From Microvirga sp. KLBC 81 (lineage in GTDB: Bacteria; Pseudomonadota; Alphaproteobacteria; Rhizobiales; Beijerinckiaceae): DNA of 64,000 nt. This document shows, piece after piece, positions 1 through 64,000 of the stretch. The translations under genes were made by a program, and so were the position numbers. The notes beneath the pieces were generated by a model that saw nothing but the letters and a program-made list of their open reading frames with translations, was not told the DNA's origin and searched no databases. Where the stretch lies: the NCBI RefSeq assembly GCF_003075415.1, contig NZ_QDAH01000013.1, positions 1-64,000 on the forward strand. The letters are read 5' to 3'. The first letter of the stretch is position 1. The number at the start of each line of letters is the position of its first letter.

Positions 1-2
1 CC

Positions 3-119
3 CTGAGCCGGGTCGAGCGCGGGCTGGCGGGCCTTCTGCAGGTGGAAGGGCCTGAGAACCCCACCGTGTTCAAGGACTACAATCCGCAGAAGTCGGCCCA
101 GTCGACCAGCGGCCACTGA
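3..119 (+). CDS. C-terminal end of an unidentified protein (5' truncated)
   Basis: The window opens inside a reading frame that ends at TGA 117-119 and encodes about 38 residues, starting LSRVERGLAG and finishing QSTSGH. The frame is open from the window edge and a strong intrinsic terminator follows 17 bases after the stop, which supports a real gene end. The tail is polar and shows no domain I recognise, so no function is assigned. It probably belongs to a transcription unit separate from the downstream pgm because of the terminator. Confidence 0.55.
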   Translation: MSRVERGLAGLLQVEGPENPTVFKDYNPQKSAQSTSGH

Positions 120-135
120 CCGCCGACCTACCGGC

Positions 136-166
136 AAAGGCCCGGGCAGAAGCCCGGGCCTTTTTT
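136..166 (+). terminator. Rho-independent terminator
   Basis: Perfect 9-bp GC stem, GGCCCGGGC at 139-147 and GCCCGGGCC at 152-160, with a 4-base loop (AGAA), followed at once by six T residues. Flanking AAA/TTT can extend the stem. It ends the partial gene upstream and isolates pgm. Confidence 0.93.
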
Positions 167-263
167 GTTGACCGTGCGTGAGGAAATGCCCTGTTCACCG
201 GCCACCATAGGATCTTCATCTCACCTTCATCTTGGCAGTGGCATCTCACGGCAACGACCCTAA

Positions 264-1982
<1,719 letters not shown>

Positions 1983-2009
1983 AACCTCTGATGGCCTTCC
2001 CTTGGGCGA

Positions 2010-2423
2010 TCAATAGGTCTCCCAAAGGCCCGGTGTTGCCAGCTCCAGCACGTGTCCATCCGGATCGTGGAAATAGATGCTTGTGCCACCGCGCGGCCAG
2101 GTGACCTTGCTGGCAATCGGAATGTCGCGTGCGCTCAGTCTCTCTTCCCACGCGACAAGTTCTTCGCCTGAGATGGCAAAGCCGATATGGAGCGGCCCCT
2201 GCCCATCGTGACCGGGGATCGTGCCTCCCGGTGTCGTCATGTCCTGAGCCGATGCCCCGCGTAGGAAGAGAAGCAGCACGCTCCTTCCACCGACATCGAA
2301 GGCACACATGCGCTGGTTCTCGAACAGGAGCGGCAATCCAAGATCGCCTTCATAGAAAGCTCGCGCTCGTATCAGGTCGTCCACGTAGAGGGCGGTTTCG
2401 AGAACGGAATTCACCCGGGTCAT
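2010..2423 (-). CDS. VOC (glyoxalase/bleomycin resistance) family protein
   Basis: A 137-aa single vicinal-oxygen-chelate protein starting MTRVNSVLETALYVDD at the ATG at 2423; a TTG at 2441 would add six residues. The paired beta-alpha-beta-beta-beta modules are recognisable: an N-terminal ALYVDDLIRARAFYEGDLGL unit, then HIGFAISGEELVAWEERL, and the C-terminal YFHDPDGHVLELATPG with the typical metal-ligand Glu. This layout is that of glyoxalase-like or dioxygenase-like proteins. The substrate cannot be read from the sequence, and lactoylglutathione lyase, a resistance protein and an uncharacterised VOC enzyme all remain possible. It is convergent with pgm, 27 bp apart. Confidence 0.85.
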   Translation of the reverse strand: MTRVNSVLETALYVDDLIRARAFYEGDLGLPLLFENQRMCAFDVGGRSVLLLFLRGASAQDMTTPGGTIPGHDGQGPLHIGFAISGEELVAWEERLSARDIPIASKVTWPRGGTSIYFHDPDGHVLELATPGLWETY

Positions 2424-2547
2424 CGGCAGCTCGCAAAGCAATATTGCATCAATTTTGATCGGTTTATCTTAAGGCGCTCCCGCTCTCCCTTACAGGTCCG
2501 CCTTTTTCATAGGCGAAAAAATGGGCAGCTTTGCTGACCTTTTAATC

Positions 2548-2576
2548 TTGCGAACTTAATGAGCAGCTCTTAGTTA
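2548..2576 (+). promoter_or_regulatory. Candidate sigma-70 promoter of the MmgR-like sRNA
   Basis: A -35-like TTGCGA at 2548-2553 and a -10-like TAGTTA at 2571-2576 are separated by exactly 17 bases. This would place the transcription start near 2583, just upstream of the structured sRNA. Read by eye only. Confidence 0.45.
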
Positions 2577-2582
2577 TTGCAG

Positions 2583-2672
2583 TGCAGCACGGCGATTGGC
2601 GTCGCAGTGCAGCTGCCCTTCTTGGGCGTTTCCTCCCTAAACTTCGGGCCGCTGTCACCAGCGGCCTTTTTT
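2583..2672 (+). ncRNA. mmgR: Candidate alpha-r8 / MmgR-type trans-acting small RNA
   Basis: No plus-strand coding gene precedes this stretch, yet it ends in a textbook intrinsic terminator. It carries a small hairpin (GCCC 2615-2618 with GGGC 2624-2627), then the single-stranded decamer TTTCCTCCCT at 2629-2638, then the terminator. That decamer between two hairpins is the hallmark I recall for the MmgR/alpha-r8 sRNA family of Alphaproteobacteria, an Hfq-linked RNA that limits polyhydroxybutyrate accumulation in Sinorhizobium. The motif is complementary to Shine-Dalgarno sequences, so it probably blocks translation of its targets. The predicted length of about 75-90 nt fits the family. The 5' end is inferred from a promoter-like sequence and is not exact. 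Confidence 0.72.
2647..2672 (+). terminator. Rho-independent terminator of the sRNA
   Basis: 8-bp stem GGCCGCTG (2647-2654) with CAGCGGCC (2659-2666), loop TCAC, then six T. It is the 3' module of the MmgR-like RNA. Confidence 0.9.
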
Positions 2673-2767
2673 CTTGGGTTCAGAACGGGTTGAGGCCGGA
2701 GGTCTCACCTCAGGAACCTCGTGCACTCCCGGTGGTTTCCCCATCAAGAGAGTCCGGGAGAGTTTCG

Positions 2768-3148
2768 ATGTCCACCCGTTCAGACAACCCCAATCACAGA
2801 GACATTCCGCGCACGCACACCATCAAGCCTATGGATGCACCGCCCATGAATGCGGGCTCGACCTCGGCGCAGCTGAAGGGCGACATCAACAGCGGGCGCA
2901 CGGGTGACAAAAACGAGGTTTTCGATCCCGGATTGTCGCCGCTGGGCACCGACGACGAGGCTGGAGGTGTTTCACCGAGTTCGGATCAGGTCGATCTCGC
3001 GCGCCACCAGGAAAGCGTGGCCCGCTGGCAGAACGGCAACGACAGGGACAGCTACGCCCACCAGCACTCGCGCAAGGCGCTTTATGCCTATGTGGGCTTC
3101 ATCGCCCTCGTTCTCGTGCTCTTTGCCGGCGCCTTCTCGATGTTCTGA
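2768..3148 (+). CDS. Small membrane-anchored hypothetical protein
   Basis: A 126-aa protein from the ATG at 2768 (MSTRSDNPNHRDIPRTH). The first 95 or so residues are polar and rich in Gly, Ser, Asp and Pro, likely disordered. Residues about 105-124 (YAYVGFIALVLVLFAGAFSMF) form one transmembrane helix ending at the C-terminus, a tail-anchor arrangement with the polar part probably cytoplasmic. I know no function. Its 3' end overlaps the convergent LacI regulator gene by 61 bp. The frame stays open upstream to 2582, but that extension would run through the sRNA terminator, so the ATG at 2768 is preferred. Confidence 0.65.
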   Translation: MSTRSDNPNHRDIPRTHTIKPMDAPPMNAGSTSAQLKGDINSGRTGDKNEVFDPGLSPLGTDDEAGGVSPSSDQVDLARHQESVARWQNGNDRDSYAHQHSRKALYAYVGFIALVLVLFAGAFSMF

Positions 3149-4206
3149 GGCGGCGCGACGCTGTCGCGGATGATCAGTTCGGTTTCCAGTCGAATGCGCT
3201 TGGGCGACGGGCGCCCCTGCAGGAGATCGATGAGGACGGCGGCTGCCGCCTGCCCCAATTCCCGCCGCGGCTGATGAATTGTGGTCAACGCAGGTTCAGC
3301 CACGGCTGCGAATTCGATGTCGTCGAAGCCAGCCACCGAGATATCTTCGGGAACCCTCAGCCCTGCTGACAGCAACGTGCGCATCAAACCGATCGCCATC
3401 TCATCGCTGGTGCAGAACACGGCTGTCGGGCGCGTTGCCCGCGCCACCAGATCCCGCCCGGCCTTGATGCCGGATTCGATGGTGTAGTCGCCTGGGAGAA
3501 CAAGCGTGGGATCGAAGGGCAGGTCCGCTGCCTTCAAGCCGTCCTGATACCCGAGGAAGCGCTCTTTCTCGAGGATATTACTGGAGGGGCCGCTGAGATA
3601 AGCGATGCTGCGATGACCGAGTGACGAGAGATGCTGCGTCATGCGGCTTGCGGCGGCGCGGTTGTCGATCTCGATCTGTGGAATGTCGGCTGATGGAATG
3701 GCCTCGCAGAGTGCCACGAGCGGAATGCCGGTCTTGGCGGGCACTCCCGTTCCCTCCCGGGTCTGGCCGAACAGATGACCGTTGAGGAGAATCGCGCCAT
3801 CGACGCGCCCCGCCGCAGTGAAGGCTGCGAAATGCGCCTCCTTCTCGGGTGAGCCGTCGAGATCGCTGATGATCATGCCATAGCCTGCCTCGAACAGCCT
3901 CTCCTCGATGCCGCGCAGGATCTTGGAGAAGAACGTGTTCGACAGGTCCGGCAGGACGACGAGCACCATATAGGTTTTTTGCGAACGGAGTGAGCGTGCG
4001 GCGGGATTGGGCACGTAGCCGGTCTTGGCGATGGCCTCCAGAACGCGGGCGCGCGCCTCCGGCGACACCCGTTCCGGCGTGGCCAGCGCCCGGCTCACCG
4101 TGGCAGTGGAGACATCGGCAAGCTTGGCCACATCCTGGATACGCACGGCGCGGTGGCTTGCGGCGCCGTCCTCTTCCTGTCTGTCTGAGGCTCCGCTCTC
4201 GTCCAT
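3088..4206 (-). CDS. LacI-family transcriptional regulator of the sugar ABC operon
   Basis: A 372-aa repressor. The N-terminal helix-turn-helix with hinge (VRIQDVAKLADVSTATVSRA through NPAARSLRSQ) spans residues 22-75 after a polar extension of about 20 aa. A periplasmic-binding-like sensor domain follows (MVLVVLPDLSNTFFSKILRG; CTSDEMAIGLM; SVAGFDDIEFA; TTIHQPRRELG). The gene is divergent from the sugar transporter operon, and the 259-bp gap between them holds a LacI-type palindrome, so it is very likely the local sugar-responsive regulator. The inducer is unknown. The last 61 bp overlap the convergent small membrane protein gene. Confidence 0.92.
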   Translation of the reverse strand: MDESGASDRQEEDGAASHRAVRIQDVAKLADVSTATVSRALATPERVSPEARARVLEAIAKTGYVPNPAARSLRSQKTYMVLVVLPDLSNTFFSKILRGIEERLFEAGYGMIISDLDGSPEKEAHFAAFTAAGRVDGAILLNGHLFGQTREGTGVPAKTGIPLVALCEAIPSADIPQIEIDNRAAASRMTQHLSSLGHRSIAYLSGPSSNILEKERFLGYQDGLKAADLPFDPTLVLPGDYTIESGIKAGRDLVARATRPTAVFCTSDEMAIGLMRTLLSAGLRVPEDISVAGFDDIEFAAVAEPALTTIHQPRRELGQAAAAVLIDLLQGRPSPKRIRLETELIIRDSVAPPQNIEKAPAKSTRTRAMKPT

Positions 4207-4223
4207 GAGGCTCCCCTACCTTT

Positions 4224-4240
4224 GTTCTGTTTGACAGAAC
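4224..4240. promoter_or_regulatory. Inverted repeat upstream of the LacI regulator gene
   Basis: GTTCTGTTTGACAGAAC: perfect 6-bp arms (GTTCTG/CAGAAC) around a 5-base centre, starting 17 bp upstream of the repressor start codon. It is a candidate autoregulatory operator but does not match the LacI consensus at 4263. Confidence 0.4.
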
Positions 4241-4262
4241 CTTTCATTGCGGTAAAGTTCTG

Positions 4263-4278
4263 ATGTAATCGTTTACAT
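4263..4278. promoter_or_regulatory. LacI-family operator
   Basis: ATGTAATCGTTTACAT, a near-perfect palindrome with a central CG and one mismatch from the TGTAAACGTTTACA-type consensus of the LacI/GalR family. It lies between the divergent regulator and ABC operon, the expected place for control of both. Confidence 0.7.
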
Positions 4279-4465
4279 GACCGCATTGCCAAAGAATGGA
4301 ATGCTCCTAGTTCGAATAAGACAAGTCCCGCCAGAGGACCACATGACAAATCGGAGGAAACGAATGCCAGCACGCGCCACGTCCAGCTGATCGCCACTCC
4401 TTATTGCCTGAACCACCGCTGTCGCAACCGCGCCAGCGAACGGTGTTGCTGACCCGGAGCCGCAC

Positions 4466-5986
4466 ATGGATTCCGTTCTTCGCGCAGAGACCATCTCGAA
4501 ATCCTTCGGGCCGATCGAGGTCCTGAGCGGCATTTCGCTCGATCTCCGGCCCGGCGAAATTCATGCGGTCATCGGCGAGAACGGCGCGGGCAAGTCGACC
4601 CTCATGCGCATTCTCTCCGGGCATCTCGACCCCACGAAGGGCAACCTTTACCTCAACGACCAGCCGATCACCTTTGCTGGCCCGACGGATGCGGAAAGCC
4701 ATGGCATCGTTCTGGTGCACCAGGAGATCCTGCTCGCCGAGGATCTGACGGTTGCGCAGAACCTTTTTCTCGGCCGTGAGATCAGGCGCTTCGGCTTCGT
4801 GGACGACAGGACGATGCGTGAGCGCACGCGCGGCATTCTGACGGAACTCGGCACGAGGATCGACCCGGATCGCGAGGTGCGCCGTCTCTCCATCGCCGAC
4901 CGGCAGCTCGTGCAGATCGCCCGCGCTCTGTTGGTGCCGCACAAGGTCGTGGCCTTCGACGAGCCGACCGCCGTTCTCACGCCTATCGAAGCCGAAAGCC
5001 TCTTCGCCATCATCCGCAAGCTGCGCGAGCATGGCGTGGCGGTACTCTATATCTCCCATCGCCTCAACGAGGTAAAAGCCATCGCCGACCGGGTGACGGT
5101 CTTGCGCGATGGACGACATATCGCAACGCGTGACATCGAAGGCCTCGAACCCCTCGAAATGGCCCGTCTCATGGTCGGGCGCGACATGTCCAAGCTCTAT
5201 CCGGACAAGCCGGCTACCGCCTCCGATCAGGTCATTCTCGCGGTGCGCGACATGGTGGTTCCCGGCTATGTGGAGAATGCCTCTTTCACATTGAAGCGTG
5301 GCGAGATCCTGGGTTTCGGGGGCTTGATCGGCGCAGGCCGCACGGAGCTCTTCGAGGGCCTCGTCGGCCTTCGCCAGAGCCAGGGCACAATCAGCCTCGA
5401 TGGAAAAAGCGTGCATTTCCGTGATGCGCGCGAGGCCATGGCGGCGGGGATCGTCTATCTCTCCGAGGATCGCAAAGGCAAAGGCCTGCTGCTGCAACAG
5501 AACCTGCGCGTCAATCTCTCCCTTGCGGCTCTCGACAAGTTCAGCCGCGGCTCATTCATCGATGTCGGGGCAGAAGAAAAGGCGCTCGACGGCGCGATCA
5601 GGGATTTCGACATCCGCACCCGAAGCCGCGATCTGCTCGCAGGCCAGCTCTCCGGCGGCAATCAGCAGAAGCTTCTGCTCGCCAAGATGATGCTGCTCAA
5701 TCCACGCATCATCATCATCGATGAGCCGACGCGCGGTGTCGATATCGGCACCAAGGAACAGATCTACCGTTTCATCGCGGGGCTCGCCGAGAACGGCCTT
5801 TCTGTCATCGTTATCTCCTCCGAGATGCAGGAACTCATCGGCCTCTGTCATCGTGTGATCGTCATGCGCAACGGACGCGTCGCAGGCGAGGTCGCCCAAG
5901 CCGATCTGTCTGAAGATTCCATTGTTTATCTCGCCACTGGCGTTCATGAAGAAAGGGCGGCAGAAATCGCCGCAGGCCACGCATGA
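4466..5986 (+). CDS. Sugar ABC transporter ATP-binding protein (RbsA/MglA type, two ATPase domains)
   Basis: A 506-aa tandem ABC ATPase that powers uptake of a monosaccharide-type substrate. The first cassette has Walker A GENGAGKST (about residues 37-45) and Walker B VVAFDEPTA. The second has the altered nucleotide loop GGLIGAGRTE, the signature LSGGNQQK and Walker B IIIIDEPTRG. This asymmetry is normal for the carbohydrate uptake transporter-2 (CUT2) family. It overlaps the permease start by 4 bp (ATGA), indicating translational coupling. The first gene of the operon, it is preceded by the LacI-type operator. The substrate cannot be fixed from sequence. Confidence 0.95.
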   Translation: MDSVLRAETISKSFGPIEVLSGISLDLRPGEIHAVIGENGAGKSTLMRILSGHLDPTKGNLYLNDQPITFAGPTDAESHGIVLVHQEILLAEDLTVAQNLFLGREIRRFGFVDDRTMRERTRGILTELGTRIDPDREVRRLSIADRQLVQIARALLVPHKVVAFDEPTAVLTPIEAESLFAIIRKLREHGVAVLYISHRLNEVKAIADRVTVLRDGRHIATRDIEGLEPLEMARLMVGRDMSKLYPDKPATASDQVILAVRDMVVPGYVENASFTLKRGEILGFGGLIGAGRTELFEGLVGLRQSQGTISLDGKSVHFRDAREAMAAGIVYLSEDRKGKGLLLQQNLRVNLSLAALDKFSRGSFIDVGAEEKALDGAIRDFDIRTRSRDLLAGQLSGGNQQKLLLAKMMLLNPRIIIIDEPTRGVDIGTKEQIYRFIAGLAENGLSVIVISSEMQELIGLCHRVIVMRNGRVAGEVAQADLSEDSIVYLATGVHEERAAEIAAGHA

Positions 5987-6981
5987 CCGAAACCGTGCTT
6001 CGCACCGGCGCCGAGAAGCGCAAGCTCAAGATCGACATGCGGGCGCTTTCGCCCTTCATCGCCCTTATCGTGCTGGCGATTGCGGGTGCGCTCATCAATC
6101 CCGACTTCCTGACCGCGTCGAACATTCTCAACGTCGTCACGCGCTCGGCCTTCATCGCCATCATCGCAGTCGGCGCGACCTTCGTGATCGCAGCCGGCGG
6201 CCTCGATCTTTCAGTGGGCTCCATGGCTGCGCTCACGGCGGGCGTCATGATCCTCACTCTCAACTCGCTTGGTGGCGCCGATATGAGCACGCTTGCCATC
6301 GGCATGCTGGCGGCCATCGGCTTAAGCGCCGCGTGCGGTCTCGCCAATGGGCTCATCGTCACGTTCGGGCGCATCGAGCCCTTCATCGTCACGCTCGGCA
6401 CCATGGGCATCTTCCGCTCGCTCGTAGTGTGGCTCGCTGCGGGCGGCACCATCACCATGCGCAACTTCGAGCTGCGCGAACTCTATCGCCCGGTCTATTT
6501 CGGCAGCATCTTCGGCATCCCCGTGCCGATTATCGCCTTCCTGGTCGTCGCCGCCATCGGCGCCTTGATCCTCTATCGCACCTCCTTCGGGCGGCATGTG
6601 GTGGCGCTGGGCTCCAACGAGGATGTGGCGCGCTATTCCGGCGTGCCGATCTGGCGCGTGCGCACCCTCACCTACATCATTCAGGGCATCTGCGTCGGCA
6701 TTGCCGTGCTGGTCTATGTGCCGCGCCTTGGCTCGGCGACCCCAACCACCGGCCTTTTGTGGGAATTGCAGGCGATCACCGCCGTCGTCATCGGCGGCAC
6801 GGCGCTCAAAGGCGGCGTCGGCCGTGTCTGGGGTACGGTCGTCGGCGCGGTGATCCTCGAACTCGTCGCCAACATCATGGTGCTGTCGAACTTCGTCTCC
6901 GAGTTTCTCGTGGGCGCGGTTCAAGGCGCCATTATCATTATCGCCATGCTCGTACAGCGGTCAGTCCACCGCGGGCGATGA
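5983..6981 (+). CDS. Sugar ABC transporter permease (RbsC type)
   Basis: A 332-aa integral membrane protein of the CUT2/RbsC permease family with about eight to ten hydrophobic segments. Typical patterns are AVGATFVIAAGGLDLSVGSM near residues 65-84 and the conserved cytoplasmic loop GGTALKGGVGRVWGTVVGA near 265-285. It forms the membrane channel with the preceding ATPase. The gene overlaps the ATPase gene by 4 bp and is followed 66 bp later by the binding-protein gene. Confidence 0.95.
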   Translation: MTETVLRTGAEKRKLKIDMRALSPFIALIVLAIAGALINPDFLTASNILNVVTRSAFIAIIAVGATFVIAAGGLDLSVGSMAALTAGVMILTLNSLGGADMSTLAIGMLAAIGLSAACGLANGLIVTFGRIEPFIVTLGTMGIFRSLVVWLAAGGTITMRNFELRELYRPVYFGSIFGIPVPIIAFLVVAAIGALILYRTSFGRHVVALGSNEDVARYSGVPIWRVRTLTYIIQGICVGIAVLVYVPRLGSATPTTGLLWELQAITAVVIGGTALKGGVGRVWGTVVGAVILELVANIMVLSNFVSEFLVGAVQGAIIIIAMLVQRSVHRGR

Positions 6982-7047
6982 ACCGGGGTGAAGTCCACCG
7001 GACAAAAGGACGAAGGGCTTGAAACCAAACCCTCGAGGGAGGAACAG

Positions 7048-7998
7048 ATGAAAACAACGTTTCTGAAAATCGCCGTTGCAGCCGGTCTCATGGCCGGTGT
7101 CGCGACAGGAGCGATGGCACAGCAGAAGAACGTGACGATCGCGGTCTCGATTCCGGCTGCCACCCACGGCTGGACCGGCGGCGTGGTCTATCACGCGCAG
7201 GAAACCGCCAAGCAGCTCGAGAAGGGCTATCCGGGCCTCAAGGTGATCGTGAAGACGTCGCCCGATGGCGCAGCCCAGGCGAACGCCCTTGACGACCTGA
7301 TGGCTCAGAAAGTCGACGCTCTCGTGGTCCTGCCCTTCAACTCGGACGAGCTGACGAATCCGGTCCGCGAAGTGAAGAAGCGCGGCACGTTCGTGACGGT
7401 CGTCGACCGTGGCCTGAAGGACCCGTCGATCCAGGACATCTATGTCGCCGGCAACAACCCTGAATTCGGCCGCGTGGCGGGCAAGTATTTCGTCGAAAAC
7501 CTGAAGCAGGGCAACGTCGTCGTGTTCCGCGGCATTCCCACCGTGATTGACGAGGAGCGCGTGTCCAACTTCGAGAAGGCCCTCGAAGGCTCGGGCGTGA
7601 AGGTGATCGACAAGCAATACGCCAACTGGAACCGCGACGACGCCTTCAAGGTGATGCAGGACTTCCTCTCCAAGCATCCCAAGATCGACGCCGTGTGGGC
7701 GTCCGACGACGACATGGCGCTCGGCGTCATGGAGGCGATCCGTCAGGCCAAACGCGAGGACATCAAGTTCGTTCTCGGCGGCGCCGGCATGAAGGACATG
7801 ATCAAGAAGGTGATGGACGGCGACAAGATGAGCCCCGCCAACGTGTCCTATCCGCCGTCGATGATCTCCACTGCCATGGGCGTGACCGCAGCGCACTTCT
7901 ACACCAACGCGCCCATGCGCGGTACCTACACGCTGAACGCCCAGCTGATCACGAAGGACAACGCCAAGGAGCATTACTTCCCCGACTCGCCGTTCTAA
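7048..7998 (+). CDS. Sugar ABC transporter periplasmic binding protein (RbsB type)
   Basis: A 316-aa binding protein of the Peripla_BP_4 (ribose/xylose-like) family. A Sec signal peptide covers residues 1-24 (MKTTFLKIAVAAGLMAGVAT...AMA). The mature part starts with NVTIAVSIPAATHGWTGGV, followed by VVLPFNSDELTNPV, VDRGLKDPSI and VWASDDDMALGVMEAI, the usual ligand-cleft segments. The ATG at 7048 was chosen because GAGGGAGGA lies 4-12 bases upstream and the signal peptide starts there; the longer open frame from 6988 lacks both. A structured palindromic element follows directly and may limit transcription into the enzyme genes. Confidence 0.94.
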   Translation: MKTTFLKIAVAAGLMAGVATGAMAQQKNVTIAVSIPAATHGWTGGVVYHAQETAKQLEKGYPGLKVIVKTSPDGAAQANALDDLMAQKVDALVVLPFNSDELTNPVREVKKRGTFVTVVDRGLKDPSIQDIYVAGNNPEFGRVAGKYFVENLKQGNVVVFRGIPTVIDEERVSNFEKALEGSGVKVIDKQYANWNRDDAFKVMQDFLSKHPKIDAVWASDDDMALGVMEAIRQAKREDIKFVLGGAGMKDMIKKVMDGDKMSPANVSYPPSMISTAMGVTAAHFYTNAPMRGTYTLNAQLITKDNAKEHYFPDSPF

Positions 7999-8017
7999 TC
8001 GGCTGCACACTCCTGTT

Positions 8018-8098
8018 CCCTCCCCACCCATCTCGGGTGTTCCCGAGATGGGCTCAGGTAAAAGCAAGTCGGGAACACCCGACTTGTCCCGGGGAGGG
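8018..8098. repeat. Palindromic element predicted to fold as a three-way junction
   Basis: Outer arms CCCTCCCC (8018-8025) and GGGGAGGG (8091-8098) enclose two perfect hairpins: CCCATCTCGGG/CCCGAGATGGG (8027-8037, 8042-8052) and CAAGTCGGG/CCCGACTTG (8065-8073, 8078-8086). A degenerate one-hairpin relative is at 57453-57506, sharing the stretch CAAGTCGGGAACACCCGA. It looks like a dispersed repeat of the RIME/REP kind that separates the binding-protein gene from the enzymes downstream. Confidence 0.75.
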
Positions 8099-8211
8099 AT
8101 CGAGGGTGAGGGTCGTTCAGTCAGAGCGCTCCACTCCGTTATGGAAGCGCGAGACTACTACAGCGCCTAACCTGTCGAACCTTCACCCAGTCGAACCACC
8201 CCCACCTCCAT

Positions 8212-8234
8212 CTCCTCCCCGCAAGGGGGAGGAG
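8212..8234. repeat. Short C/G-rich palindromic repeat
   Basis: CTCCTCCCC (8212-8220) and GGGGAGGAG (8226-8234) around GCAAG. Similar CCCC-GCAA-GGGG type palindromes occur at 47863-47885 and 57233-57244. It sits 18 bases before the start codon of the next gene, within its leader. Confidence 0.55.
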
Positions 8235-8252
8235 AGCATTGGGAGTTCACCC

Positions 8253-9314
8253 ATGAAGACCATGAAGGGCCCGGGCCTCTTCCTCGCCCAGTTCGCAGGC
8301 GACGAGGCGCCGTTCAACTCGCTCTATTCCATCTGCCGCTGGGCCGCCTCCCTTGGCTACAAGGGCGTCCAGATACCCACCTGGGACGCGCGCCTTTTCG
8401 ACCTGAAGAAGGCTGCCGAGTCGGAAGCCTATTGCGACGAAATCCAGGGCGTCGTCCGCTCTCATGGCCTGGAGATCACGGAGCTCTCCACGCATCTTCA
8501 AGGCCAGCTTGTCGCCGTGCATCCGGCCTATGACGAAGCCTTCGACGGCTTTGCGGCACCGGAGGTTCGCGGTAATCCGAAGGTGCGGCAGGCCTGGGCG
8601 GTGGAGCAGATGCTTCATGCGGCCAAGGCCTCAAAGCGCTTGGGGCTCAAAGCAAGCGTCACCTTCCCCGGAGCGCTTGCCTGGCCTTTCATGTACCCTT
8701 GGCCGCAGCGCCCGGCCGGTCTCATCGAGACGGCATTCGAAGAGCTTGGACGCCGCTGGCGGCCCATTCTCGATGCCTACGAGGATGCGGATTGCGACGT
8801 GGCTTACGAGATCCATCCCGGCGAGGACATTCACGACGGCGCAACATTCGAGCGCTTCGTCGATGCTGTGGGCGGGCACAGGCGCGCCTGCATCAATTAC
8901 GATCCGAGCCATTTTCTTCTGCAGCAACTCGACTATGTGGCGTTCATCGATCTCTATCATGAGCGCATCAAGGCATTTCACGCGAAGGACGCCGAGTTCC
9001 ATCCGTCCGGGCGCGTCGGCGTCTATGGCGGGTACGAAAGCTGGATCAACCGCGCGGGCCGCTTCCGTTCGCTGGGTGATGGACAGGTGGATTTCAATGC
9101 CATCTTCTCCAAGCTCGCGCAGTACGATTACGATTCCTGGGCCGTACTGGAATGGGAATGCGCCTTGAAGCATCCGGAGGACGGTGCACGGGAAGGTGCG
9201 GAATTCATCAAGGCCCACATCATCCGCGTGACGGAGAAAGCCTTCGACGATTTCGCGGCTGGCGGGACGGACGAGGCGGCCAATCGCCGCCTTCTCGGCA
9301 TCAACCCGGCTTGA
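8253..9314 (+). CDS. Sugar phosphate isomerase/epimerase (xylose isomerase-like TIM barrel)
   Basis: A 353-aa AP-endonuclease-2/xylose-isomerase-like TIM barrel. Recognisable strands carry metal-ligand residues: YKGVQIPTWDARLFD, VAYEIHPGEDIHDG (Glu), INYDPSHFLLQQ (Asp, His), IKAFHAKDAEF (His, Asp) and WAVLEWECALK (Glu) near the C-terminus. Such enzymes work with a Gfo/Idh/MocA dehydrogenase in catabolism of inositol-like or oxidised sugars, and one follows 14 bp downstream. The exact reaction is unknown. The ATG at 8253 (MKTMKGPGL) is chosen; a second ATG at 8262 is possible. The much longer open frame upstream runs through the repeat region and is not credible. Confidence 0.88.
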   Translation: MKTMKGPGLFLAQFAGDEAPFNSLYSICRWAASLGYKGVQIPTWDARLFDLKKAAESEAYCDEIQGVVRSHGLEITELSTHLQGQLVAVHPAYDEAFDGFAAPEVRGNPKVRQAWAVEQMLHAAKASKRLGLKASVTFPGALAWPFMYPWPQRPAGLIETAFEELGRRWRPILDAYEDADCDVAYEIHPGEDIHDGATFERFVDAVGGHRRACINYDPSHFLLQQLDYVAFIDLYHERIKAFHAKDAEFHPSGRVGVYGGYESWINRAGRFRSLGDGQVDFNAIFSKLAQYDYDSWAVLEWECALKHPEDGAREGAEFIKAHIIRVTEKAFDDFAAGGTDEAANRRLLGINPA

Positions 9315-9328
9315 GGGAGGGGACGCTC

Positions 9329-10504
9329 ATGACCATTGCAGGATCGCGCGACCAGAAACTCGACCGCCGTCTCCGCCTCGGCATGGTCGGCGGCGGACGT
9401 GGCGCCTTCATCGGCGCGGTGCACCGCATCGCCGCCCGTCTCGACGACTGTTGGGAGCTGGTGGCGGGTGCGCTCTCCTCGGATCCGGAGCGGGCTCGCC
9501 TCTCCGGCGAGGATCTGCTTCTGCCATCCGATCGCATCTATGGCAGTTTCGAGGACATGGCGCAGCGTGAGGCGGCGCGGGAGGATGGGATCGATGCGGT
9601 TGCCATCGTCACGCCGAACCATGCACATGCTCCCGCAGCCGAGGCTTTTCTGAAAGCCGGCATCCATGTGATCTGCGACAAGCCTCTCACCACGACGCGT
9701 GAAGAGGCTGAACGGCTTGCAGAACTCGCAAGAGAGTCGGGCCTGATCTTTGCCGTCACGCACAATTATACGGGCTACCCCCTTGTGCGGCAGGCCCGCG
9801 CCATGGTGGCGGAAGGAGAGCTCGGCGCCATCCGCGTCGTGCAGGTGGAATATGCGCAGGACTGGCTTGCCACGCGGCTTGAAGAGACCGGCAGCAAGCA
9901 GGCCGAGTGGCGCACCGATCCTTCTCGCTCAGGTCCAGCAGGCGCAGTGGGCGATATCGGCACGCATGCATTCAATCTCGCCGAGTTCATTGTCGGTGAC
10001 GAGGTCGCATCGCTGTCGGCCGAACTGCACACCTTCGTGGAAGGCCGCAGGCTCGACGATAATGCGCATATGATGCTGCGCTTTGCTTCAGGCGCGAAAG
10101 GCATGCTCTGGTGCAGTCAAGTGGCGGCGGGCCTGGAGAACGGTCTTCGCATTCGCGTCTATGGCGAGAAGGCGGGCCTCGAATGGCACCAGGAAAATCC
10201 CAACGTGCTGCTCTTCTCGCCCCTCGGTGAACCACCCCGCATCATCCGCCGCAACGGCTACGGCGCCAGCGAGGTGTCGCGCGCAGCCTCGCGCATCCCC
10301 GGCGGACATCCTGAAGGATATCTGGAGGGTTTCGCGCAGCTTTATACGGATGTGGCGGAGCAGATCGCAGCAACGATCGAGGGGCGTGAGCCCAATCCCT
10401 TCTCGCTGCAGGTGCCGACCGTCGAGCACGGCGTGCGCGGCGTGCGCTTCATCGAGGCGGCGGTTCGGTCGTCACAGAAAAAGGCTGCCTGGGTGGATGT
10501 TTAA
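9329..10504 (+). CDS. Gfo/Idh/MocA family NAD(P)-dependent oxidoreductase
   Basis: A 391-aa sugar or inositol dehydrogenase-like enzyme. The N-terminal Rossmann fold has LRLGMVGGGRGAFIGAVH at residues 16-33, followed by VAIVTPNHAHAPAAEAFL and the catalytic-region motif CDKPLTTTREEAE (the EKP/DKP lysine of the family). The C-terminal substrate domain has GDIGTHAFNLAEF. The start at 9329 follows GAGGGAGGGG with good spacing. It is the last gene of the LacI-flanked sugar locus, with a 14-bp perfect stem-loop just after it. Together with the TIM-barrel gene it probably oxidises and isomerises the imported sugar; this is inference. Confidence 0.9.
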   Translation: MTIAGSRDQKLDRRLRLGMVGGGRGAFIGAVHRIAARLDDCWELVAGALSSDPERARLSGEDLLLPSDRIYGSFEDMAQREAAREDGIDAVAIVTPNHAHAPAAEAFLKAGIHVICDKPLTTTREEAERLAELARESGLIFAVTHNYTGYPLVRQARAMVAEGELGAIRVVQVEYAQDWLATRLEETGSKQAEWRTDPSRSGPAGAVGDIGTHAFNLAEFIVGDEVASLSAELHTFVEGRRLDDNAHMMLRFASGAKGMLWCSQVAAGLENGLRIRVYGEKAGLEWHQENPNVLLFSPLGEPPRIIRRNGYGASEVSRAASRIPGGHPEGYLEGFAQLYTDVAEQIAATIEGREPNPFSLQVPTVEHGVRGVRFIEAAVRSSQKKAAWVDV

Positions 10505-10512
10505 GCCTTATC

Positions 10513-10554
10513 CACGCCCGCTGTCCTGCCGCAGCCGGCGGGACAGCGGGCGTG
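10513..10554 (+). terminator. Stable stem-loop at the operon end (no T tract)
   Basis: A perfect 14-bp stem, CACGCCCGCTGTCC (10513-10526) with GGACAGCGGGCGTG (10541-10554), 8 bases after the stop codon. No run of T follows, so it may act as an mRNA 3' stabiliser or a factor-assisted terminator. A second, imperfect hairpin lies at 10580-10605. Confidence 0.55.
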
Positions 10555-10669
10555 CCTGGCATGGAGATGGACCCCTTTTAAGGGCGGGTTGTCGTCTCCC
10601 GCCTTGAAATCAGCCCCATAATCATGACGTATAGGATCAACCAAGCCTACTTTGGAAAACCGATCCGTC

Positions 10670-11077
10670 ATGGCCGCAAACCATCATCACCATGCCCTTG
10701 AGGAGTTGAACGACACGCAAAAGCGCGTTCACCGGATTCTGACCGCCGCTCAGAATCCACTTTCGGCCTACGAGGTGCTGGACAAGATGCGCGCCAAGGG
10801 CGCGGTCACGCCGCCAACGGTCTATCGCTCCCTCGACAAGCTCATCGAGAAGGGCTTGGCCCACCGCCTTGAGAGCCTCAATGCCTATGTGGCCTGCAAG
10901 CACCCCCATCACCACGAAATGGCGGCCTTTGCCATCTGCGAGAGTTGCGGCCTGGTCACCGAATTCAGTGATCCGGACATCAATGAGCGCCTCTCACAAT
11001 GGAGTGACGATCATTCGTTCTGTTCCAAGAAGGTTACCGTAGAGATCCGCGGCCTCTGTGAAGCCTGCTCAAAATAA
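10670..11077 (+). CDS. zur: Fur-superfamily regulator, Zur-like
   Basis: A 135-aa repressor. The winged helix carries TPPTVYRSLDKLIEKGLAHRLESLNAYVAC (residues 47-76), which closely follows the zinc-uptake regulator pattern. Metal sites are visible: Cys76, a His-rich stretch KHPHHHE (77-83), and two structural CxxC pairs, C90/C93 and C130/C133. An additional HHHH sits at residues 5-8. Zur uses Zn2+ as corepressor and shuts off zinc import genes. No znu genes are in the window, so the assignment rests on sequence pattern alone; Mur or Fur is less likely. The ATG at 10670 is preferred, and a TTG at 10652 would add six residues. A second Fur-family gene follows 201 bp downstream. Confidence 0.82.
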   Translation: MAANHHHHALEELNDTQKRVHRILTAAQNPLSAYEVLDKMRAKGAVTPPTVYRSLDKLIEKGLAHRLESLNAYVACKHPHHHEMAAFAICESCGLVTEFSDPDINERLSQWSDDHSFCSKKVTVEIRGLCEACSK

Positions 11078-11109
11078 ACATAAGTCTTGGAATTTTTTGC
11101 CAAGTTACG

Positions 11110-11129
11110 CGTTATGTTTCAACATAACG
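11110..11129. promoter_or_regulatory. Perfect palindrome between the two Fur-family genes (candidate Zur/Fur operator)
   Basis: GTTATGTT and AACATAAC around a TC centre (11111-11128), extended by one C-G pair to 11110-11129. The A/T-rich GTTAT...ATAAC pattern resembles Zur boxes. It lies about 150 bp upstream of the second regulator, in an AT-rich gap that also holds two TTGCAA copies at 11188-11193 and 11201-11206. Confidence 0.55.
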
Positions 11130-11278
11130 TACTATTTTCAGGGACTTGTCTGCCAAATCGCCAGCTTCCGCAGAGGAATATGCAGAATTGCAAGACTTTA
11201 TTGCAACGATAGCACATTGTTTGCGGGGCGCTTCCCCTATATGAATATGTAGGTTTTGAAATAACAGGAGCGTCGCCT

Positions 11279-11731
11279 ATGAGCACCCGAGCCCTCAGGA
11301 AAGAAGAAGAAGAAAACCTCCTTCGCCGTGCAGACGATCTGTGCCGTCAGAACAACCTTCGGCTGACGCCGATCCGTGAGCGGGTCTACCGTGAGCTGGT
11401 TCAGAGCGGCGGCCCCGTGGGAGCCTACGATCTCGTCGACCGACTCAGCAGCGACAAGAAGCGCCTGGCTCCGGTCACGATCTACCGCGCTCTGGACTTC
11501 CTGCGTGATGCAGGTCTCGTTCACCGCCTCGCCACGCAGAACTCCTATGTGGTCTCCCATGGGCAGCCTGAAGTGAACGCCATGAAGATCATGTTCGTGG
11601 ATTCCAAGACGGGCGAGACCATCGAGGTCCACTCCACGGAAGTGGCCGAAGCCGTCCGCAAGGCCGCCGAGCAGGCCGGCTTCAAGTCGATCTCCCCCTT
11701 CATGGAAGTTGAAGGCGAACTGACCCGCTAG
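11279..11731 (+). CDS. Zur-like Fur-superfamily protein lacking metal-binding residues
   Basis: A 150-aa protein whose DNA-binding half is plainly Zur-like: CRQNNLRLTPIRERVYREL (residues 22-40), GAYDLVDRL (48-56) and APVTIYRALDFLRDAGLVHR (64-83). The C-terminal half keeps the dimerisation-fold length but has lost the ligands. NSYVVS replaces the NAYVAC of its neighbour, VDSKTG replaces ICESCG, and the chain ends EGELTR where the final CxxC should be. Its only Cys is C22, in the helix region. It may bind DNA without metal control or form mixed dimers with the Zur-like neighbour. An AGGAG precedes the ATG at 11279. The stop codon overlaps a dispersed repeat. Confidence 0.85.
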   Translation: MSTRALRKEEEENLLRRADDLCRQNNLRLTPIRERVYRELVQSGGPVGAYDLVDRLSSDKKRLAPVTIYRALDFLRDAGLVHRLATQNSYVVSHGQPEVNAMKIMFVDSKTGETIEVHSTEVAEAVRKAAEQAGFKSISPFMEVEGELTR

Positions 11732-11782
11732 AGCCTCGGACGTGAAAAGTGGACTTGCACTTTTGGGCTTGATCCGAGACTC
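11729..11782 (+). repeat. Dispersed stop-codon palindrome, copy 1
   Basis: The element begins TAGAGCCTCGGA, with TAG being the stop codon of the preceding gene, and ends TCCGAGACTC. Internal arms are AAAAGTG and CACTTTT. Its right flank (CCTTCATAGAGC..GCATCGTTGA..AGCG..ACCG.AGGTCCGCG, to about 11828) is shared with copy 2 at 40654. Confidence 0.8.
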
Positions 11783-11852
11783 CCTTCATAGAGCAGCGCA
11801 TCGTTGACAGCGAACCGAAGGTCCGCGAAGGCCTGCCTGACTGAATACGAAA

Positions 11853-11888
11853 AAGGCGGAAGCGCTGGTCGCTTCCGCCTTTCTTTTT
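11853..11888 (+). terminator. Rho-independent terminator
   Basis: A 12-bp stem, AAGGCGGAAGCG (11853-11864) and CGCTTCCGCCTT (11870-11881), loop CTGGT, followed by TCTTTTT. It ends the second Fur-family gene; the A tract on the left also permits use from the opposite strand. Confidence 0.9.
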
Positions 11889-11911
11889 AAAGTCTTTTTA
11901 AAGGCATCACG

Positions 11912-11943
11912 AAAAAGGCCGGGCGGCATTGCCCGGCCTTTTC
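11912..11943 (-). terminator. Rho-independent terminator of the RND pump operon
   Basis: AAGGCCGGGC (11915-11924) and GCCCGGCCTT (11931-11940) with a 6-base loop; on the minus strand the stem is followed by TTTC. It lies just beyond the stop of the RND permease gene. Confidence 0.85.
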
Positions 11944-11947
11944 CCTG

Positions 11948-14900
11948 TTACTCCGCTGCCAGGGCCGGATGGTGAGCGTGTCTCTCGCTCGCCCTCCCGC
12001 TCCGCACGGTTTCCTTGGAGATGTAGGTATAGAACATTGGCACCACAAAGAGCGTGAAGATCGTGCCGATGGACATGCCGGCCGCAATCACGAGACCCAT
12101 GGAGAAGCGGGCCGCCGCACCCGCGCCGCTGGCATAGAGCAGAGGAGCGACGCCAAGCACCATGGCGGCCGTGGTCATGAGGATCGGGCGCAGGCGGACG
12201 CGGGCCGCTTCCTGAATCGCCTCGCGCTTGCTGACGCCATGCTTCGCCTTCAGATCGTTGGCGAACTCCACCATCAGGATGCCGTGCTTGGTGATCAGGC
12301 CCACCAGGGTAATCAAGCCTACCTGCGTGTAGATGTTGAGCGTCGCCAAGCCGAGGTTCAGGAAGATCATGGCACCGAACACCGAGAGCGGCACCGACAT
12401 CATGATGATGAACGGATCGCGGAAGCTCTCGAACTGCGCCGCCAGCACCAGATAGATCACGATGATGGCAAGACCGAAGGCGAGCAGAATCGAACTGCCT
12501 TCCTGCACCTCGAGACGCGACTGACCGGCATAATCCTCATAGAAGCCCTGAGGCATGACCTCCTGCGCGATGGAGCGCAGGGTGGCCAGGCCCTCGGACG
12601 TGGTCACGCCAGGCAGGGGCAGCGCCGAGATGGTCGCGGCGTTGAGCTGATTGAACTGCTCGATGGAAGCCGGCGAGGCGTCCGTCGTGATGTTCACCAG
12701 GGCAGACAGCGGCACCATGGAGCCGTCGGAAGCCCGCACATAGTAACGGCCCAACAGTTCGGGGTTCAGGCGATCGGACTGACGAACCTGGCTCACCACG
12801 TCGTAGCTGCGGTTGTCCCGATCGAACTTGGAGATCGGAGCACCGCCGACGAGCGCGCCGAGCGTGTTGCCGATCTCGCTCACCGGCACGCCAAGGGCCG
12901 CCGCGCGGTCCCGATCCACGGTAATGCGCGCACGAGGCGTCTCATAGGAGATCGAGTTCTGTACCACGATGAACTTGCCGGACTTCTGCGCGCGCTGGCG
13001 CACCTGTTCGGCAACCTCATAAGCCTGCGACGGATCGCCAATGGTGCGCAGCACATACTGGATCGGCAGGCCGCCGCCCGCGCCCGGGAGGGACGGAGGT
13101 GCGAAGACGAAGGCCTGGACACCGCCGTTCTGATCCAGAAGATTCTGAATCTCCTGCTTGGTCTGCGCACCCTTCTTCTCGCGCTCGTCCCATGGCTTCA
13201 ACTTGAAGCCCACGAAGCCGCCGCCGCCGCCATCGATGCCAACGATCAAGAAGCTGGCGTCGATCTCAGGAATCTTCTCAGCCGCACCCGTGAACTGCTT
13301 CGAAAATTCCTGCGTGTAATCGGCGGTCGCATATTTCGGTGCGTTGACGAGGCCAAGATAGGCGCCCTGATCCTCTTCCGGCGCAAGCTCGGACGACGTT
13401 TTCGAAAACAGGAAACCCGTGGTCGCGAGCAGCACCACCACGATAGTGAGTGTGACCCAGCGATAATCCAGCGAGCCCTTCAGGCGACGACCATACCAGT
13501 TCTCGAGCCGCGTGAAGGTGCGGTCCACGAAGCTCGCGAACCGGCTCTGCGCCGCATGAGGCTTCAGGAGCTTCGAAGACATCATGGGCGAGAGCGTCAC
13601 CGCGATGATGCCCGAGATGATCACTGAGCCAGCCAGCGTGAAGGCGAACTCGCGGAAGAGCGAACCTGTCAGGCCCTGCGTGAAGCCGATGGGCGCATAC
13701 ACCGCCGCCAGCGTGATGGTCATCGAGACGATGGGAAGGAAGATTTCCTTCATGCCGACGATGGCGGCATCGACGGGTTTGAGCCCTTCCTCGATATGAC
13801 GGTGGATGTTCTCCAGCACCACGATGGCGTCGTCGACCACGAGACCGATGGCGAGCACCATCGCCAGCAGGGTCAGGAGGTTGATCGAGTAGCCCAGCGC
13901 ATAGAGGAAGAAGCACACGCCGATGAGCGAAAGCGGAATCGTGACGATGGGGATCAGCACCGAGCGGAAAGATCCAAGGAACAGCAGAATCACGATCACG
14001 ACGATGAGCGCAGCTTCGCCGATGGTCTTGAACACCTCTTCGATGGAGGCCGAGATGAAGTCAGACGCATCGTAGACGATCTGCACCGTCATGCCCTTGG
14101 GCAGGGTCGGGCGGATGCTCTCAATCTCCTTGGTCACTTGATCGGCAACTGTCAGCGGGTTCGCAGACGGGGTCGGCGTGACGCCGATAAAGGTGCCTTC
14201 CTTGCCGTTGAAGCTCACCTTCACGTCCGTGCTCTTCGGACCAAGCTCCACATCGGCCACATCGCGCAGGCGCACGACCTGATCGCCGTTCGAGCGGATC
14301 GGCAATGCGCCGAAGGTCTCGGGCGTCTGGAGCGTGGTCTGCATCTGTAGCGAATACGCCACGTATTCGTTCTGCGTCTTGCCGGGTGCCGCGAGGAAGT
14401 TGTTGGCGCCAATCGCCTGCACCACATCGCCGGCCGTCACGCCACGAGCAGCGAGGCGGACAGGATCGATCCAGACGCGCATGGCGAAGTCGCGGCCGCC
14501 AAGGATTTCGGCATTGCCGACGCCTTCGAGCGTGGCAAAGCGCGGCTGCACCACGCGAGTAAGGAACTCCGACACCTGCTCGGGATTCATCTCCGTGCTG
14601 GCGAAGGTGATGTACATGAGGGCGAAGGTCTGGCCCGTGCCCTTCACGATCACCGGATCCTCGGCCTCGGAAGGAAGCTGCGCGCGCACCTGCTGCACCT
14701 TGGCGGTGACTTCGGTGAGCGCCGCGTTCGGATCCGTGTTCAGGCGCATGCGCACCGACACCGTGCTCACGCCGAGGCGGCTCTGCGTCGTGACGTAATC
14801 GACACCTTCGGCACTCGATACCGACTTGGCGATGGGCGTGCTGATGAAGCCCTGGATCAGGTCGGCGCTCGCACCCGTATAGGCCGTCGTGATCGTGATC

Positions 14901-15031
14901 GTGGTTTCCTCGACCTCAGGATACTGACGCACCTGCAGGCTCATCAGACCCTGCGCACCGAGCAGCAGGATCAGGAGGCTCACCACCATCGACAGGACGG
15001 GGCGGCGTATGAAAAGTTCTGTGAAACTCAT
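11948..15031 (-). CDS. RND multidrug efflux permease (AcrB/MexF-like, HAE1 family)
   Basis: A 1027-aa inner-membrane proton-driven exporter. The N-terminal segment FIRRPVLSMVVSLLILLLG is followed by the large periplasmic porter loop, and TM4 carries the proton-relay pair in GLVVDDAIVVLENIHRH near residue 405. The second half repeats the layout with VGLITKHGILMVEFANDLK. The length is standard for AcrB homologues. It forms a tripartite pump with the membrane fusion protein encoded 11 bp upstream in the same operon. No outer-membrane TolC/OprM gene is in the window, so an exit duct from elsewhere must be used. It is controlled by the divergent TetR gene. The substrates are unknown. Confidence 0.96.
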   Translation of the reverse strand: MSFTELFIRRPVLSMVVSLLILLLGAQGLMSLQVRQYPEVEETTITITTAYTGASADLIQGFISTPIAKSVSSAEGVDYVTTQSRLGVSTVSVRMRLNTDPNAALTEVTAKVQQVRAQLPSEAEDPVIVKGTGQTFALMYITFASTEMNPEQVSEFLTRVVQPRFATLEGVGNAEILGGRDFAMRVWIDPVRLAARGVTAGDVVQAIGANNFLAAPGKTQNEYVAYSLQMQTTLQTPETFGALPIRSNGDQVVRLRDVADVELGPKSTDVKVSFNGKEGTFIGVTPTPSANPLTVADQVTKEIESIRPTLPKGMTVQIVYDASDFISASIEEVFKTIGEAALIVVIVILLFLGSFRSVLIPIVTIPLSLIGVCFFLYALGYSINLLTLLAMVLAIGLVVDDAIVVLENIHRHIEEGLKPVDAAIVGMKEIFLPIVSMTITLAAVYAPIGFTQGLTGSLFREFAFTLAGSVIISGIIAVTLSPMMSSKLLKPHAAQSRFASFVDRTFTRLENWYGRRLKGSLDYRWVTLTIVVVLLATTGFLFSKTSSELAPEEDQGAYLGLVNAPKYATADYTQEFSKQFTGAAEKIPEIDASFLIVGIDGGGGGFVGFKLKPWDEREKKGAQTKQEIQNLLDQNGGVQAFVFAPPSLPGAGGGLPIQYVLRTIGDPSQAYEVAEQVRQRAQKSGKFIVVQNSISYETPRARITVDRDRAAALGVPVSEIGNTLGALVGGAPISKFDRDNRSYDVVSQVRQSDRLNPELLGRYYVRASDGSMVPLSALVNITTDASPASIEQFNQLNAATISALPLPGVTTSEGLATLRSIAQEVMPQGFYEDYAGQSRLEVQEGSSILLAFGLAIIVIYLVLAAQFESFRDPFIIMMSVPLSVFGAMIFLNLGLATLNIYTQVGLITLVGLITKHGILMVEFANDLKAKHGVSKREAIQEAARVRLRPILMTTAAMVLGVAPLLYASGAGAAARFSMGLVIAAGMSIGTIFTLFVVPMFYTYISKETVRSGRASERHAHHPALAAE

Positions 15032-15042
15032 GGCGTTTTTGC

Positions 15043-16176
15043 CTATTGCCCGTTTGCGAGCTTGGTCGCGTCGAGCTTCGTCACATCAATGGTGTTGTCG
15101 ATCTTCACCGTCGAGCCGGCCTGCAGTTTGTTCTGCCCCGAAGCCACGACCTGCTGACCGGGTGTGATGCCGGAGAGGATCTCGAGAGTGCCCCCGCGGC
15201 GGCGGCCGGTTTTCACGAAAACCTGTTTGACGACCTGAACCTGGTTGCCTGCCCTTTCTTCCTGCTCGATCGTGTAAACATAGTCGCCATAGAGGCTGGT
15301 GATAACCGCCGTCTGTGGCACGGTAAGGACGTTGGGCTGCTCCGGCAGGATCACTTCGACGTGCAGGAACTGCCCCGGCAGGATGGCCCTGTCCTTGTTG
15401 TCCTCGATGAGAGCCTGCACGGAGACGAGGCGCGTCTTCGGATCGACGCGCGGATCCTTACCCGTCACACGCCCTTTGAAGGGAAGATCCGTCTCGCTCA
15501 CGCCCAGTCGCACCTCCTGGCCGAGCTTGACGTCATCCGCCAGCTGCTCAGGAACCGTGAAGTCGACCTTCATGGAATCGAGATCCTGGAAGCTCGCAAT
15601 CACCGATCCGGGCTGGAGATATTGTCCAACATCGATCCGCGGAATGCCGATCACGCCCGAGAACGGCGCCTTCAGGGCCTTCTGCTCGAGGGTGGCCTGC
15701 AGGCGTGCAAGACGGGAGCGCGCTGCGGCAAGCAGGGCGCTCGCCTGATCGAGATTCGCCTCGGTACCAAAGCCGCGCGACGACAGCGTCTTGGCACGTT
15801 CGAACGCGCTTTCGGCCGTCTTCACCGCTGCCTGAACATCCTGAATGTCGGCGCGCTCGACCGTATCGTCGAGCTGGACGAGAACATCGCCCTCGCGGAC
15901 GTTCTGGTTGGCCTTGAACTTGATTTCCTTGACGATGCCCGCCGTCTCGAAGGCAAGCTCGACCCCGTTCGCCGCCTTGGCCGTGCCGATGGCGGCAATG
16001 CTCGGCGTCCAGGTCTTCGCCTCCACCTTGGCAGCCGACACCGTTTGCGGCGGGGGCTGCATGTTGGCGAAGAACTGGGTGATCATCTTGTCCCGAAAGA
16101 TGTTGAACCCAACCAGCCCGGCACAGAGCAGGACCGCGAGAATGAAAACGAGACTGACTACGATGCGCCGTTTCAT
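15043..16176 (-). CDS. RND efflux periplasmic adaptor (membrane fusion protein)
   Basis: A 377-aa HlyD/AcrA-family adaptor. One N-terminal transmembrane anchor covers residues 5-27 (IVVSLVFILAVLLCAGLVGFNIF), with no lipobox. A lipoyl half-motif VREGDVLVQLDD (near 98-109) and coiled-coil hairpin (ADIQDVQAAVKTAESAFERA..ASALLAAARSRLARLQATLE) follow. The second lipoyl half LKAPFSGVIGIPRIDVGQYLQPG is near 170. Beta-barrel and membrane-proximal domains complete it (VPQTAVITSLYGDYVYTIE). It bridges the RND permease and the outer-membrane duct and is the first gene of the operon, divergent from tetR by 144 bp. Confidence 0.95.
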   Translation of the reverse strand: MKRRIVVSLVFILAVLLCAGLVGFNIFRDKMITQFFANMQPPPQTVSAAKVEAKTWTPSIAAIGTAKAANGVELAFETAGIVKEIKFKANQNVREGDVLVQLDDTVERADIQDVQAAVKTAESAFERAKTLSSRGFGTEANLDQASALLAAARSRLARLQATLEQKALKAPFSGVIGIPRIDVGQYLQPGSVIASFQDLDSMKVDFTVPEQLADDVKLGQEVRLGVSETDLPFKGRVTGKDPRVDPKTRLVSVQALIEDNKDRAILPGQFLHVEVILPEQPNVLTVPQTAVITSLYGDYVYTIEQEERAGNQVQVVKQVFVKTGRRRGGTLEILSGITPGQQVVASGQNKLQAGSTVKIDNTIDVTKLDATKLANGQ

Positions 16177-16284
16177 GGGCTTCTTCCGAGAGTTAGGACC
16201 CGCCGGGCGGGCTGCAGACTTATAAAGTGAAAGTGCGGCATTAGCTCAACTTGCCCTTGACGCTGATGCTGCGGCAAGCATTTA

Positions 16285-16304
16285 TATACCGACTGGACGG
16301 TTTA
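16285..16304. promoter_or_regulatory. Candidate TetR operator in the divergent promoter
   Basis: An imperfect palindrome with ACCG (16288-16291) and CGGT (16298-16301) around ACTGGA, flanked by TAT and TTA. It sits 17 bases before the tetR start codon and upstream of the efflux operon. Confidence 0.5.
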
Positions 16305-16320
16305 GTTGCAAGAGTTGCCA

Positions 16321-16890
16321 ATGTTGGAAAATGTCCGAGGCCGCAAGAGTTCCCGCGAGAAGATTCTCGACGCGGCTGCGGAACTCGTTGCCGAGATCGG
16401 CGCGGGCCGTCTGACCCTCGATGCCGTGGCTGAGCGCGCCGGCCTCAGCAAGGGTGGGCTACTTTATAACTTTCCCTCCAAGGATGCGCTGCTGCAGGCC
16501 ATGATCCAGCGCATGATCGACCAGGTGGCGGAGTCCAAAGAAGCCTTGCGCGCTCAGATGGAGCCCGGCCCCAACCTGGAAGCTCGTCTGACCACAACGA
16601 CGCTGCTCAACATGTGCTGCGGCGGCAAAATGCAGGAATTCGCGACCGGCATGATGGCGGCGTCAGCTGAGAATCCGCGTCTGCTCGATCCCGTGCGCCA
16701 GATCATCGCCGCGACATTGGAACAGCTTAAGGCGAGTTCCGACGATCTGGATTCGGCCCTTCTCGGCTGGCTCGCAGTCGAAGGCTTGAGGGATCTCGAG
16801 ATGCACAATCTCAGCCCGTTCTCGGATGAGGATCGTGAGCGGATCGTGCAGGCGATCAATCGCCTGCTCACGAAGGGCATTGCCAAGTAG
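16321..16890 (+). CDS. TetR-family transcriptional regulator of the RND efflux operon
   Basis: A 189-aa repressor. The N-terminal helix-turn-helix is clear: REKILDAAAELVAEIGAGRLTLDAVAERAGLSKGGLLYNFPSKDALLQAM (residues 12-61, read in parts). The ligand-binding C-terminal half (TetR_C type, with LLNMCCGGKMQEFATGMMAA) is helical. The ATG at 16321 is preferred over a TTG at 16306. The gene is divergent from the pump operon, with a palindrome in between, so it most likely represses the pump until an exported compound binds. A 17-bp tandem duplication overlaps its stop codon. Confidence 0.92.
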   Translation: MLENVRGRKSSREKILDAAAELVAEIGAGRLTLDAVAERAGLSKGGLLYNFPSKDALLQAMIQRMIDQVAESKEALRAQMEPGPNLEARLTTTTLLNMCCGGKMQEFATGMMAASAENPRLLDPVRQIIAATLEQLKASSDDLDSALLGWLAVEGLRDLEMHNLSPFSDEDRERIVQAINRLLTKGIAK

Positions 16891-16917
16891 GCTTAAGCTT
16901 CAAGTAGGCTTAAGCTT
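16884..16917. repeat. Perfect 17-bp tandem duplication at the tetR stop codon
   Basis: CAAGTAGGCTTAAGCTT occurs twice head to tail (16884-16900 and 16901-16917). The first copy contains the TAG stop of tetR (16888-16890). The second ends directly before the stop codon of the convergent CoA-transferase gene. It looks like a recent slippage or repair duplication. Confidence 0.95.
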
Positions 16918-18090
16918 TTAAGCCATCCAGGACGGGTCGTTCAGGACTTCGTCCGTGTGCTCGCCAAGGCGCGGCGAGGGACGCGCGGCCGCCATCGGCT
17001 CTCCATTCATGACGATGGGCGACCGCACGGACGGAATCGCGCCGCCTTTCGCAACGGGCGAAGGCAGATCGATCTTCATGCCGCGCGCGACCACCTGAGG
17101 ATCAGCGAACACATCGGCAACCGTGTTGATCGGCCCTGCCGGCACGCCCTGCTTTTCGAGCAGAGACAGCAAGGCCTCGCGCGTTGTTTGAAGCGTGAGC
17201 CCCGTGAGGATGGGCACGAGTTCGGCGCGATGCCGCACGCGTCCCGCATTGGTGGAGAAGCGCTCGTCCTGCGCGAGCTCGGGGTTCCCGAGAACGGCCA
17301 CGAAGCGGGAAAACTGACCATCGTTGCCTACGGCCACGATGACGTGACCATCAGCAACCGGGAACACCTGATAAGGCACGATATTGGGATGCGCATTGCC
17401 CATGCGCCGGGGTGACCTGCCGGAGGCGAGATAGTTCATCGCCTGATTGGCGAGCACGCTCGTCTGCACATCAAGCAACGCCATGTCGAGATGCGCGCCC
17501 TCCCCTGTCTGATCACGACGGCGGAGCGCAGCGAGAATGCCGACCACAGAATAAACGCCGGTGAAGATGTCGACGTAAGCAACGCCGATCTTCTGCGGCT
17601 CTCCTTGAGGATCGCCGGTGAGATCCATGATGCCGCCAAGACCCTGGATCATGAAGTCGTAACCCGCGCGCGACGCATAAGGCCCGTTCTGGCCGAAGCC
17701 CGTGATGGAGCAATAGATGAGACGCGGATTGACAGCTTTCAGGCTTTCGTAATCAAGGCCGTATTTCTTCAAGCCGCCAACCTTGAAGTTCTCGATCACG
17801 ACATCGGCGTGAGCCGCGAGCTTGCGCACAAGCGCCTGACCCTCGGCGCTCTCGAAATCAACCGCGATGGAGCGCTTGCCGCGATTGCAGGAATGAAAAT
17901 ACGCCGCCGACAGATCGTCGCCATCGGCCGCTTCCACGAAGGGAGGACCCCACCCGCGCGTGTCGTCGCCCGCGCCGGGCCGCTCCACCTTCACCACATC
18001 CGCGCCGAGATCGGCGAGCAGCTGCCCGACCCAGGGACCGGCGAGAATGCGGGCGAGTTCGAGGACTTTGAGACCTGCAAGCGGTTTCAT
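16918..18090 (-). CDS. Class III (CaiB/BaiF) CoA-transferase, probable glutarate/dicarboxylate CoA-transferase
   Basis: A 390-aa family III CoA-transferase that moves CoA between carboxylic acids. It starts MKPLAGLKVLELARILAGPWVGQLLADLGADVVKVERP, a hallmark N-terminus. The conserved catalytic Asp is expected in GEGAHLDMALLDVQTSVLANQAMNY, near residue 200. Later come NGDQ-type ligand stretches and LLEKQGVPAGPINTVADVFADPQV. It lies in the operon of glutaryl-CoA dehydrogenase, so activation of glutarate to glutaryl-CoA, as by human SUGCT, is a good inference. The ATG at 18090 is preferred over a TTG at 18099. It begins 5 bp after the stop of the DapB-like gene. Confidence 0.9.
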   Translation of the reverse strand: MKPLAGLKVLELARILAGPWVGQLLADLGADVVKVERPGAGDDTRGWGPPFVEAADGDDLSAAYFHSCNRGKRSIAVDFESAEGQALVRKLAAHADVVIENFKVGGLKKYGLDYESLKAVNPRLIYCSITGFGQNGPYASRAGYDFMIQGLGGIMDLTGDPQGEPQKIGVAYVDIFTGVYSVVGILAALRRRDQTGEGAHLDMALLDVQTSVLANQAMNYLASGRSPRRMGNAHPNIVPYQVFPVADGHVIVAVGNDGQFSRFVAVLGNPELAQDERFSTNAGRVRHRAELVPILTGLTLQTTREALLSLLEKQGVPAGPINTVADVFADPQVVARGMKIDLPSPVAKGGAIPSVRSPIVMNGEPMAAARPSPRLGEHTDEVLNDPSWMA

Positions 18091-18095
18091 GAAAA

Positions 18096-18902
18096 TCAAT
18101 CCATCACGGCATCGAGGCCGCGCTTCAATCCAACGAAAGACGAGACGCGGCGGGCTGCCAGAAGCGTACCGGCCACGTAAGGCGCAGCCGATGATCCTGC
18201 ATCATGACGGATCACGAGCCGCTCATTGTCGGCACCGAACACGGCCTCGCATGAAAGCACGAAAGAAGGCATGCGCAGTGAATGAACCTGCACCGGCTCC
18301 TTCGCCCCGAGAGCGCCACCACGCGTCTCGCGCACACCGGTGAGTTCGCTCACCGGCTTCGAGGTCGCAGGCTGGCGCACTTCGCTCAAAAGCTCCGCCA
18401 GCTCCCGCGCCGTGCCTGAAGGCGTATCGGGTTTCTTCGCCGAAGCGTAATCGATCACCTCCACATCGGGCACGTAGCGCGCAGCCTCGAGAGCAAAGCG
18501 GCGCAGCAGCGTCGCCGTTATCGAGAAGTTGCCGGCGGCGAGCACGCCACGCTCGGCCTTGAGCGCGTAACCATCGACCTCCGCATAGTCTTCAGCGGAG
18601 AGACCCGACGTGCCGATCACCACATGCCGGCCCTGCGCCAGCGCCGTCAAAGCGTGCGCCTTGACCGCGCCGGGCCTGGTGTAGTCGATCACCACGTCGG
18701 ACGGTGCTTTCAATGCCTCTTCGAGCGTTGCGCTGATCGCAACGCCAAGGCGGGGAAGACCGGCGGCTTCGCCGGCGTCCTGGCCCGCCGCGCTGCGGCT
18801 GACGGCGCCTGCGAGTTCCAGGTCGTCGGAGGCTGCGACGGCAGCCACCAGCGCCTTGCCGACCCAGCCTGTCGATCCCGCCAGGGTGATTCGAAGAGGC
18901 AT
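18096..18902 (-). CDS. DapB-like (dihydrodipicolinate reductase family) protein with altered active site
   Basis: A 268-aa protein with the DapB fold. The NAD(P)-binding AGSTGWVGKAL (residues 8-18), VVIGTSG (94-100), AGNFSIT (123-129) and the substrate loop KKPDTPSGTA (156-165) are all present. In true DapB the last loop is preceded by the His-His pair that donates the proton; here the same positions read ASA (153-155) after IDY, so both histidines are gone while the lysine just before PDTPSGT remains. It lies between gcdH and the CoA-transferase, 14 bp from the former and 5 bp from the latter. This argues for a role in glutarate or lysine breakdown rather than in lysine synthesis. The reaction is unknown. 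Confidence 0.8.
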   Translation of the reverse strand: MPLRITLAGSTGWVGKALVAAVAASDDLELAGAVSRSAAGQDAGEAAGLPRLGVAISATLEEALKAPSDVVIDYTRPGAVKAHALTALAQGRHVVIGTSGLSAEDYAEVDGYALKAERGVLAAGNFSITATLLRRFALEAARYVPDVEVIDYASAKKPDTPSGTARELAELLSEVRQPATSKPVSELTGVRETRGGALGAKEPVQVHSLRMPSFVLSCEAVFGADNERLVIRHDAGSSAAPYVAGTLLAARRVSSFVGLKRGLDAVMD

Positions 18903-18916
18903 GGCTCTTTCCTTTC

Positions 18917-20116
18917 TTAGAAGAACGCCTGCAGGCCCGTCTGCGCGCGGCCCAGGATGAGAGCGTGCACGTCGTGCGTGCCCTCATAGGTGTTCACCGT
19001 CTCCAGGTTCTGCGCGTGACGCATCACATGGTATTCTTCCTGGATGCCGTTGCCGCCGTGCATGTCACGGGCCATGCGTGCGATATCGAGCGCCTTGCCG
19101 CAATTGTTGCGCTTCACGAGCGAGATCATCTCGGGAGCCATCCGGCCTTCGTCGAAGAGACGACCGACGCGAAGCGAGGCGTGAAGGCCGAGGGTGATCT
19201 CGGTCATCATATCGGCGAGCTTCTTCTGCACGAGCTGGGTCGCTGCGAGCGGCTTGTTGAACTGCTTGCGGTCGAGCGTGTACTGGCGCGCGCGGTGCCA
19301 GCAATCTTCCGCCGCACCCATGGCGCCCCAGGAGATGCCGTAGCGCGCGCGGTTGAGGCAGCCGAACGGACCCTTCAGGCCCGACACGTTCGGCAGCAGC
19401 GCATCCTCGCTCACCTCGACGCCGTCCATGACGATCTCGCCCGTGATGGAGGCGCGCAAGCTGAGCTTGCCGCCGATCTTCGGTGCGGAAAGGCCCTTCA
19501 TGCCCTTCTCCAGCACGAAGCCACGGATCTCGTTATCGTGGGCTTGCGACTTTGCCCACACCACGAACACGTCCGCGATGGGGGAGTTCGAGATCCACAT
19601 CTTCGAACCCTTCAGGCGATAGCCGCCATCGATCTTCTCGGCGCGAGTCTTCATGCCGCCAGGGTCGGAACCGGCGTCCGGCTCGGTGAGGCCGAAGCAG
19701 CCCACGAACTCGCCCGAGGCGAGCTTGGGCAGGTACTTCTGGCGCTGCTCCTCGGAGCCGTAGGCATAGATCGGATACATCACGAGGGAGGACTGCACGC
19801 TCATCATCGAGCGGTAGCCGGAATCGACGCGCTCCACCTCACGGGCCACGAGACCGTAGGCGACGTAAGACGCGCCGGCGCAGCCGTATTCCTCGGGGAG
19901 AGTCACGCCGAGAAGGCCGAGCTCGCCCATCTCGTTGAAGATCTCGCGATCCGTACGCTCTTCGCGGTAGGCCTCGATCACCCGCGGCAGGAGTCTTTCC
20001 TGGGCATAGGCGCGGGCCGTGTCACGGATCATGCGCTCGTCGTCGGTGAGCAGCTCGTCGAGGAGCAGCGGGTCGTCCCACTTGAGCTTTGCGATTTCCT
20101 GATGTGCAACAGCCAT
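18917..20116 (-). CDS. gcdH: Glutaryl-CoA dehydrogenase
   Basis: A 399-aa acyl-CoA dehydrogenase family flavoprotein that oxidises and decarboxylates glutaryl-CoA to crotonyl-CoA in lysine, tryptophan and glutarate catabolism. Visible features are [20 protein letters not shown] (FAD/substrate site), [47 protein letters not shown] and the C-terminal [38 protein letters not shown], read in parts. The Glu of NTYEGTHD is the catalytic base position used by GCDHs. The start at 20116 follows GAGGAA with about 10 bases spacing; an ATG at 20125 overlaps that ribosome site. It is the first gene of the operon with the DapB-like protein and CoA-transferase, and is divergent from a LysR gene. Confidence 0.95.
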
Positions 20117-20261
20117 GATGAGCATTCCTCTTGTGAGCCGACGCGGAAGGCTGTTCCGGAGCGCCGGGTAAACCTCTTGAATTGTGCCGGAAAATCGCGC
20201 TGGACAGGGCCGATGTAAAGCGACATCTTCGCAGCAGGTTATTCGCAATTGGAATGAACTG

Positions 20262-21158
20262 GTGCTCCGTCGCGGCTTTCTGCCCAATATCGGCAATCTT
20301 CTCGCCTTCGAGGCCACGGCCCGGCATGGCAGCGTCTCGCGCGCCGCCGAAGAGCTGAACCTGACCCAGAGCGCCGTCTCCCGGCAGATCCAGCAGCTGG
20401 AGGATTCGCTCGGCGTTTCCCTCTTCAGCCGGTCCCGCCAGCGGGTGGTGCTGACCGATGTGGGGCGTCTTTACGCCTCCCAGGTGCGCGGCACCCTGAC
20501 TGAACTCTCGGACGCCACCCATCAGGCCATTGCGCTCTCAGGCACGAAGGGCGTTCTGAATCTCGCGACACTTCCGACCTTCGGCACCCGCTGGCTCATA
20601 CCGCGCATTCCGCATTTTCTTGGCAAGCACCCGGACGCGACGGTTAATTTCGGCGTGCGCCTCGTGCCCTTCGACTTCGCCACCGAGCCTTTCGATGCCG
20701 CCATCCACTTCGGCGAGCCTCATTGGCCTGGCGCGATCTGCGAGCTGCTTCGACGGGAGGAAGCCGTGCCCGTGTGCAGCCCGGCTTATCGGGAGCGCGA
20801 GAAGATTCATTCTCCTCAGGATCTCGCCCGTGCGACGCTGCTGCAGCAAAGCACGCGACCAACCGCCTGGGCGGAATGGTTCGCGAGCGTGAACGTGGAA
20901 GCCGGCAATGCGATCCGTGGCCCGCGGCTCGAGCAATTCGCCATGGTGGCGCAAGCCGCCGCCGCAGGACTCGGCGTCGGGCTGATTCCCAACTTCCTGA
21001 TAGCAGACGAGCTTGCCTCAGGGCGCCTCGAGATTCTCTTCCCTCAAAGCATCCTGAGCGTCGGCGCCTATTATCTCGTCTATCCCGAGCACAAGGCCGA
21101 GGCGCCTTTGGTGCGCTCCTTCCGCGATTGGATCCTCGAAGAAAGCCGTCAGGGATAG
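20262..21158 (+). CDS. LysR-family transcriptional regulator, probable regulator of the gcdH operon
   Basis: About 298 aa if started at the GTG at 20262, which has GGAATG five bases upstream; an alternative GTG at 20184 would add 26 residues and has no ribosome site. The N-terminal winged helix is typical ([42 protein letters not shown]). The effector domain is GcvA-like in style ([43 protein letters not shown]). It is divergent from gcdH, the arrangement of GcdR activators in other Proteobacteria; the inducer is presumably glutarate or a derivative, by inference. Its 3' end overlaps the convergent exporter gene by 10 bp. Confidence 0.9.
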
Positions 21159-22336
21159 ACGCGCTTCGGCTTCAAGGTGCGCATGCTTAAGATAAAGGCG
21201 GCCCAGCCGCAGAACACGATAGCTCCCACCATGGACAGCGACGTTCCGTCGTAGAGCGCGCTCGTGAGCGCGATCATCACCGCGCCCGTGCTGAGCTGCA
21301 GCGTACCCATGAGCGCCGAGGCGGTCCCGGCAATCGGCCCATGCTCTTCCAAAGCCAGAACCGCTGTCGAGGGAATGACGTATCCGAGGCAGCCGAAGGA
21401 GAGGAACAGAAGTCCCCAGAGGACATAGGCATTGTCGATGCCGGCCAGTGTCAGAATGAACAGCAGGCTCACCAGAGCGACGAAACCGGAAATGGCCGTG
21501 CGCACCAAACGCTCGGCACCGAAGCGGCGCATGAGAATGCTGTTGAACTGCGCAGAGCCGATGAAAGCGATCGCGTTCGACGCAAAGATCATGCTGTAAT
21601 GCGAGGGCGAAAGACCGTAATGCTCGATGAAAATCACGGACGAGCCGGCGAGATACGCAAAGAAGCTCGCCTGACTGAAGCCGCCTGTGAAAGCGATGCC
21701 TAAGAAGCGGCGGTCTTTCAGAAGAGCCTTGTAAGTGGAGAACGCCTGGCCGATGCCTCGCTGCCCTGCACTCTCGGGCCGCGTCTCCGGCAGCAGAAAA
21801 AACAGCACGGCCATGCCGACCAGACCGATCGCCGCGATGGCCCAGAAGATGAAGCGCCAGCTGTAGAACGCAGTCAGTGTGCTGCCGGCGAGCGGAGCGA
21901 GGATCGGCGACACGCTGAAAACCAGCATCGTGGTCGCCATCAGGCGAGCGGCTTCGTGGCCGGTATGCAAATCGCGAATGATCGCCCGGGGAATCACCAT
22001 GGCGGCGCAGGAGCCGACGCCCTGCAGGAAGCGAAAGGCGATGAGCATCTCGACATTCGGCGCGAAGCTGCAGCCGATGCTGCCGAGGATGAAGAGCCCC
22101 AAGCCCGCATAGAGAGGCGGCTTGCGGCCGAAACGATCGGAGAGCGGCCCATAGGCCAGCTGGCAGACGGCGACCGCCAGGAAGAAGCTCATCAGGCTCA
22201 TCTGCACGGCGCTGACATCGACCTGGAGCTCGCGGGCAATCGCCGGGAAGGCAGGCAGATACATGTCGATGGCGAAGGGTCCAATGGCGGACAGCATTCC
22301 GAGGACGAGGGCATTGCGCAGAAAGGCGGATCTCAT
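21149..22336 (-). CDS. MFS drug-resistance transporter (Bcr/CflA family)
   Basis: A 395-aa 12-TM major facilitator. TM1 contains MLSAIGPFAIDMYLPAFPAIARELQ, the signature N-terminus of Bcr/CflA drug:H+ antiporters. The loop 2-3 motif follows as YGPLSDRFGRKPPLYAGLGLF, with FLQGVGSCAAMVIPRAIIRDLH in TM4. Such proteins export bicyclomycin, sulfonamides or chloramphenicol in other bacteria; the substrate here is not known. It is transcribed on its own, convergent with the LysR gene. Confidence 0.92.
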   Translation of the reverse strand: MRSAFLRNALVLGMLSAIGPFAIDMYLPAFPAIARELQVDVSAVQMSLMSFFLAVAVCQLAYGPLSDRFGRKPPLYAGLGLFILGSIGCSFAPNVEMLIAFRFLQGVGSCAAMVIPRAIIRDLHTGHEAARLMATTMLVFSVSPILAPLAGSTLTAFYSWRFIFWAIAAIGLVGMAVLFFLLPETRPESAGQRGIGQAFSTYKALLKDRRFLGIAFTGGFSQASFFAYLAGSSVIFIEHYGLSPSHYSMIFASNAIAFIGSAQFNSILMRRFGAERLVRTAISGFVALVSLLFILTLAGIDNAYVLWGLLFLSFGCLGYVIPSTAVLALEEHGPIAGTASALMGTLQLSTGAVMIALTSALYDGTSLSMVGAIVFCGWAAFILSMRTLKPKRVYP

Positions 22337-22689
22337 GGCAAAGGCTTTCGTGGCCTAAAGCTTACGTGAAGCAGGATTGAGAAAACGGCCCGGCGGAAAG
22401 GGGCTCAACTCGGGCAAACAACGTCTGGAGGGCGTGCCTGGGCCGATGGTGAAAGGCCACGCGGCGAAGGACACGATCTTGCTTTTATGTCCCAAGTGCC
22501 GCCCGTCAAGCGGGCTCATCCACGTTTCGCGGGACGATAATCCATCAATTGGACGGTTACTTACCCTTCGTTAACCATGTTTGGCCATGTCTGGTTAAAG
22601 ATTCACCGGACGCGCAAGCCCTGCGGGAGCCAATCTCACGGGCGGGCCCATCCCGGCGGTCCGGCCGGCCGCTAGAGTACGCATTACAC
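22337..22689. other. Intergenic region upstream of the cellulose cluster
   Basis: No convincing gene is seen in these 353 bases between the divergent exporter and bcsN. The one clear feature is an inverted repeat, TTAACCA (22571-22577) and TGGTTAA (22592-22598), 14 bases apart, in an AT-richer patch that probably holds the bcs promoter. TTAACC halves resemble CtrA-type sites, but the spacing does not match the full consensus. Confidence 0.4.
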
Positions 22690-23649
22690 ATGACGTGTTC
22701 CCCCTTTCATTGCCAAACGGACCTCGGCGCCATGGTGCCGGAGCCATGCCGTGATTCGGGGAAGTGGCTGGGCAGGGCGATCCGGGCGACAGCTCTCGCG
22801 ATTCCACTTTTTTCCGCAGCCTGCACGACCAAGTCGGAGCTGGGCTTCGCCACGCTCGTGAACGAGGTTCCAGCCACCCGGGCGATCATCGTGCCGCCGC
22901 CGGGAGGCCCCGCCATTGTCGCGGTCCTGCAGCGCAGTTACCAGAACGGAGTCTCGCAGGAGATCGCTCTCTCGACCGCCTCCCTGACCCCGGGCCAGAA
23001 CGCCTTCTATGTGAGTCTGGCCAGCGGGACCTCGCCGCAATCCGAGATCGACGACGTTCTGAACCTGCCTTCCCTGACGCAGGACAGAATCCAGAAGGAG
23101 ATGGAAGATCGTCTGCCTGGCATCGAGATGCAGACGTCCCTGGTCTATGTGCAGAACAAGTACGGTCCCTTCGGCTTCGCCACCGGGCGCTCCGCCAGCG
23201 GCGACGTCTGCCTTTATGCCTGGCAGCGGATCGAGCCCAACGAGCCGGCCATCCTGGTGCCGGGTGGGATCATCTCCATCCGCCTGCGCATGTGCGATGC
23301 GGCCGCGACCCAGGAGCAGCTCCTGCGCAGCATGTATGGCTTCACCATTTCGGCCTATTACCTATCCGGCTCTTGGAATCCCTATGGCTCGCCGCCTCCG
23401 GTACCCGCCCAGCTGGGCGAGATCGACGCACCGATCTATCCGCTCGGCCTGAACGGCGCCGCCACATCCGTTGTGCGTGAACGCCGTATTCGGGTGGAGA
23501 CCAGCCCCGCACCGGCCTCCCAGGTAATCGACAAGGATACGGTTCTTCCGTCAAGCTCGCCCAGGCCGAGCGCTCCGGCAACCCAGGAACCAGCCGCTTC
23601 ACCGCAGACCGGCTATCCGGTTGTGCCGCCGCCCTCACCAACGCAGTAA
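22690..23649 (+). CDS. bcsN: Cellulose biosynthesis lipoprotein BcsN
   Basis: About 319 aa from the ATG at 22690; an ATG at 22732 is equally possible and leaves a compact signal peptide. A hydrophobic stretch ending LFSAAC (lipobox) points to a lipid-anchored envelope protein. The middle has VPATRAIIVPPPGGPAIVAVLQ and PGGIISIRLRMCDAAATQEQL. The C-terminal 60 residues are rich in Pro, Ser and Ala and probably disordered. Its position directly upstream of bcsA and overall pattern match BcsN of rhizobial cellulose operons, a protein of unknown molecular role. The 175-bp gap to bcsA is AT-rich and may carry another promoter. Confidence 0.8.
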   Translation: MTCSPFHCQTDLGAMVPEPCRDSGKWLGRAIRATALAIPLFSAACTTKSELGFATLVNEVPATRAIIVPPPGGPAIVAVLQRSYQNGVSQEIALSTASLTPGQNAFYVSLASGTSPQSEIDDVLNLPSLTQDRIQKEMEDRLPGIEMQTSLVYVQNKYGPFGFATGRSASGDVCLYAWQRIEPNEPAILVPGGIISIRLRMCDAAATQEQLLRSMYGFTISAYYLSGSWNPYGSPPPVPAQLGEIDAPIYPLGLNGAATSVVRERRIRVETSPAPASQVIDKDTVLPSSSPRPSAPATQEPAASPQTGYPVVPPPSPTQ

Positions 23650-23824
23650 AATCAAAGTTTTGCTCATGTATCTTAATAACGTTTCTGTGGGCTATATTCA
23701 CTAGAGCGACAAAAAATCCCAAAAGCGTAGCAACACTATTGTATCCAGCCTCATAGACCTTCGTCAGTTCTTGGCTTATGCGTAGGATTCAACGCATAAC
23801 AACCTTAACCGAGAACATTCGACG

Positions 23825-26020
23825 ATGCGTAGGGGTGCACTCGTAGCCTTGTGGGCTGCCGCGGCGATGCTCGTCGTCCTGCTGGTCGCCCTTCCCATCA
23901 GCCTTCAGACCCATCTCGTGGCAGGCCTCGTGGTCGTGGCCTGCATGATCGTGCTGAAGTTCTTCCGCGCGCAGGGAGTCTGGCGGATCATTGCGCTGTC
24001 GCTCGGCACGGCCATCGTCCTGCGCTACGTTTTCTGGCGCACCACGAGCACCATCCCGCCGATCACGGAAATCGCGAACTTTATACCGGCGATTCTTCTG
24101 TACATTGCCGAGATGTACAGCGTGATGATGCTTTTCTTAAGCGTCTTCGTGGTGTCGAGCCCGATGCCCTCGCGCAAGTCGCCGCAGATCGATCCCAATA
24201 ATCTGCCGACCGTCGATGTCTTCGTGCCGAGCTACAACGAAGATGCGAGCCTGCTCGCCACAACCCTCGCCGCAGCCAAGGCGATGAATTACCCGGCCGA
24301 TAAGCTCACCGTCTGGCTGCTCGACGATGGTGGTACAGATGAGAAATGCAGTTCGTCCGACCCGAAAGCTGCCGAAGCCGCCCGTGAACGCCGCACCGTG
24401 CTCAAGGCTCTCTGCGCCGCTCTCGATGTCAAATACCTGACCCGCGCGCGCAATATCAGCGCCAAGGCGGGCAATCTCAACAATGGCCTCGATCACTCTA
24501 CTGGGGACCTCGTCGCCGTATTCGACGCGGACCACGCGCCGGCGCGTAGTTTCCTGGAAGAGACAGTCGGCTTCTTCAGCGCCGACAAGAACCTGTTTCT
24601 CGTCCAGACGCCGCATTTCTTCATCAACCCCGATCCGCTCGAGCGCAACCTGGGCACTTTCCAGACCATGCCGTCCGAGAACGAGATGTTCTACGGCGTG
24701 ATCCAGCGCGGGCTCGACAAGTGGGATGCCGCCTTCTTCTGCGGCTCCGCCGCCCTCCTCCGGCGCGAGGCGCTGCAGGAGACGAACGGCTTCAGCGGCT
24801 TGAGCATCACCGAAGATTGCGAGACCGCGCTTGAACTCCACTCGCGCGGCTGGAGCAGCGTCTATGTCGACAGGCCGCTGATCGCCGGCCTGCAACCGGA
24901 TACCTTCGCCAGCTTCATTGGCCAGCGCTCACGCTGGGCACAAGGCATGATGCAGATCCTGCGCTTCCGCTTCCCACCCCTGAAGCGAGGCCTCAAGTTT
25001 GCGCAGCGTCTGGCCTACATGTCGAGCACCCTGTTCTGGCTGTTCCCGTTCTCGCGCTTCTGCTTCCTGCTATCGCCGCTGTGCTATCTGTTCTTTTCGC
25101 TCGAGATCTTCACCGCATCGGGCGGCGAGTTCCTCGCCTACACGTTCACCTACATGGTGGTGAACTTCATGATGCAGAATTATCTTTATGGTCGCTATCG
25201 CTGGCCGTGGATCTCGGATCTCTACGAGTACATCCAGACGATCTACCTGCTGCCTGCCATTCTGTCGGTGATCGCCAATCCGAAAAAGCCGACCTTCAAG
25301 GTCACGTCCAAAGGCGAGTCCATGCATGAGAGCCGCGTCTCGGAACTCGGCAAGCCTTACTTCATGATCTTCGGTATCCTGTTGCTGGGCGTTGTCGCCA
25401 CGGGGGTGCGCGTGTGGTTGGAGCCCTACAAGGCCGACCTGACCCTCGTGACCGGCGGATGGAATCTGCTCAACCTCATCATTGCAGGCTGCGCGCTGGG
25501 CGTCGTATCCGAGCGCGCCTCACGGCGTCTGAGTCATCGCGTGCGTATCGATCGGCCCTGCCAGTTCCTGATCGGCGACGAGGTGATCGACGCCTCGGTG
25601 CGGGACATCTCCGTGGGAGGAGCGCGCTTGCTTGTCCCCCCCTCCACCGAGCCCAGACTCAAGAAGGGTGCGCATGGCACCCTCGAATTCATGCCTTATG
25701 CCAACCTGCCGATGCAGAAGATGCCGGTTGAAATCCGCAAAGTGGGCATGGACGACAAGGGTCTGCTGCTGGGCTGCCGCTTCCTGATCGACAGCCCTGA
25801 ACATCACAGGCTCATCGCCGATCTCGTCTTTGCGAATGCGGATCAGTGGAGCACGTTCCAGAAGCGCCGCCATCAGGATATCGGTGTTCTGCGCGGCACA
25901 CTCTGGTTCTTCATGGTCTCTCTCTATCAGACGGGACGGGGCCTTTCCTATCTCTTCGGCCTGCAGCGGATCGGTCTTTCCAAGCCGCCGGTTCCGTCGA
26001 TTGCACCGGCTGTCAAATAG
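23825..26020 (+). CDS. bcsA: Cellulose synthase catalytic subunit (UDP-forming) with PilZ domain
   Basis: A 731-aa inner-membrane GT2 glycosyltransferase that polymerises glucose from UDP-glucose and extrudes the chain. N-terminal TM helices (residues about 7-110) precede the GT2 core with WLLDDGGTD (UDP site), FDADHAP, the catalytic TED in SITEDCETALE and QRSRWAQG (QxxRW). More TM helices follow, then a C-terminal PilZ domain with RASRR (RxxxR) and DISVGG (D/NxSxxG) near residues 560-600, showing activation by cyclic di-GMP. It acts with BcsB, 9 bp downstream. Part of a cluster bcsN-bcsA-bcsB-bcsZ-TPR gene. Confidence 0.97.
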   Translation: MRRGALVALWAAAAMLVVLLVALPISLQTHLVAGLVVVACMIVLKFFRAQGVWRIIALSLGTAIVLRYVFWRTTSTIPPITEIANFIPAILLYIAEMYSVMMLFLSVFVVSSPMPSRKSPQIDPNNLPTVDVFVPSYNEDASLLATTLAAAKAMNYPADKLTVWLLDDGGTDEKCSSSDPKAAEAARERRTVLKALCAALDVKYLTRARNISAKAGNLNNGLDHSTGDLVAVFDADHAPARSFLEETVGFFSADKNLFLVQTPHFFINPDPLERNLGTFQTMPSENEMFYGVIQRGLDKWDAAFFCGSAALLRREALQETNGFSGLSITEDCETALELHSRGWSSVYVDRPLIAGLQPDTFASFIGQRSRWAQGMMQILRFRFPPLKRGLKFAQRLAYMSSTLFWLFPFSRFCFLLSPLCYLFFSLEIFTASGGEFLAYTFTYMVVNFMMQNYLYGRYRWPWISDLYEYIQTIYLLPAILSVIANPKKPTFKVTSKGESMHESRVSELGKPYFMIFGILLLGVVATGVRVWLEPYKADLTLVTGGWNLLNLIIAGCALGVVSERASRRLSHRVRIDRPCQFLIGDEVIDASVRDISVGGARLLVPPSTEPRLKKGAHGTLEFMPYANLPMQKMPVEIRKVGMDDKGLLLGCRFLIDSPEHHRLIADLVFANADQWSTFQKRRHQDIGVLRGTLWFFMVSLYQTGRGLSYLFGLQRIGLSKPPVPSIAPAVK

Positions 26021-26029
26021 AGGCGTGTC

Positions 26030-28597
26030 GTGCGCTCCCTGCTCTTACCTTTTCTCATTGCTTTCGAGTTGCTAGGAGCGCGAATGGCGGCGGCGCAGGT
26101 CGCTCCATTCAGCATGAATCCTTCATCATCAACATCGTCTCCAAGTGGGCGCGCGCCCGTCCAGCCACAGCCCGCGCGACCGGAAGCGTCATCGGCTCCC
26201 GCCTACGACATGCGCGGCACCTCTTCCGCTCCGCAGCCCACGGCTCCTCAAGGCGCGGCCGCATCTCGCAATGCAGGCACACCCGATGCCGCGAGCGCGA
26301 ACTCCGCCACTCCCTTCCGGATGACGCCCGGCGCTCCTGCGCCAAGCAGCACTGTGCAACCCTCTACGCAGAAGCCGGTCGTGGCCAACGCAGCAGCGCG
26401 TATTGAGCGGCCGGTCCTGCCGTTCGAGACGATCCGCCTTGAAGGCGAGACGGATGCCCGGTCCTGGACCTTTCACCTGACGCAGGACGAAGCCTCGAGC
26501 GGGGCATCCATTTCCGTCGGCTACAAGAATGCCGTGGTCGTGATGCCCGAAGCCTCGCGGCTCAGGATCGTCATCAACGGCGAGACCGTCGTCGATACGC
26601 CGATCAAATCCGCCGACGCCATTGGACGCGTGAGCGCCTCCATCCGGCCTGGCCTCCTGCGTACCGGATCGAACTTCATTCGTGTGGAGGCCTTTCAGCG
26701 CCACCGGACGGATTGCACGATCGAGGCCACCTATGAACTCTGGACCGATGTGGATTCAGCCTCCACCAGGCTCATCTTTGCGGAAGGTGTGACAAAGACC
26801 CTGCGCAGCCTGGACGATCTTCCCGCGATCGGCGTCGATGCTTCAGGTGCGACAACGATCCGTGTGGTTGCACCCAAGGTCTATCGGCCTGAGATCCGCG
26901 ATCGCCTGCTGCGCCTCGTGCAGTTGATCGCCTTGCGTGGGCGCTATGCGCGCCCCGTGATTCAGGTGGTGGAATCCGATCCTGGTCCGTCGCCTGTCGG
27001 AACGATCAAGGTGGTGATGGGACTGGCTGGCGAGTTACGCGGGCTTCTTCCGGGCGTGCCCGATTTGGCCTTGGCGCAGCCCTTGACCATGGTGATGCAG
27101 GAAGCAGGCTCGATCGGTTCCACCCTTGTCGTGTCCGGTCCCAACTGGAGTGATCTGGACACCGCCATTGCGCTCATCGGCGCACAGGCCGTCAACACCG
27201 TGAGCGTCGAGCGTGGCGTTGTCGATACGGCCTCCTGGCACTGGCCTGAAGTCCCCACCGCTTTCGGCCGCCGCTCGTTCCGTTTTGCCGATCTTGGCAT
27301 TTCGACGCAGGAATTCTCCGGTCGTCGCTTGAAGGCGCAGTTCATCCTCAACCTTCCACCGGATTTCTATGCAACGGAATATGGCGAAGCGCTGATCTAC
27401 CTCGATGCCGCTTATACCGCTGCCGTCAAGCCGGGCAGCCATGTGAACGTTTTCGTCAACGGCAAGATCAGCACACAGCTGGTGATCACCACACAGGGCG
27501 ACATCGTCAAACGTCACATTGTCAGGGTGCCGCTGAAGAATTTCAAATCGGGTCTCAACGCCATCTCGGTTGAAGTCGGTCTCCTGACGGATGCGGATGA
27601 TCGCTGTGCGCCAGGCGAGACCCTGTCAGAGACGAACCGGTTCGTTCTCTTCGATACCAGCACGCTCGAATTTCCTGACTTCGGACGCATCGGACGCCAG
27701 CCCGATCTCGGCGTGCTGAGCGCGGGCCACTTCCCGGACGAGGATATTCCAACGACCGTGGTGCTTGCTCGTCCCGATACGCTGAATGTTTCCGCCGCGG
27801 GCACGCTTCTGTCCCGCATGGCACGCAGCGCCGGCAAGCCCATGCGGGTGCAGTTCTCCAGTGCCGCTTCGACTGAGGATGAATCCGTGCTCTTCATCGG
27901 CGCCGTCGACCAGATCCCTTCGGGTCTTCTCAACCGCGTCAGGGTCTCCGAACACCTGCGCATGATCTGGCCGGCGACCCCGCTCCAAACCGAGTCCTCT
28001 CAGCAGGTCGCAAACGCCGGCTTCACCATGTTTGTGAAGCCGACTTCGCTGGACCGCAACGGCACGGCCTCGACGGACGAGGTTCGCAAGCGCTGGTCGG
28101 ATTCCTTCCGGAGGCAGGGCATCCTGCAACAGACCATCGGCTCGATTCAGGATTGGATGGAAAGGACCTTCAGCCTGTCCGCCACGTCCCTGTCGCTGAA
28201 GAAGCGCATCGATGATCCTTATGAGCCGCCGCAGCGCTCAAGCCTCCTCATTGCTCAGAACCGCACACCGGAAGCAGGAATCTGGACCCTGGTGACGGCC
28301 CGTACCGAAGACGCACTGGCCGAGGAAATGGCGCGCATCGCGGATCCGATCCTGTGGTCGAATGTTGCCGGCCGCGCAGTCGCGCTCGATCCACGCGAGT
28401 CCCGGCTGCAAGTGGAGCCTATTCAGGATTACGACTTCATCCAGACGCAGCCTCTCTCGTTCATGAACCTTCGCCTCGTCGCAGCGAACTGGATGTCGGC
28501 CAACATTCTCCAATATGCTCTGACCATGATGGCTTGCTGCCTGTTCCTGGGAGCGGCAACCTATCTGCTTCTCAAGCGCTTGGGACGGCCCTCATGA
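26030..28597 (+). CDS. bcsB: Cyclic di-GMP-associated cellulose synthase periplasmic subunit BcsB
   Basis: An 855-aa periplasmic protein with a signal peptide (MRSLLLPFLIAFELLGARMAAAQ) and one C-terminal transmembrane helix (ILQYALTMMACCLFLGAATYLLL) that docks on BcsA. Between them is a Pro/Ser/Ala linker of about 80 residues, then alternating carbohydrate-binding and ferredoxin-like domains (RLRIVINGETVVDTPI; FIRVEAFQRHRTDCTIEATYELWT; HVNVFVNGKISTQLVIT). The start is GTG at 26030 with AGAGG upstream. The stop overlaps the bcsZ start (ATGA). BcsB guides the nascent glucan through the periplasm. Confidence 0.95.
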   Translation: MRSLLLPFLIAFELLGARMAAAQVAPFSMNPSSSTSSPSGRAPVQPQPARPEASSAPAYDMRGTSSAPQPTAPQGAAASRNAGTPDAASANSATPFRMTPGAPAPSSTVQPSTQKPVVANAAARIERPVLPFETIRLEGETDARSWTFHLTQDEASSGASISVGYKNAVVVMPEASRLRIVINGETVVDTPIKSADAIGRVSASIRPGLLRTGSNFIRVEAFQRHRTDCTIEATYELWTDVDSASTRLIFAEGVTKTLRSLDDLPAIGVDASGATTIRVVAPKVYRPEIRDRLLRLVQLIALRGRYARPVIQVVESDPGPSPVGTIKVVMGLAGELRGLLPGVPDLALAQPLTMVMQEAGSIGSTLVVSGPNWSDLDTAIALIGAQAVNTVSVERGVVDTASWHWPEVPTAFGRRSFRFADLGISTQEFSGRRLKAQFILNLPPDFYATEYGEALIYLDAAYTAAVKPGSHVNVFVNGKISTQLVITTQGDIVKRHIVRVPLKNFKSGLNAISVEVGLLTDADDRCAPGETLSETNRFVLFDTSTLEFPDFGRIGRQPDLGVLSAGHFPDEDIPTTVVLARPDTLNVSAAGTLLSRMARSAGKPMRVQFSSAASTEDESVLFIGAVDQIPSGLLNRVRVSEHLRMIWPATPLQTESSQQVANAGFTMFVKPTSLDRNGTASTDEVRKRWSDSFRRQGILQQTIGSIQDWMERTFSLSATSLSLKKRIDDPYEPPQRSSLLIAQNRTPEAGIWTLVTARTEDALAEEMARIADPILWSNVAGRAVALDPRESRLQVEPIQDYDFIQTQPLSFMNLRLVAANWMSANILQYALTMMACCLFLGAATYLLLKRLGRPS

Positions 28598-29688
28598 GGA
28601 GCTTCGCGCGGTTCCGTTCGTTCCTCCCCTGGCTTCTCGCCGGAGCGCTCATGATCGCCGGCCCGAGGTCATACGCTCAGAGCCTCTCCGTGCAATCCTT
28701 GGATATAGTCGGTACTCTTTCGCCTGCTGAGTGGGAGGCCTACCGCTCCCGCTTCGTCGAGGACAATGGCCGCGTGGTCGATAATGCCAACGGCAATATC
28801 AGCCACAGTGAAGGACAGGGCTATGGGCTGCTGCTGGCGCTTGCAGCCAATGACCGCGTCAACTTCGAGAAGATCTGGAGCTTCATCTTCACCGACCTCC
28901 TGATCCGCGATGATGGCCTCGTCTCCTGGAAGTGGGACCCCAATGCCAGGCCCCGCGTGTCGGACCACAACAATGCGACTGATGGCGATATTCTCATCGC
29001 TTATGCCTTGGCAAAAGCCGGAGCAGCCTGGAAAGAGCCCCGCTACACGGCTGCAGCGCAGAAACTCGCGAAGGCCATCGGCCAAAATACCTTTGGTCGT
29101 GCCGGCGGATCGGTCTTCCTCCTGCCCGGTGCCGACGGCTTCGGTGCAGGCGAACGCCCGGATGGGCCGGTCATCAATCTCTCCTATTGGGTTTTCGAGG
29201 CTTTCCCGGTGCTCGCCGGCCTCGCGCCTGAATACGAGTGGAACGGCGTCTGGCGGGAGGGCGTCACCCTGCTTCAGCAGGCAACCTCCGGCCGGGTGCG
29301 GCTTCCCGCCGACTGGATCTCGATCCAAAGCCGTATGCAGACCAGACCCGCCGACGGCTTCCCTCCCGAATTCGGTTACAACTCCTTAAGGATACCGCTT
29401 TACCTTCTCAGGGCAGGAATGACCGATTTAGAGTGGTTGCGAGCGCTCAAGCAGCGCTGGTCTGCGGAGAGCGAAGGCGTTGCCCTCGTCAATGTGGTGA
29501 CCGGACATGTCCGGGAGCGCTTGACCGATAGCGGCTACACCATTCTCTCGGCTGCCCTGGCCTGCGCGCTGGACGGAACACCTGTTCCCGACACGCTGAG
29601 GACGTTCGAGCCGCAGCTCTATTATCCGTCGACCCTGTACCTGATGACGAAGTCCTGGCTTGGTGAAAAACATCCGCAATGCGTCTAG
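28594..29688 (+). CDS. bcsZ: Periplasmic endo-1,4-beta-glucanase, GH8 family
   Basis: A 364-aa cellulase with a signal peptide (MRSFARFRSFLPWLLAGALMIAG...SYAQ). GH8 catalytic features are present: the acid Glu in ISHSEGQGYGLLLALAAND (about residues 69-87) and the Asp-containing signature DHNNATDGDILIAYALAKA (about 126-144), the family's ATDGD motif. It trims the growing glucan and is needed for normal cellulose output in related operons. The ATG at 28594 overlaps the bcsB stop by 4 bp and its own end overlaps the next gene by 10 bp, so the three are translationally coupled. Confidence 0.95.
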   Translation: MRSFARFRSFLPWLLAGALMIAGPRSYAQSLSVQSLDIVGTLSPAEWEAYRSRFVEDNGRVVDNANGNISHSEGQGYGLLLALAANDRVNFEKIWSFIFTDLLIRDDGLVSWKWDPNARPRVSDHNNATDGDILIAYALAKAGAAWKEPRYTAAAQKLAKAIGQNTFGRAGGSVFLLPGADGFGAGERPDGPVINLSYWVFEAFPVLAGLAPEYEWNGVWREGVTLLQQATSGRVRLPADWISIQSRMQTRPADGFPPEFGYNSLRIPLYLLRAGMTDLEWLRALKQRWSAESEGVALVNVVTGHVRERLTDSGYTILSAALACALDGTPVPDTLRTFEPQLYYPSTLYLMTKSWLGEKHPQCV

Positions 29689-31745
29689 CTCGCAGCGCCA
29701 TAACGATTGCGGTCCTCGCTCTGGGCTTTGCGGCAATCGCGCAACAAGTCGGATCTGGTAGCGGCCAATCCCCCTCCGCTACGCCTCCCAACGGCCGGCC
29801 TCAGGTCGATGAATCGGCGCTCCGCTACTTCGCCTCCCAGGGCGATACGCGCCGCGTGAATGCGGAAATCGCTCGCCTGCGCGCACTTTATCCCAACTGG
29901 ACGCCACCGAGCGACCTGTCCCAACTGACCTCCGGCAGCGCCGTTCAGGCCGATCCGATCGTCGAGCGGCTATGGAACCTCTACAAAGAGGACAGGATCG
30001 CGGAAGTGCGCGCGGCCATCGTCGAGCGACAGGCTTCGGACCCGAACTGGAAGCCGCCAGAGGAACTGGTGACGGCGCTTGAAAATACAGAGGCGCGCCG
30101 CCGTCTCATCAATGCATCCGATTCCGGCCAGTGGCGCACCGTTCTGTCCGTCGCGACGGAAAACCCGAACCTTCTGACCTGCGTGAACGTGGACGTGCTC
30201 TGGCGCGTCGCCGAGGCCTTCGTCAGGACGGATCAACAAAACCGCACGCGGGACGTCTATACCTATCTCCTCACCAACTGCGGCAACCCGGGCGAACGCC
30301 TTGCGACCCTGCAGAAGGCCCTGACTCTGCTGCCTGAGAACCAGGTGGCGGACCTTCTTCAATTCGAGCGCAAGACCGGCAACGAGCCCGACGACTTCGA
30401 CTCCATTCGTGAGGAGCTGGCACGCCGCCGCGTAGAGCGCGCTTCGAACGACGGCACGACGACCGCCTCCGCCGAGGATCTCGCGATGGTCGAACGGCTG
30501 GTCCGCAATTCGAACGAACCGGGCCCGGTGCTGAACCTCGCCTGGTACAACTATCACCACGGCAATCCCGCGCGGGCGCTTGAGCTGTTCAAGACCGCCC
30601 TCGACCGCAATGGCGGGAACAAGGCCGCGGAAGGCTATGCGATGTCCCTGCGTGCGCTCGAGCGCATCGGAGAGGCCGAGACTTTTGCCTATGACTGGCG
30701 CGACAGGGCGCCGGAGAACATGAAGGTCTATCTCGACGTGGCGACGGCCCTCCTGAGCCAGGACCCGCCGCCGCGTCTCGAAGCCCGTGTGGTCTCGCGC
30801 ATCGTTCCCGTGGTCACGAGCCAGCGCTCCCCCGACGGCGCGCAGGCGCTCGGCTGGTACTCTTACAATACGAGCCAATTCCGAACTGCTCGGGAGTGGT
30901 TCCGCCAAGGCTTGAGCTGGAAGCCCGATGACGAGCCTTCCGCTTATGGCCTCGCCCTCTCCGCCCAGCGCCTGAACGACCGTGCCGGCTTCAACGCCAT
31001 CATCGCGCAATGGCGCAACCGCTCGGAGCGTATCGCCGATCTGGCCGACGGCATCACCCGCGCCCGCGTTTCCGGGCAGCGCATCACACCGGCTCTGACG
31101 GGGCGGCTCGTCGAAAGCGTGCCGCAGGCCTCCATGCGCTCGGTGCCGATCGAGGCGGAAACGCCGCGCATGGTGGTCGAGCGTCGCACCGCAACCGTCG
31201 AGACCCGCACCGGCAACGGACGCCGCAATTGCATCATGACCCGCAGCGCCGAAGGCTTGGCCCCGGATGCAGCGCTCACCCTTGGTTGGTGCCTGATGGA
31301 GGCCGATCGGCCCCTGGAAGCGGTGAGCGCCTTCGATCAGGCCATCCGCAGAGGCAGTGGCCGCACCCGAGAGGAAGCGGCCTATGGCAAGTCCCTCGCC
31401 TATCTCCGCAAGAACCTGACCTCCGAGGCTGCAGTCGCCGCCGCCGAAGCGCCGCAAACCGGCCCGCGCCGGATCGAACTCAGCGCCACCATCCTGGCCC
31501 AGCGGGCCCTGGCTGCCTATCGCGACGGGCGCTACGTGGAAACGCTCCTGGCTTTGAGCGAACGAGCCCGGATCGTGCCGGAGCAGAACGATCTCATGCT
31601 GATCCGCGGCTGGTCCTATTATAAGCTTGGTCGCTACAGGGATGCCGAGAAAGTGTTCCGCGCCGTTCACCGCACCGGTTATTCGGACGAAGCCAGCGTC
31701 GGCCTGAACGCCGTTCTCGAGGCAACCTCCTCCATCCGCCAATAG
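29679..31745 (+). CDS. TPR-repeat cellulose biosynthesis protein (BcsC-like repeats without a porin domain)
   Basis: A 688-aa exported protein with an N-terminal hydrophobic signal (MRLARSAITIAVLALGFAAIAQ). It is built of degenerate helical TPR-like units (ALELFKTALDRNGGNKAAEGYAM; AREWFRQGLSWKPDDEPSAYGLAL; DAEKVFRAVHRTGYSDEASVGLN). Near the N-terminus a unit of about 50 residues occurs twice, ending PNWTPPSDL (72-80) and PNWKPPEEL (122-130). There is no C-terminal outer-membrane barrel as in BcsC. It may be the TPR scaffold named BcsK in rhizobial cellulose operons; I am not sure of that name. It overlaps bcsZ by 10 bp, so it belongs to the cellulose operon. Confidence 0.8.
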   Translation: MRLARSAITIAVLALGFAAIAQQVGSGSGQSPSATPPNGRPQVDESALRYFASQGDTRRVNAEIARLRALYPNWTPPSDLSQLTSGSAVQADPIVERLWNLYKEDRIAEVRAAIVERQASDPNWKPPEELVTALENTEARRRLINASDSGQWRTVLSVATENPNLLTCVNVDVLWRVAEAFVRTDQQNRTRDVYTYLLTNCGNPGERLATLQKALTLLPENQVADLLQFERKTGNEPDDFDSIREELARRRVERASNDGTTTASAEDLAMVERLVRNSNEPGPVLNLAWYNYHHGNPARALELFKTALDRNGGNKAAEGYAMSLRALERIGEAETFAYDWRDRAPENMKVYLDVATALLSQDPPPRLEARVVSRIVPVVTSQRSPDGAQALGWYSYNTSQFRTAREWFRQGLSWKPDDEPSAYGLALSAQRLNDRAGFNAIIAQWRNRSERIADLADGITRARVSGQRITPALTGRLVESVPQASMRSVPIEAETPRMVVERRTATVETRTGNGRRNCIMTRSAEGLAPDAALTLGWCLMEADRPLEAVSAFDQAIRRGSGRTREEAAYGKSLAYLRKNLTSEAAVAAAEAPQTGPRRIELSATILAQRALAAYRDGRYVETLLALSERARIVPEQNDLMLIRGWSYYKLGRYRDAEKVFRAVHRTGYSDEASVGLNAVLEATSSIRQ

Positions 31746-32081
31746 GCTCTCCAGGAGGAGCTGCCCTCTCCAAAACCGGGGCTTCCCTTAGGCTTCGAGG
31801 CCCAAGCCGCTGCCAATAGACCACTCCATCCGTTCGGAAGAGCACTCGATTTGTCTGAGGCTGTGGATGGAGCAGGCTCCAAACCGCCCGTAAGCCCGCA
31901 GAATCGCGGAAATTTGAAACGGCCCGGTTTTTGAAAAAACTGCGGGAAAACGGCACGAAATGGTAAATTTCTTCTAAAAATTAGCCAAGGTTGCCGGGAT
32001 AGATTGACATTATTGGGGCTTCGCACCTTAACTTCGTCACAGAACGGCCATGTGTAGTGCCGTCTCAGAGGACCTAAATAA
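31746..32081. other. Intergenic region before the peptide importer
   Basis: No credible gene in these 336 bases. The last 100 bases are AT-rich and hold the promoter region of the dpp operon. I saw no intrinsic terminator after the cellulose cluster. Confidence 0.5.
32004..32032 (+). promoter_or_regulatory. Candidate sigma-70 promoter of the dpp operon
   Basis: A consensus -35 TTGACA (32004-32009) is followed, after 17 bases, by CTTAAC (32027-32032), a weak -10. It would start transcription near 32039, about 43 bases upstream of the dppA start codon. Confidence 0.45.
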
Positions 32082-33683
32082 ATGAAGAAATCAGCCCTTT
32101 TCGCAGCCATCTGCGTTCCGGCTTTCCTGGCAGCAGCCCCGCTGGCTGCCAAAACCCTCGTATACTGCTCCGAGGGCAGCCCGGAGAACTTCTACCCCGG
32201 CATCAACACGACCGGCACCTCGTTCGACGTGAACGAGCACATCTACGACAACATCGTGGATTTCGAGCGCGGCGGCACCAAGGTCGTTCCCGGCCTCGCC
32301 GAGAAGTGGGACATCTCTGCGGACGGCACGGTTTACACCTTCCATCTCCGCAAGAACGCCAAGTTCCATTCCAACAAGACCTTCAAGCCGACCCGCAACC
32401 TGAACGCCGACGACGTCGTGTTCATGTTCGAGCGTCAGTGGAAGGAAGAGAATCCTTACTTCAAGGTCACGAGCCCGAACCACTCCTACTTCACGGACAT
32501 GGGCATGCCCAAGCTGTTGAAGTCGGTCGAGAAGGTGGACGACTACACCGTCCGCGTGACCCTCAACCAGCCTGAGGCTCCGTTCCTGTCGAACCTCGCC
32601 ATGCAGTTCGCCGGCGTTCAGTCGAAGGAATACGCCGACGCCATGCTGAAGGCCGGCACCCCTGAGAAGGTCGACCAAGAGCCGATCGGCTCCGGCCCGT
32701 TCTACCTCGTCCAGTATCAGAAGGACGCCATCGTCCGCTTCAAGGCCTTCCCCGAGTACTGGGGCGGCAAGGCGAAGATCGACGACCTCGTGTTCTCGAT
32801 CACCCCGGATGCCTCCGTCCGCTGGGCCAAGCTCCAGAAGGGCGAGTGCCACGTCATGCCGTATCCGAACCCGGCTGACCTCGAGGCGATGAAGAAGGAC
32901 CCGAACGTCACGGTCATGGAACAGCCCGGCCTGAATGTCGGCTACCTCGCCTATCAGACCACGAAGAAGCCCTTCGACGACGTGCGCGTCCGCAAGGCCT
33001 TCAACATGGCCATGAACAAGAAGGCGATCGTCGATGCCGTGTTCCTCGGCTCGGGCGTTCCGGCCAAGAACCCGATCCCGCCGTCCATGTGGTCGTACAA
33101 CGACTCCGTGAAGGAAGACGAGTACAACCCGGAAGCCGCCAAGAAGCTCCTGGCGGAGGCTGGCTACCCGAACGGTCTCGAGACCGACCTCTGGGCCATG
33201 CCGGTGCAGCGTCCCTACAACCCGAACGCCCGCCGCATCGCCGAGCTGATGCAGGCCGACCTCGCCAAGATCGGCGTGAAGGCTGAGATCAAGAGCTTCG
33301 AGTGGGGCGAGTACCGCAAGCGCGCTCAGGCCGGTGAGCATCAGATGGCTCAGCTGGGCTGGACGGGCGACAACGGCGACCCGGACAACTTCCTGCACAC
33401 CCTGCTGGGCTGCGCCTCGGCGCAGAGCGCTTCGGGCTCCAACATCGCCAAGTGGTGCTACAAGCCGTTCGACGATCTCGTGACGAAGGCGAAGATCGTG
33501 ACGAACCAGGCCGAGCGCACCAAGCTCTATGAAGAAGCTCAGAAGATCTTCAAGGAGCAGGCTCCGTGGTTCACGGTGGCTCACGCCGTGCAGCTGAAGC
33601 CGGTCCGCAAGGAAGTGGTTGACTTCAAGCTCTCGCCGTTCGGCCGCCACACCTTCTACGGCGTCGACATCAAGGGCAAGTAA
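32082..33683 (+). CDS. dppA: Peptide ABC transporter substrate-binding protein (DppA type)
   Basis: A 533-aa periplasmic binding protein of the SBP_bac_5 (dipeptide/oligopeptide) family. A signal peptide covers residues 1-23 (MKKSALFAAICVPAFLAAAPLAA). The mature protein starts TLVYCSEGSPENFYPGINTTG, and family patterns follow: KWDISADGTVYTFHLRKNAKFH, GSGPFYLVQYQKDAIVRF, FDDVRVRKAFNMAMNKKAIV and GWTGDNGDPDNFLHTLLGC. The C-terminal pattern closely resembles DppA proteins. It captures di- or small peptides, possibly haem precursors. A strong hairpin separates it from the permease genes, so it is probably made in excess. Confidence 0.94.
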   Translation: MKKSALFAAICVPAFLAAAPLAAKTLVYCSEGSPENFYPGINTTGTSFDVNEHIYDNIVDFERGGTKVVPGLAEKWDISADGTVYTFHLRKNAKFHSNKTFKPTRNLNADDVVFMFERQWKEENPYFKVTSPNHSYFTDMGMPKLLKSVEKVDDYTVRVTLNQPEAPFLSNLAMQFAGVQSKEYADAMLKAGTPEKVDQEPIGSGPFYLVQYQKDAIVRFKAFPEYWGGKAKIDDLVFSITPDASVRWAKLQKGECHVMPYPNPADLEAMKKDPNVTVMEQPGLNVGYLAYQTTKKPFDDVRVRKAFNMAMNKKAIVDAVFLGSGVPAKNPIPPSMWSYNDSVKEDEYNPEAAKKLLAEAGYPNGLETDLWAMPVQRPYNPNARRIAELMQADLAKIGVKAEIKSFEWGEYRKRAQAGEHQMAQLGWTGDNGDPDNFLHTLLGCASAQSASGSNIAKWCYKPFDDLVTKAKIVTNQAERTKLYEEAQKIFKEQAPWFTVAHAVQLKPVRKEVVDFKLSPFGRHTFYGVDIKGK

Positions 33684-33702
33684 GCCTTTTCACTCAACCT
33701 AT

Positions 33703-33736
33703 GGCGGAGCGGCTTCCTCGGCCGCTCCGCCTTTTT
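33703..33736 (+). terminator. Intercistronic terminator/attenuator after dppA
   Basis: A perfect 11-bp stem, GGCGGAGCGGC (33703-33713) with GCCGCTCCGCC (33721-33731), then TTTTT. It lies inside the operon, 12 bases before the dppB start, so partial read-through would give more binding protein than membrane components. Confidence 0.9.
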
Positions 33737-33747
33737 ACGTTCAGACG

Positions 33748-34758
33748 ATGCTCAGATTCATTCTTACCCGCGTCAGCCTGATCATCCCGACCTTTATCGG
33801 GATCACGCTGCTTGCCTTCTTCCTGATCCGCCTCGTTCCGGGCGATCCGATCGAAACACTCGCAGGCGAGCGCGGCATCGATCCCGCCCGCCACGAACAG
33901 CTCCGCAAGGAATACGGCTTCGATCAGCCGGTCCTCGTGCAGTACGGGATCTATCTGTCCCGTGTCCTGCAAGGGGATCTGGGCAAGTCGATGATCACGC
34001 AGGAGCCGGTCCTCAACGAGTTCTCTTCGCTGTTCCCGGCGACGATCGAATTGGCGCTCTGCGCTATTCTCTTTGCGCTCATCATCGGCCTTCCGGCGGG
34101 CATCATTGCGGCCATCCGGCGAAACTCGATCTTCGATCATGGCGTGATGGGTATATCGCTTGCCGGCTACTCCATGCCGATCTTCTGGTGGGGTCTCATC
34201 CTCATCCTGCTTTTCTCGGTGCAGTTCGACCTGACGCCGGTCTCGGGCCGCATCGACGTGCTGTATTACATCGAACCGATCACAGGCTTCCTGCTGATCG
34301 ACACGCTGCTCTCCGATGAGGTGGACGCCTTCTGGTCGGCAGTCCAGCACCTGATCCTCCCCACCATCGTACTCGGCACGGTTCCGCTCGCGGTCATCGC
34401 CCGCATGACCCGCTCCGCCATGCTGGAAGTTCTTGGCGAGGATTACATCCGCACCGCCAAGGCGAAGGGTCTCTCGCGCTTCCGCATCGTGGCTCTGCAT
34501 GCGTTGCGCAATGCCCTGATCCCCGTCGTTACCGTGATCGGCCTGCAGATCGGCGTGCTGTTCACCGGCGCGATCCTGACCGAGACGATCTTCTCCTGGC
34601 CCGGTGTGGGCAAATGGCTTATCGACGCGATCTTCCGCCGTGACTATCCCGTGCTGCAGGGCGGCGCTCTGCTGCTCGGCGTCGTGGTGATGAGCGTGAA
34701 TCTTCTCGTCGACCTCGCCTACGGCCTCATCAATCCTCGTATCAGGCATACGCGATGA
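33748..34758 (+). CDS. dppB: Peptide ABC transporter permease (DppB type)
   Basis: A 336-aa inner-membrane permease with about six TM helices. The N-terminal TM (MLRFILTRVSLIIPTFIGITLLAFFLIRLVPGDPIE, read in parts) and the EAA loop (EDYIRTAKAKGLSRFRIVALHALRNALIPV, near residues 230-260) are family hallmarks. The ATG at 33748 lies just after the intercistronic terminator. It overlaps dppC by 4 bp (ATGA). It pairs with DppC as the channel for peptides delivered by DppA. Confidence 0.94.
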   Translation: MLRFILTRVSLIIPTFIGITLLAFFLIRLVPGDPIETLAGERGIDPARHEQLRKEYGFDQPVLVQYGIYLSRVLQGDLGKSMITQEPVLNEFSSLFPATIELALCAILFALIIGLPAGIIAAIRRNSIFDHGVMGISLAGYSMPIFWWGLILILLFSVQFDLTPVSGRIDVLYYIEPITGFLLIDTLLSDEVDAFWSAVQHLILPTIVLGTVPLAVIARMTRSAMLEVLGEDYIRTAKAKGLSRFRIVALHALRNALIPVVTVIGLQIGVLFTGAILTETIFSWPGVGKWLIDAIFRRDYPVLQGGALLLGVVVMSVNLLVDLAYGLINPRIRHTR

Positions 34759-35666
34759 CCACTGAAACCATGGAAGCTCCGGCCGTCGCAGCTCCGACGG
34801 CCACCCCTCCCCACCCCCTGCGCGAGTTCTGGGGCTATTTCAGCGCCAATCATGGCGCTGTCGCCGGCCTCGTGATCATCGTCGCCGTGGTGCTCGTCGC
34901 ATTGCTGGCGCCGGTGATCGCACCGCATGACCCGAACCTCACCAACACCGCCATCGCCCTGCAGCCGCCGTTCTGGCAGGAGGGAGGTTCGATCTCCTAT
35001 CCCCTCGGCACGGATCCGATCGGACGCGATATTCTCTCCCGTCTGATTTACGGCGCGCAGCTGTCGCTCCTCATCGGCATCGCGGTGGTGACGCTCTCCA
35101 TCGTCATCGGCACCGTGCTCGGTCTCGTGGCAGGTTTCTTCCGCGGCCTGACGGAGATCTTCATCATGCGCCTGATGGACATCGTCCTCACGCTGCCGAG
35201 CCTTCTGCTCGCCATCGTGATCGTGGCGGTGCTAGGCCCCGGCCTCATGAACGCCATGCTGGCGGTCGCCCTGGTGATCTTGCCGCATTACGTGCGTCTT
35301 GCACGCGCTGCGGTGATCACGGAAACCTCCAAGGACTACGTGATGGCAGCCCGCGTGAGCGGCGCCGGAACAACCCGTCTGATGTTCAAGGAGGTGCTGC
35401 CGAACTGCACCGCGCCGCTCATCGTGCAGGCCTCGCTCGGCATCTCCACCGCGATCCTCGACGCTGCGGCCCTCGGCTTCCTCGGTCTTGGCGCGCAGCC
35501 GCCGTCGCCGGAATGGGGCACCATGCTGGCCGATGCCCGCGAGTTCGTGCTCCGTGCCTGGTGGGTCGTGACCTTCCCGGGTCTTGCGATCCTCGTCACG
35601 GTGCTTGCCTTCAATCTTCTGGGCGACGGTCTTCGTGACGCCCTGGATCCCAAACTGAAGCGCTGA
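34755..35666 (+). CDS. dppC: Peptide ABC transporter permease (DppC type)
   Basis: A 303-aa permease, partner of DppB. The polar, proline-rich N-terminus is followed by a TM helix ([23 protein letters not shown]), the motif [26 protein letters not shown] and the EAA loop [23 protein letters not shown], ending with [22 protein letters not shown]. All are standard for DppC/OppC. It is translationally coupled to dppB and separated from dppD by 2 bp. Confidence 0.94.
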
Positions 35667-35668
35667 TC

Positions 35669-36685
35669 ATGGCTCTTGTCGAAATTGAAAATCTGTCGGT
35701 CGAATTTCCGACCCAAGGCGGCATCATGCGTGCCGTGGATGGCGTCAGCCTCAAGCTCGAAGAGGGCGAGGTTCTCGGCGTCGTGGGCGAATCCGGTTCC
35801 GGCAAAAGCGTGACGATGCTGGCTCTCATGGGCCTCATCCCCTTCCCCGGCCGCGTGAAGGCGGACAAGCTCACCTTCAACGGCCGCGATCTCCTGACGA
35901 TCTCGGAGAAGGAGCGACGCAAGCTCACGGGCAAGGACGTCGCCATGATCTTCCAGGAGCCGATGACGAGCCTGAATCCGTCCTTCACCATCGGGTTCCA
36001 GCTCACGGAGACGCTGCGCCTGCATGAGGGCATGGACCGGAAGGGCGCGCGCCGCCGGGCCATCGAACTGCTCGAGCAGGTGGGCATTCCCTCGCCGGAA
36101 AGCCGCCTCTCCGCCTTCCCGCACCAGCTCTCGGGCGGCATGAACCAGCGCGTGATGATCGCGATGGCGATTGCCTGCAATCCGAAGCTCCTGATCGCTG
36201 ACGAGCCCACCACCGCACTCGACGTGACGATCCAGGCGCAGATCCTGGACCTGCTCATGACGCTCCAGAAGGAGCGCAACATGGGTCTCGTCATGATCAC
36301 GCACAATATGGGCGTCGTGGCCGACACCGCGAAGCGCGTGATGGTGATGTATGCGGGGCAGATCATGGAGGAGCGCTCCGCTGCCGACCTCTTCGCCTCG
36401 CCGCAGCATCCCTATACGGCAGCACTTCTCGCAGCGCTTCCCGAGCGCAGCGAAGGCGGACGTCTTGCGACGATCCCCGGCGTGGTGCCCGGCCTCTATG
36501 ACCGTCCGAAGGGCTGCTTGTTCAGCCCGCGTTGCGCCTATGCCACCGAGCATTCGCGCAATGTGCGGCCAGAGCTGCGTCCCTGGGCCGGTGGTCACAT
36601 CCGCTGCCACTACCCGCTCGGCGATCCGAACCGGACCGCCAATATCCAGCACGATCATCCCCTGAAGACGGAGGCCGCGTCGTGA
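35669..36685 (+). CDS. dppD: Peptide ABC transporter ATP-binding protein (DppD type)
   Basis: A 338-aa ATPase with Walker [10 protein letters not shown] (about residues 40-48), the Q-loop [16 protein letters not shown], signature [14 protein letters not shown], Walker [14 protein letters not shown] and H-loop [10 protein letters not shown]. The C-terminal oligopeptide-transporter extension includes the cysteine-containing [16 protein letters not shown], which in this family can bind an iron-sulfur cluster. It energises DppBC together with DppF. The stop overlaps the GTG start of dppF. Confidence 0.94.
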
Positions 36686-37665
36686 GCGCTCCCGTTGTCG
36701 AAGCCAAGAACCTGAAGCAGATCTACAAGATCAAGCGCGGTCTCTTTAAGGAGCCCGCCCAGCTGCAGGCTGTCGGCGGCATCACGTTTTCCATCGAGCC
36801 CGGAAAGACGCTGGCCGTCGTGGGCGAATCCGGCTGCGGCAAGTCCACGCTTGCCCGCATGGTGACCCTCATCGAAAAGCCGACGGAGGGGCAACTCTCC
36901 CTCGACGGCATCGATGCGGTGAACCCGCCGTCGAACTACGCCAAGGAGCTGCGCCGCATGGTGCAGCTGGTGTTCCAGAATCCCTACGGCTCGCTCAATC
37001 CGCGCAAGAAAGTGGGCACGATCCTGGAGGAGCCGCTCGTCATCAACACCAATCTCTCCTCTGCCGAACGCAAGGAGCGAGTGCGGGCGATGATGGCGAA
37101 GGTGGGCCTGCGTCCCGAGCACTACAACCGCTATCCGCACATGTTCTCCGGCGGCCAGCGCCAGCGTATCGCGATTGCGCGCGCGCTGATGCTCTCGCCG
37201 AAGCTCGTGGTGGCGGACGAGCCGGTCTCCGCGCTCGACGTGTCGATCCAGGCGCAGGTGCTGAACCTTCTCGCCGATCTGCAGCAGGAGATGGGCCTCG
37301 CCTATCTCTTCATCTCGCACGATCTCGGCGTCGTCCGGCACATCGCCCATGACGTGCTCGTCATGTATCTCGGCCACGCAGTCGAGCATGGGCCGAAGGA
37401 GAAGATCTACGCCCGCCCGCTGCATCCCTATACGCAGGCGCTTCTCTCCTCCACGCCCGGCATCACCGGCGTGAAGCGCAAGCGCATCGTGCTGAAAGGT
37501 GAACTCCCCTCGCCGCTCAACCCGCCGAAGGGCTGCGTGTTCTCGACACGCTGCCCCTATGTGACGGATCGCTGCAAGGTGGAACGCCCGGCTCTGCGCG
37601 AACTCGATGGTCGCCAGGTCGCCTGCCACTACGCCGAGAACTTCCTGAAGGAAGCGGCAGCTTGA
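36682..37665 (+). CDS. dppF: Peptide ABC transporter ATP-binding protein (DppF type)
   Basis: A 327-aa ATPase, second nucleotide-binding subunit of the Dpp importer. Walker A is GESGCGKST, the Q-loop is [17 protein letters not shown], the signature is [15 protein letters not shown], Walker B is [13 protein letters not shown] and the H-loop is [10 protein letters not shown]. The C-terminal [18 protein letters not shown] repeats the cysteine pattern of DppD. It starts with GTG at 36682, overlapping the dppD stop by 4 bp. It ends 2 bp from the stop of the convergent AI-2E gene. Confidence 0.94.
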
Positions 37666-37667
37666 AT

Positions 37668-39692
37668 TCAAGCAGGCAGCGGCAGGCGCGTTCCTGCCGC
37701 TGCTTCATTCGCGGCCCGACCGGTTGTCACGGTCTGCGGCAGTTCCTCTTCACCGGTGGCAACCTTCAGGCATTGCACCACCGCATCGCGCATGGACGAG
37801 ACGTAGTAATCCGCTCCCAACGTTGCGCGCATCGTCTCACTCTTCAAAACCGCATCTTCCGCAGGCCATAGCCCCACGAGAATGGGTGCCTTGGGCGCCT
37901 TCTTTCTCAGGCGCCGCAGCAGATAACGCAGATGCGCAGGCGTGCCCCTGATCTCCAGATAGCTGATGCACACCATCTGCACGCCGGTCATGTCGAGATT
38001 GTAAATCGCCGAGCGCGACACAGCTTCGTGGGGCACGAGACGACTTCCAAGCCCGTGCTTGCTCAAAAGCTGTGCCAGCATCTCGGAGGCTGCTTCATCC
38101 AACGGTCCGCGACCAGCGATGCACATGACAGCGCCTTCCGCTTTCCATGTCTCGGGGATCTTGTCTTCGTGAGGCATCTCGCCGACGACGGCCGGTTCCT
38201 TGATCGCAGGCTTCTCGCTTGGCGGTGACGCCACCGGCTCATCCTCGGTTTCATGCGGCGGCGGCTCGATATCCTCGTGAGAGCCGAGATCCTGCACGAG
38301 AGCCTTGATCACATCGCGCACCTGATCAAGCTGGCGATGGGTAAGCACGCCCCGTGTCGCGTCATTGGCGGCAAGTTGAAGCCCTTTGAGCGCAACCTCA
38401 TCGTAGTAGGATGTGAGTGAGCGCTCCTTCAGCAGAACTTCCGCCGAATCCAACGCCTCATCAGGGTCACCTGCGAGCATGCGCTGATAGAGGTTCTCCG
38501 CCGGCGTCAGAGCAGGCCTGTCGCCGAGCAGCACGTCGAGAAATTCGAGCCTCTCCACGTGCCGTCCCAGCACAACGAGACACAAGGTCAGAGGGGTTGC
38601 GATGAGCAGGCCCACGGGACCCCAGATCCACGTCCAGAAGATCGCCGAAATCACGACGGCGAAAGGCGACAGGCCGGTGCTCTGCCCATAGACGATAGGC
38701 TCGACCACGTGACCCATCAGAGGTTCGCCGATCACGAACAGAGCCAGCGTCATGAGGGCCATGGACCAACCGGGATCGACCGCAGCGGCGAGAAGAATCG
38801 GAGGGGCGGCGGCCACGAACGAGCCGATATAGGGCACGAAGCGCATGAGCGCCGCGAAGACGCCCCACAAGGCAGGACTCGGCACACCGATCAGCCAAAG
38901 GCCGATACCGGCAACGAGACCGAAGGCTGCGTTCAGCGCAAGCTGAGTGAGGAAGAAGCGGCTCAAGCGTCGCGCGGCATCGTCCATGGCCGCCGTGGTG
39001 CGGTGCAGGTCGCTCGAGCCGAACAGGCGGATCATGCGGTCACGCAGATCCTCGCGCTGCATGAGGATGAAGACCAGCACCACGAACACGATGCCCATGG
39101 TCGCGAGGGGCTCGAGCAGGGGCAGCAGGACATTGCGCGCGACCTGCGCCGGTGTCGGCTCCGGCTCATGCACCTCGACAGGCATGGGCTTTGGTGCCTC
39201 CGGCGGAGGTTCGGCCGCGCTGGAAGAGGCAGGAGCCTGTGCTTCCGCTGGCTGTTCTCCCACGGCTTGGTCGAACCGGCGGCCGAAATCCCGGAGCATG
39301 GTCGGTAGTTTGCCCAACGTGCCCTCACGCAGGGAGCCGACCTTTCTTTCGATCGTGGTCTGATAGCGCGGAATGTCCGAGGCAAGACCCGCAAGCTGAA
39401 ACCCGATGAGACCACCAAGAGAGACGACGATTCCGAGTGTCACGAGGACCGCGATGATAACCGATGGCACTCGCCCCAGTTGCCACCTGCGCATCAGGTC
39501 GACGAAGGGGGCGAGCACGAAGGCGAGCAGGATTGCGAGCACCACGGGCAGGAAGACTTCCTGTCCCACATAGAGCGCCGCCAGCACGACCACGCCCACG
39601 GCCAGGGTCAGCAATCCGGACAGACCCGGAACTCCGGGAGGCTGGATCTCCGTCTCTGGGGGTGGCGGCACGGGCAAGGGTGCGGGACGCAT
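37668..39692 (-). CDS. AI-2E family (PerM-like) transporter with extra cytoplasmic C-terminal domain
   Basis: A 674-aa membrane protein. Residues about 1-400 are the AI-2E/PerM domain: paired N-terminal TM helices, a long polar insert rich in Glu, Pro and Ala (about 140-185), then TM helices with RFVPYIGSFVAAAPPILLAA and IVYGQSTGLSPFAVVISAIFWTWIWG. After a linker, residues about 560-650 form an alpha/beta segment (VMCIAGRGPLDEAASEMLAQLLSKHG; VQMVCISYLEIRGTPAHLRYLLRRLRK; PILVGLWP), read in parts, that looks like a B12-binding-type Rossmann fold without an obvious DxHxxG cobalamin motif. The family name is historical; many members move Na+, H+ or unknown solutes. The length is nearly double that of a plain PerM. 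Confidence 0.85.
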   Translation of the reverse strand: MRPAPLPVPPPPETEIQPPGVPGLSGLLTLAVGVVVLAALYVGQEVFLPVVLAILLAFVLAPFVDLMRRWQLGRVPSVIIAVLVTLGIVVSLGGLIGFQLAGLASDIPRYQTTIERKVGSLREGTLGKLPTMLRDFGRRFDQAVGEQPAEAQAPASSSAAEPPPEAPKPMPVEVHEPEPTPAQVARNVLLPLLEPLATMGIVFVVLVFILMQREDLRDRMIRLFGSSDLHRTTAAMDDAARRLSRFFLTQLALNAAFGLVAGIGLWLIGVPSPALWGVFAALMRFVPYIGSFVAAAPPILLAAAVDPGWSMALMTLALFVIGEPLMGHVVEPIVYGQSTGLSPFAVVISAIFWTWIWGPVGLLIATPLTLCLVVLGRHVERLEFLDVLLGDRPALTPAENLYQRMLAGDPDEALDSAEVLLKERSLTSYYDEVALKGLQLAANDATRGVLTHRQLDQVRDVIKALVQDLGSHEDIEPPPHETEDEPVASPPSEKPAIKEPAVVGEMPHEDKIPETWKAEGAVMCIAGRGPLDEAASEMLAQLLSKHGLGSRLVPHEAVSRSAIYNLDMTGVQMVCISYLEIRGTPAHLRYLLRRLRKKAPKAPILVGLWPAEDAVLKSETMRATLGADYYVSSMRDAVVQCLKVATGEEELPQTVTTGRAANEAAAGTRLPLPA

Positions 39693-39876
39693 CGTTTTTC
39701 AGGTCTCTCCTGCCTGCGAGATCATCTCGCCGGTCAGCAAACAACGTATGGACCCCGCAAAACGATCCTTGGCCGTTCAGGCCAAGGCAAACTTGAGACC
39801 TTTTGCCATCTGGGGACCGAGGCCGTTCGTCCCCATCTCAAGGACATCTCACGGTTATTCCAGCGAACGTCAGCCC

Positions 39877-40656
39877 ATGTCGCCCACGAGACGCAGCCTT
39901 CTGATCGGCGCGGCTCTCGCCGCCTCTTCCACTCTTCATGCCCAACAGGACCAAGCCCAATCGATGCCGGTGACGGAAAAACGCAACACCTTCACGAGCG
40001 GCGGCAGGACCATTGCCGTCGAGACCTTTCAGGCTGCCGGCGACGCAGCCCGCCCTGCCGTGCTCATGCTGCACGGTGCGGATGGGTTGAGCTACAATAC
40101 GGAGTATCGCCAGGGTGCCCGGGGCGTGGCCGCTGCCGGCTATCAGGTCCACCTTGTCCATTACCTGGACCGCACGAGCGAGAAGCGGGCCTCCTTCGCC
40201 ACCCTGTTCCAGAACTTCATGCCCTGGATGGACACGGTGCAGGATGCGCTGACCTTCGCGTCCAGCCACCCTGGAGCGGATGCAAGCCGCGTCGGCATCA
40301 TCGGCATTTCGCTCGGTGCGGCGCTCGGCTTGGCCGTCTCCTCGACAGACCCGCGCGTGAAGACGCTCGTGAACTATTTCGGTCCCCTGCCGCAGGGCGC
40401 GATCGCCACCACGTCGCGCCTGCCGCCGACCCTGGTTCTGCACGGCTCAGCCGATCCCATCGTGCCCGTGGCGAACGCCTATGCGGTTGAGGCGCTGCTG
40501 CGCCAGCAGAACGTGCCGCATGAGGTGAAGGTCTATCCGGGCCAGGGCCACGGCTTCCGGGGGGCGGCGGAAAAGGACGCCACGCAGCGGGCGCTCGCCT
40601 TCCTGCGCCGTCATCTGTCCGGCGCCGACACCGCGCCTCTTCCGATGGGGGGCTAG
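39877..40656 (+). CDS. Secreted dienelactone hydrolase-like alpha/beta hydrolase
   Basis: A 259-aa exported hydrolase from the ATG at 39877, which starts a Tat-like or Sec signal peptide (MSPTRRSLLIGAALAASSTLHA). The fold is DLH-type: AVLMLHGADGLS (oxyanion loop), nucleophile elbow GISLG, acid LVLHGSADPIVP and catalytic His in YPGQGHGF. The nucleophile is Ser, not the Cys of classic dienelactone hydrolase, so a general esterase activity is more likely. The open frame extends upstream, but that part has no signal peptide. Its TAG stop codon belongs to a dispersed palindromic element. Confidence 0.86.
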   Translation: MSPTRRSLLIGAALAASSTLHAQQDQAQSMPVTEKRNTFTSGGRTIAVETFQAAGDAARPAVLMLHGADGLSYNTEYRQGARGVAAAGYQVHLVHYLDRTSEKRASFATLFQNFMPWMDTVQDALTFASSHPGADASRVGIIGISLGAALGLAVSSTDPRVKTLVNYFGPLPQGAIATTSRLPPTLVLHGSADPIVPVANAYAVEALLRQQNVPHEVKVYPGQGHGFRGAAEKDATQRALAFLRRHLSGADTAPLPMGG

Positions 40657-40813
40657 AGCATCGGACGAGAAAAGTGGATCTGCACTTTTGGGATCGATCC
40701 GATGCTCCCTTCATAGAGAAGAGCATCGTTGAAAGCGGAACCGGAGGTCCGCGTCAGCGACCCGAAGGGCCGCGCTAGCGAATACCAGGTCCACTTTTCC
40801 GCACGATGCGCTA
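40654..40813 (+). repeat. Dispersed stop-codon palindrome, copy 2 (extended form)
   Basis: It begins TAGAGCATCGGACGAG, with TAG being the stop codon of the hydrolase gene, and the core ends GATGCTC at 40707. A distal inverted half, TCCACTTTTCCGCACGATGC, lies near 40790-40810, so the whole 160 bp forms a larger inverted repeat. The stretch 40708-40755 is homologous to the right flank of copy 1. Confidence 0.82.
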
Positions 40814-40853
40814 AGGTCGCTACAAGTCAATCAACACAAACTCTCAGCGGAGC

Positions 40854-42932
40854 ATGTCGGCAATGGCGTCCAGCGCGGATCTCTCAGGGAACCCCCTTCT
40901 GTCCACTTGGAACACACCTTACACTCTTCCACCCTTCGAGAGCATCCTTCCTGAGCATTACAAGCCCGCCTTCGACAAAGCGTTAGCCGAGCAACAGGCC
41001 GAGATCGCCGCGATTTCCGAGAGCACGGAGGAGCCCACCTTCGCCAACACCATTGAGGTGCTGGAACGCAGCGGTGCTATCCTCAAGCGCGTAGGCGGCG
41101 TGTTCTTCAACCTCGCAGGCTCGCACACCAACGAGGCGATCCAGGCCATCGAGCGCGAGATGGCGCCGATCCTCGCCAAGCACCGCAACAGCATTTTCAT
41201 GAACGAGGCGCTCTACAGGCGCGTCGCCGCTCTCTACGACAAGCGCGAGAGCCTCGGTCTCGATGCAGAACAGGCTCGCGTCCTCGACCGCTACAACACC
41301 ATTTTCATGCGCGCAGGCGCAAAGCTCGGACCGGACGAGAAGAAGCGTCTCGCCGCCATCACCGAGCGCCTCGCAAGCCTTGGCACGCAGTTCTCGCAGA
41401 ATGTTCTGGCGGACGAGAAGTCCTATCAGCTCGTGCTCCAGACCGAAGAGGATCTCGCGGGCCTTCCCTCGTTCCTGCGCGAAGCAGCGGCGCAGGCTGC
41501 GGAAGAGCGCGGGCTGAGAGGCAAATACGTCATCACCTTGTCGCGCTCAAGCATCGAGCCCTTCCTGCAATTCTCCAAGCGCCGTGACCTTCGCGAGCAG
41601 GCTTTCAAGGCCTGGGCCTCGCGCGGCGACAATGGCAACGCCACCGACAACAAGGCAATCATCGCCGAGATGGCAGCTTTGCGCCTCGAGCGCGCGAAGC
41701 TCTTGGGCTATGAGACCTTCGCCGATTTCAAGCTCTCCGACACCATGGCGAAGACACCGGATGCCGTGCAGAAGTTGTTGAACGACGTGTGGGCGCCCGC
41801 TCGCGCCCGCGCCGAGGCCGAGCGTGACGACCTGCAGGCGCTGGCACAGTCGCAGGGCGACAACATTGTTATCGAGCCGTGGGACTGGCGCTTCTATGCG
41901 GACCAGGTGCGGATGGCACGCCACAACCTCGATGAGGCGACGATCAAGCCTTACTTTCAGCTCGACCGGATCATCGAGGCTTCATTCGAGACCGCGCATC
42001 GGCTCTTTGGTCTGAGCTTCCAGGAAATGAAGAATTTCCCGAAGTATCATCCGGACATTCGCGCCTGGCAGGTGCTGGATGCGAACGGCCATCACGTCGG
42101 CATCTTCATCGGCGATTATTTCGCACGTTCGTCCAAGCGCAGCGGCGCATGGATGAGCGCCTTCCGCTCGCAGGAAAAACTCACGGGCGACGTGCGGCCC
42201 GTCATCGTGAACGTCATGAACTTCGCCAAAGGTGGGGCGGGCGAGCCCTCGCTCCTGAGCTTCGACGATGCGCGCACGCTCTTCCACGAATTCGGCCATG
42301 GCCTGCACGGCCTTCTCTCCGACGTGACCTATCCGCTGCTCGCGGGCACGGCCGTCTCGACCGACTTCGTGGAGCTGCCCTCACAGCTTTATGAGCACTG
42401 GCTGTCGCAGCCCGATATTCTCCGTCGCTACGCCACCCATTACCGGACGGGCGAGCCGATTCCGGAGGAGCTGCTCGAACGCCTGATGGCCGCGCGTAAC
42501 TTCAATCAGGGCTTCGCCACCGTGGAGTATCTGGCCTCCGCCTTCGTCGATCTCGAGCTTCACCGCCGCAAGGACGTGACAGGGCTCGATGTCCCGGCCT
42601 TCGAGAAGGAAACACTGGAGAAGATCGGCATGCCGCGCGAGATCATCATGCGCCACCGTACGCCCCACTTCACCCATGTGTTTGCGGGCGACGGCTATTC
42701 CTCGGGCTATTACAGCTATCTCTGGTCGGAGGTGCTGGATGCGGACGCCTTCACGGCCTTCGAAGAGACCGGCGACGCGTTCAACAAGGACATGGCGGAG
42801 AAGCTGCAGCGCTTCATCTATTCCGCCGGAAACCTGCGCGATCCGGCGGAGGCCTACACGGCCTTCCGGGGCCGACTGCCCACGGCTGACGCGCTTCTGG
42901 CCAAGCGCGGACTGGCGGCGCTGTGCGAATAA
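40854..42932 (+). CDS. M3 family metallopeptidase (oligopeptidase A / peptidyl-dipeptidase Dcp type)
   Basis: A 692-aa cytoplasmic zinc peptidase that degrades short peptides, plausibly those brought in by the Dpp importer nearby. The zinc motif is HEFGHGLHGLLSD (HExxH, near residue 480), with the third ligand Glu downstream (DFVELPSQLYEHW). N-terminal PLLSTWNTPYTLPPFESILPEHYKPAF and the substrate-loop Tyr/His in FAGDGYSSGYYSYLWSEVLDADAF are typical. The length fits Dcp/PrlC. The ATG at 40854 has a weak purine-rich site (AGCGGAGC), and the next ATG is at 40863. Confidence 0.94.
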   Translation: MSAMASSADLSGNPLLSTWNTPYTLPPFESILPEHYKPAFDKALAEQQAEIAAISESTEEPTFANTIEVLERSGAILKRVGGVFFNLAGSHTNEAIQAIEREMAPILAKHRNSIFMNEALYRRVAALYDKRESLGLDAEQARVLDRYNTIFMRAGAKLGPDEKKRLAAITERLASLGTQFSQNVLADEKSYQLVLQTEEDLAGLPSFLREAAAQAAEERGLRGKYVITLSRSSIEPFLQFSKRRDLREQAFKAWASRGDNGNATDNKAIIAEMAALRLERAKLLGYETFADFKLSDTMAKTPDAVQKLLNDVWAPARARAEAERDDLQALAQSQGDNIVIEPWDWRFYADQVRMARHNLDEATIKPYFQLDRIIEASFETAHRLFGLSFQEMKNFPKYHPDIRAWQVLDANGHHVGIFIGDYFARSSKRSGAWMSAFRSQEKLTGDVRPVIVNVMNFAKGGAGEPSLLSFDDARTLFHEFGHGLHGLLSDVTYPLLAGTAVSTDFVELPSQLYEHWLSQPDILRRYATHYRTGEPIPEELLERLMAARNFNQGFATVEYLASAFVDLELHRRKDVTGLDVPAFEKETLEKIGMPREIIMRHRTPHFTHVFAGDGYSSGYYSYLWSEVLDADAFTAFEETGDAFNKDMAEKLQRFIYSAGNLRDPAEAYTAFRGRLPTADALLAKRGLAALCE

Positions 42933-42934
42933 GA

Positions 42935-42954
42935 GCGGGCGCGAAAGCGCCTGC
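42935..42954. terminator. GAAA-tetraloop hairpin after the M3 peptidase
   Basis: GCGGGCGC (42935-42942), loop GAAA, GCGCCTGC (42947-42954), one G-T wobble. It lies between convergent genes but has no T run on either side, so it is a 3'-end stabiliser or weak terminator. Confidence 0.5.
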
Positions 42955-43151
42955 TAGATCAAAGTGGGAAGAAGCTGCTTCATGCGGCGCGTGAAGCGGA
43001 AATGCATCCGCACATTGTGCGGCAGGCTTTTCGGCGGAGTTACTTCCTTGGGCTGAAGAGAGGAAGCGGAAGGGCTTGGACGCAGGACGCTCAGGAGGAA
43101 AGCCATTCCCTTGGGATCGGTCTCCAGGGCTTTCGCATCGAGCACAGGCAT
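42954..43151 (-). CDS. Small hypothetical protein (about 65 aa)
   Basis: A short frame starting MPVLDAKALETDPKGMAFLL at 43151, with AAGAAGGGA nine bases upstream, and ending RRMKQLLPTLI. It is basic at the C-terminus, with one amphipathic N-terminal helix and no cysteine. I recognise no family. It is supported by the good ribosome site, by lying in the 302-base gap between the M3 peptidase and aldose epimerase genes, and by its stop meeting the hairpin exactly. It could still be chance. Confidence 0.45.
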   Translation of the reverse strand: MPVLDAKALETDPKGMAFLLSVLRPSPSASSLQPKEVTPPKSLPHNVRMHFRFTRRMKQLLPTLI

Positions 43152-43234
43152 AGGGAGCATTCCCTTCTTGGTTGGTGTTTTTTACGGAACGCAACACTGC
43201 AGGAAAAACGGCCAACTTGTGGCAAAGTTCCCGA

Positions 43235-44245
43235 CTAGATTGGGAACCTGAGCTCGCTGACCTGCTTTGAAACCTGCCCCGGTTCGAGAATTGACGACGG
43301 AAAATGGGCATTATTGGGGCTATCCGGAAATCGCTGAGGTTCCAGGCAGAGGCCTGCATGGCGGCCATATCGCGCGCCGTTGAGGCCTGAAACGGGCACG
43401 TTGATGAGATGACCCGCATAGAACTGGACGCCCGGCTCGGTCGTCCAAAGCTCCATGCTCAGCCCATTCCTCGGAGATTTGAGAACCGTCGCCTGACGGA
43501 GTACCCCATAAGAGCCGCGCAGCACGTAATTCGTATCGTAGAGCGTATCGTCGTTGATCAGCTCGGCGCCAATGGGCCTTAGGCTGGTGAAATCGTAGGC
43601 CGTATCCGCCACGCGCCTGATCTCGCCGGTGGGGATAAGATCAGGATACGTTGGCGTGATGTAATCGGCCGCGATCATCAGGTGATGGGAGAGAATGTCC
43701 GCGCTGCCATCGAGATTGAAATAGCCATGCGTGGTGAGATTGACCGGGGTCGGGCGGTCTGTGATGGCCGTGAGTTCGATGCGTACGGTAGCGGAAGGCA
43801 GCAGGGTATAGGTGCAGGTCGCAACGAGCCGTCCGGGATAGCCCATGTCCCCATCATCGGAGACGAGGCTCAAGGTGACGCTGGACTCACTGTGCTCGAC
43901 GATGCTCCAGAGCCGCGTGCCGAAGCCCCTGGAACCGCCATGAAGCTGATTGGGCCCCTCATTCGCATCGAGCTTGTAGGTTTCATCATTCAGCGTGAAC
44001 CGGGCCCCGCCGATGCGGTTGGCATGACGTCCCACGATGGCCCCGAAATAGGGTGAATGGGCGATGTAATCCTCGATGGAGTTGAGCCCCAGCAGCACGC
44101 TCTGCGGCCCGTTCGTGGTGGGCACGACGAGATCGCGGATCACGGCGCCCCAGGTGAGTACACGCATCTCGACACTATCGGGGCCGGTGAGCGTGATCTG
44201 CAGGACGTCCTCTCCGCCAACAGAGCCGAACCGTTCGATCGCCAT
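43235..44245 (-). CDS. galM: Aldose 1-epimerase (mutarotase)
   Basis: A 336-aa GalM-family enzyme that interconverts alpha and beta anomers of sugars such as galactose or arabinose. Catalytic residues can be placed: the substrate-binding NQLHGGSRGFG (His near 101), the general acid His in LTTHGYFNLDGSADILSH (near residue 170) and the base Glu in LCLEPQRFPDSPNN (near 300). There is no signal peptide, so it is cytoplasmic. It lies 4 bp downstream of the SMP-30 lactonase gene, suggesting a two-gene sugar oxidation unit. Confidence 0.93.
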   Translation of the reverse strand: MAIERFGSVGGEDVLQITLTGPDSVEMRVLTWGAVIRDLVVPTTNGPQSVLLGLNSIEDYIAHSPYFGAIVGRHANRIGGARFTLNDETYKLDANEGPNQLHGGSRGFGTRLWSIVEHSESSVTLSLVSDDGDMGYPGRLVATCTYTLLPSATVRIELTAITDRPTPVNLTTHGYFNLDGSADILSHHLMIAADYITPTYPDLIPTGEIRRVADTAYDFTSLRPIGAELINDDTLYDTNYVLRGSYGVLRQATVLKSPRNGLSMELWTTEPGVQFYAGHLINVPVSGLNGARYGRHAGLCLEPQRFPDSPNNAHFPSSILEPGQVSKQVSELRFPI

Positions 44246-44249
44246 GATC

Positions 44250-45131
44250 TCACCCTCCGAAGATGTTGGTCTTCAAGCCGCGTATGCCGCCGGTCTCGAC
44301 CTTGAAGAGATGGCCCGCCATGGGATCCACATGGGGATCATGGCCGATGGCGGCGGTGGTGATGTAGAGCGTGGTCAGGTCCGGCCCGCCGAAGGCGCAT
44401 TTCGTGACCTGCGCGGTCGGCACCGGGACAGTCCGCTCCACCGATCCGTCGGGGGCAAAGCGCGTGATGCGCGAGCCGCCCCAATGACAGACCCAAACAT
44501 AGCCTTCCGCATCAACGGCCATGCCGTCCGGGTGGCCCCAGCCCTCATCGAAATGCACGAAGCGCCGCCGCTCGCCCACCCGGCCCCCGCTCACATCGAA
44601 GGCATAGATCACGCCGTTCACCGTATCGGTGGCATAGAGAATCTGCCCGTCATGACTGAAGGCGGGGCCGTTGGTGACGATGAAGCCGGAATGAAACTGG
44701 CTCAGCTCCTTTCCGTCCCAGCGCCAGAAGGAACCGCTCTCGTCCGTCTCGTCATCGTGCATGGTGCCGAAATAGATCGCGCCGTCCGGCCCCACATGTC
44801 CGTCGTTGATGCGGTTGCCGGGAAGGTCTTTTTCCGGCGCAACGATGGGCTCGGCTTCGCCCGTTTTCAGGTTGAAACGGGAAAGGCCCGACTTGAAGCC
44901 AGCCACCACCACATCGGGATCGGGGGTGAGCGCGATGAAGCCGATGCGCTCCGGAGCCGCGATGCGCGAATGCTCGTTGGTTCCGGGTCGATAACGCCAC
45001 ACGGCCGGGTTCTTGATGTCAACCCAGAACAGGGTGTTGGAGCGCTCGTCCCACACAGGCCCTTCGCCGAGCACGCAGGCGCTTGCCACCGCCACATGCG
45101 GCATCTGAGGGTGAACGATGGGATTTGTCAT
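44250..45131 (-). CDS. SMP-30/gluconolactonase/LRE family protein
   Basis: A 293-aa six-bladed propeller lactonase that opens sugar lactones made by aldose dehydrogenases. Metal ligands can be placed at Glu in CVLGEGPVWDERSNTLFWVD, Asn in NRINDGHVGPDGAIYFGTM (near 112) and Asp in GHPDGMAVDAEGYVWVCHWG (near 210). The ATG at 45131 has AAAGGGGA upstream; an upstream extension to 45200 has no support. It is transcribed just before galM, consistent with oxidative galactose or arabinose use. The dehydrogenase partner is not seen here. Confidence 0.92.
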   Translation of the reverse strand: MTNPIVHPQMPHVAVASACVLGEGPVWDERSNTLFWVDIKNPAVWRYRPGTNEHSRIAAPERIGFIALTPDPDVVVAGFKSGLSRFNLKTGEAEPIVAPEKDLPGNRINDGHVGPDGAIYFGTMHDDETDESGSFWRWDGKELSQFHSGFIVTNGPAFSHDGQILYATDTVNGVIYAFDVSGGRVGERRRFVHFDEGWGHPDGMAVDAEGYVWVCHWGGSRITRFAPDGSVERTVPVPTAQVTKCAFGGPDLTTLYITTAAIGHDPHVDPMAGHLFKVETGGIRGLKTNIFGG

Positions 45132-45207
45132 GATGTCCCCTTTCAAATCAGGCAGCCTGCCGTCATCCGCGCCTGCCGGTAACGAGCACAGGGCGGACAC
45201 GGTTCAA

Positions 45208-46401
45208 TCAGGCCGAAGCGGCGTCCGCGATTCGCTTGGCCAAGGTCACGAGGCTCAGATCCGAGCCCGCCGGTCCCATGATGGACAGGCCGAACGGTGC
45301 GCCGAGACGCGATGCGAGCGGGATCGAGACCTGCGGCAGGCCGGAGAGCACCGACAGGCAGAGCAGGTTCAGGGCGTTATTCCGGTAATCGTTGAGCGCA
45401 TCGTCGCTCTCGGAGAGCAGCGGCGCCACATCCGGCATGGTCGGCAGAATCAGCACCGTGTCCCGGGCCAGAAGAGCGCTGAAGCGTGCCCGGAAGGCGC
45501 TGCGAATCACCTGCGCCTCGGCCACTTGAGAATCGGTGACACTGCGGGAGAACTCGAAACGGTCCGCCACGCCCGGCCCGAGGGGCGGATGGTAGCGCTC
45601 GATCATCGGCCCATCGACGCCCCAGGCCTCCCGGCTCTGGATGTAGCGCATGGCCCAATAAAGAGCGGTGAAGCCTTCGGTGGCGACAGTCACATCCTTG
45701 GATGCGCCAAGCACGGATTCGACCTGGCGGACGGCGAGACCAAGCGCCTCCTTCACCTTTTGGCTCAGAAGGCCGAAGGCATCCCTGGCCAGAAGAACTT
45801 TTGGGTTGGCTGACAAGGGATTGCCGTCGGTCCTGAGCATAACCTCGCCCACCCGCACGAAGGTCGCGCCGTCGCGGGTGAAATACCCGCAGGTGTCAAA
45901 GGAGGGCGCGAGATCGTGGCAGAGTTCCAGGCTCACCCGGCCATGGGTGGGGCGGATGCCGAAGAGGCCGCAATGGCTGGCCGGCGCACGCACGGAGCCG
46001 CCCGTATCGGTGCCCAGCGCAAAATCGCAGAGACCATTGGAGACGGCTGCCGCCGATCCTGAGGAGGAGCCGCCCGGAATGCGATCTGGCGCGCCACCAT
46101 TCACAGGCGTGCCGAAATGGGCGTTCTTGCCGCTCATGGAGAAGGCAAGCTCGTCAGTGATCGTCTTGCCGACGAACCGCGCCCCGGCATCGAGAAGCCT
46201 TTGTACGGTCGGTGCGGTGCGGGTCTTGATTCCGGACACCGCCAGCATGTGGGGCGATCCGCAGCTCGTCGGGTAGCCCGCGACATCGAACAAGTCCTTG
46301 GCGGCAAAGGTCAGCCCGGAGAGAGACCCGCTCGCGGCATGAGGCACAGCAACGGCTGGATAGGGCATGAAGGCGCGGGCGGGATCGGCGTCGAGAAGCA
46401 T
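45208..46401 (-). CDS. Amidase (amidase signature family)
   Basis: A 397-aa amidase with the Ser-cisSer-Lys triad: Lys in LTFAAKDLFDVAG (near 35), the Ser pair in PGGSSSGSAAAVSNG (near 110) and GTDTGGSVRAPASHCGLFGIRP (nucleophile Ser). The chain is rather short for the family and starts with a proline- and alanine-rich segment. It hydrolyses a carboxamide to acid and ammonia; the substrate is unknown. It is divergent from an amide/branched-chain-type ABC importer, so it may use what that system brings in, by inference. Confidence 0.9.
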   Translation of the reverse strand: MLLDADPARAFMPYPAVAVPHAASGSLSGLTFAAKDLFDVAGYPTSCGSPHMLAVSGIKTRTAPTVQRLLDAGARFVGKTITDELAFSMSGKNAHFGTPVNGGAPDRIPGGSSSGSAAAVSNGLCDFALGTDTGGSVRAPASHCGLFGIRPTHGRVSLELCHDLAPSFDTCGYFTRDGATFVRVGEVMLRTDGNPLSANPKVLLARDAFGLLSQKVKEALGLAVRQVESVLGASKDVTVATEGFTALYWAMRYIQSREAWGVDGPMIERYHPPLGPGVADRFEFSRSVTDSQVAEAQVIRSAFRARFSALLARDTVLILPTMPDVAPLLSESDDALNDYRNNALNLLCLSVLSGLPQVSIPLASRLGAPFGLSIMGPAGSDLSLVTLAKRIADAASA

Positions 46402-46552
46402 GGGATCACAGAGCTTGAGGGAACGAGAGCAGCGAATGTGTCATTCCTCCCCTGAAACAAGCAAGGTATGAATCCGTGAACCTTGGCAGTTTAGGCTTTC
46501 TTCAGGCTAGGATCGGCCCTACATCCACGCCGATCCTTGAAACAGGAACCGC

Positions 46553-47761
46553 ATGATGACGAAGGCATCGATGACCCGCTGGCTGGCTCTTGGACTGGCA
46601 CTTGCATTCGCAAGCCCGGCCGCCCAGGCGCAGCAGGCTCCGATCAAGCTCGGTGAGCTCAATTCCTACGCCCGCTGGGCTGCCTTTACGATACCTTACC
46701 GCAACGGCTGGCAGATGGCCCTGGAGGAGATCAATGCCAAGGGCGGGGTGCTCGGCCGCAAGATCGAGATCGTCTCCCGCGATGACGGCGCCACCACGGG
46801 AGACGCCACCCGCGTAGCGGACGAATTGGTGACCCGCGAAGGCGCTGTCCTCCTCTTCGGCTCGTTCCAGTCGAATGTCGGCGTTGCCATGGCGGATTAC
46901 GCCAACCAGAAGAAGATCCTCTACGTCGCCGCAGAACCCCTGACCGACGCCATCACCATGGCGCAGGGCAACCGCTATACCTTCCGAATCCGCCCCAGCA
47001 ATTACATGCAGGTCGGCATGCTGGTGGATCAGGCAAAGGCCTCCGGCGCGAAGCGCTGGGCGATTGTTGCGCCGAACTACGAATACGGCCAGTCGGCGGC
47101 GGAAGTGTTCAAGCGCCTCATCAAGGAGCGGGTGCCCGGAGCCGAGATCGTTGCCGAGCAGTTTCCGGCGCTCGGCAAGATCGAGGCAGGCGCCACCGTC
47201 TCCGCGCTCGAACAGGCCAAGCCCGACGGCATTTTCAACGTGCTCTTCGGACCCGACCTCACGCAGTTCGTGCGCGAGGGCAACACGCGCGGCCTCTTTG
47301 AAGACGCATCGGTTCTGTCTCTTCTGACCGGCGAGCCCGAATGGCTTCTGCCGCTGAAGGACGAAGTGCCGGAAGGCTGGACGGTGACGGGCTACCCATG
47401 GGACGAGATCACCGATCCGAAGCACAAGGCCTTCATCGACACCTATCGCTCGAAGTTCAACGATACGCCGCGCCTCGGTTCGCTCCTGGGCTACATGGTC
47501 GTCCATATGATCCGCGATACCATCGAGCGCGCAGGCTCCGTCGAAACCGAAGCGCTGATCAAGGCGCTGGAGGATGCGACGTTCGACACCATCATCGGCC
47601 CCGTCACCATGCGTGGACTAGACAATCAGTCCACCATGGGCGCGTGGGTTGGCAAGCTCGTGCTGAAAGGCGCCAATGGCGGTATGAGGGATTGGGTCTA
47701 CAAGGACGGCACGTCGTTCATGCCGACAGAAGCCGAGGTGAAGGCGGTTCGGAAAGAGTGA
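46553..47761 (+). CDS. ABC transporter substrate-binding protein, LivK/amide-binding type
   Basis: A 402-aa periplasmic binding protein (Peripla_BP_6) with signal peptide MTRWLALGLALAFASPAAQAQ. The mature part begins IKLGELNSYARWAAFTIPYRNGWQMALEEINAKGGVLGRKIEIVSRDD, read in parts, a standard Liv-family N-terminus, and continues with LLFGSFQSNVGVAMADYANQ and EYGQSAAEVFKRL. The ligand may be a branched-chain amino acid, an amide or urea. The genes for its permease and ATPases follow 179 bp downstream, after palindromic repeats. It has two adjacent ATGs (46553, 46556). Confidence 0.92.
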   Translation: MMTKASMTRWLALGLALAFASPAAQAQQAPIKLGELNSYARWAAFTIPYRNGWQMALEEINAKGGVLGRKIEIVSRDDGATTGDATRVADELVTREGAVLLFGSFQSNVGVAMADYANQKKILYVAAEPLTDAITMAQGNRYTFRIRPSNYMQVGMLVDQAKASGAKRWAIVAPNYEYGQSAAEVFKRLIKERVPGAEIVAEQFPALGKIEAGATVSALEQAKPDGIFNVLFGPDLTQFVREGNTRGLFEDASVLSLLTGEPEWLLPLKDEVPEGWTVTGYPWDEITDPKHKAFIDTYRSKFNDTPRLGSLLGYMVVHMIRDTIERAGSVETEALIKALEDATFDTIIGPVTMRGLDNQSTMGAWVGKLVLKGANGGMRDWVYKDGTSFMPTEAEVKAVRKE

Positions 47762-47782
47762 GCAACACACCCCACATAAATC

Positions 47783-47885
47783 CCCTCCCCCCTGTGGGGA
47801 GGGTCAGGGTGGGGGTGCAAGCGCTTTGTTCTGAAGTCTTGGCGCTCACCCCCCCTCTCCAACTCTCCCCCACAAGGGGGAAGAG
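47783..47885. repeat. C/G-rich palindromic repeats in the operon gap
   Basis: Two hairpins, CCCTCCCC/GGGGAGGG (47783-47790, 47796-47803) and CTCTCCCCC/GGGGGAAGAG around ACAA (47863-47885, one bulge), separated by about 60 bases. They resemble units at 8212 and 57233 and fill the space between the binding-protein and permease genes. Confidence 0.65.
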
Positions 47886-47940
47886 GGCCGGTCGGTGTTT
47901 ATCCCAACCGGCTTGCCAGAAGTGAGAGGTCACTGATCCC

Positions 47941-49788
47941 ATGGACCTTTCCTTCCTCGCCATTCAGGCTCTCAACGGGCTCTCCAGCGCCTCGTCGCTC
48001 TTCATCACCGCTTGCGGCCTCACACTCGTTTTCGGCGTCACGCGGATCGTGAACTTCGCGCATGGTTCGCTCTACATGATCGGCGCCTACACGGCCGCGA
48101 CCCTCGTGCCGCGGCTGCTCGAACTCTCCTTCGGCCCGCTGACTTTCTGGGCCGGCATTCTCGCCTCCGCCATCATCGTCGGCCTGATCGGGGTGCTGAT
48201 CGAAGTTCTGCTCCTGCGCCGCATCTACGGCGCGCCGGAACTCTTTCAGCTGCTCGCCACCTTCGGTGTCGTGCTGGTGGTGCAGGACCTCACGATCCTG
48301 GTCTTCGGCCCCGAAGACATTCTCGGACCCCGGGCCCCGGGCCTGCGCGCACCGGTCGAAATTCTCGGCCGACGTTTTCCGTCTTATGAACTCGTTCTCA
48401 TCGCGGCCGGTCCCGTCGTGCTCGCGCTTGTGTGGCTGCTCTTGCGCAAGACACGCTTCGGCGTTCTGGTGCGCGCGGCAACGCAGGATCGGGAGATGAT
48501 CGCGGCGCTTGGCGTGAATCAGGCGCTCCTCTTCACCGGCACGCTGTTTCTCGGCGCGTTCCTCGCAGGTCTCGGCGGCGCACTGCAGATCCCGCGGGTC
48601 TCGGCCAATGCGGGCATGGATCTCTCGATCATCGCCGAAGCCTTCGTGGTCACTGTCGTCGGCGGCATGGGCAGCGTGCCTGGCGCGTTTCTGGCGGCGC
48701 TCATTATTGGCCAGTTGCAGGCCTTCGGCATTCTGATCTTTCCGAAGAGCACGCTTGTCGTGGTCTTCCTGCTCATGGCTGTCGTGCTCGCCGTCCGCCC
48801 CTATGGTTTCTTCGGTCGTCCTGAAGTGATCGGCGGCACGCATGCGGTGGGCATCTCAAGCCACAAGCCCTCACTTTATGCTCCCCTCGCATTGGTCGCC
48901 GTCATCGGCACCCTCGCGAGCCTCCCGCTCATCGGCGATGCCTATGTGCTGAAGGTCGCCACCGAAATCCTGATCTTCGGGCTTTTCGCCTTCAGCCTGC
49001 AGCTTCTCATCGGCGTCAGCGGCGTCGTGAGCTTCGGTCATGCCGCCTTCTTCGGATTAGGGGCCTACGGCGCAGCGCTCGCCGTGAAGTGGTTCGCACT
49101 GCCAATGGAGGCAGCAATCCCTGCCGGGCTCCTGCTCGCGGCAGTTGGAGCACTGATCATCGGCGCTTTCGTGGTGCGCCTGTCGGGCATCTATCTCGCC
49201 ATGATGACGCTTGCCGCTGCGCAGATCATCTTTGCCGTCGCCTTCCAATGGGTGGACGTGACGGGCGGCGACAACGGTATCGTCGGCGTGTGGCCTTCGG
49301 CCTGGGCGAGCGGCCAGGTGCCCTATTTTCTCTTCACGCTTGTCACCACTGCAGTGATCGTTCTGCTGTTGATGCGCATCATCAACGCACCCTTCGGCTA
49401 TTCGCTACGCGCTGCAAGGGACTCTGAAGCCCGGGCCGAAGCCATCGGCCTGAAGATTCGCCGGCAGCGCTGGCTGGCCTTCACGATATCAGGTGCCGCC
49501 GCCGGTCTCGCCGGCGGAATTTACGCCTTCTCTCGCGGCTCTGTGGATCCGACCCTGCTCGGTATTCCGACATCCGTCGATGCGCTGACGATGCTCCTTA
49601 TCGGCGGCATCCAGACCGTCACCGGCCCGCTCGTGGGTGCCGGTGTTCTGCATGTGCTGCGCGATCAGATCATGCCGCTCACGTCCCTGTGGCGTCTGTT
49701 GCTGGGTCTGAGCATCATCGCCATCGTGCTCATCTTCCCGCGCGGTCTCGTGGGCACCATCCGCGCATGGTGGGAGGAGCAGGCATGA
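47941..49788 (+). CDS. Fused LivH-LivM permease of a branched-chain amino acid/amide ABC importer
   Basis: A 615-aa membrane protein made of two permeases in one chain. Residues 1-290 are LivH-like (AACGLTLVFGVTRIVNFAHGSLYM style N-terminus; GTLFLGAFLAGLGGALQIPRV; VVTVVGGMGSVPGAFLAALIIGQ). Residues about 310-615 are LivM-like (GVVSFGHAAFFGLGAYGAAL; RDSEARAEAIGLKIRRQRWLAFTISGAAAGLAGGIYAF; LLIGGIQTVTGPLVGAGVLHVL), read in parts. Fusion of the two channel subunits fixes their ratio. It overlaps livG by 4 bp (ATGA). The substrate is set by the binding protein upstream. Confidence 0.93.
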   Translation: MDLSFLAIQALNGLSSASSLFITACGLTLVFGVTRIVNFAHGSLYMIGAYTAATLVPRLLELSFGPLTFWAGILASAIIVGLIGVLIEVLLLRRIYGAPELFQLLATFGVVLVVQDLTILVFGPEDILGPRAPGLRAPVEILGRRFPSYELVLIAAGPVVLALVWLLLRKTRFGVLVRAATQDREMIAALGVNQALLFTGTLFLGAFLAGLGGALQIPRVSANAGMDLSIIAEAFVVTVVGGMGSVPGAFLAALIIGQLQAFGILIFPKSTLVVVFLLMAVVLAVRPYGFFGRPEVIGGTHAVGISSHKPSLYAPLALVAVIGTLASLPLIGDAYVLKVATEILIFGLFAFSLQLLIGVSGVVSFGHAAFFGLGAYGAALAVKWFALPMEAAIPAGLLLAAVGALIIGAFVVRLSGIYLAMMTLAAAQIIFAVAFQWVDVTGGDNGIVGVWPSAWASGQVPYFLFTLVTTAVIVLLLMRIINAPFGYSLRAARDSEARAEAIGLKIRRQRWLAFTISGAAAGLAGGIYAFSRGSVDPTLLGIPTSVDALTMLLIGGIQTVTGPLVGAGVLHVLRDQIMPLTSLWRLLLGLSIIAIVLIFPRGLVGTIRAWWEEQA

Positions 49789-50561
49789 CGCTTCTCTCCG
49801 TACAAGACCTGAGCAAATCCTTCGGCGGAGTGGCGGCGGCGCGTGATGTGAGCTTCACGCTTGAACGGGGCGAGATGCTTGCCATCATCGGGCCGAACGG
49901 TGCTGGGAAATCGACCGTTTTCAACATGGTTGGCGGACAGCTGCGTCCCGATCGTGGTGCGGTTCTCCTGGATGAGCAGAACATCACGCTTGCCTCGCCG
50001 CAAAAGCGTTTTCGTCTCGGCGTCGGGCGCACCTTCCAGGTGGCACAGACTTTTCTCTCCATGAGCGTGGCCGAGAACGTGCAGATGGCACTTGTCAGCC
50101 GCAACCGGAAAAGCACCTCGCTCTGGGCTCCGGCACGCATGCGCTATCGCGACGAGGCGCTTGCGCTGTTGGAGCAGGTGGGGATGACGGAAGCCGCCGA
50201 CCACCCCTGCTCGGCGCTGGCCTATGGCGACGTGAAGCGCGTGGAACTCGCCATCGCGCTGGCGGGGCAGCCGAAGCTCCTGCTGATGGATGAGCCCACC
50301 GCCGGCATGGCGGCGCGGGAAAGGGCCGCCCTGATGGATCTGACTGCTGAGATCGCGGATGCGAAGGGGATCGGCGTTCTCTTCACGGAGCATGACATGG
50401 ATGTGGTGTTCGGCCATGCGGAGCGTGTGATCGTCCTCGTGCGCGGGCGGATCATCGCCACCGGTTCGCCCGAAGAAATCCGCCAGGTCGAGGAAGTGCG
50501 GCGCGCCTATCTGGGCGATGATCATGCGCTGGAAAAGCCGAAAGGGTTGAATCCCGCATGA
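49785..50561 (+). CDS. livG: Branched-chain amino acid/amide ABC transporter ATPase (LivG type)
   Basis: A 258-aa ATPase starting MTLLSVQDLSKSFGGVAAARDVSF. Walker A is GPNGAGKST, the Q-loop is VGRTFQVAQTF, the signature is degenerate (LAYGDVKRVELAIAL in place of LSGGQ), Walker B is LLLMDEPTAGM and the switch His is in LFTEHDMDVV. The substitution of the LSGGQ motif is usual in LivG. The C-terminal tail resembles LivG. It overlaps the fused permease gene and livF by 4 bp on each side. Confidence 0.94.
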   Translation: MTLLSVQDLSKSFGGVAAARDVSFTLERGEMLAIIGPNGAGKSTVFNMVGGQLRPDRGAVLLDEQNITLASPQKRFRLGVGRTFQVAQTFLSMSVAENVQMALVSRNRKSTSLWAPARMRYRDEALALLEQVGMTEAADHPCSALAYGDVKRVELAIALAGQPKLLLMDEPTAGMAARERAALMDLTAEIADAKGIGVLFTEHDMDVVFGHAERVIVLVRGRIIATGSPEEIRQVEEVRRAYLGDDHALEKPKGLNPA

Positions 50562-51271
50562 GCGAGCCGCTTCTCGAAATCTGGAATCTCACCGCATCCT
50601 ACGGCCGTGCCCAGGTGCTGTTCGGCCTGACCTTCGGGCTGCATGCGGGCGAGGTCCTGGCGCTCATCGGGCGCAATGGCGCAGGAAAAACCACCACCTT
50701 GAAGGCCATCATGGGCCTCGTGCCGGCAACGGCCCAGAAGGCGACCTTCAAAGGCCACTCCCTCGCACGCCTTCCCAGCTACAAGATTGCCCGCCTTGGC
50801 CTTGGCTATGTGCCCGAGGACCGGCGCATCTTCACCGACCTGACGGTGGAGGAAAATCTGGAGGTCGGGCGGAGGGCCGCGGGACCGGGACGCTCTCCCT
50901 GGACCCCGGAACGGCTGTTCAGGCTCTTTCCCAACCTGGCCGAGATGCGGGGGCGGCGCGGCAATCAGATGTCCGGCGGCGAGCAGCAGATGCTCACCAT
51001 TGCCCGCACCCTCATGAGCAACCCGGATGCGATCCTGCTCGATGAGCCCTCCGAGGGTATCGCCCCCGTAATCGTGCAGATGATGGCGGAGGCGATTCGC
51101 GCCATGAAGGCCGAGGGTGTCGCCGTGCTCCTCTCCGAGCAGAACTGGGCCTTCGCGGCCGGCATCAGCGACCGCACCATCGTGATCGAGCGTGGCGAAA
51201 TGCGCTTCCAGGGCTCCATCGACGAGCTCATGACCAATGAGGCCCTGAGGGTTGAGACGCTGGGGATCTAG
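50558..51271 (+). CDS. livF: Branched-chain amino acid/amide ABC transporter ATPase (LivF type)
   Basis: A 237-aa ATPase with Walker A GRNGAGKTT, the Q-loop region RLGLGYVPEDRRIFTDLTVEENLEV, signature MSGGEQQMLTIARTL, Walker B AILLDEPSEGIAP and switch region LLSEQNWAFA, with Gln where His is common (also usual in LivF). It is the last gene of the importer operon, completing SBP, LivHM, LivG and LivF. Confidence 0.94.
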   Translation: MSEPLLEIWNLTASYGRAQVLFGLTFGLHAGEVLALIGRNGAGKTTTLKAIMGLVPATAQKATFKGHSLARLPSYKIARLGLGYVPEDRRIFTDLTVEENLEVGRRAAGPGRSPWTPERLFRLFPNLAEMRGRRGNQMSGGEQQMLTIARTLMSNPDAILLDEPSEGIAPVIVQMMAEAIRAMKAEGVAVLLSEQNWAFAAGISDRTIVIERGEMRFQGSIDELMTNEALRVETLGI

Positions 51272-51404
51272 GAACGGCTCAGCTTCTGGGAGCGAAGGGT
51301 GATCTTAAACCATTGACGCGACGAGCCGAAAGGTCGATATCCAGCCCAAACGGCGCGGGCTCCCGCGCCATTCCCCTGACTTCACGCTAAGGAATTCCCG
51401 CTTC

Positions 51405-52836
<1,432 letters not shown>

Positions 52837-52903
52837 TCAGAGTCCATGGAGACAGGCCTGCTCGCCTCTTGCGGAGCAGGCCCGTTCCTGAAACTCTCTC
52901 TCT

Positions 52904-54142
52904 ATGACACATCAACCCGACCTCACCCTCGGCCGCCGCGCGATGGCGATGATCGAGGATCTGGCCCAGCATACGGACGAGTATGGGCGCCTGACGCGCC
53001 TCTATCTCTCGCCCGCCCATCGCGCCGCAGCCGATACGACGCTGGAGTTCATGCGCAGAGCCGGGCTTAGAGCTCATATCGACGCTCTCGGCTCCGTGGT
53101 GGGTCGCCTGGAGGGTGCCAATCCTGAAGCCCCTGCCCTGCTCATCGGCTCTCATATCGACAGCGTCGTGGATGCCGGCCGCTATGACGGCAATCTCGGC
53201 GTCGTGCTCGGCATCGTCGTGGCCGAGGCCCTGAAGGCCGAAGGCATCACACCCTCCTGCCCCATCGAGATCGTGGCCTTCGGGGACGAGGAGAATGTCC
53301 GCTTCCCCACCAATCTCTCCACGTCTTATGCACTTGCCGGCCGCTACGATCCTGCCTGGCTCGACGGCAGGGATGCGGACGGCATCAGTTTACGGGATGC
53401 GCTGCTCGAATTCGGCGGCGACCCTCTCGGCATTGCGTCCCTTGCGCGCGACCCGGCGCGTTATCGCGGCTATCTCGAGGTGCATATCGAGCAGGGCCCG
53501 CAGCTCGAGGCCCGCAACCTTCCTGTCGGCATCGTCTCTGCCATCAACGGCATCACCCGCGCCCGCGCCTACGTGATTGGCGAGGCGGGACACGCGGGCA
53601 CCGTGCCGATGAATATGCGTCGCGATGCGCTTGCTGCCGTCGCCGAGATGATCGGCATCGTGGAGCGCGCAAGCTCCACGCGTAACGACACGGTAGCGAC
53701 CGTGGGGGTGGCCCAGGTGCAGCCCGGTGCGATCAACGTCATTCCAGCACGCGTCGATTTCACGCTCGATGCCCGCGCGCCCGACGATGCGGTGCGCCAC
53801 GCCATGGTGGAGGACATCGTCACCGAATGCGAGGCCGCCGCTCAGCGGCGCGGTGTCTCCTTCACCATCGAACCCTTCATGGAATCGCCCGCAACTCCCA
53901 TGGACAGGAACCTCATGGCGCAATTGGAGGAGGCCGTGAGAAGCCTGCGCATCGAGCCGATGCGGCTTGCCTCAGGCGCAGGACATGATGCGGTGGCTAT
54001 CGCCAATCTCTGCCCTGCCGCCATGCTCTTCGTCCGCTGCAAGGGCGGCATCAGCCATAACCCGGCCGAGTCGATCACGATCGAAGATGCCGACACGGCG
54101 GCCCGCGTCCTGTTTGAGGCCGTCAAAAGGATTGTCGCTTGA
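52904..54142 (+). CDS. Allantoate amidohydrolase / N-carbamoylase family (M20) hydrolase
   Basis: A 412-aa dinuclear metal amidohydrolase of the hydantoinase/carbamoylase family, acting on allantoate, ureidoglycine or N-carbamoyl amino acids. The metal ligands can be placed: GSHIDSVVDAGRYDGNLGV (His, Asp), GDEENVRFP (Glu pair), HIEQGPQLE (His) and CKGGISHNPAESI (His). The dimer-interface GHAGTVPMNMRRDA is also present. The substrate is uncertain. Its end overlaps the next gene by 4 bp (TTGA). With the nearby amidase and amide importer it suggests nitrogen scavenging. Confidence 0.9.
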   Translation: MTHQPDLTLGRRAMAMIEDLAQHTDEYGRLTRLYLSPAHRAAADTTLEFMRRAGLRAHIDALGSVVGRLEGANPEAPALLIGSHIDSVVDAGRYDGNLGVVLGIVVAEALKAEGITPSCPIEIVAFGDEENVRFPTNLSTSYALAGRYDPAWLDGRDADGISLRDALLEFGGDPLGIASLARDPARYRGYLEVHIEQGPQLEARNLPVGIVSAINGITRARAYVIGEAGHAGTVPMNMRRDALAAVAEMIGIVERASSTRNDTVATVGVAQVQPGAINVIPARVDFTLDARAPDDAVRHAMVEDIVTECEAAAQRRGVSFTIEPFMESPATPMDRNLMAQLEEAVRSLRIEPMRLASGAGHDAVAIANLCPAAMLFVRCKGGISHNPAESITIEDADTAARVLFEAVKRIVA

Positions 54143-54618
54143 ACTTCCATCTCGAGCTTCTGCCGAAGCCGCATTCGATCATCCGTCAGATCATTCTCAA
54201 CGGTCTCACCGACTTCAATCGCAACGCTTTCATGCCGGATCTAAAGACCGAGGACCTGGCGGTGGTCATCCGTGCTGTCGACTCCAAGACCATCGTCGGC
54301 GGATTATGGGCTCATACCAGTTGGGAATGGTTGACGATCGAGCTGATCTTCGTGCCGGAGAGCCTGCGCAAGCAAGGTATCGCACGCAACCTGATCGCCA
54401 TGGCGGAGGAAGAGGCCATCAAGCGAGGTTGTCACGCCGCTTGGCTCGACACGCTCAACTCCGAGGCTCTCGCGCTCTACGAGCGACTTGGATACGAGCG
54501 CTTCGGCGAACTGAAGGATTTTCCGAAAGGCGGAAGCCGCACCTTCCTGCAAAAGAAGCTCGCTACGGACGTTTCTCAGCCGGGCCAATCTTCCGAGAGG
54601 ATGGCCCAACGCTCGTGA
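54139..54618 (+). CDS. GNAT family N-acetyltransferase
   Basis: A 159-aa acetyltransferase with a TTG start that overlaps the upstream TGA stop (TTGA at 54139-54142). The acetyl-CoA binding motif is FVPESLRKQGIARNLIAMAEEEA (Q/RxxGxG/A pattern RKQGIA), followed by CHAAWLDTLNSEALALYERLGYERFGE. It starts MNFHLELLPKPHSIIRQII. The target is unknown; it is coupled to the amidohydrolase gene. Its 3' end overlaps the convergent GNAT gene by 43 bp. Confidence 0.85.
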   Translation: MNFHLELLPKPHSIIRQIILNGLTDFNRNAFMPDLKTEDLAVVIRAVDSKTIVGGLWAHTSWEWLTIELIFVPESLRKQGIARNLIAMAEEEAIKRGCHAAWLDTLNSEALALYERLGYERFGELKDFPKGGSRTFLQKKLATDVSQPGQSSERMAQRS

Positions 54619-55118
54619 TCGCGCCATTCGCCATTGATCTTGAGATAACGCGGCGAGTATCCCTCCTGCCGGAAGCCGAGACGTTTCACGAGAGCGCGTG
54701 ACGGCTCGTTGCCGGGCTGGATGTTGGCTTCCAGGCGATGAAGTCCGAGCTCAGTGAAAGCATGTGTCACCACGAGCCCAACGGCTTCGCTCATCAGGCC
54801 GCGTCCATTCATGCCCGCAACGGCATAATAGCCCATATACGCATTCTGGAAGAAACCGCGCACGATCTCGCTCAAGTTGATGACGCCGACGATCCTGTTG
54901 CTCGCGCGCTCGCGCGCGATGAACCCAACGGACCTGTCTCCATCGCACCGGGAGAGATAGCCCTGGAAACTCGCAAGATCGCGGCAGGGCGACACCCATG
55001 GTTCATGCAGCGCGAGGCTCGCGAGATTGGCGGAGACCAATTCGGGTCCATCGGCAGACCGGACATGGTTGATGGTGACGCGCGGCTGCATGCGGTTCAT
55101 CCCTACTTCAGGAACCAT
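54576..55118 (-). CDS. GNAT family N-acetyltransferase (RimJ/RimL type)
   Basis: A 180-aa acetyltransferase; starts at 55118, 55100 and 55091 are all possible, and the last (MQPRVTINHVRSADG) has AGGG at good spacing. The RimJ-like pattern is clear: ASNRIVGVINLSEIVRG, YMGYYAVAGMNGRGLMSEAVGLVVTHAF and LEANIQPGNEPSRALVKRLGF. Family members acetylate ribosomal protein N-termini or small molecules. It is convergent with the other GNAT gene and divergent from the small secreted protein. Confidence 0.88.
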   Translation of the reverse strand: MVPEVGMNRMQPRVTINHVRSADGPELVSANLASLALHEPWVSPCRDLASFQGYLSRCDGDRSVGFIARERASNRIVGVINLSEIVRGFFQNAYMGYYAVAGMNGRGLMSEAVGLVVTHAFTELGLHRLEANIQPGNEPSRALVKRLGFRQEGYSPRYLKINGEWRDHERWAILSEDWPG

Positions 55119-55168
55119 GACTTAGACATTGAAGTTGTCGTCTGTCCCTTGCAACGAAAGATAGGATT

Positions 55169-55474
55169 ATGCGAGCGTACATCATCCCTGCCATCGCGGT
55201 TGTCTTCGGCGCCGGTTTTCTCGGCCTTGCCCCGGAAGCGCAGGCCCGTTTCAGCCCGCAGCAGATCGAAGCGCCTTCCCTCGTCGAGAATGTGGCCTGC
55301 GTAACCCGCCGCGTCCGTACCGTACGCCCTAATGGCCGTGTCGTTTATCGCACCGTCCGCAACTGTGGTGTACCGGCCTGGCAACTCAGACCGACCCGCT
55401 GCCGGGTCGTGCAGGAACGGGTTTATCGCCCGAATGGCAATGTGATCGTGCGCAACGTGCGTCGTTGCCGCTAA
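55169..55474 (+). CDS. Small secreted protein with two Cys-bounded 23-residue repeats
   Basis: A 101-aa protein with a signal peptide (MRAYIIPAIAVVFGAGFLGLAPEAQA, cleavage after residue 26). The mature part contains two copies of a basic unit, residues 44-66 and 78-100, each starting and ending with Cys (C44/C66 and C78/C100, both 22 apart) and each with RPNG and a VRN-x-C ending (RTVRNC; RNVRRC). The pairs suggest two disulfide-bonded loops in the periplasm or outside. The mature protein is strongly Arg-rich. Its function is unknown and I know no family name. GATAGGA precedes the start codon. Confidence 0.75.
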   Translation: MRAYIIPAIAVVFGAGFLGLAPEAQARFSPQQIEAPSLVENVACVTRRVRTVRPNGRVVYRTVRNCGVPAWQLRPTRCRVVQERVYRPNGNVIVRNVRRCR

Positions 55475-55523
55475 TCCAAGGACGCTGGACATTTCAGGGG
55501 CTCGGATCATTCCGAGCCCTTTC

Positions 55524-57155
55524 TTATTCCAAAGCTCCAACAGCGCTCTCGACCGCCTCCACAACGGCGCCTGAGCGCACGAGATCAAGCGCCTGGCGCA
55601 TCTCGGTGGCATACCAACGGTCGCCGTCGAGGGCAGGCGGAATGACAGCGCGGATCGCTTCCATCGCGGTGCGTGAGCCCTTGCCGAGCGGATAATCCCT
55701 GGCGAGCGGTTCCACGAGCGTGAGGGCTTGTGCCGCCATCAGCAGTTCCCCGGCCACGATCTGCTCCACGTTCTCCACGATGGTCCGCGCTTTCCGCCCG
55801 CACCAGGTGGAGTTGGAGATGTGATCCTCGGCATTGGACTTGCCCGGGATGGAATCCACCGAGCCCGGCGTGGCAAGGCCGCGGTTTTCCATGACCAATG
55901 CCGACATGGAACACTGCACCGTCGCGAAGCCCGTATTGAGCCCGCGCTTGCCGGCCAGCAGGTTGCGCGGCAAGCCGTAGGACATGGTGGGATCGATCAG
56001 GCGCGCGAGACGACGCTCCGAGATCGACCCGAGATCGGCCATGGCGATGGCGAGGAAATCCATGGCCTGCGCCATGTACTGCCCGTGGAAATGCCCGCCG
56101 GAGATCGAGACATAGCCACCCTGGCCATCGTCGAAGATCAGCGGGTTGTCCGTGGCGGAGTTCATCTCCGTGCCGATGATGCGCTCCACATATTCCACGG
56201 CCTCCACGGCAGGCCCGTGGACCTGCGGTGTGCAGCGCAGCGAATAGACGTCCTGCACGCGGGGAGCAGCCGGCGTTCCGGGCTGGCGCAGCTCGTCCGG
56301 GAAGACGATGTCGCGCGCGCCTTGCGAGCAGCGCTTCGAGCCTTCGAGAATGCGCAGGAGATTGCGCGCGACGCGGGCCTGGCCCGGATGCGGGCGCGCC
56401 CTGTGCACGCGCGGATCGAAGGCCGCGAGCTCGCCACGCATGGCTTCGAGCGACAGGCACATGGCGATATCCGCATGCTTCAGGATACGGCACGCGTCGC
56501 TGGTGGCGAGAGAGGCGAGGGCGAGCGATGTCGTCGAGCCATTGATGAGCGCTGACGCGTCCTTCGCGCCAAGCTCGAAATCAGGCTCGAAGCCCGCGGC
56601 ACGGATCGCTTCGCGCGCCGGCATCACGCGGCCCTGATAGACCATGTGAGCCTCTTCGAAGCCGCAGACGGCGCCCGCCATGTGGGCGAGCGGCGCGAGA
56701 TCGCCGGAAGCGCCGACGGAACCCTTCTGCGGGATGACCGGGTGCAGGCCCGCATTGAGGAAAGCGAGCAGACGCTCGACCAGCTCGACGCGCGGGCCGG
56801 AATAGTTCGACGCAAAGGCATTGGCGCGCAACAGCATCATGGCGCGCGTCACGTCCTCCGAGAAGGGCTCGCCGATTCCGGTGGCGTGGGCATAGACGGT
56901 CTTCTGCTGATAGGCCGCCATGTCGGCGATCAGCACGCGCTGGTCCTTGAACAGGCCGACACCGGTGTTGAAGGCATACATGAGCGGCGCGTCGTCATGC
57001 ATCCAGGTGCGGTCGATATAGGCCCTCGTCGCCGCAATCCGCTCGCGCGCCTCCGGCGCCAGCTCCGCCTGCGCAAAGCGCCCTTGGGCATCGGGCCGCG
57101 CCACGCGCACCACATCCTGGATCTGAAGCGTCGCTCCGTCGAGCTTGACCGTCAT
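55524..57155 (-). CDS. hutH: Aromatic amino acid ammonia-lyase, HutH-like
   Basis: A 543-aa HAL/PAL/TAL family lyase that removes ammonia from histidine or a related amino acid. The self-forming MIO cofactor triad is Ala149-Ser150-Gly151 in KGSVGASGDLAPLAHMAGAV. The N-terminal substrate Tyr lies in LMYAFNTGVGLFKDQRV (residues 58-74) rather than the more usual YGINTGFG, and the selectivity loop reads VYAHATGIGEPF, with one His. It is longer than the usual 505-510 aa HutH. No hutU, hutI or hutG lies nearby, so histidine as substrate is likely but not certain. Confidence 0.88.
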   Translation of the reverse strand: MTVKLDGATLQIQDVVRVARPDAQGRFAQAELAPEARERIAATRAYIDRTWMHDDAPLMYAFNTGVGLFKDQRVLIADMAAYQQKTVYAHATGIGEPFSEDVTRAMMLLRANAFASNYSGPRVELVERLLAFLNAGLHPVIPQKGSVGASGDLAPLAHMAGAVCGFEEAHMVYQGRVMPAREAIRAAGFEPDFELGAKDASALINGSTTSLALASLATSDACRILKHADIAMCLSLEAMRGELAAFDPRVHRARPHPGQARVARNLLRILEGSKRCSQGARDIVFPDELRQPGTPAAPRVQDVYSLRCTPQVHGPAVEAVEYVERIIGTEMNSATDNPLIFDDGQGGYVSISGGHFHGQYMAQAMDFLAIAMADLGSISERRLARLIDPTMSYGLPRNLLAGKRGLNTGFATVQCSMSALVMENRGLATPGSVDSIPGKSNAEDHISNSTWCGRKARTIVENVEQIVAGELLMAAQALTLVEPLARDYPLGKGSRTAMEAIRAVIPPALDGDRWYATEMRQALDLVRSGAVVEAVESAVGALE

Positions 57156-57232
57156 CGCTATCCCTCACGTTCTTCCTAAAGGGATAATGGGGCAGCCGTA
57201 AACGCGCAACAGCCGCCCCAAGGGTGCGACTC

Positions 57233-57485
57233 CCCCTTGCGGGGAGGGGCCGGGGTGGGGTGGTGCGACCGGATGAGAGGTTTATCCAGCAGGATTGCGT
57301 CATCACCGGCCTTGTGCCGGTGATCCCGCTTCGGTGGAGGGTCGCGCTTTTCTTCATCGGGATGGCCGGGACACGCCCGGCCATGACGCTGGAGGGCTGT
57401 CGTGCGCTCTCCGGATCATGCGCTGCGCTCCGACTTTGCGCCCCCCGCCTTTCATCCCTCCCCGCCGCAAGTCGGGAACACCCGA
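57233..57485. repeat. Mosaic of four unrelated palindromic repeats
   Basis: The 360-base gap between the ammonia-lyase and ugpC genes holds CCCC-TTGC-GGGG (57233-57244), ATCACCGGC/GCCGGTGAT (57302-57310, 57316-57324), ATGGCCGGG/CCCGGCCAT (57362-57370, 57376-57384) and TCGGG/CCCGA (57472-57476, 57481-57485). The last is related to the element at 8018. The reading frames in it are by-products of the repeats. No gene is supported here. Confidence 0.75.
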
Positions 57486-57515
57486 GGTCCGTGGGGAAGG
57501 AAGGGTGCAGAACTC

Positions 57516-58595
<1,080 letters not shown>

Positions 58596-58713
58596 TGGTT
58601 CATTCCTTTTCACGTCAGCCGGTGCGTGAGAGAAGCGCCAGGCTGAAAAATTCCGATATTCCTTGTGAGCCCCTCCCGCCGCAGCAGAAGGGCCACGTGC
58701 TGAAGCTCGCCCG

Positions 58714-59559
58714 TCACTTTTCCGTTTCGACGAGACCCTTCACGAAGAGCCGCTGCATGAAGATGACGACCAGAACCGGCGGCACCATCGCGAGCACGGC
58801 CGTTGTCATGGCAATCTGCCACTCGGTGAGCGCGTCCGTCGTCGTGATCATCTTCTTGATGCCGATGACGATGGTCTGCATCGAGCTCTTGGTCGTGATC
58901 AGCAGCGGCCAGAGATACTGGTTCCAGCCATAGATGAACTGGATCACGAAGAGCGCCGCGATCGTCGTCATGGAGAGCGGAAGGAGCGTGTCCTTGAAGA
59001 AGCGGAACGCGCCCGCGCCATCGATCTTGGAGGCCTCCAGAAGCTCGTCCGGGATCGTCATGAAGAACTGGCGGAAGAGCAGCGTGCCGGTAGCAGACGC
59101 GATCAGCGGCAGGATGAGCCCCGTATAGGTATCGAGCAGACCGAGATCGGCGACGATCTTGTAGGTGGGGTAGATACGCACTTCGACAGGGAGCATCAGC
59201 GTGATGAAGATGACCCAGAACGCCGTCTTGCGGAATGGGAACTTGAAGTACACCACCGCATAGGCCGACAGGATCGAGATCAGGATCTTACCGAGTGCGA
59301 TGCCCATCGCCATGATCATCGAGTTGATCATCATCATGGAAACGGGCTCGCGGGCGAGCTTGCCGCCATAGAACAGGGCGCGCGTGTAGTTCTCGGCGGC
59401 CTGATCGCCCGGGGTCAGCGGCATGTTGCCGTTGATGATGGTGGCGGTGTCGAAGGTCGATGCCATGATCGCGAGATAGACCGGGAAGGCCACGACGAGG
59501 ACGCCGATGACGAGCGTCAGATAGGCCATGAAGTCTCTGAAGGGGCGATTCTCAACCAT
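58714..59559 (-). CDS. ugpE: sn-Glycerol-3-phosphate ABC transporter permease
   Basis: A 281-aa permease of the MalG-like group. N-terminal [23 protein letters not shown] is followed by five more TM segments, and the EAA loop [26 protein letters not shown] lies near residues 185-210. It ends [10 protein letters not shown]. It starts exactly at the last base of ugpA (position 59559) and pairs with UgpA. The 118-bp gap before ugpC holds no clear terminator. Confidence 0.93.
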
Positions 59560-60440
59560 CAGTACTGCACCTTGCGCTCGACATAGCGGAACTGGATAGC
59601 GGTGAGCGCGATCACGATGACCATGAGGATCACCGATTGCGCAGCCGACAGGCCGAGATCGCCGCCGGAACGGCCGTCCGCGTAGACCTTATAGACGAGA
59701 GTCGTCGTCTGACCGGCGGGACCACCGCCTGTTACGGCGTCGATGATGCCGAACGTCTCGAAGAACACATAAACGATGGTGACGACGAGAAGGAAGAAGG
59801 TGGTGGGCGAGAGCAGCGGGAAGATGATCGTCCAGAAGCGGCGTAGGGGCCCCGCGCCGTCGATGGCGCCGGCTTCGATCACGCTCTTCGGAATGGCCTG
59901 CAGGCCCGCGAGGAAGAACAGGAAGTTGTAGCTGACATGCTTCCAGGTGGCGGAGAGCACGAGCAGGATCATGGCATCCGTGGCGTCGAGCATGGGATTC
60001 CAGTTGAACCCCATGACGTTGAGCGGACGGCCGAGCGTGCCGAGCGTCGGATGGAACATGAACATCCACAACACGCCCGCGATGGCGGGAGCCACCGCAT
60101 AGGGCCAGATCAGCAGCGTCTTGAAGGCGTGGCCGACACGGATGTTCTTGTCGGCCTGGGTGGCGAGAAGAAGCGCAACGGAAAGCGAGAAGAACGCCAC
60201 CAGGGTCGAGAAGATCGCGGTGGTGATCATCGCCCGGTAATATTCAGGCTGCTTGAACAGATCGATATAGTTCTCGAAGCCGACGAATTCGGAAGCAAGG
60301 CCGAAGGCGTCCTCGCGCAGGAAGGACTGCCAGATCGCCTGAGAGGCCGGCCAGTAGAAGAAAATGACGGTGATCGCCATCTGCGGAAGAATCAGCAGAA
60401 GCGGCAGCGTCCAACCTGAAAAGTGAGCTCGTTTTTCCAT
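59559..60440 (-). CDS. ugpA: sn-Glycerol-3-phosphate ABC transporter permease
   Basis: A 293-aa MalF-like permease with six TM helices. Typical segments are [27 protein letters not shown] at the N-terminus and the EAA loop [29 protein letters not shown] near residues 195-222, with [17 protein letters not shown] further on, a loop common in UgpA. It is separated from ugpB by 122 bp with a strong stem-loop. Confidence 0.93.
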
Positions 60441-60510
60441 CGCGCTAACAATTGTCCGGTGATGGTGCAGATGACGGCATCAACCGGTCTGCGAGGTTGC
60501 CTCATAAGAT

Positions 60511-60542
60511 CATCCCGGACAGCGTTCGGCTGCCCGGGATGA
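60511..60542 (-). terminator. Intercistronic stem-loop between ugpB and ugpA
   Basis: CATCCCGG..CAG (from 60511) pairs with CTG..CCGGGATG (to 60542), 12 bp with one G-U pair on the minus-strand RNA, 21 bases after the ugpB stop. No T tract follows, so it probably protects the ugpB message from 3' decay, giving more binding protein than permease. Confidence 0.6.
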
Positions 60543-60563
60543 AAAATCGTTCGTCGGTCAGGC

Positions 60564-61871
60564 TTAGCGAACGGTGCGCTCGAACTGGCGCAGGATCTGG
60601 TTGCTGCGGGCAACCGCGGCGTCCAGAGCGTCCTTGGCAGGCTTCTGGCCAGCGAGCGCCGCCTCGATCTCCTCGGAGATCACATCGCGGATCTGAACCA
60701 TGTTGCCGAAGCGCAGACCGCGGGAGTTCTCGGTCGGCTCCTTGTTGGTCAGCTCCTTCAGAGGCGTCTCGAGGACCGGGTTCTTCTCATAGAAGCCCGA
60801 AGCCTTGGTCTTCTCGTAGGCAGCCTTCGTGATCGGGAGATAGCCCGATTCCTGGTGCAGCTTGGCCTGACGGTCGGTGTCCGAGAGGAAGGCGAAGAAC
60901 TTGGCAACGCCCTTGTACTCGTCGGCCGACTTGCCGCCCATGACCCACAGCGAAGCGCCGCCGATGATGGAGTTCTGCGGAGCGCCCTGGACGTCCGGGT
61001 AATACGGCATGAGCGTCGAGGTATAGTCGAACTTCGCGTTCGCCTTCACGTTGCCGTAGAAGCCCGAGGAGGTGAGGAAGATCGCGCATTCGCCGGAGGT
61101 GAAGCGGCCTTCGCTCTTCGAGTCGCGGCCCGAGTAGTCGTAGGTCTTGTCCTTCTGCAGGTCGACGAGGTTCTGCAGGTGCTTCACGTGCGTCGGAGAG
61201 TTGAACTTCATCTCCGTGTCGAAACCGTCGAGGCCATTGGCCTTGGTGGCCATCGGCACGTTGTGCCAGGCCGAGAACTGCTCGATGTGAGCCCAGCTGG
61301 CCCAGGCATTCGAGAAGCCGCAGGTGTCGTGGCCGGCAGCCTTGAGCTTCTTGGCGGCGGCGAACACGTCGGGCCAGGTCTTCGGAATCTCGTTGACGCC
61401 GGCCTTCTTCAGCTCGTCCCTGTTGATCCACATGACCATCGAGGAGGAGTTGAAGGGGAAGGAGAGCATCTCGCCCTTCGCCGTGGAGTAGTAGCCGGTG
61501 ATCGCAGGCAGGTATGCCTTGGGATCGAACTTCTCGCCGGCTTCGGCCATCAGCTGGTGAACCGGCTTGATCGCACCCTTCGCGCCCATCATGGTCGCGG
61601 TGCCGACTTCGAAAACCTGCAGGATGTGCGGAGCGTTGCCCGCGCGGAACGCGGCAATACCGGCGTTCAGGGTATCGGCGTACTGGCCCTTGTAGCTGAC
61701 GACGACCTTGTAGTCTTTCTGCGAGTTGTTGAACTCTTCGGCGAGACGGTTAACGACTTCGTTGTTGGCGCCCGTCATGGCGTGCCACCAGTGGATCTCC
61801 GTCTGAGCGAGGGCGGAAGTGCTCGTCGCGAGACCAAAGGCCAGGGCGCCGAGAAGGGACTTCTTCATCAT
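60564..61871 (-). CDS. ugpB: sn-Glycerol-3-phosphate-binding periplasmic protein
   Basis: A 435-aa binding protein with signal peptide MKKSLLGALAFGLATSTSALAQ. The mature N-terminus TEIHWWHAMTGANNEVVNRLAEEFNNSQ and the segments FPFNSSSMVMWINRDELKKAG, FTSGECAIFLTSSGFYGN, SLWVMGG and QESGYLPITKAAYE match UgpB of the SBP_bac_1 family. It captures glycerol-3-phosphate and glycerophosphodiesters. It leads the operon and is preceded by a three-unit Pho box, so it should be induced by phosphate starvation through PhoB. Confidence 0.95.
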   Translation of the reverse strand: MMKKSLLGALAFGLATSTSALAQTEIHWWHAMTGANNEVVNRLAEEFNNSQKDYKVVVSYKGQYADTLNAGIAAFRAGNAPHILQVFEVGTATMMGAKGAIKPVHQLMAEAGEKFDPKAYLPAITGYYSTAKGEMLSFPFNSSSMVMWINRDELKKAGVNEIPKTWPDVFAAAKKLKAAGHDTCGFSNAWASWAHIEQFSAWHNVPMATKANGLDGFDTEMKFNSPTHVKHLQNLVDLQKDKTYDYSGRDSKSEGRFTSGECAIFLTSSGFYGNVKANAKFDYTSTLMPYYPDVQGAPQNSIIGGASLWVMGGKSADEYKGVAKFFAFLSDTDRQAKLHQESGYLPITKAAYEKTKASGFYEKNPVLETPLKELTNKEPTENSRGLRFGNMVQIRDVISEEIEAALAGQKPAKDALDAAVARSNQILRQFERTVR

Positions 61872-61939
61872 AATTCATCTCTCCCATGTCATCCCCTCAG
61901 GGATGTTATTGTCGTTCACCATCCCTGCACGAAAGCAGG

Positions 61940-61968
61940 ATGACGTTTTAATGACACATCCATGACAA
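61940..61968 (-). promoter_or_regulatory. Three-unit Pho box upstream of ugpB
   Basis: On the minus strand, TTGTCAT, GTGTCAT and ACGTCAT follow each other with 4-base spacers (GGAT, TAAA), at plus-strand positions 61962-61968, 61951-61957 and 61940-61946. The 11-base period and the sequence match PhoB sites, and three direct units make two overlapping Pho boxes. The site lies 69-97 bases upstream of the ugpB start codon. Confidence 0.8.
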
Positions 61969-62080
61969 TCATAGCCGGCTTCAAAATGGAAGCCCTTTTC
62001 ATTGAAAAGACTTAACAACTGGGGATGGGAACAGGCCGGAAGCGCTCTTCGTTGAGGGACTATCCATAGGTGGAAAGCAC

Positions 62081-62797
62081 ATGCCCCAGATGATCACAGC
62101 CCTCTTCAGGGACCCCGCTCAAGCCCGTCAGGCGCTTCAGGCGCTCCTGGAAATGGGAATCGCCCAACACCGGATCGTAGCGGTGGGCACCGAGGACGCC
62201 CGCGAGATTTCCTCGATCTCGGGCTTTCGCACCCTGTCTGCCCGCGACGACTCCTTAGAAGCCCTTCGCGGCCTGAACCTGCCGGAAGACGACCTGCGTC
62301 TGTTCGAGAAAGGTTTGCACAACGGCTGCACGATGATCGCCGCCCGGGTCGACCGAAATGACATGGAAGAAGCTGCGCGGGTGCTGGAGATGTTCGACCC
62401 CGTAGATCTCGACAGCAGCAGCCGGGAATGGCTGAAGGCTGGAGAAGAGCGTGGCGCCGGCCCGGGCGCGCCTCTGGCTGCGGGCATCACCGGCGGCGCT
62501 CAAGCCGGTCAGACCAGTACCGGCTCGCTTCCCGGCATGGGCCTGATGGCGGAGGGCACGGACGATCTCGGTAGTGCCGATCTGCGCACGGGCGAAACCG
62601 GCCGGCCGAATGCAGGCGCGCAGACCACGACGGGAACGGGCGCGCGCCGCAGCGACGAGCGGGCGGACCGGGAGGGCGTGAACGAACTCGCCGTCGCCTC
62701 CCAGCCTTCCCCGGACCAGCCCGGCCTGATGCAGCGGCACATGAACCGCGGCGGCCGGATCTGGGCCTATCGCACCTTCGACGAGGGCGCTGTTTAA
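62081..62797 (+). CDS. Hypothetical protein with a general-stress-like N-terminal domain
   Basis: A 238-aa cytoplasmic protein. Residues about 1-105 (MPQMITALFRDPAQARQALQALLEMGI..RIVAVGT..LPEDDLRLFEKGLHNGCTMIAARVDRNDMEEAARVLEMFDPVDLD, read in parts) have a beta-alpha-beta layout like ferredoxin-fold stress proteins that sense or flank small molecules. The remaining 130 residues are Gly, Thr, Arg and Ala-rich and look disordered. It has no signal peptide or TM helix. I do not recognise a characterised relative. It is divergent from ugpB by 209 bp, and a dispersed repeat follows. Confidence 0.7.
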   Translation: MPQMITALFRDPAQARQALQALLEMGIAQHRIVAVGTEDAREISSISGFRTLSARDDSLEALRGLNLPEDDLRLFEKGLHNGCTMIAARVDRNDMEEAARVLEMFDPVDLDSSSREWLKAGEERGAGPGAPLAAGITGGAQAGQTSTGSLPGMGLMAEGTDDLGSADLRTGETGRPNAGAQTTTGTGARRSDERADREGVNELAVASQPSPDQPGLMQRHMNRGGRIWAYRTFDEGAV

Positions 62798-62802
62798 AAA
62801 GG

Positions 62803-62855
62803 GAGCATCGGATTGAATCCCAAAAGTGCATTCCACTTTCGGGTCCGATGCTCTA
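62803..62855 (-). repeat. Dispersed stop-codon palindrome, copy 3
   Basis: GAGCATCGGA (62803-62812) and TCCGATGCTC (62844-62853) enclose AAAAGTGCATT and CCACTTTC. Read on the minus strand it begins TAGAGCATCGGACCC, and that TAG (62855-62853) is the stop codon of the FAD oxidoreductase, the same arrangement as in copies 1 and 2. Confidence 0.85.
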
Positions 62856-64000
62856 GATCACGTTGCGCTCGAGCAGCGGACGGTTCGCCAGAACGCGCTC
62901 GTAGCCGAGCTCGGAAAGATCGAGCGTGCGGTAGCCGCCGTGAACGATCAGTTCGGAGAGGCCGCGGCCGACGGCGGCCGCCTGCTGCAGGCCATGCCCC
63001 GAAAAGCCGTTGCAGAGATAGAAGTTTTCGATCTCGTTCGTCCTGCCGATGATGGCGTTGTGATCGAGCAGGCTCATGTCATAGGGACCGGACCAGGCGC
63101 GACCCGGCTTGATGGTTTCAAAGGCCGGAATGCGGTGCGCGAGCGCGGGCCAGATGAATTCCTCGAAGAAGGAGAAGTCGATCTCCTGGCTTGCGGGATC
63201 CTCGTCGAACCAATCGGGATCCACATCCGCTTCCGGCGATGCGCCGCAGATGAAGTGGCCCTCGCCTTCCGGGCGCACATAAGCGCCGGAGGTGTCGATG
63301 AGCAGCGGTAGGTTCTCCACCGGCTCCTTGCAGGAGAAGGTGAACACATAGCGGCGCTTCGCCTGCACCGGAATCGTGATGCCGGCCATCGCCGCGAGCG
63401 CAGCACCACCTGAGCCTGCGCAGTTGATGAGCGTGCCGCAGGCGATGCGCGTGCCGTCCTTAAGGCGCACGGCGACGACGCGGTTGCCGTCGCGCTCCAC
63501 CTCGGCGACCTCGCCCTTCACATATTCGGCACCGAGCGAACGAGCCTTCTTGCGGAAGGCCTGCAGGAGTCCCCAGCCGTCGAACCAGCCTTCGCCCGAG
63601 CGGCCCCAGGTGCCGGCCGCGAGATCCTCCACGTTGAGCCAGGGGAAACGCTGCTTCAACTCGTCCGGCTTCAGGAAGAGGATGTCCGCGCCTTCCGCAG
63701 CCTGCAGAGCCTGGTTCTCGCGGAGGATCTGCTCGCCCGCTTCGGACGCACAATAGAGATAGCCGCCTTCCTTCAGGCCGATCTCCGGCCTGTCTCCGTC
63801 GACGGTGAGGTAATCGGCGATGTTGCGCAGGAAGTGGATTCCGTAAAGGGAGATGCGGATGTTCACCGCGCTCGAATATTGCTGGCGGATCGAAGCCGCC
63901 GACAAGGCGGAAGCCGACAGCTGATAGGTCGGATCCTTCTCGATGACGACGACGCGCCCCTTGAAACCGGAATCGGCCAGAAGATGGTAAGCGGTGGAGG
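62853..64000 (-). CDS. FAD-dependent oxidoreductase, DadA/sarcosine oxidase-like (5' end outside window)
   Basis: At least 382 aa; the reading frame is open through the right edge (STAYHLLADSGFKGRVVVIEKDP...), so the N-terminal GxGxxG of the FAD site is missing here. Recognisable parts are VVVIEKDP (end of the FAD-binding beta strand), GTLINCAGSGGAALAAMAGI, GAYVRPEGEGHFICGASPEAD and the C-terminal FYLCNGFSGHGLQQAAAVGRGLSELIV (FAD loop). The family oxidises secondary or amino-group substrates such as D-amino acids or N-methylglycines. The substrate is unknown. Its stop codon lies in a dispersed repeat. Confidence 0.9.
   Translation of the reverse strand, partial: STAYHLLADSGFKGRVVVIEKDPTYQLSASALSAASIRQQYSSAVNIRISLYGIHFLRNIADYLTVDGDRPEIGLKEGGYLYCASEAGEQILRENQALQAAEGADILFLKPDELKQRFPWLNVEDLAAGTWGRSGEGWFDGWGLLQAFRKKARSLGAEYVKGEVAEVERDGNRVVAVRLKDGTRIACGTLINCAGSGGAALAAMAGITIPVQAKRRYVFTFSCKEPVENLPLLIDTSGAYVRPEGEGHFICGASPEADVDPDWFDEDPASQEIDFSFFEEFIWPALAHRIPAFETIKPGRAWSGPYDMSLLDHNAIIGRTNEIENFYLCNGFSGHGLQQAAAVGRGLSELIVHGGYRTLDLSELGYERVLANRPLLERNVI

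Follow-up and report, generated by a model that had tools for sequence, protein, structure and literature searches.

The systems closest to the RNA described here are MmgR of Sinorhizobium meliloti, a member of the alpha-r8 family (RF00519, 'suhB'), and SisA to SisD, the alpha-r8 RNAs of Caulobacter crescentus. MmgR is reported in passages of PMC8401924 to be 77 nt long and to be repressed by AniA, and its predicted structure has three stem-loops according to the part of a review devoted to it (PMC7143759). For Caulobacter, the passages of PMC12559287 on the Sis RNAs describe a multi-copy family in which one copy is linked to an N-formylglutamate amidohydrolase (FGase) gene, the usual neighbour of alpha-r8, and the others lie elsewhere; pairing of the SisA decamer upstream of a start codon was proven by compensatory mutation, the validated target being the mRNA of a TonB receptor. 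A literature search on small RNAs and Microvirga, judged by titles, found no paper on the subject.

Here, we analysed a 64,000-nt stretch of the genome of Microvirga sp. KLBC 81 (hereafter the window), in which an earlier note had proposed an alpha-r8/MmgR-type gene at 2583-2672 on the plus strand and had suggested a scan with the Rfam covariance model. We establish that the window carries a genuine copy of this alphaproteobacterial regulatory RNA family, with the family architecture, a covarying 5' stem, a conserved locus and conserved promoter-like elements. The scan placed RF00519 (suhB/mmgR) at 2608-2682 (+). Its score of 76.1 bits (E 5.7e-14) exceeds the cut-off of 41, and nothing else in the 64 kb rose above an Rfam gathering score. 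Besides passing the cut-off, the copy has the family's three stem-loops, unpaired decamer after a small hairpin and Rho-independent terminator, and the family assignment of the note was borne out by all of these together with a gene order shared by 31 of 48 Microvirga genomes. The segment 2583-2676 folds with a z-score of -3.48, none of 200 shuffles being equally stable. We consider it probable (roughly 0.8) that this is a stand-alone, trans-acting RNA of about 90 nt with its own promoter and terminator, whose decamer blocks Shine-Dalgarno sequences and whose transcription is tuned through PhaR and an upstream dyad. The copy is an ordinary, well-conserved member of a family that was already known.

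Several parts of the RNA had been read correctly from its letters. The small hairpin, GCCC-UUCUU-GGGC, lies at 2615-2627 (arms 2615-2618 and 2624-2627) and its pairs are the same in 60 of 60 aligned rows, in agreement with the fold. It is followed at 2629-2638 by the decamer TTTCCTCCCT, in the RNA UUUCCUCCCU, which is unpaired in the fold and likely the anti-Shine-Dalgarno seed; it is invariant in the 60 rows, its CCTCCC part partly by construction, since the script that found the copies was anchored on CCTCCC. The strong terminator (2646-2672) consists of a stem at 2646-2667 and a T-run at 2667-2672 and is seen in the Rfam match, in the fold and in a terminator scan, which gave two overlapping terminator-like sites in a 501-base region against a shuffle mean of 0.4. 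The earlier list of elements did not include a 5' stem-loop at 2584-2613, mostly outside the Rfam model, with an outer helix at 2584-2588/2609-2613 and an inner helix at 2592-2595/2602-2605.

Covariation in this 5' stem was assessed for Microvirga, on 100 distinct contexts obtained from 110 stretches (the copies of the genome itself, 30 genus loci, 15 flank stretches and 60 next-ranked copies), which represent the better-scoring copies and hold 91 distinct RNAs; 60 of these, hand-picked for variety, were aligned. In the alignment all five pairs of the outer helix show changes on both sides and 98.3% of cells are paired, and across the 91 RNAs each position of the stem is paired in 93-100% of rows, with arms such as GCAGC/GCTGC, GCAAC/GTTGC and GCGAT/ATCGC replacing one another among copies. 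For the whole structure, none of 500 shuffles reached the observed value on four of five measures and one did on the fifth; cells changed on both sides numbered 95 against a shuffled mean of 32 in the 60 rows, and sliding the partners lowered paired cells from 99.2% to 33.7-59.2%. Related rows and a structure taken from the same sequences favour a positive result, but 95 cells against a mean of 32 would be hard to get from relatedness and a self-derived consensus. We claim the stem for Microvirga only, because in the class-wide set, where 31 of 40 copies fold at this place as single sequences, 64% of shuffles do so too. The viral copies considered below gave 67 of 75 against 69% of shuffles, and an energy threshold was reached by 70 of 75 copies and 308 of 375 shuffles; folding by itself thus proves nothing for the stem in either set. 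Since the review counts three stem-loops in MmgR (PMC7143759, relevant part), the 5' stem may nevertheless be general to the family and only missing from the Rfam model.

The stem also bears on the ends of the gene. The first position of the Rfam match, 2608, sits in its 3' arm, so the gene should start upstream of that point; placing the start from the -10 region gives 2583 ± 3. An RNA of about 90 nt near 2583-2672, as originally proposed, thus fits the data better than 2608-2682, and would be longer than the 77 nt reported for MmgR in passages of PMC8401924, with which it otherwise shares the covariance family, the decamer, the hairpins and the terminator.

The genome of this strain has four copies above the RF00519 cut-off, on contigs C13 (the window), C10, C77 and C58. 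Two weaker matches with altered decamers, on C16 (35.6 bits; stretch L005, 1501-1574) and C12 (30.1 bits; stretch L006, 1501-1592), are possibly diverged relatives. A pattern combining the 5' stem, the second hairpin and the decamer picked out 17 stretches in a collection of named genomes, every one of them from Microvirga. A match above the cut-off is present in 48 of 48 Microvirga genomes, with 1 to 11 matches per genome at E 0.001, and a class-wide draw of 190 genomes gave a match in 107, above the cut-off in 86. Three Microvirga genomes (G024 C36, G030 C1, G023 C47) each have two alpha-r8 genes pointing the same way and separated by about 0.8-1.8 kb. The C10 copy lies tail to tail with an FGase gene (PF05013, E 6.3e-77) and so holds the usual alpha-r8 neighbourhood; the window copy is therefore its paralogue, sitting in a slot of the genus, and would probably act alongside it under different control. 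The multiplicity and the single FGase-linked copy, like the decamer itself, are shared with SisA-D as described in passages of PMC12559287, whereas several copies per genome and the absence of FGase beside the window copy set this locus apart from MmgR.

The slot consists of pgm (plus strand, ending at 1982), a VOC (glyoxalase) gene on the minus strand (2010-2441, PF00903), the RNA, a gene for a small protein that is hydrophobic over a C-terminal segment (2768-3148, plus strand, matching no Pfam family) and lacI. It is kept in 31 of 48 Microvirga genomes, the better-scoring copies that were read in the other 17 lying elsewhere. As the note had it, the RNA stands between the VOC and small membrane protein genes, with no plus-strand gene directly ahead of it.

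Upstream of the RNA, the promoter-like TTGCGA (2548-2553), 17-nt spacer and TAGTTA (2571-2576) are in the plus strand as the note had claimed; the hexamers are weak, below the consensus threshold of the promoter scan, and no sigma-70-type site was found at the scan threshold. Over the start site, at 2577-2589 (+), lies TTGCAGTGCAGCA, a PhaR-like TGC-N2-TGC box that reaches with its 3' half into the foot of the 5' stem. Boxes of the form TGC-N2-YGC occur at this fixed position in 87 of 100 copies, a conservation that is partly that of the overlapped stem foot; seven of eight control windows had the box in 0-3 of 100, and the eighth, which had it in 34, takes in part of a second box situated between -35 and -10. 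Among 40 class copies the box is present in 26, or in 29 within the whole 78-nt stretch; control windows of that length had it in 92 of 1115 cases. PhaR sites are given as TGC-rich in Paracoccus and Rhodobacter and as NGCN(3)GC[GA]N(3) in Bradyrhizobium in passages of PMC10888616, and 2578-2589 fits this 12-nt consensus, a motif of low information. The genome itself has a PhaR gene, and four of five phasin upstream regions inspected carry TGC boxes (TTGTGCNNTGCACAA or close), the remaining one having none; two of them contain CATATCGCAGTGCAGCA, a string shared with the start-site box of the window. The promoter box hints at a possible control of the PhaR/AniA type, the kind reported for MmgR.

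Ahead of the -35 element, at 2523-2539 (+), the dyad GGGCAGC-N3-GCTGACC forms a candidate operator. Its strict form, GGGCAGC-N3-GCTGNCC, occurs at four places in the genome, three of them at alpha-r8 copies, so that it is nearly private to alpha-r8 promoters there, and a loose pattern is found at 53 of 100 copies. The other alpha-r8-linked dyads of the genome lie on C58 (6075-6091) and C77 (7124-7140). A role as terminator of the neighbouring gene was considered and thought unlikely, because the dyad accompanies the RNA at differing loci. The dyad is common to three of the four copies here, whereas the siblings SisA-D share no upstream motif according to passages of PMC12559287. We propose that PhaR (AniA) would hold down transcription of the RNA at the predicted TGC box and that an unnamed factor would tune it at the dyad, which would together tie the RNA to carbon and PHB status.

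Once transcribed, the RNA would act with Hfq, its unpaired decamer pairing with Shine-Dalgarno regions of the GGAGGAAA type and blocking translation; the messages hit would mainly be those for periplasmic uptake proteins and for carbon catabolism. The motif GGGAGGAAA followed by N1-10-ATG occurs at 18 distinct places of the genome (19 rows). When starts are restricted to ATG codons behind the motif that open a frame of 100 aa or more, 11 remain, of which six encode solute-binding proteins and the other five members of the 3-hydroxyisobutyrate-dehydrogenase, xylose-isomerase-like, AMP-binding, aldehyde-dehydrogenase and CBS families. Of the ORFs behind HGGAGGAAA, 6 of 15 encode solute-binding proteins, and of those behind GGGAGG without AAA, 0 of 13 (14 rows less one duplicate). 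For these two motifs 30 loci each were read, out of 56 and 684 rows, the GGGAGG set comprising one test gene and 29 loci all on contig C1. Pooled over GGAGGAAA starts, 12 of 26 ORFs encode solute-binding proteins, whereas none of the 13 controls, all of which come from C1, does so (Fisher p 0.003). The first letter had no effect (6/11 for GGGAGGAAA against 6/15 for HGGAGGAAA, p 0.69), and for this reason the bias may be one of plain Shine-Dalgarno strength.

Genome-wide counts gave no clear excess for the decamer complement AGGGAGGAAA (17 places, four of them the antisense of the RNA genes themselves, against 9 for the reversed string) and no clear enrichment for GGGAGGAAA ahead of ATG, which has 18 distinct places where the other three first letters together have 56 rows (55 of them distinct). 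Candidates could not be told from controls by RNAduplex runs of the whole RNA against leaders (mean z of -0.36, -0.58 and -0.58 in the three sets). AbcR1/2 sRNAs exert anti-Shine-Dalgarno control on the solute-binding proteins of ABC transporters in a similar manner but belong to a different RNA family. We take the list of uptake genes, whose leaders include those of TctC, Peripla_BP_4/6 and SBP_bac genes, as a lead. It is of the same kind as the target of SisA, where the decamer binds ahead of the start codon of a TonB receptor mRNA (passages of PMC12559287), while the candidates here are periplasmic solute-binding proteins. A sponge RNA was not seen among the 17 perfect decamer complements of the genome: four are the antisense strands of the RNA genes (36 of 36 identical) and the other 13, with an extended identity of 14-21 of 36, look like chance or Shine-Dalgarno sites. 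Among these perfect complements there is thus no counterpart of the CrfA sponge of Caulobacter (passages of PMC12559287).

Other explanations of the element were weighed against the stand-alone RNA. The neighbour gene could have suggested that the element is its 5' leader or an attenuator whose terminator controls read-through, and the small protein does stay next to it in the 31 syntenic loci, while a GTG-start open frame at 2582-3148, in frame with the small protein, whose likely start is the ATG at 2768, crosses the element. Against this, none of the four neighbours was near the same RNA in 69 of the 100 distinct copies (in the stretches read), and a GGAAC-N16-18-GTT element stands 3' of the RNA terminator in 31 of 31 syntenic loci (spacers of 17 or 18 nt) as compared with 11 of 620 control windows. 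In the window this element is GGAAC-N17-GTT at 2713-2737 (+), which we take to resemble the consensus of EcfG stress promoters. The gene of the small membrane protein thus probably has its own promoter, and control by the general stress response is suggested. The earlier idea that the leader of this gene may be affected by the RNA is weakened by the same element and by a leader affinity of z 0.09, and we regard the leader explanation as very improbable. Hardly more credible is a silent or degenerate paralogue, folded yet untranscribed, with the other copies active: it is prompted by four copies in one genome, by the weak promoter hexamers and by an A.A mismatch (2586 x 2611) in the 5' stem of the window copy, the sole A.A there among 91 rows, five others having A.C or A.G, but the dyad, the CTTG at -35 and the slot are kept in all 31 syntenic loci (the dyad by its loosened pattern), 27 of which also retain the start-site box.

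A third possibility concerns function, namely that the RNA is an MmgR orthologue that pairs directly with phasin mRNAs and thereby mainly keeps PHB granules in check. MmgR has a negative effect on PHB and phasin proteins, and the note had carried the role in limiting PHB over from Sinorhizobium. Membership of the family, the PhaR-like box at its start site and the S. meliloti phenotype described in passages of PMC8401924 all speak for it, and it deserves more credit than the two preceding explanations. We still find it unlikely, as the 16 phasin domain hits of the genome all lie more than 2 kb from each of the 17 perfect decamer complements and the 18 GGGAGGAAA-N1-10-ATG starts, in a search of perfect pairing only, and direct pairing is not identified in S. 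meliloti either in the passages of PMC12559287 that deal with it. The distance check was added because the listing of phasin starts, up to six candidates for 12 of the 16 hits, may miss the true start of long ORFs. Without a perfect complement near phasin domains, the PHB role of the window RNA is unproven, and we retain the stand-alone, decamer-acting RNA as the preferred reading.

Relatives of this RNA are also found on plasmids and in phages. Blastn matches covering 42-100% of the query were obtained in 33 plasmid records, 18 of them from Methylobacterium, the hosts being Methylobacterium, Methylorubrum, Microvirga, Bradyrhizobium, Methylocystis, Niveispirillum and Indioceanicola; one plasmid copy scored with Rfam passed the cut-off with 70.6 bits. 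Plasmid pMPPM03 is among the matches (stretch L159, 3011-3088). A copy of 62.8 bits lies at 16066-16146 of OP596613.1 (stretch L158, 2997-3077), the deposited sequence of Bradyrhizobium phage ppBeUSDA76-1, which is marked complete. A 23-base core of the RNA was present in 92 viral-contig stretches, of which 80 (L281-L360), with 77 distinct surroundings, were examined; 20 of these 80 copies were scored and all passed, the lowest at 41.9 bits. Some viral contigs may hold host stretches, the form of the RNA in L293, L299, L312 and L315 being similar to that of Microvirga. The start-site box was found in 6 of 80 viral copies.

Alpha-r8 RNAs on viral contigs often stand ahead of HNH or terminase genes. 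The longest ORFs on either side were scanned. Downstream, 16 of 73 belong to phrog_9, the family of the terminase large subunit; upstream, 11 of 68 match a replication-initiation family and 8 a transcription antiterminator, with overlap between families. A homologue of the ppBeUSDA76-1 terminase was found at 21 of 81 loci, the phage included, in all 21 downstream and on the same strand, at a median of 1034 bases after the RNA core. The setting is not uniform, tail sheath or methyltransferase genes downstream and major head or endolysin genes upstream having two to three members each. The place ahead of packaging genes resembles, as we see it, the pR'-tR' of lambda. Lateral transfer of alpha-r8 has already been stated, citing earlier work, in a passage of PMC12559287. 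Our literature search found no paper on alpha-r8 in phages, nor is it mentioned in the phage passages of PMC12559287, PMC7143759 and PMC3091675. We tentatively raise the idea, at somewhat less than even odds, that alpha-r8 is a mobile regulatory module beyond its housekeeping role, multiplied with its dyad promoter in Microvirga, carried on Methylobacterium plasmids and acquired by many phages of alphaproteobacteria, in which it often precedes the packaging genes and for the most part has no PhaR-like box.

In Microvirga, the boundary of the Rfam model falls inside a 5' stem that covaries, and the short list of uptake genes offers testable targets for the RNA. The phage relatives of alpha-r8 are a surprise and a worthwhile lead. 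If the mobile module is real, phage copies would flood the alpha-r8 network of the host, so that nutrient uptake is shut or a sponge is soaked up, and late antitermination might make use of their terminator. Should the phage copies prove functional, they would exemplify phages that steer host feeding via a host sRNA family.
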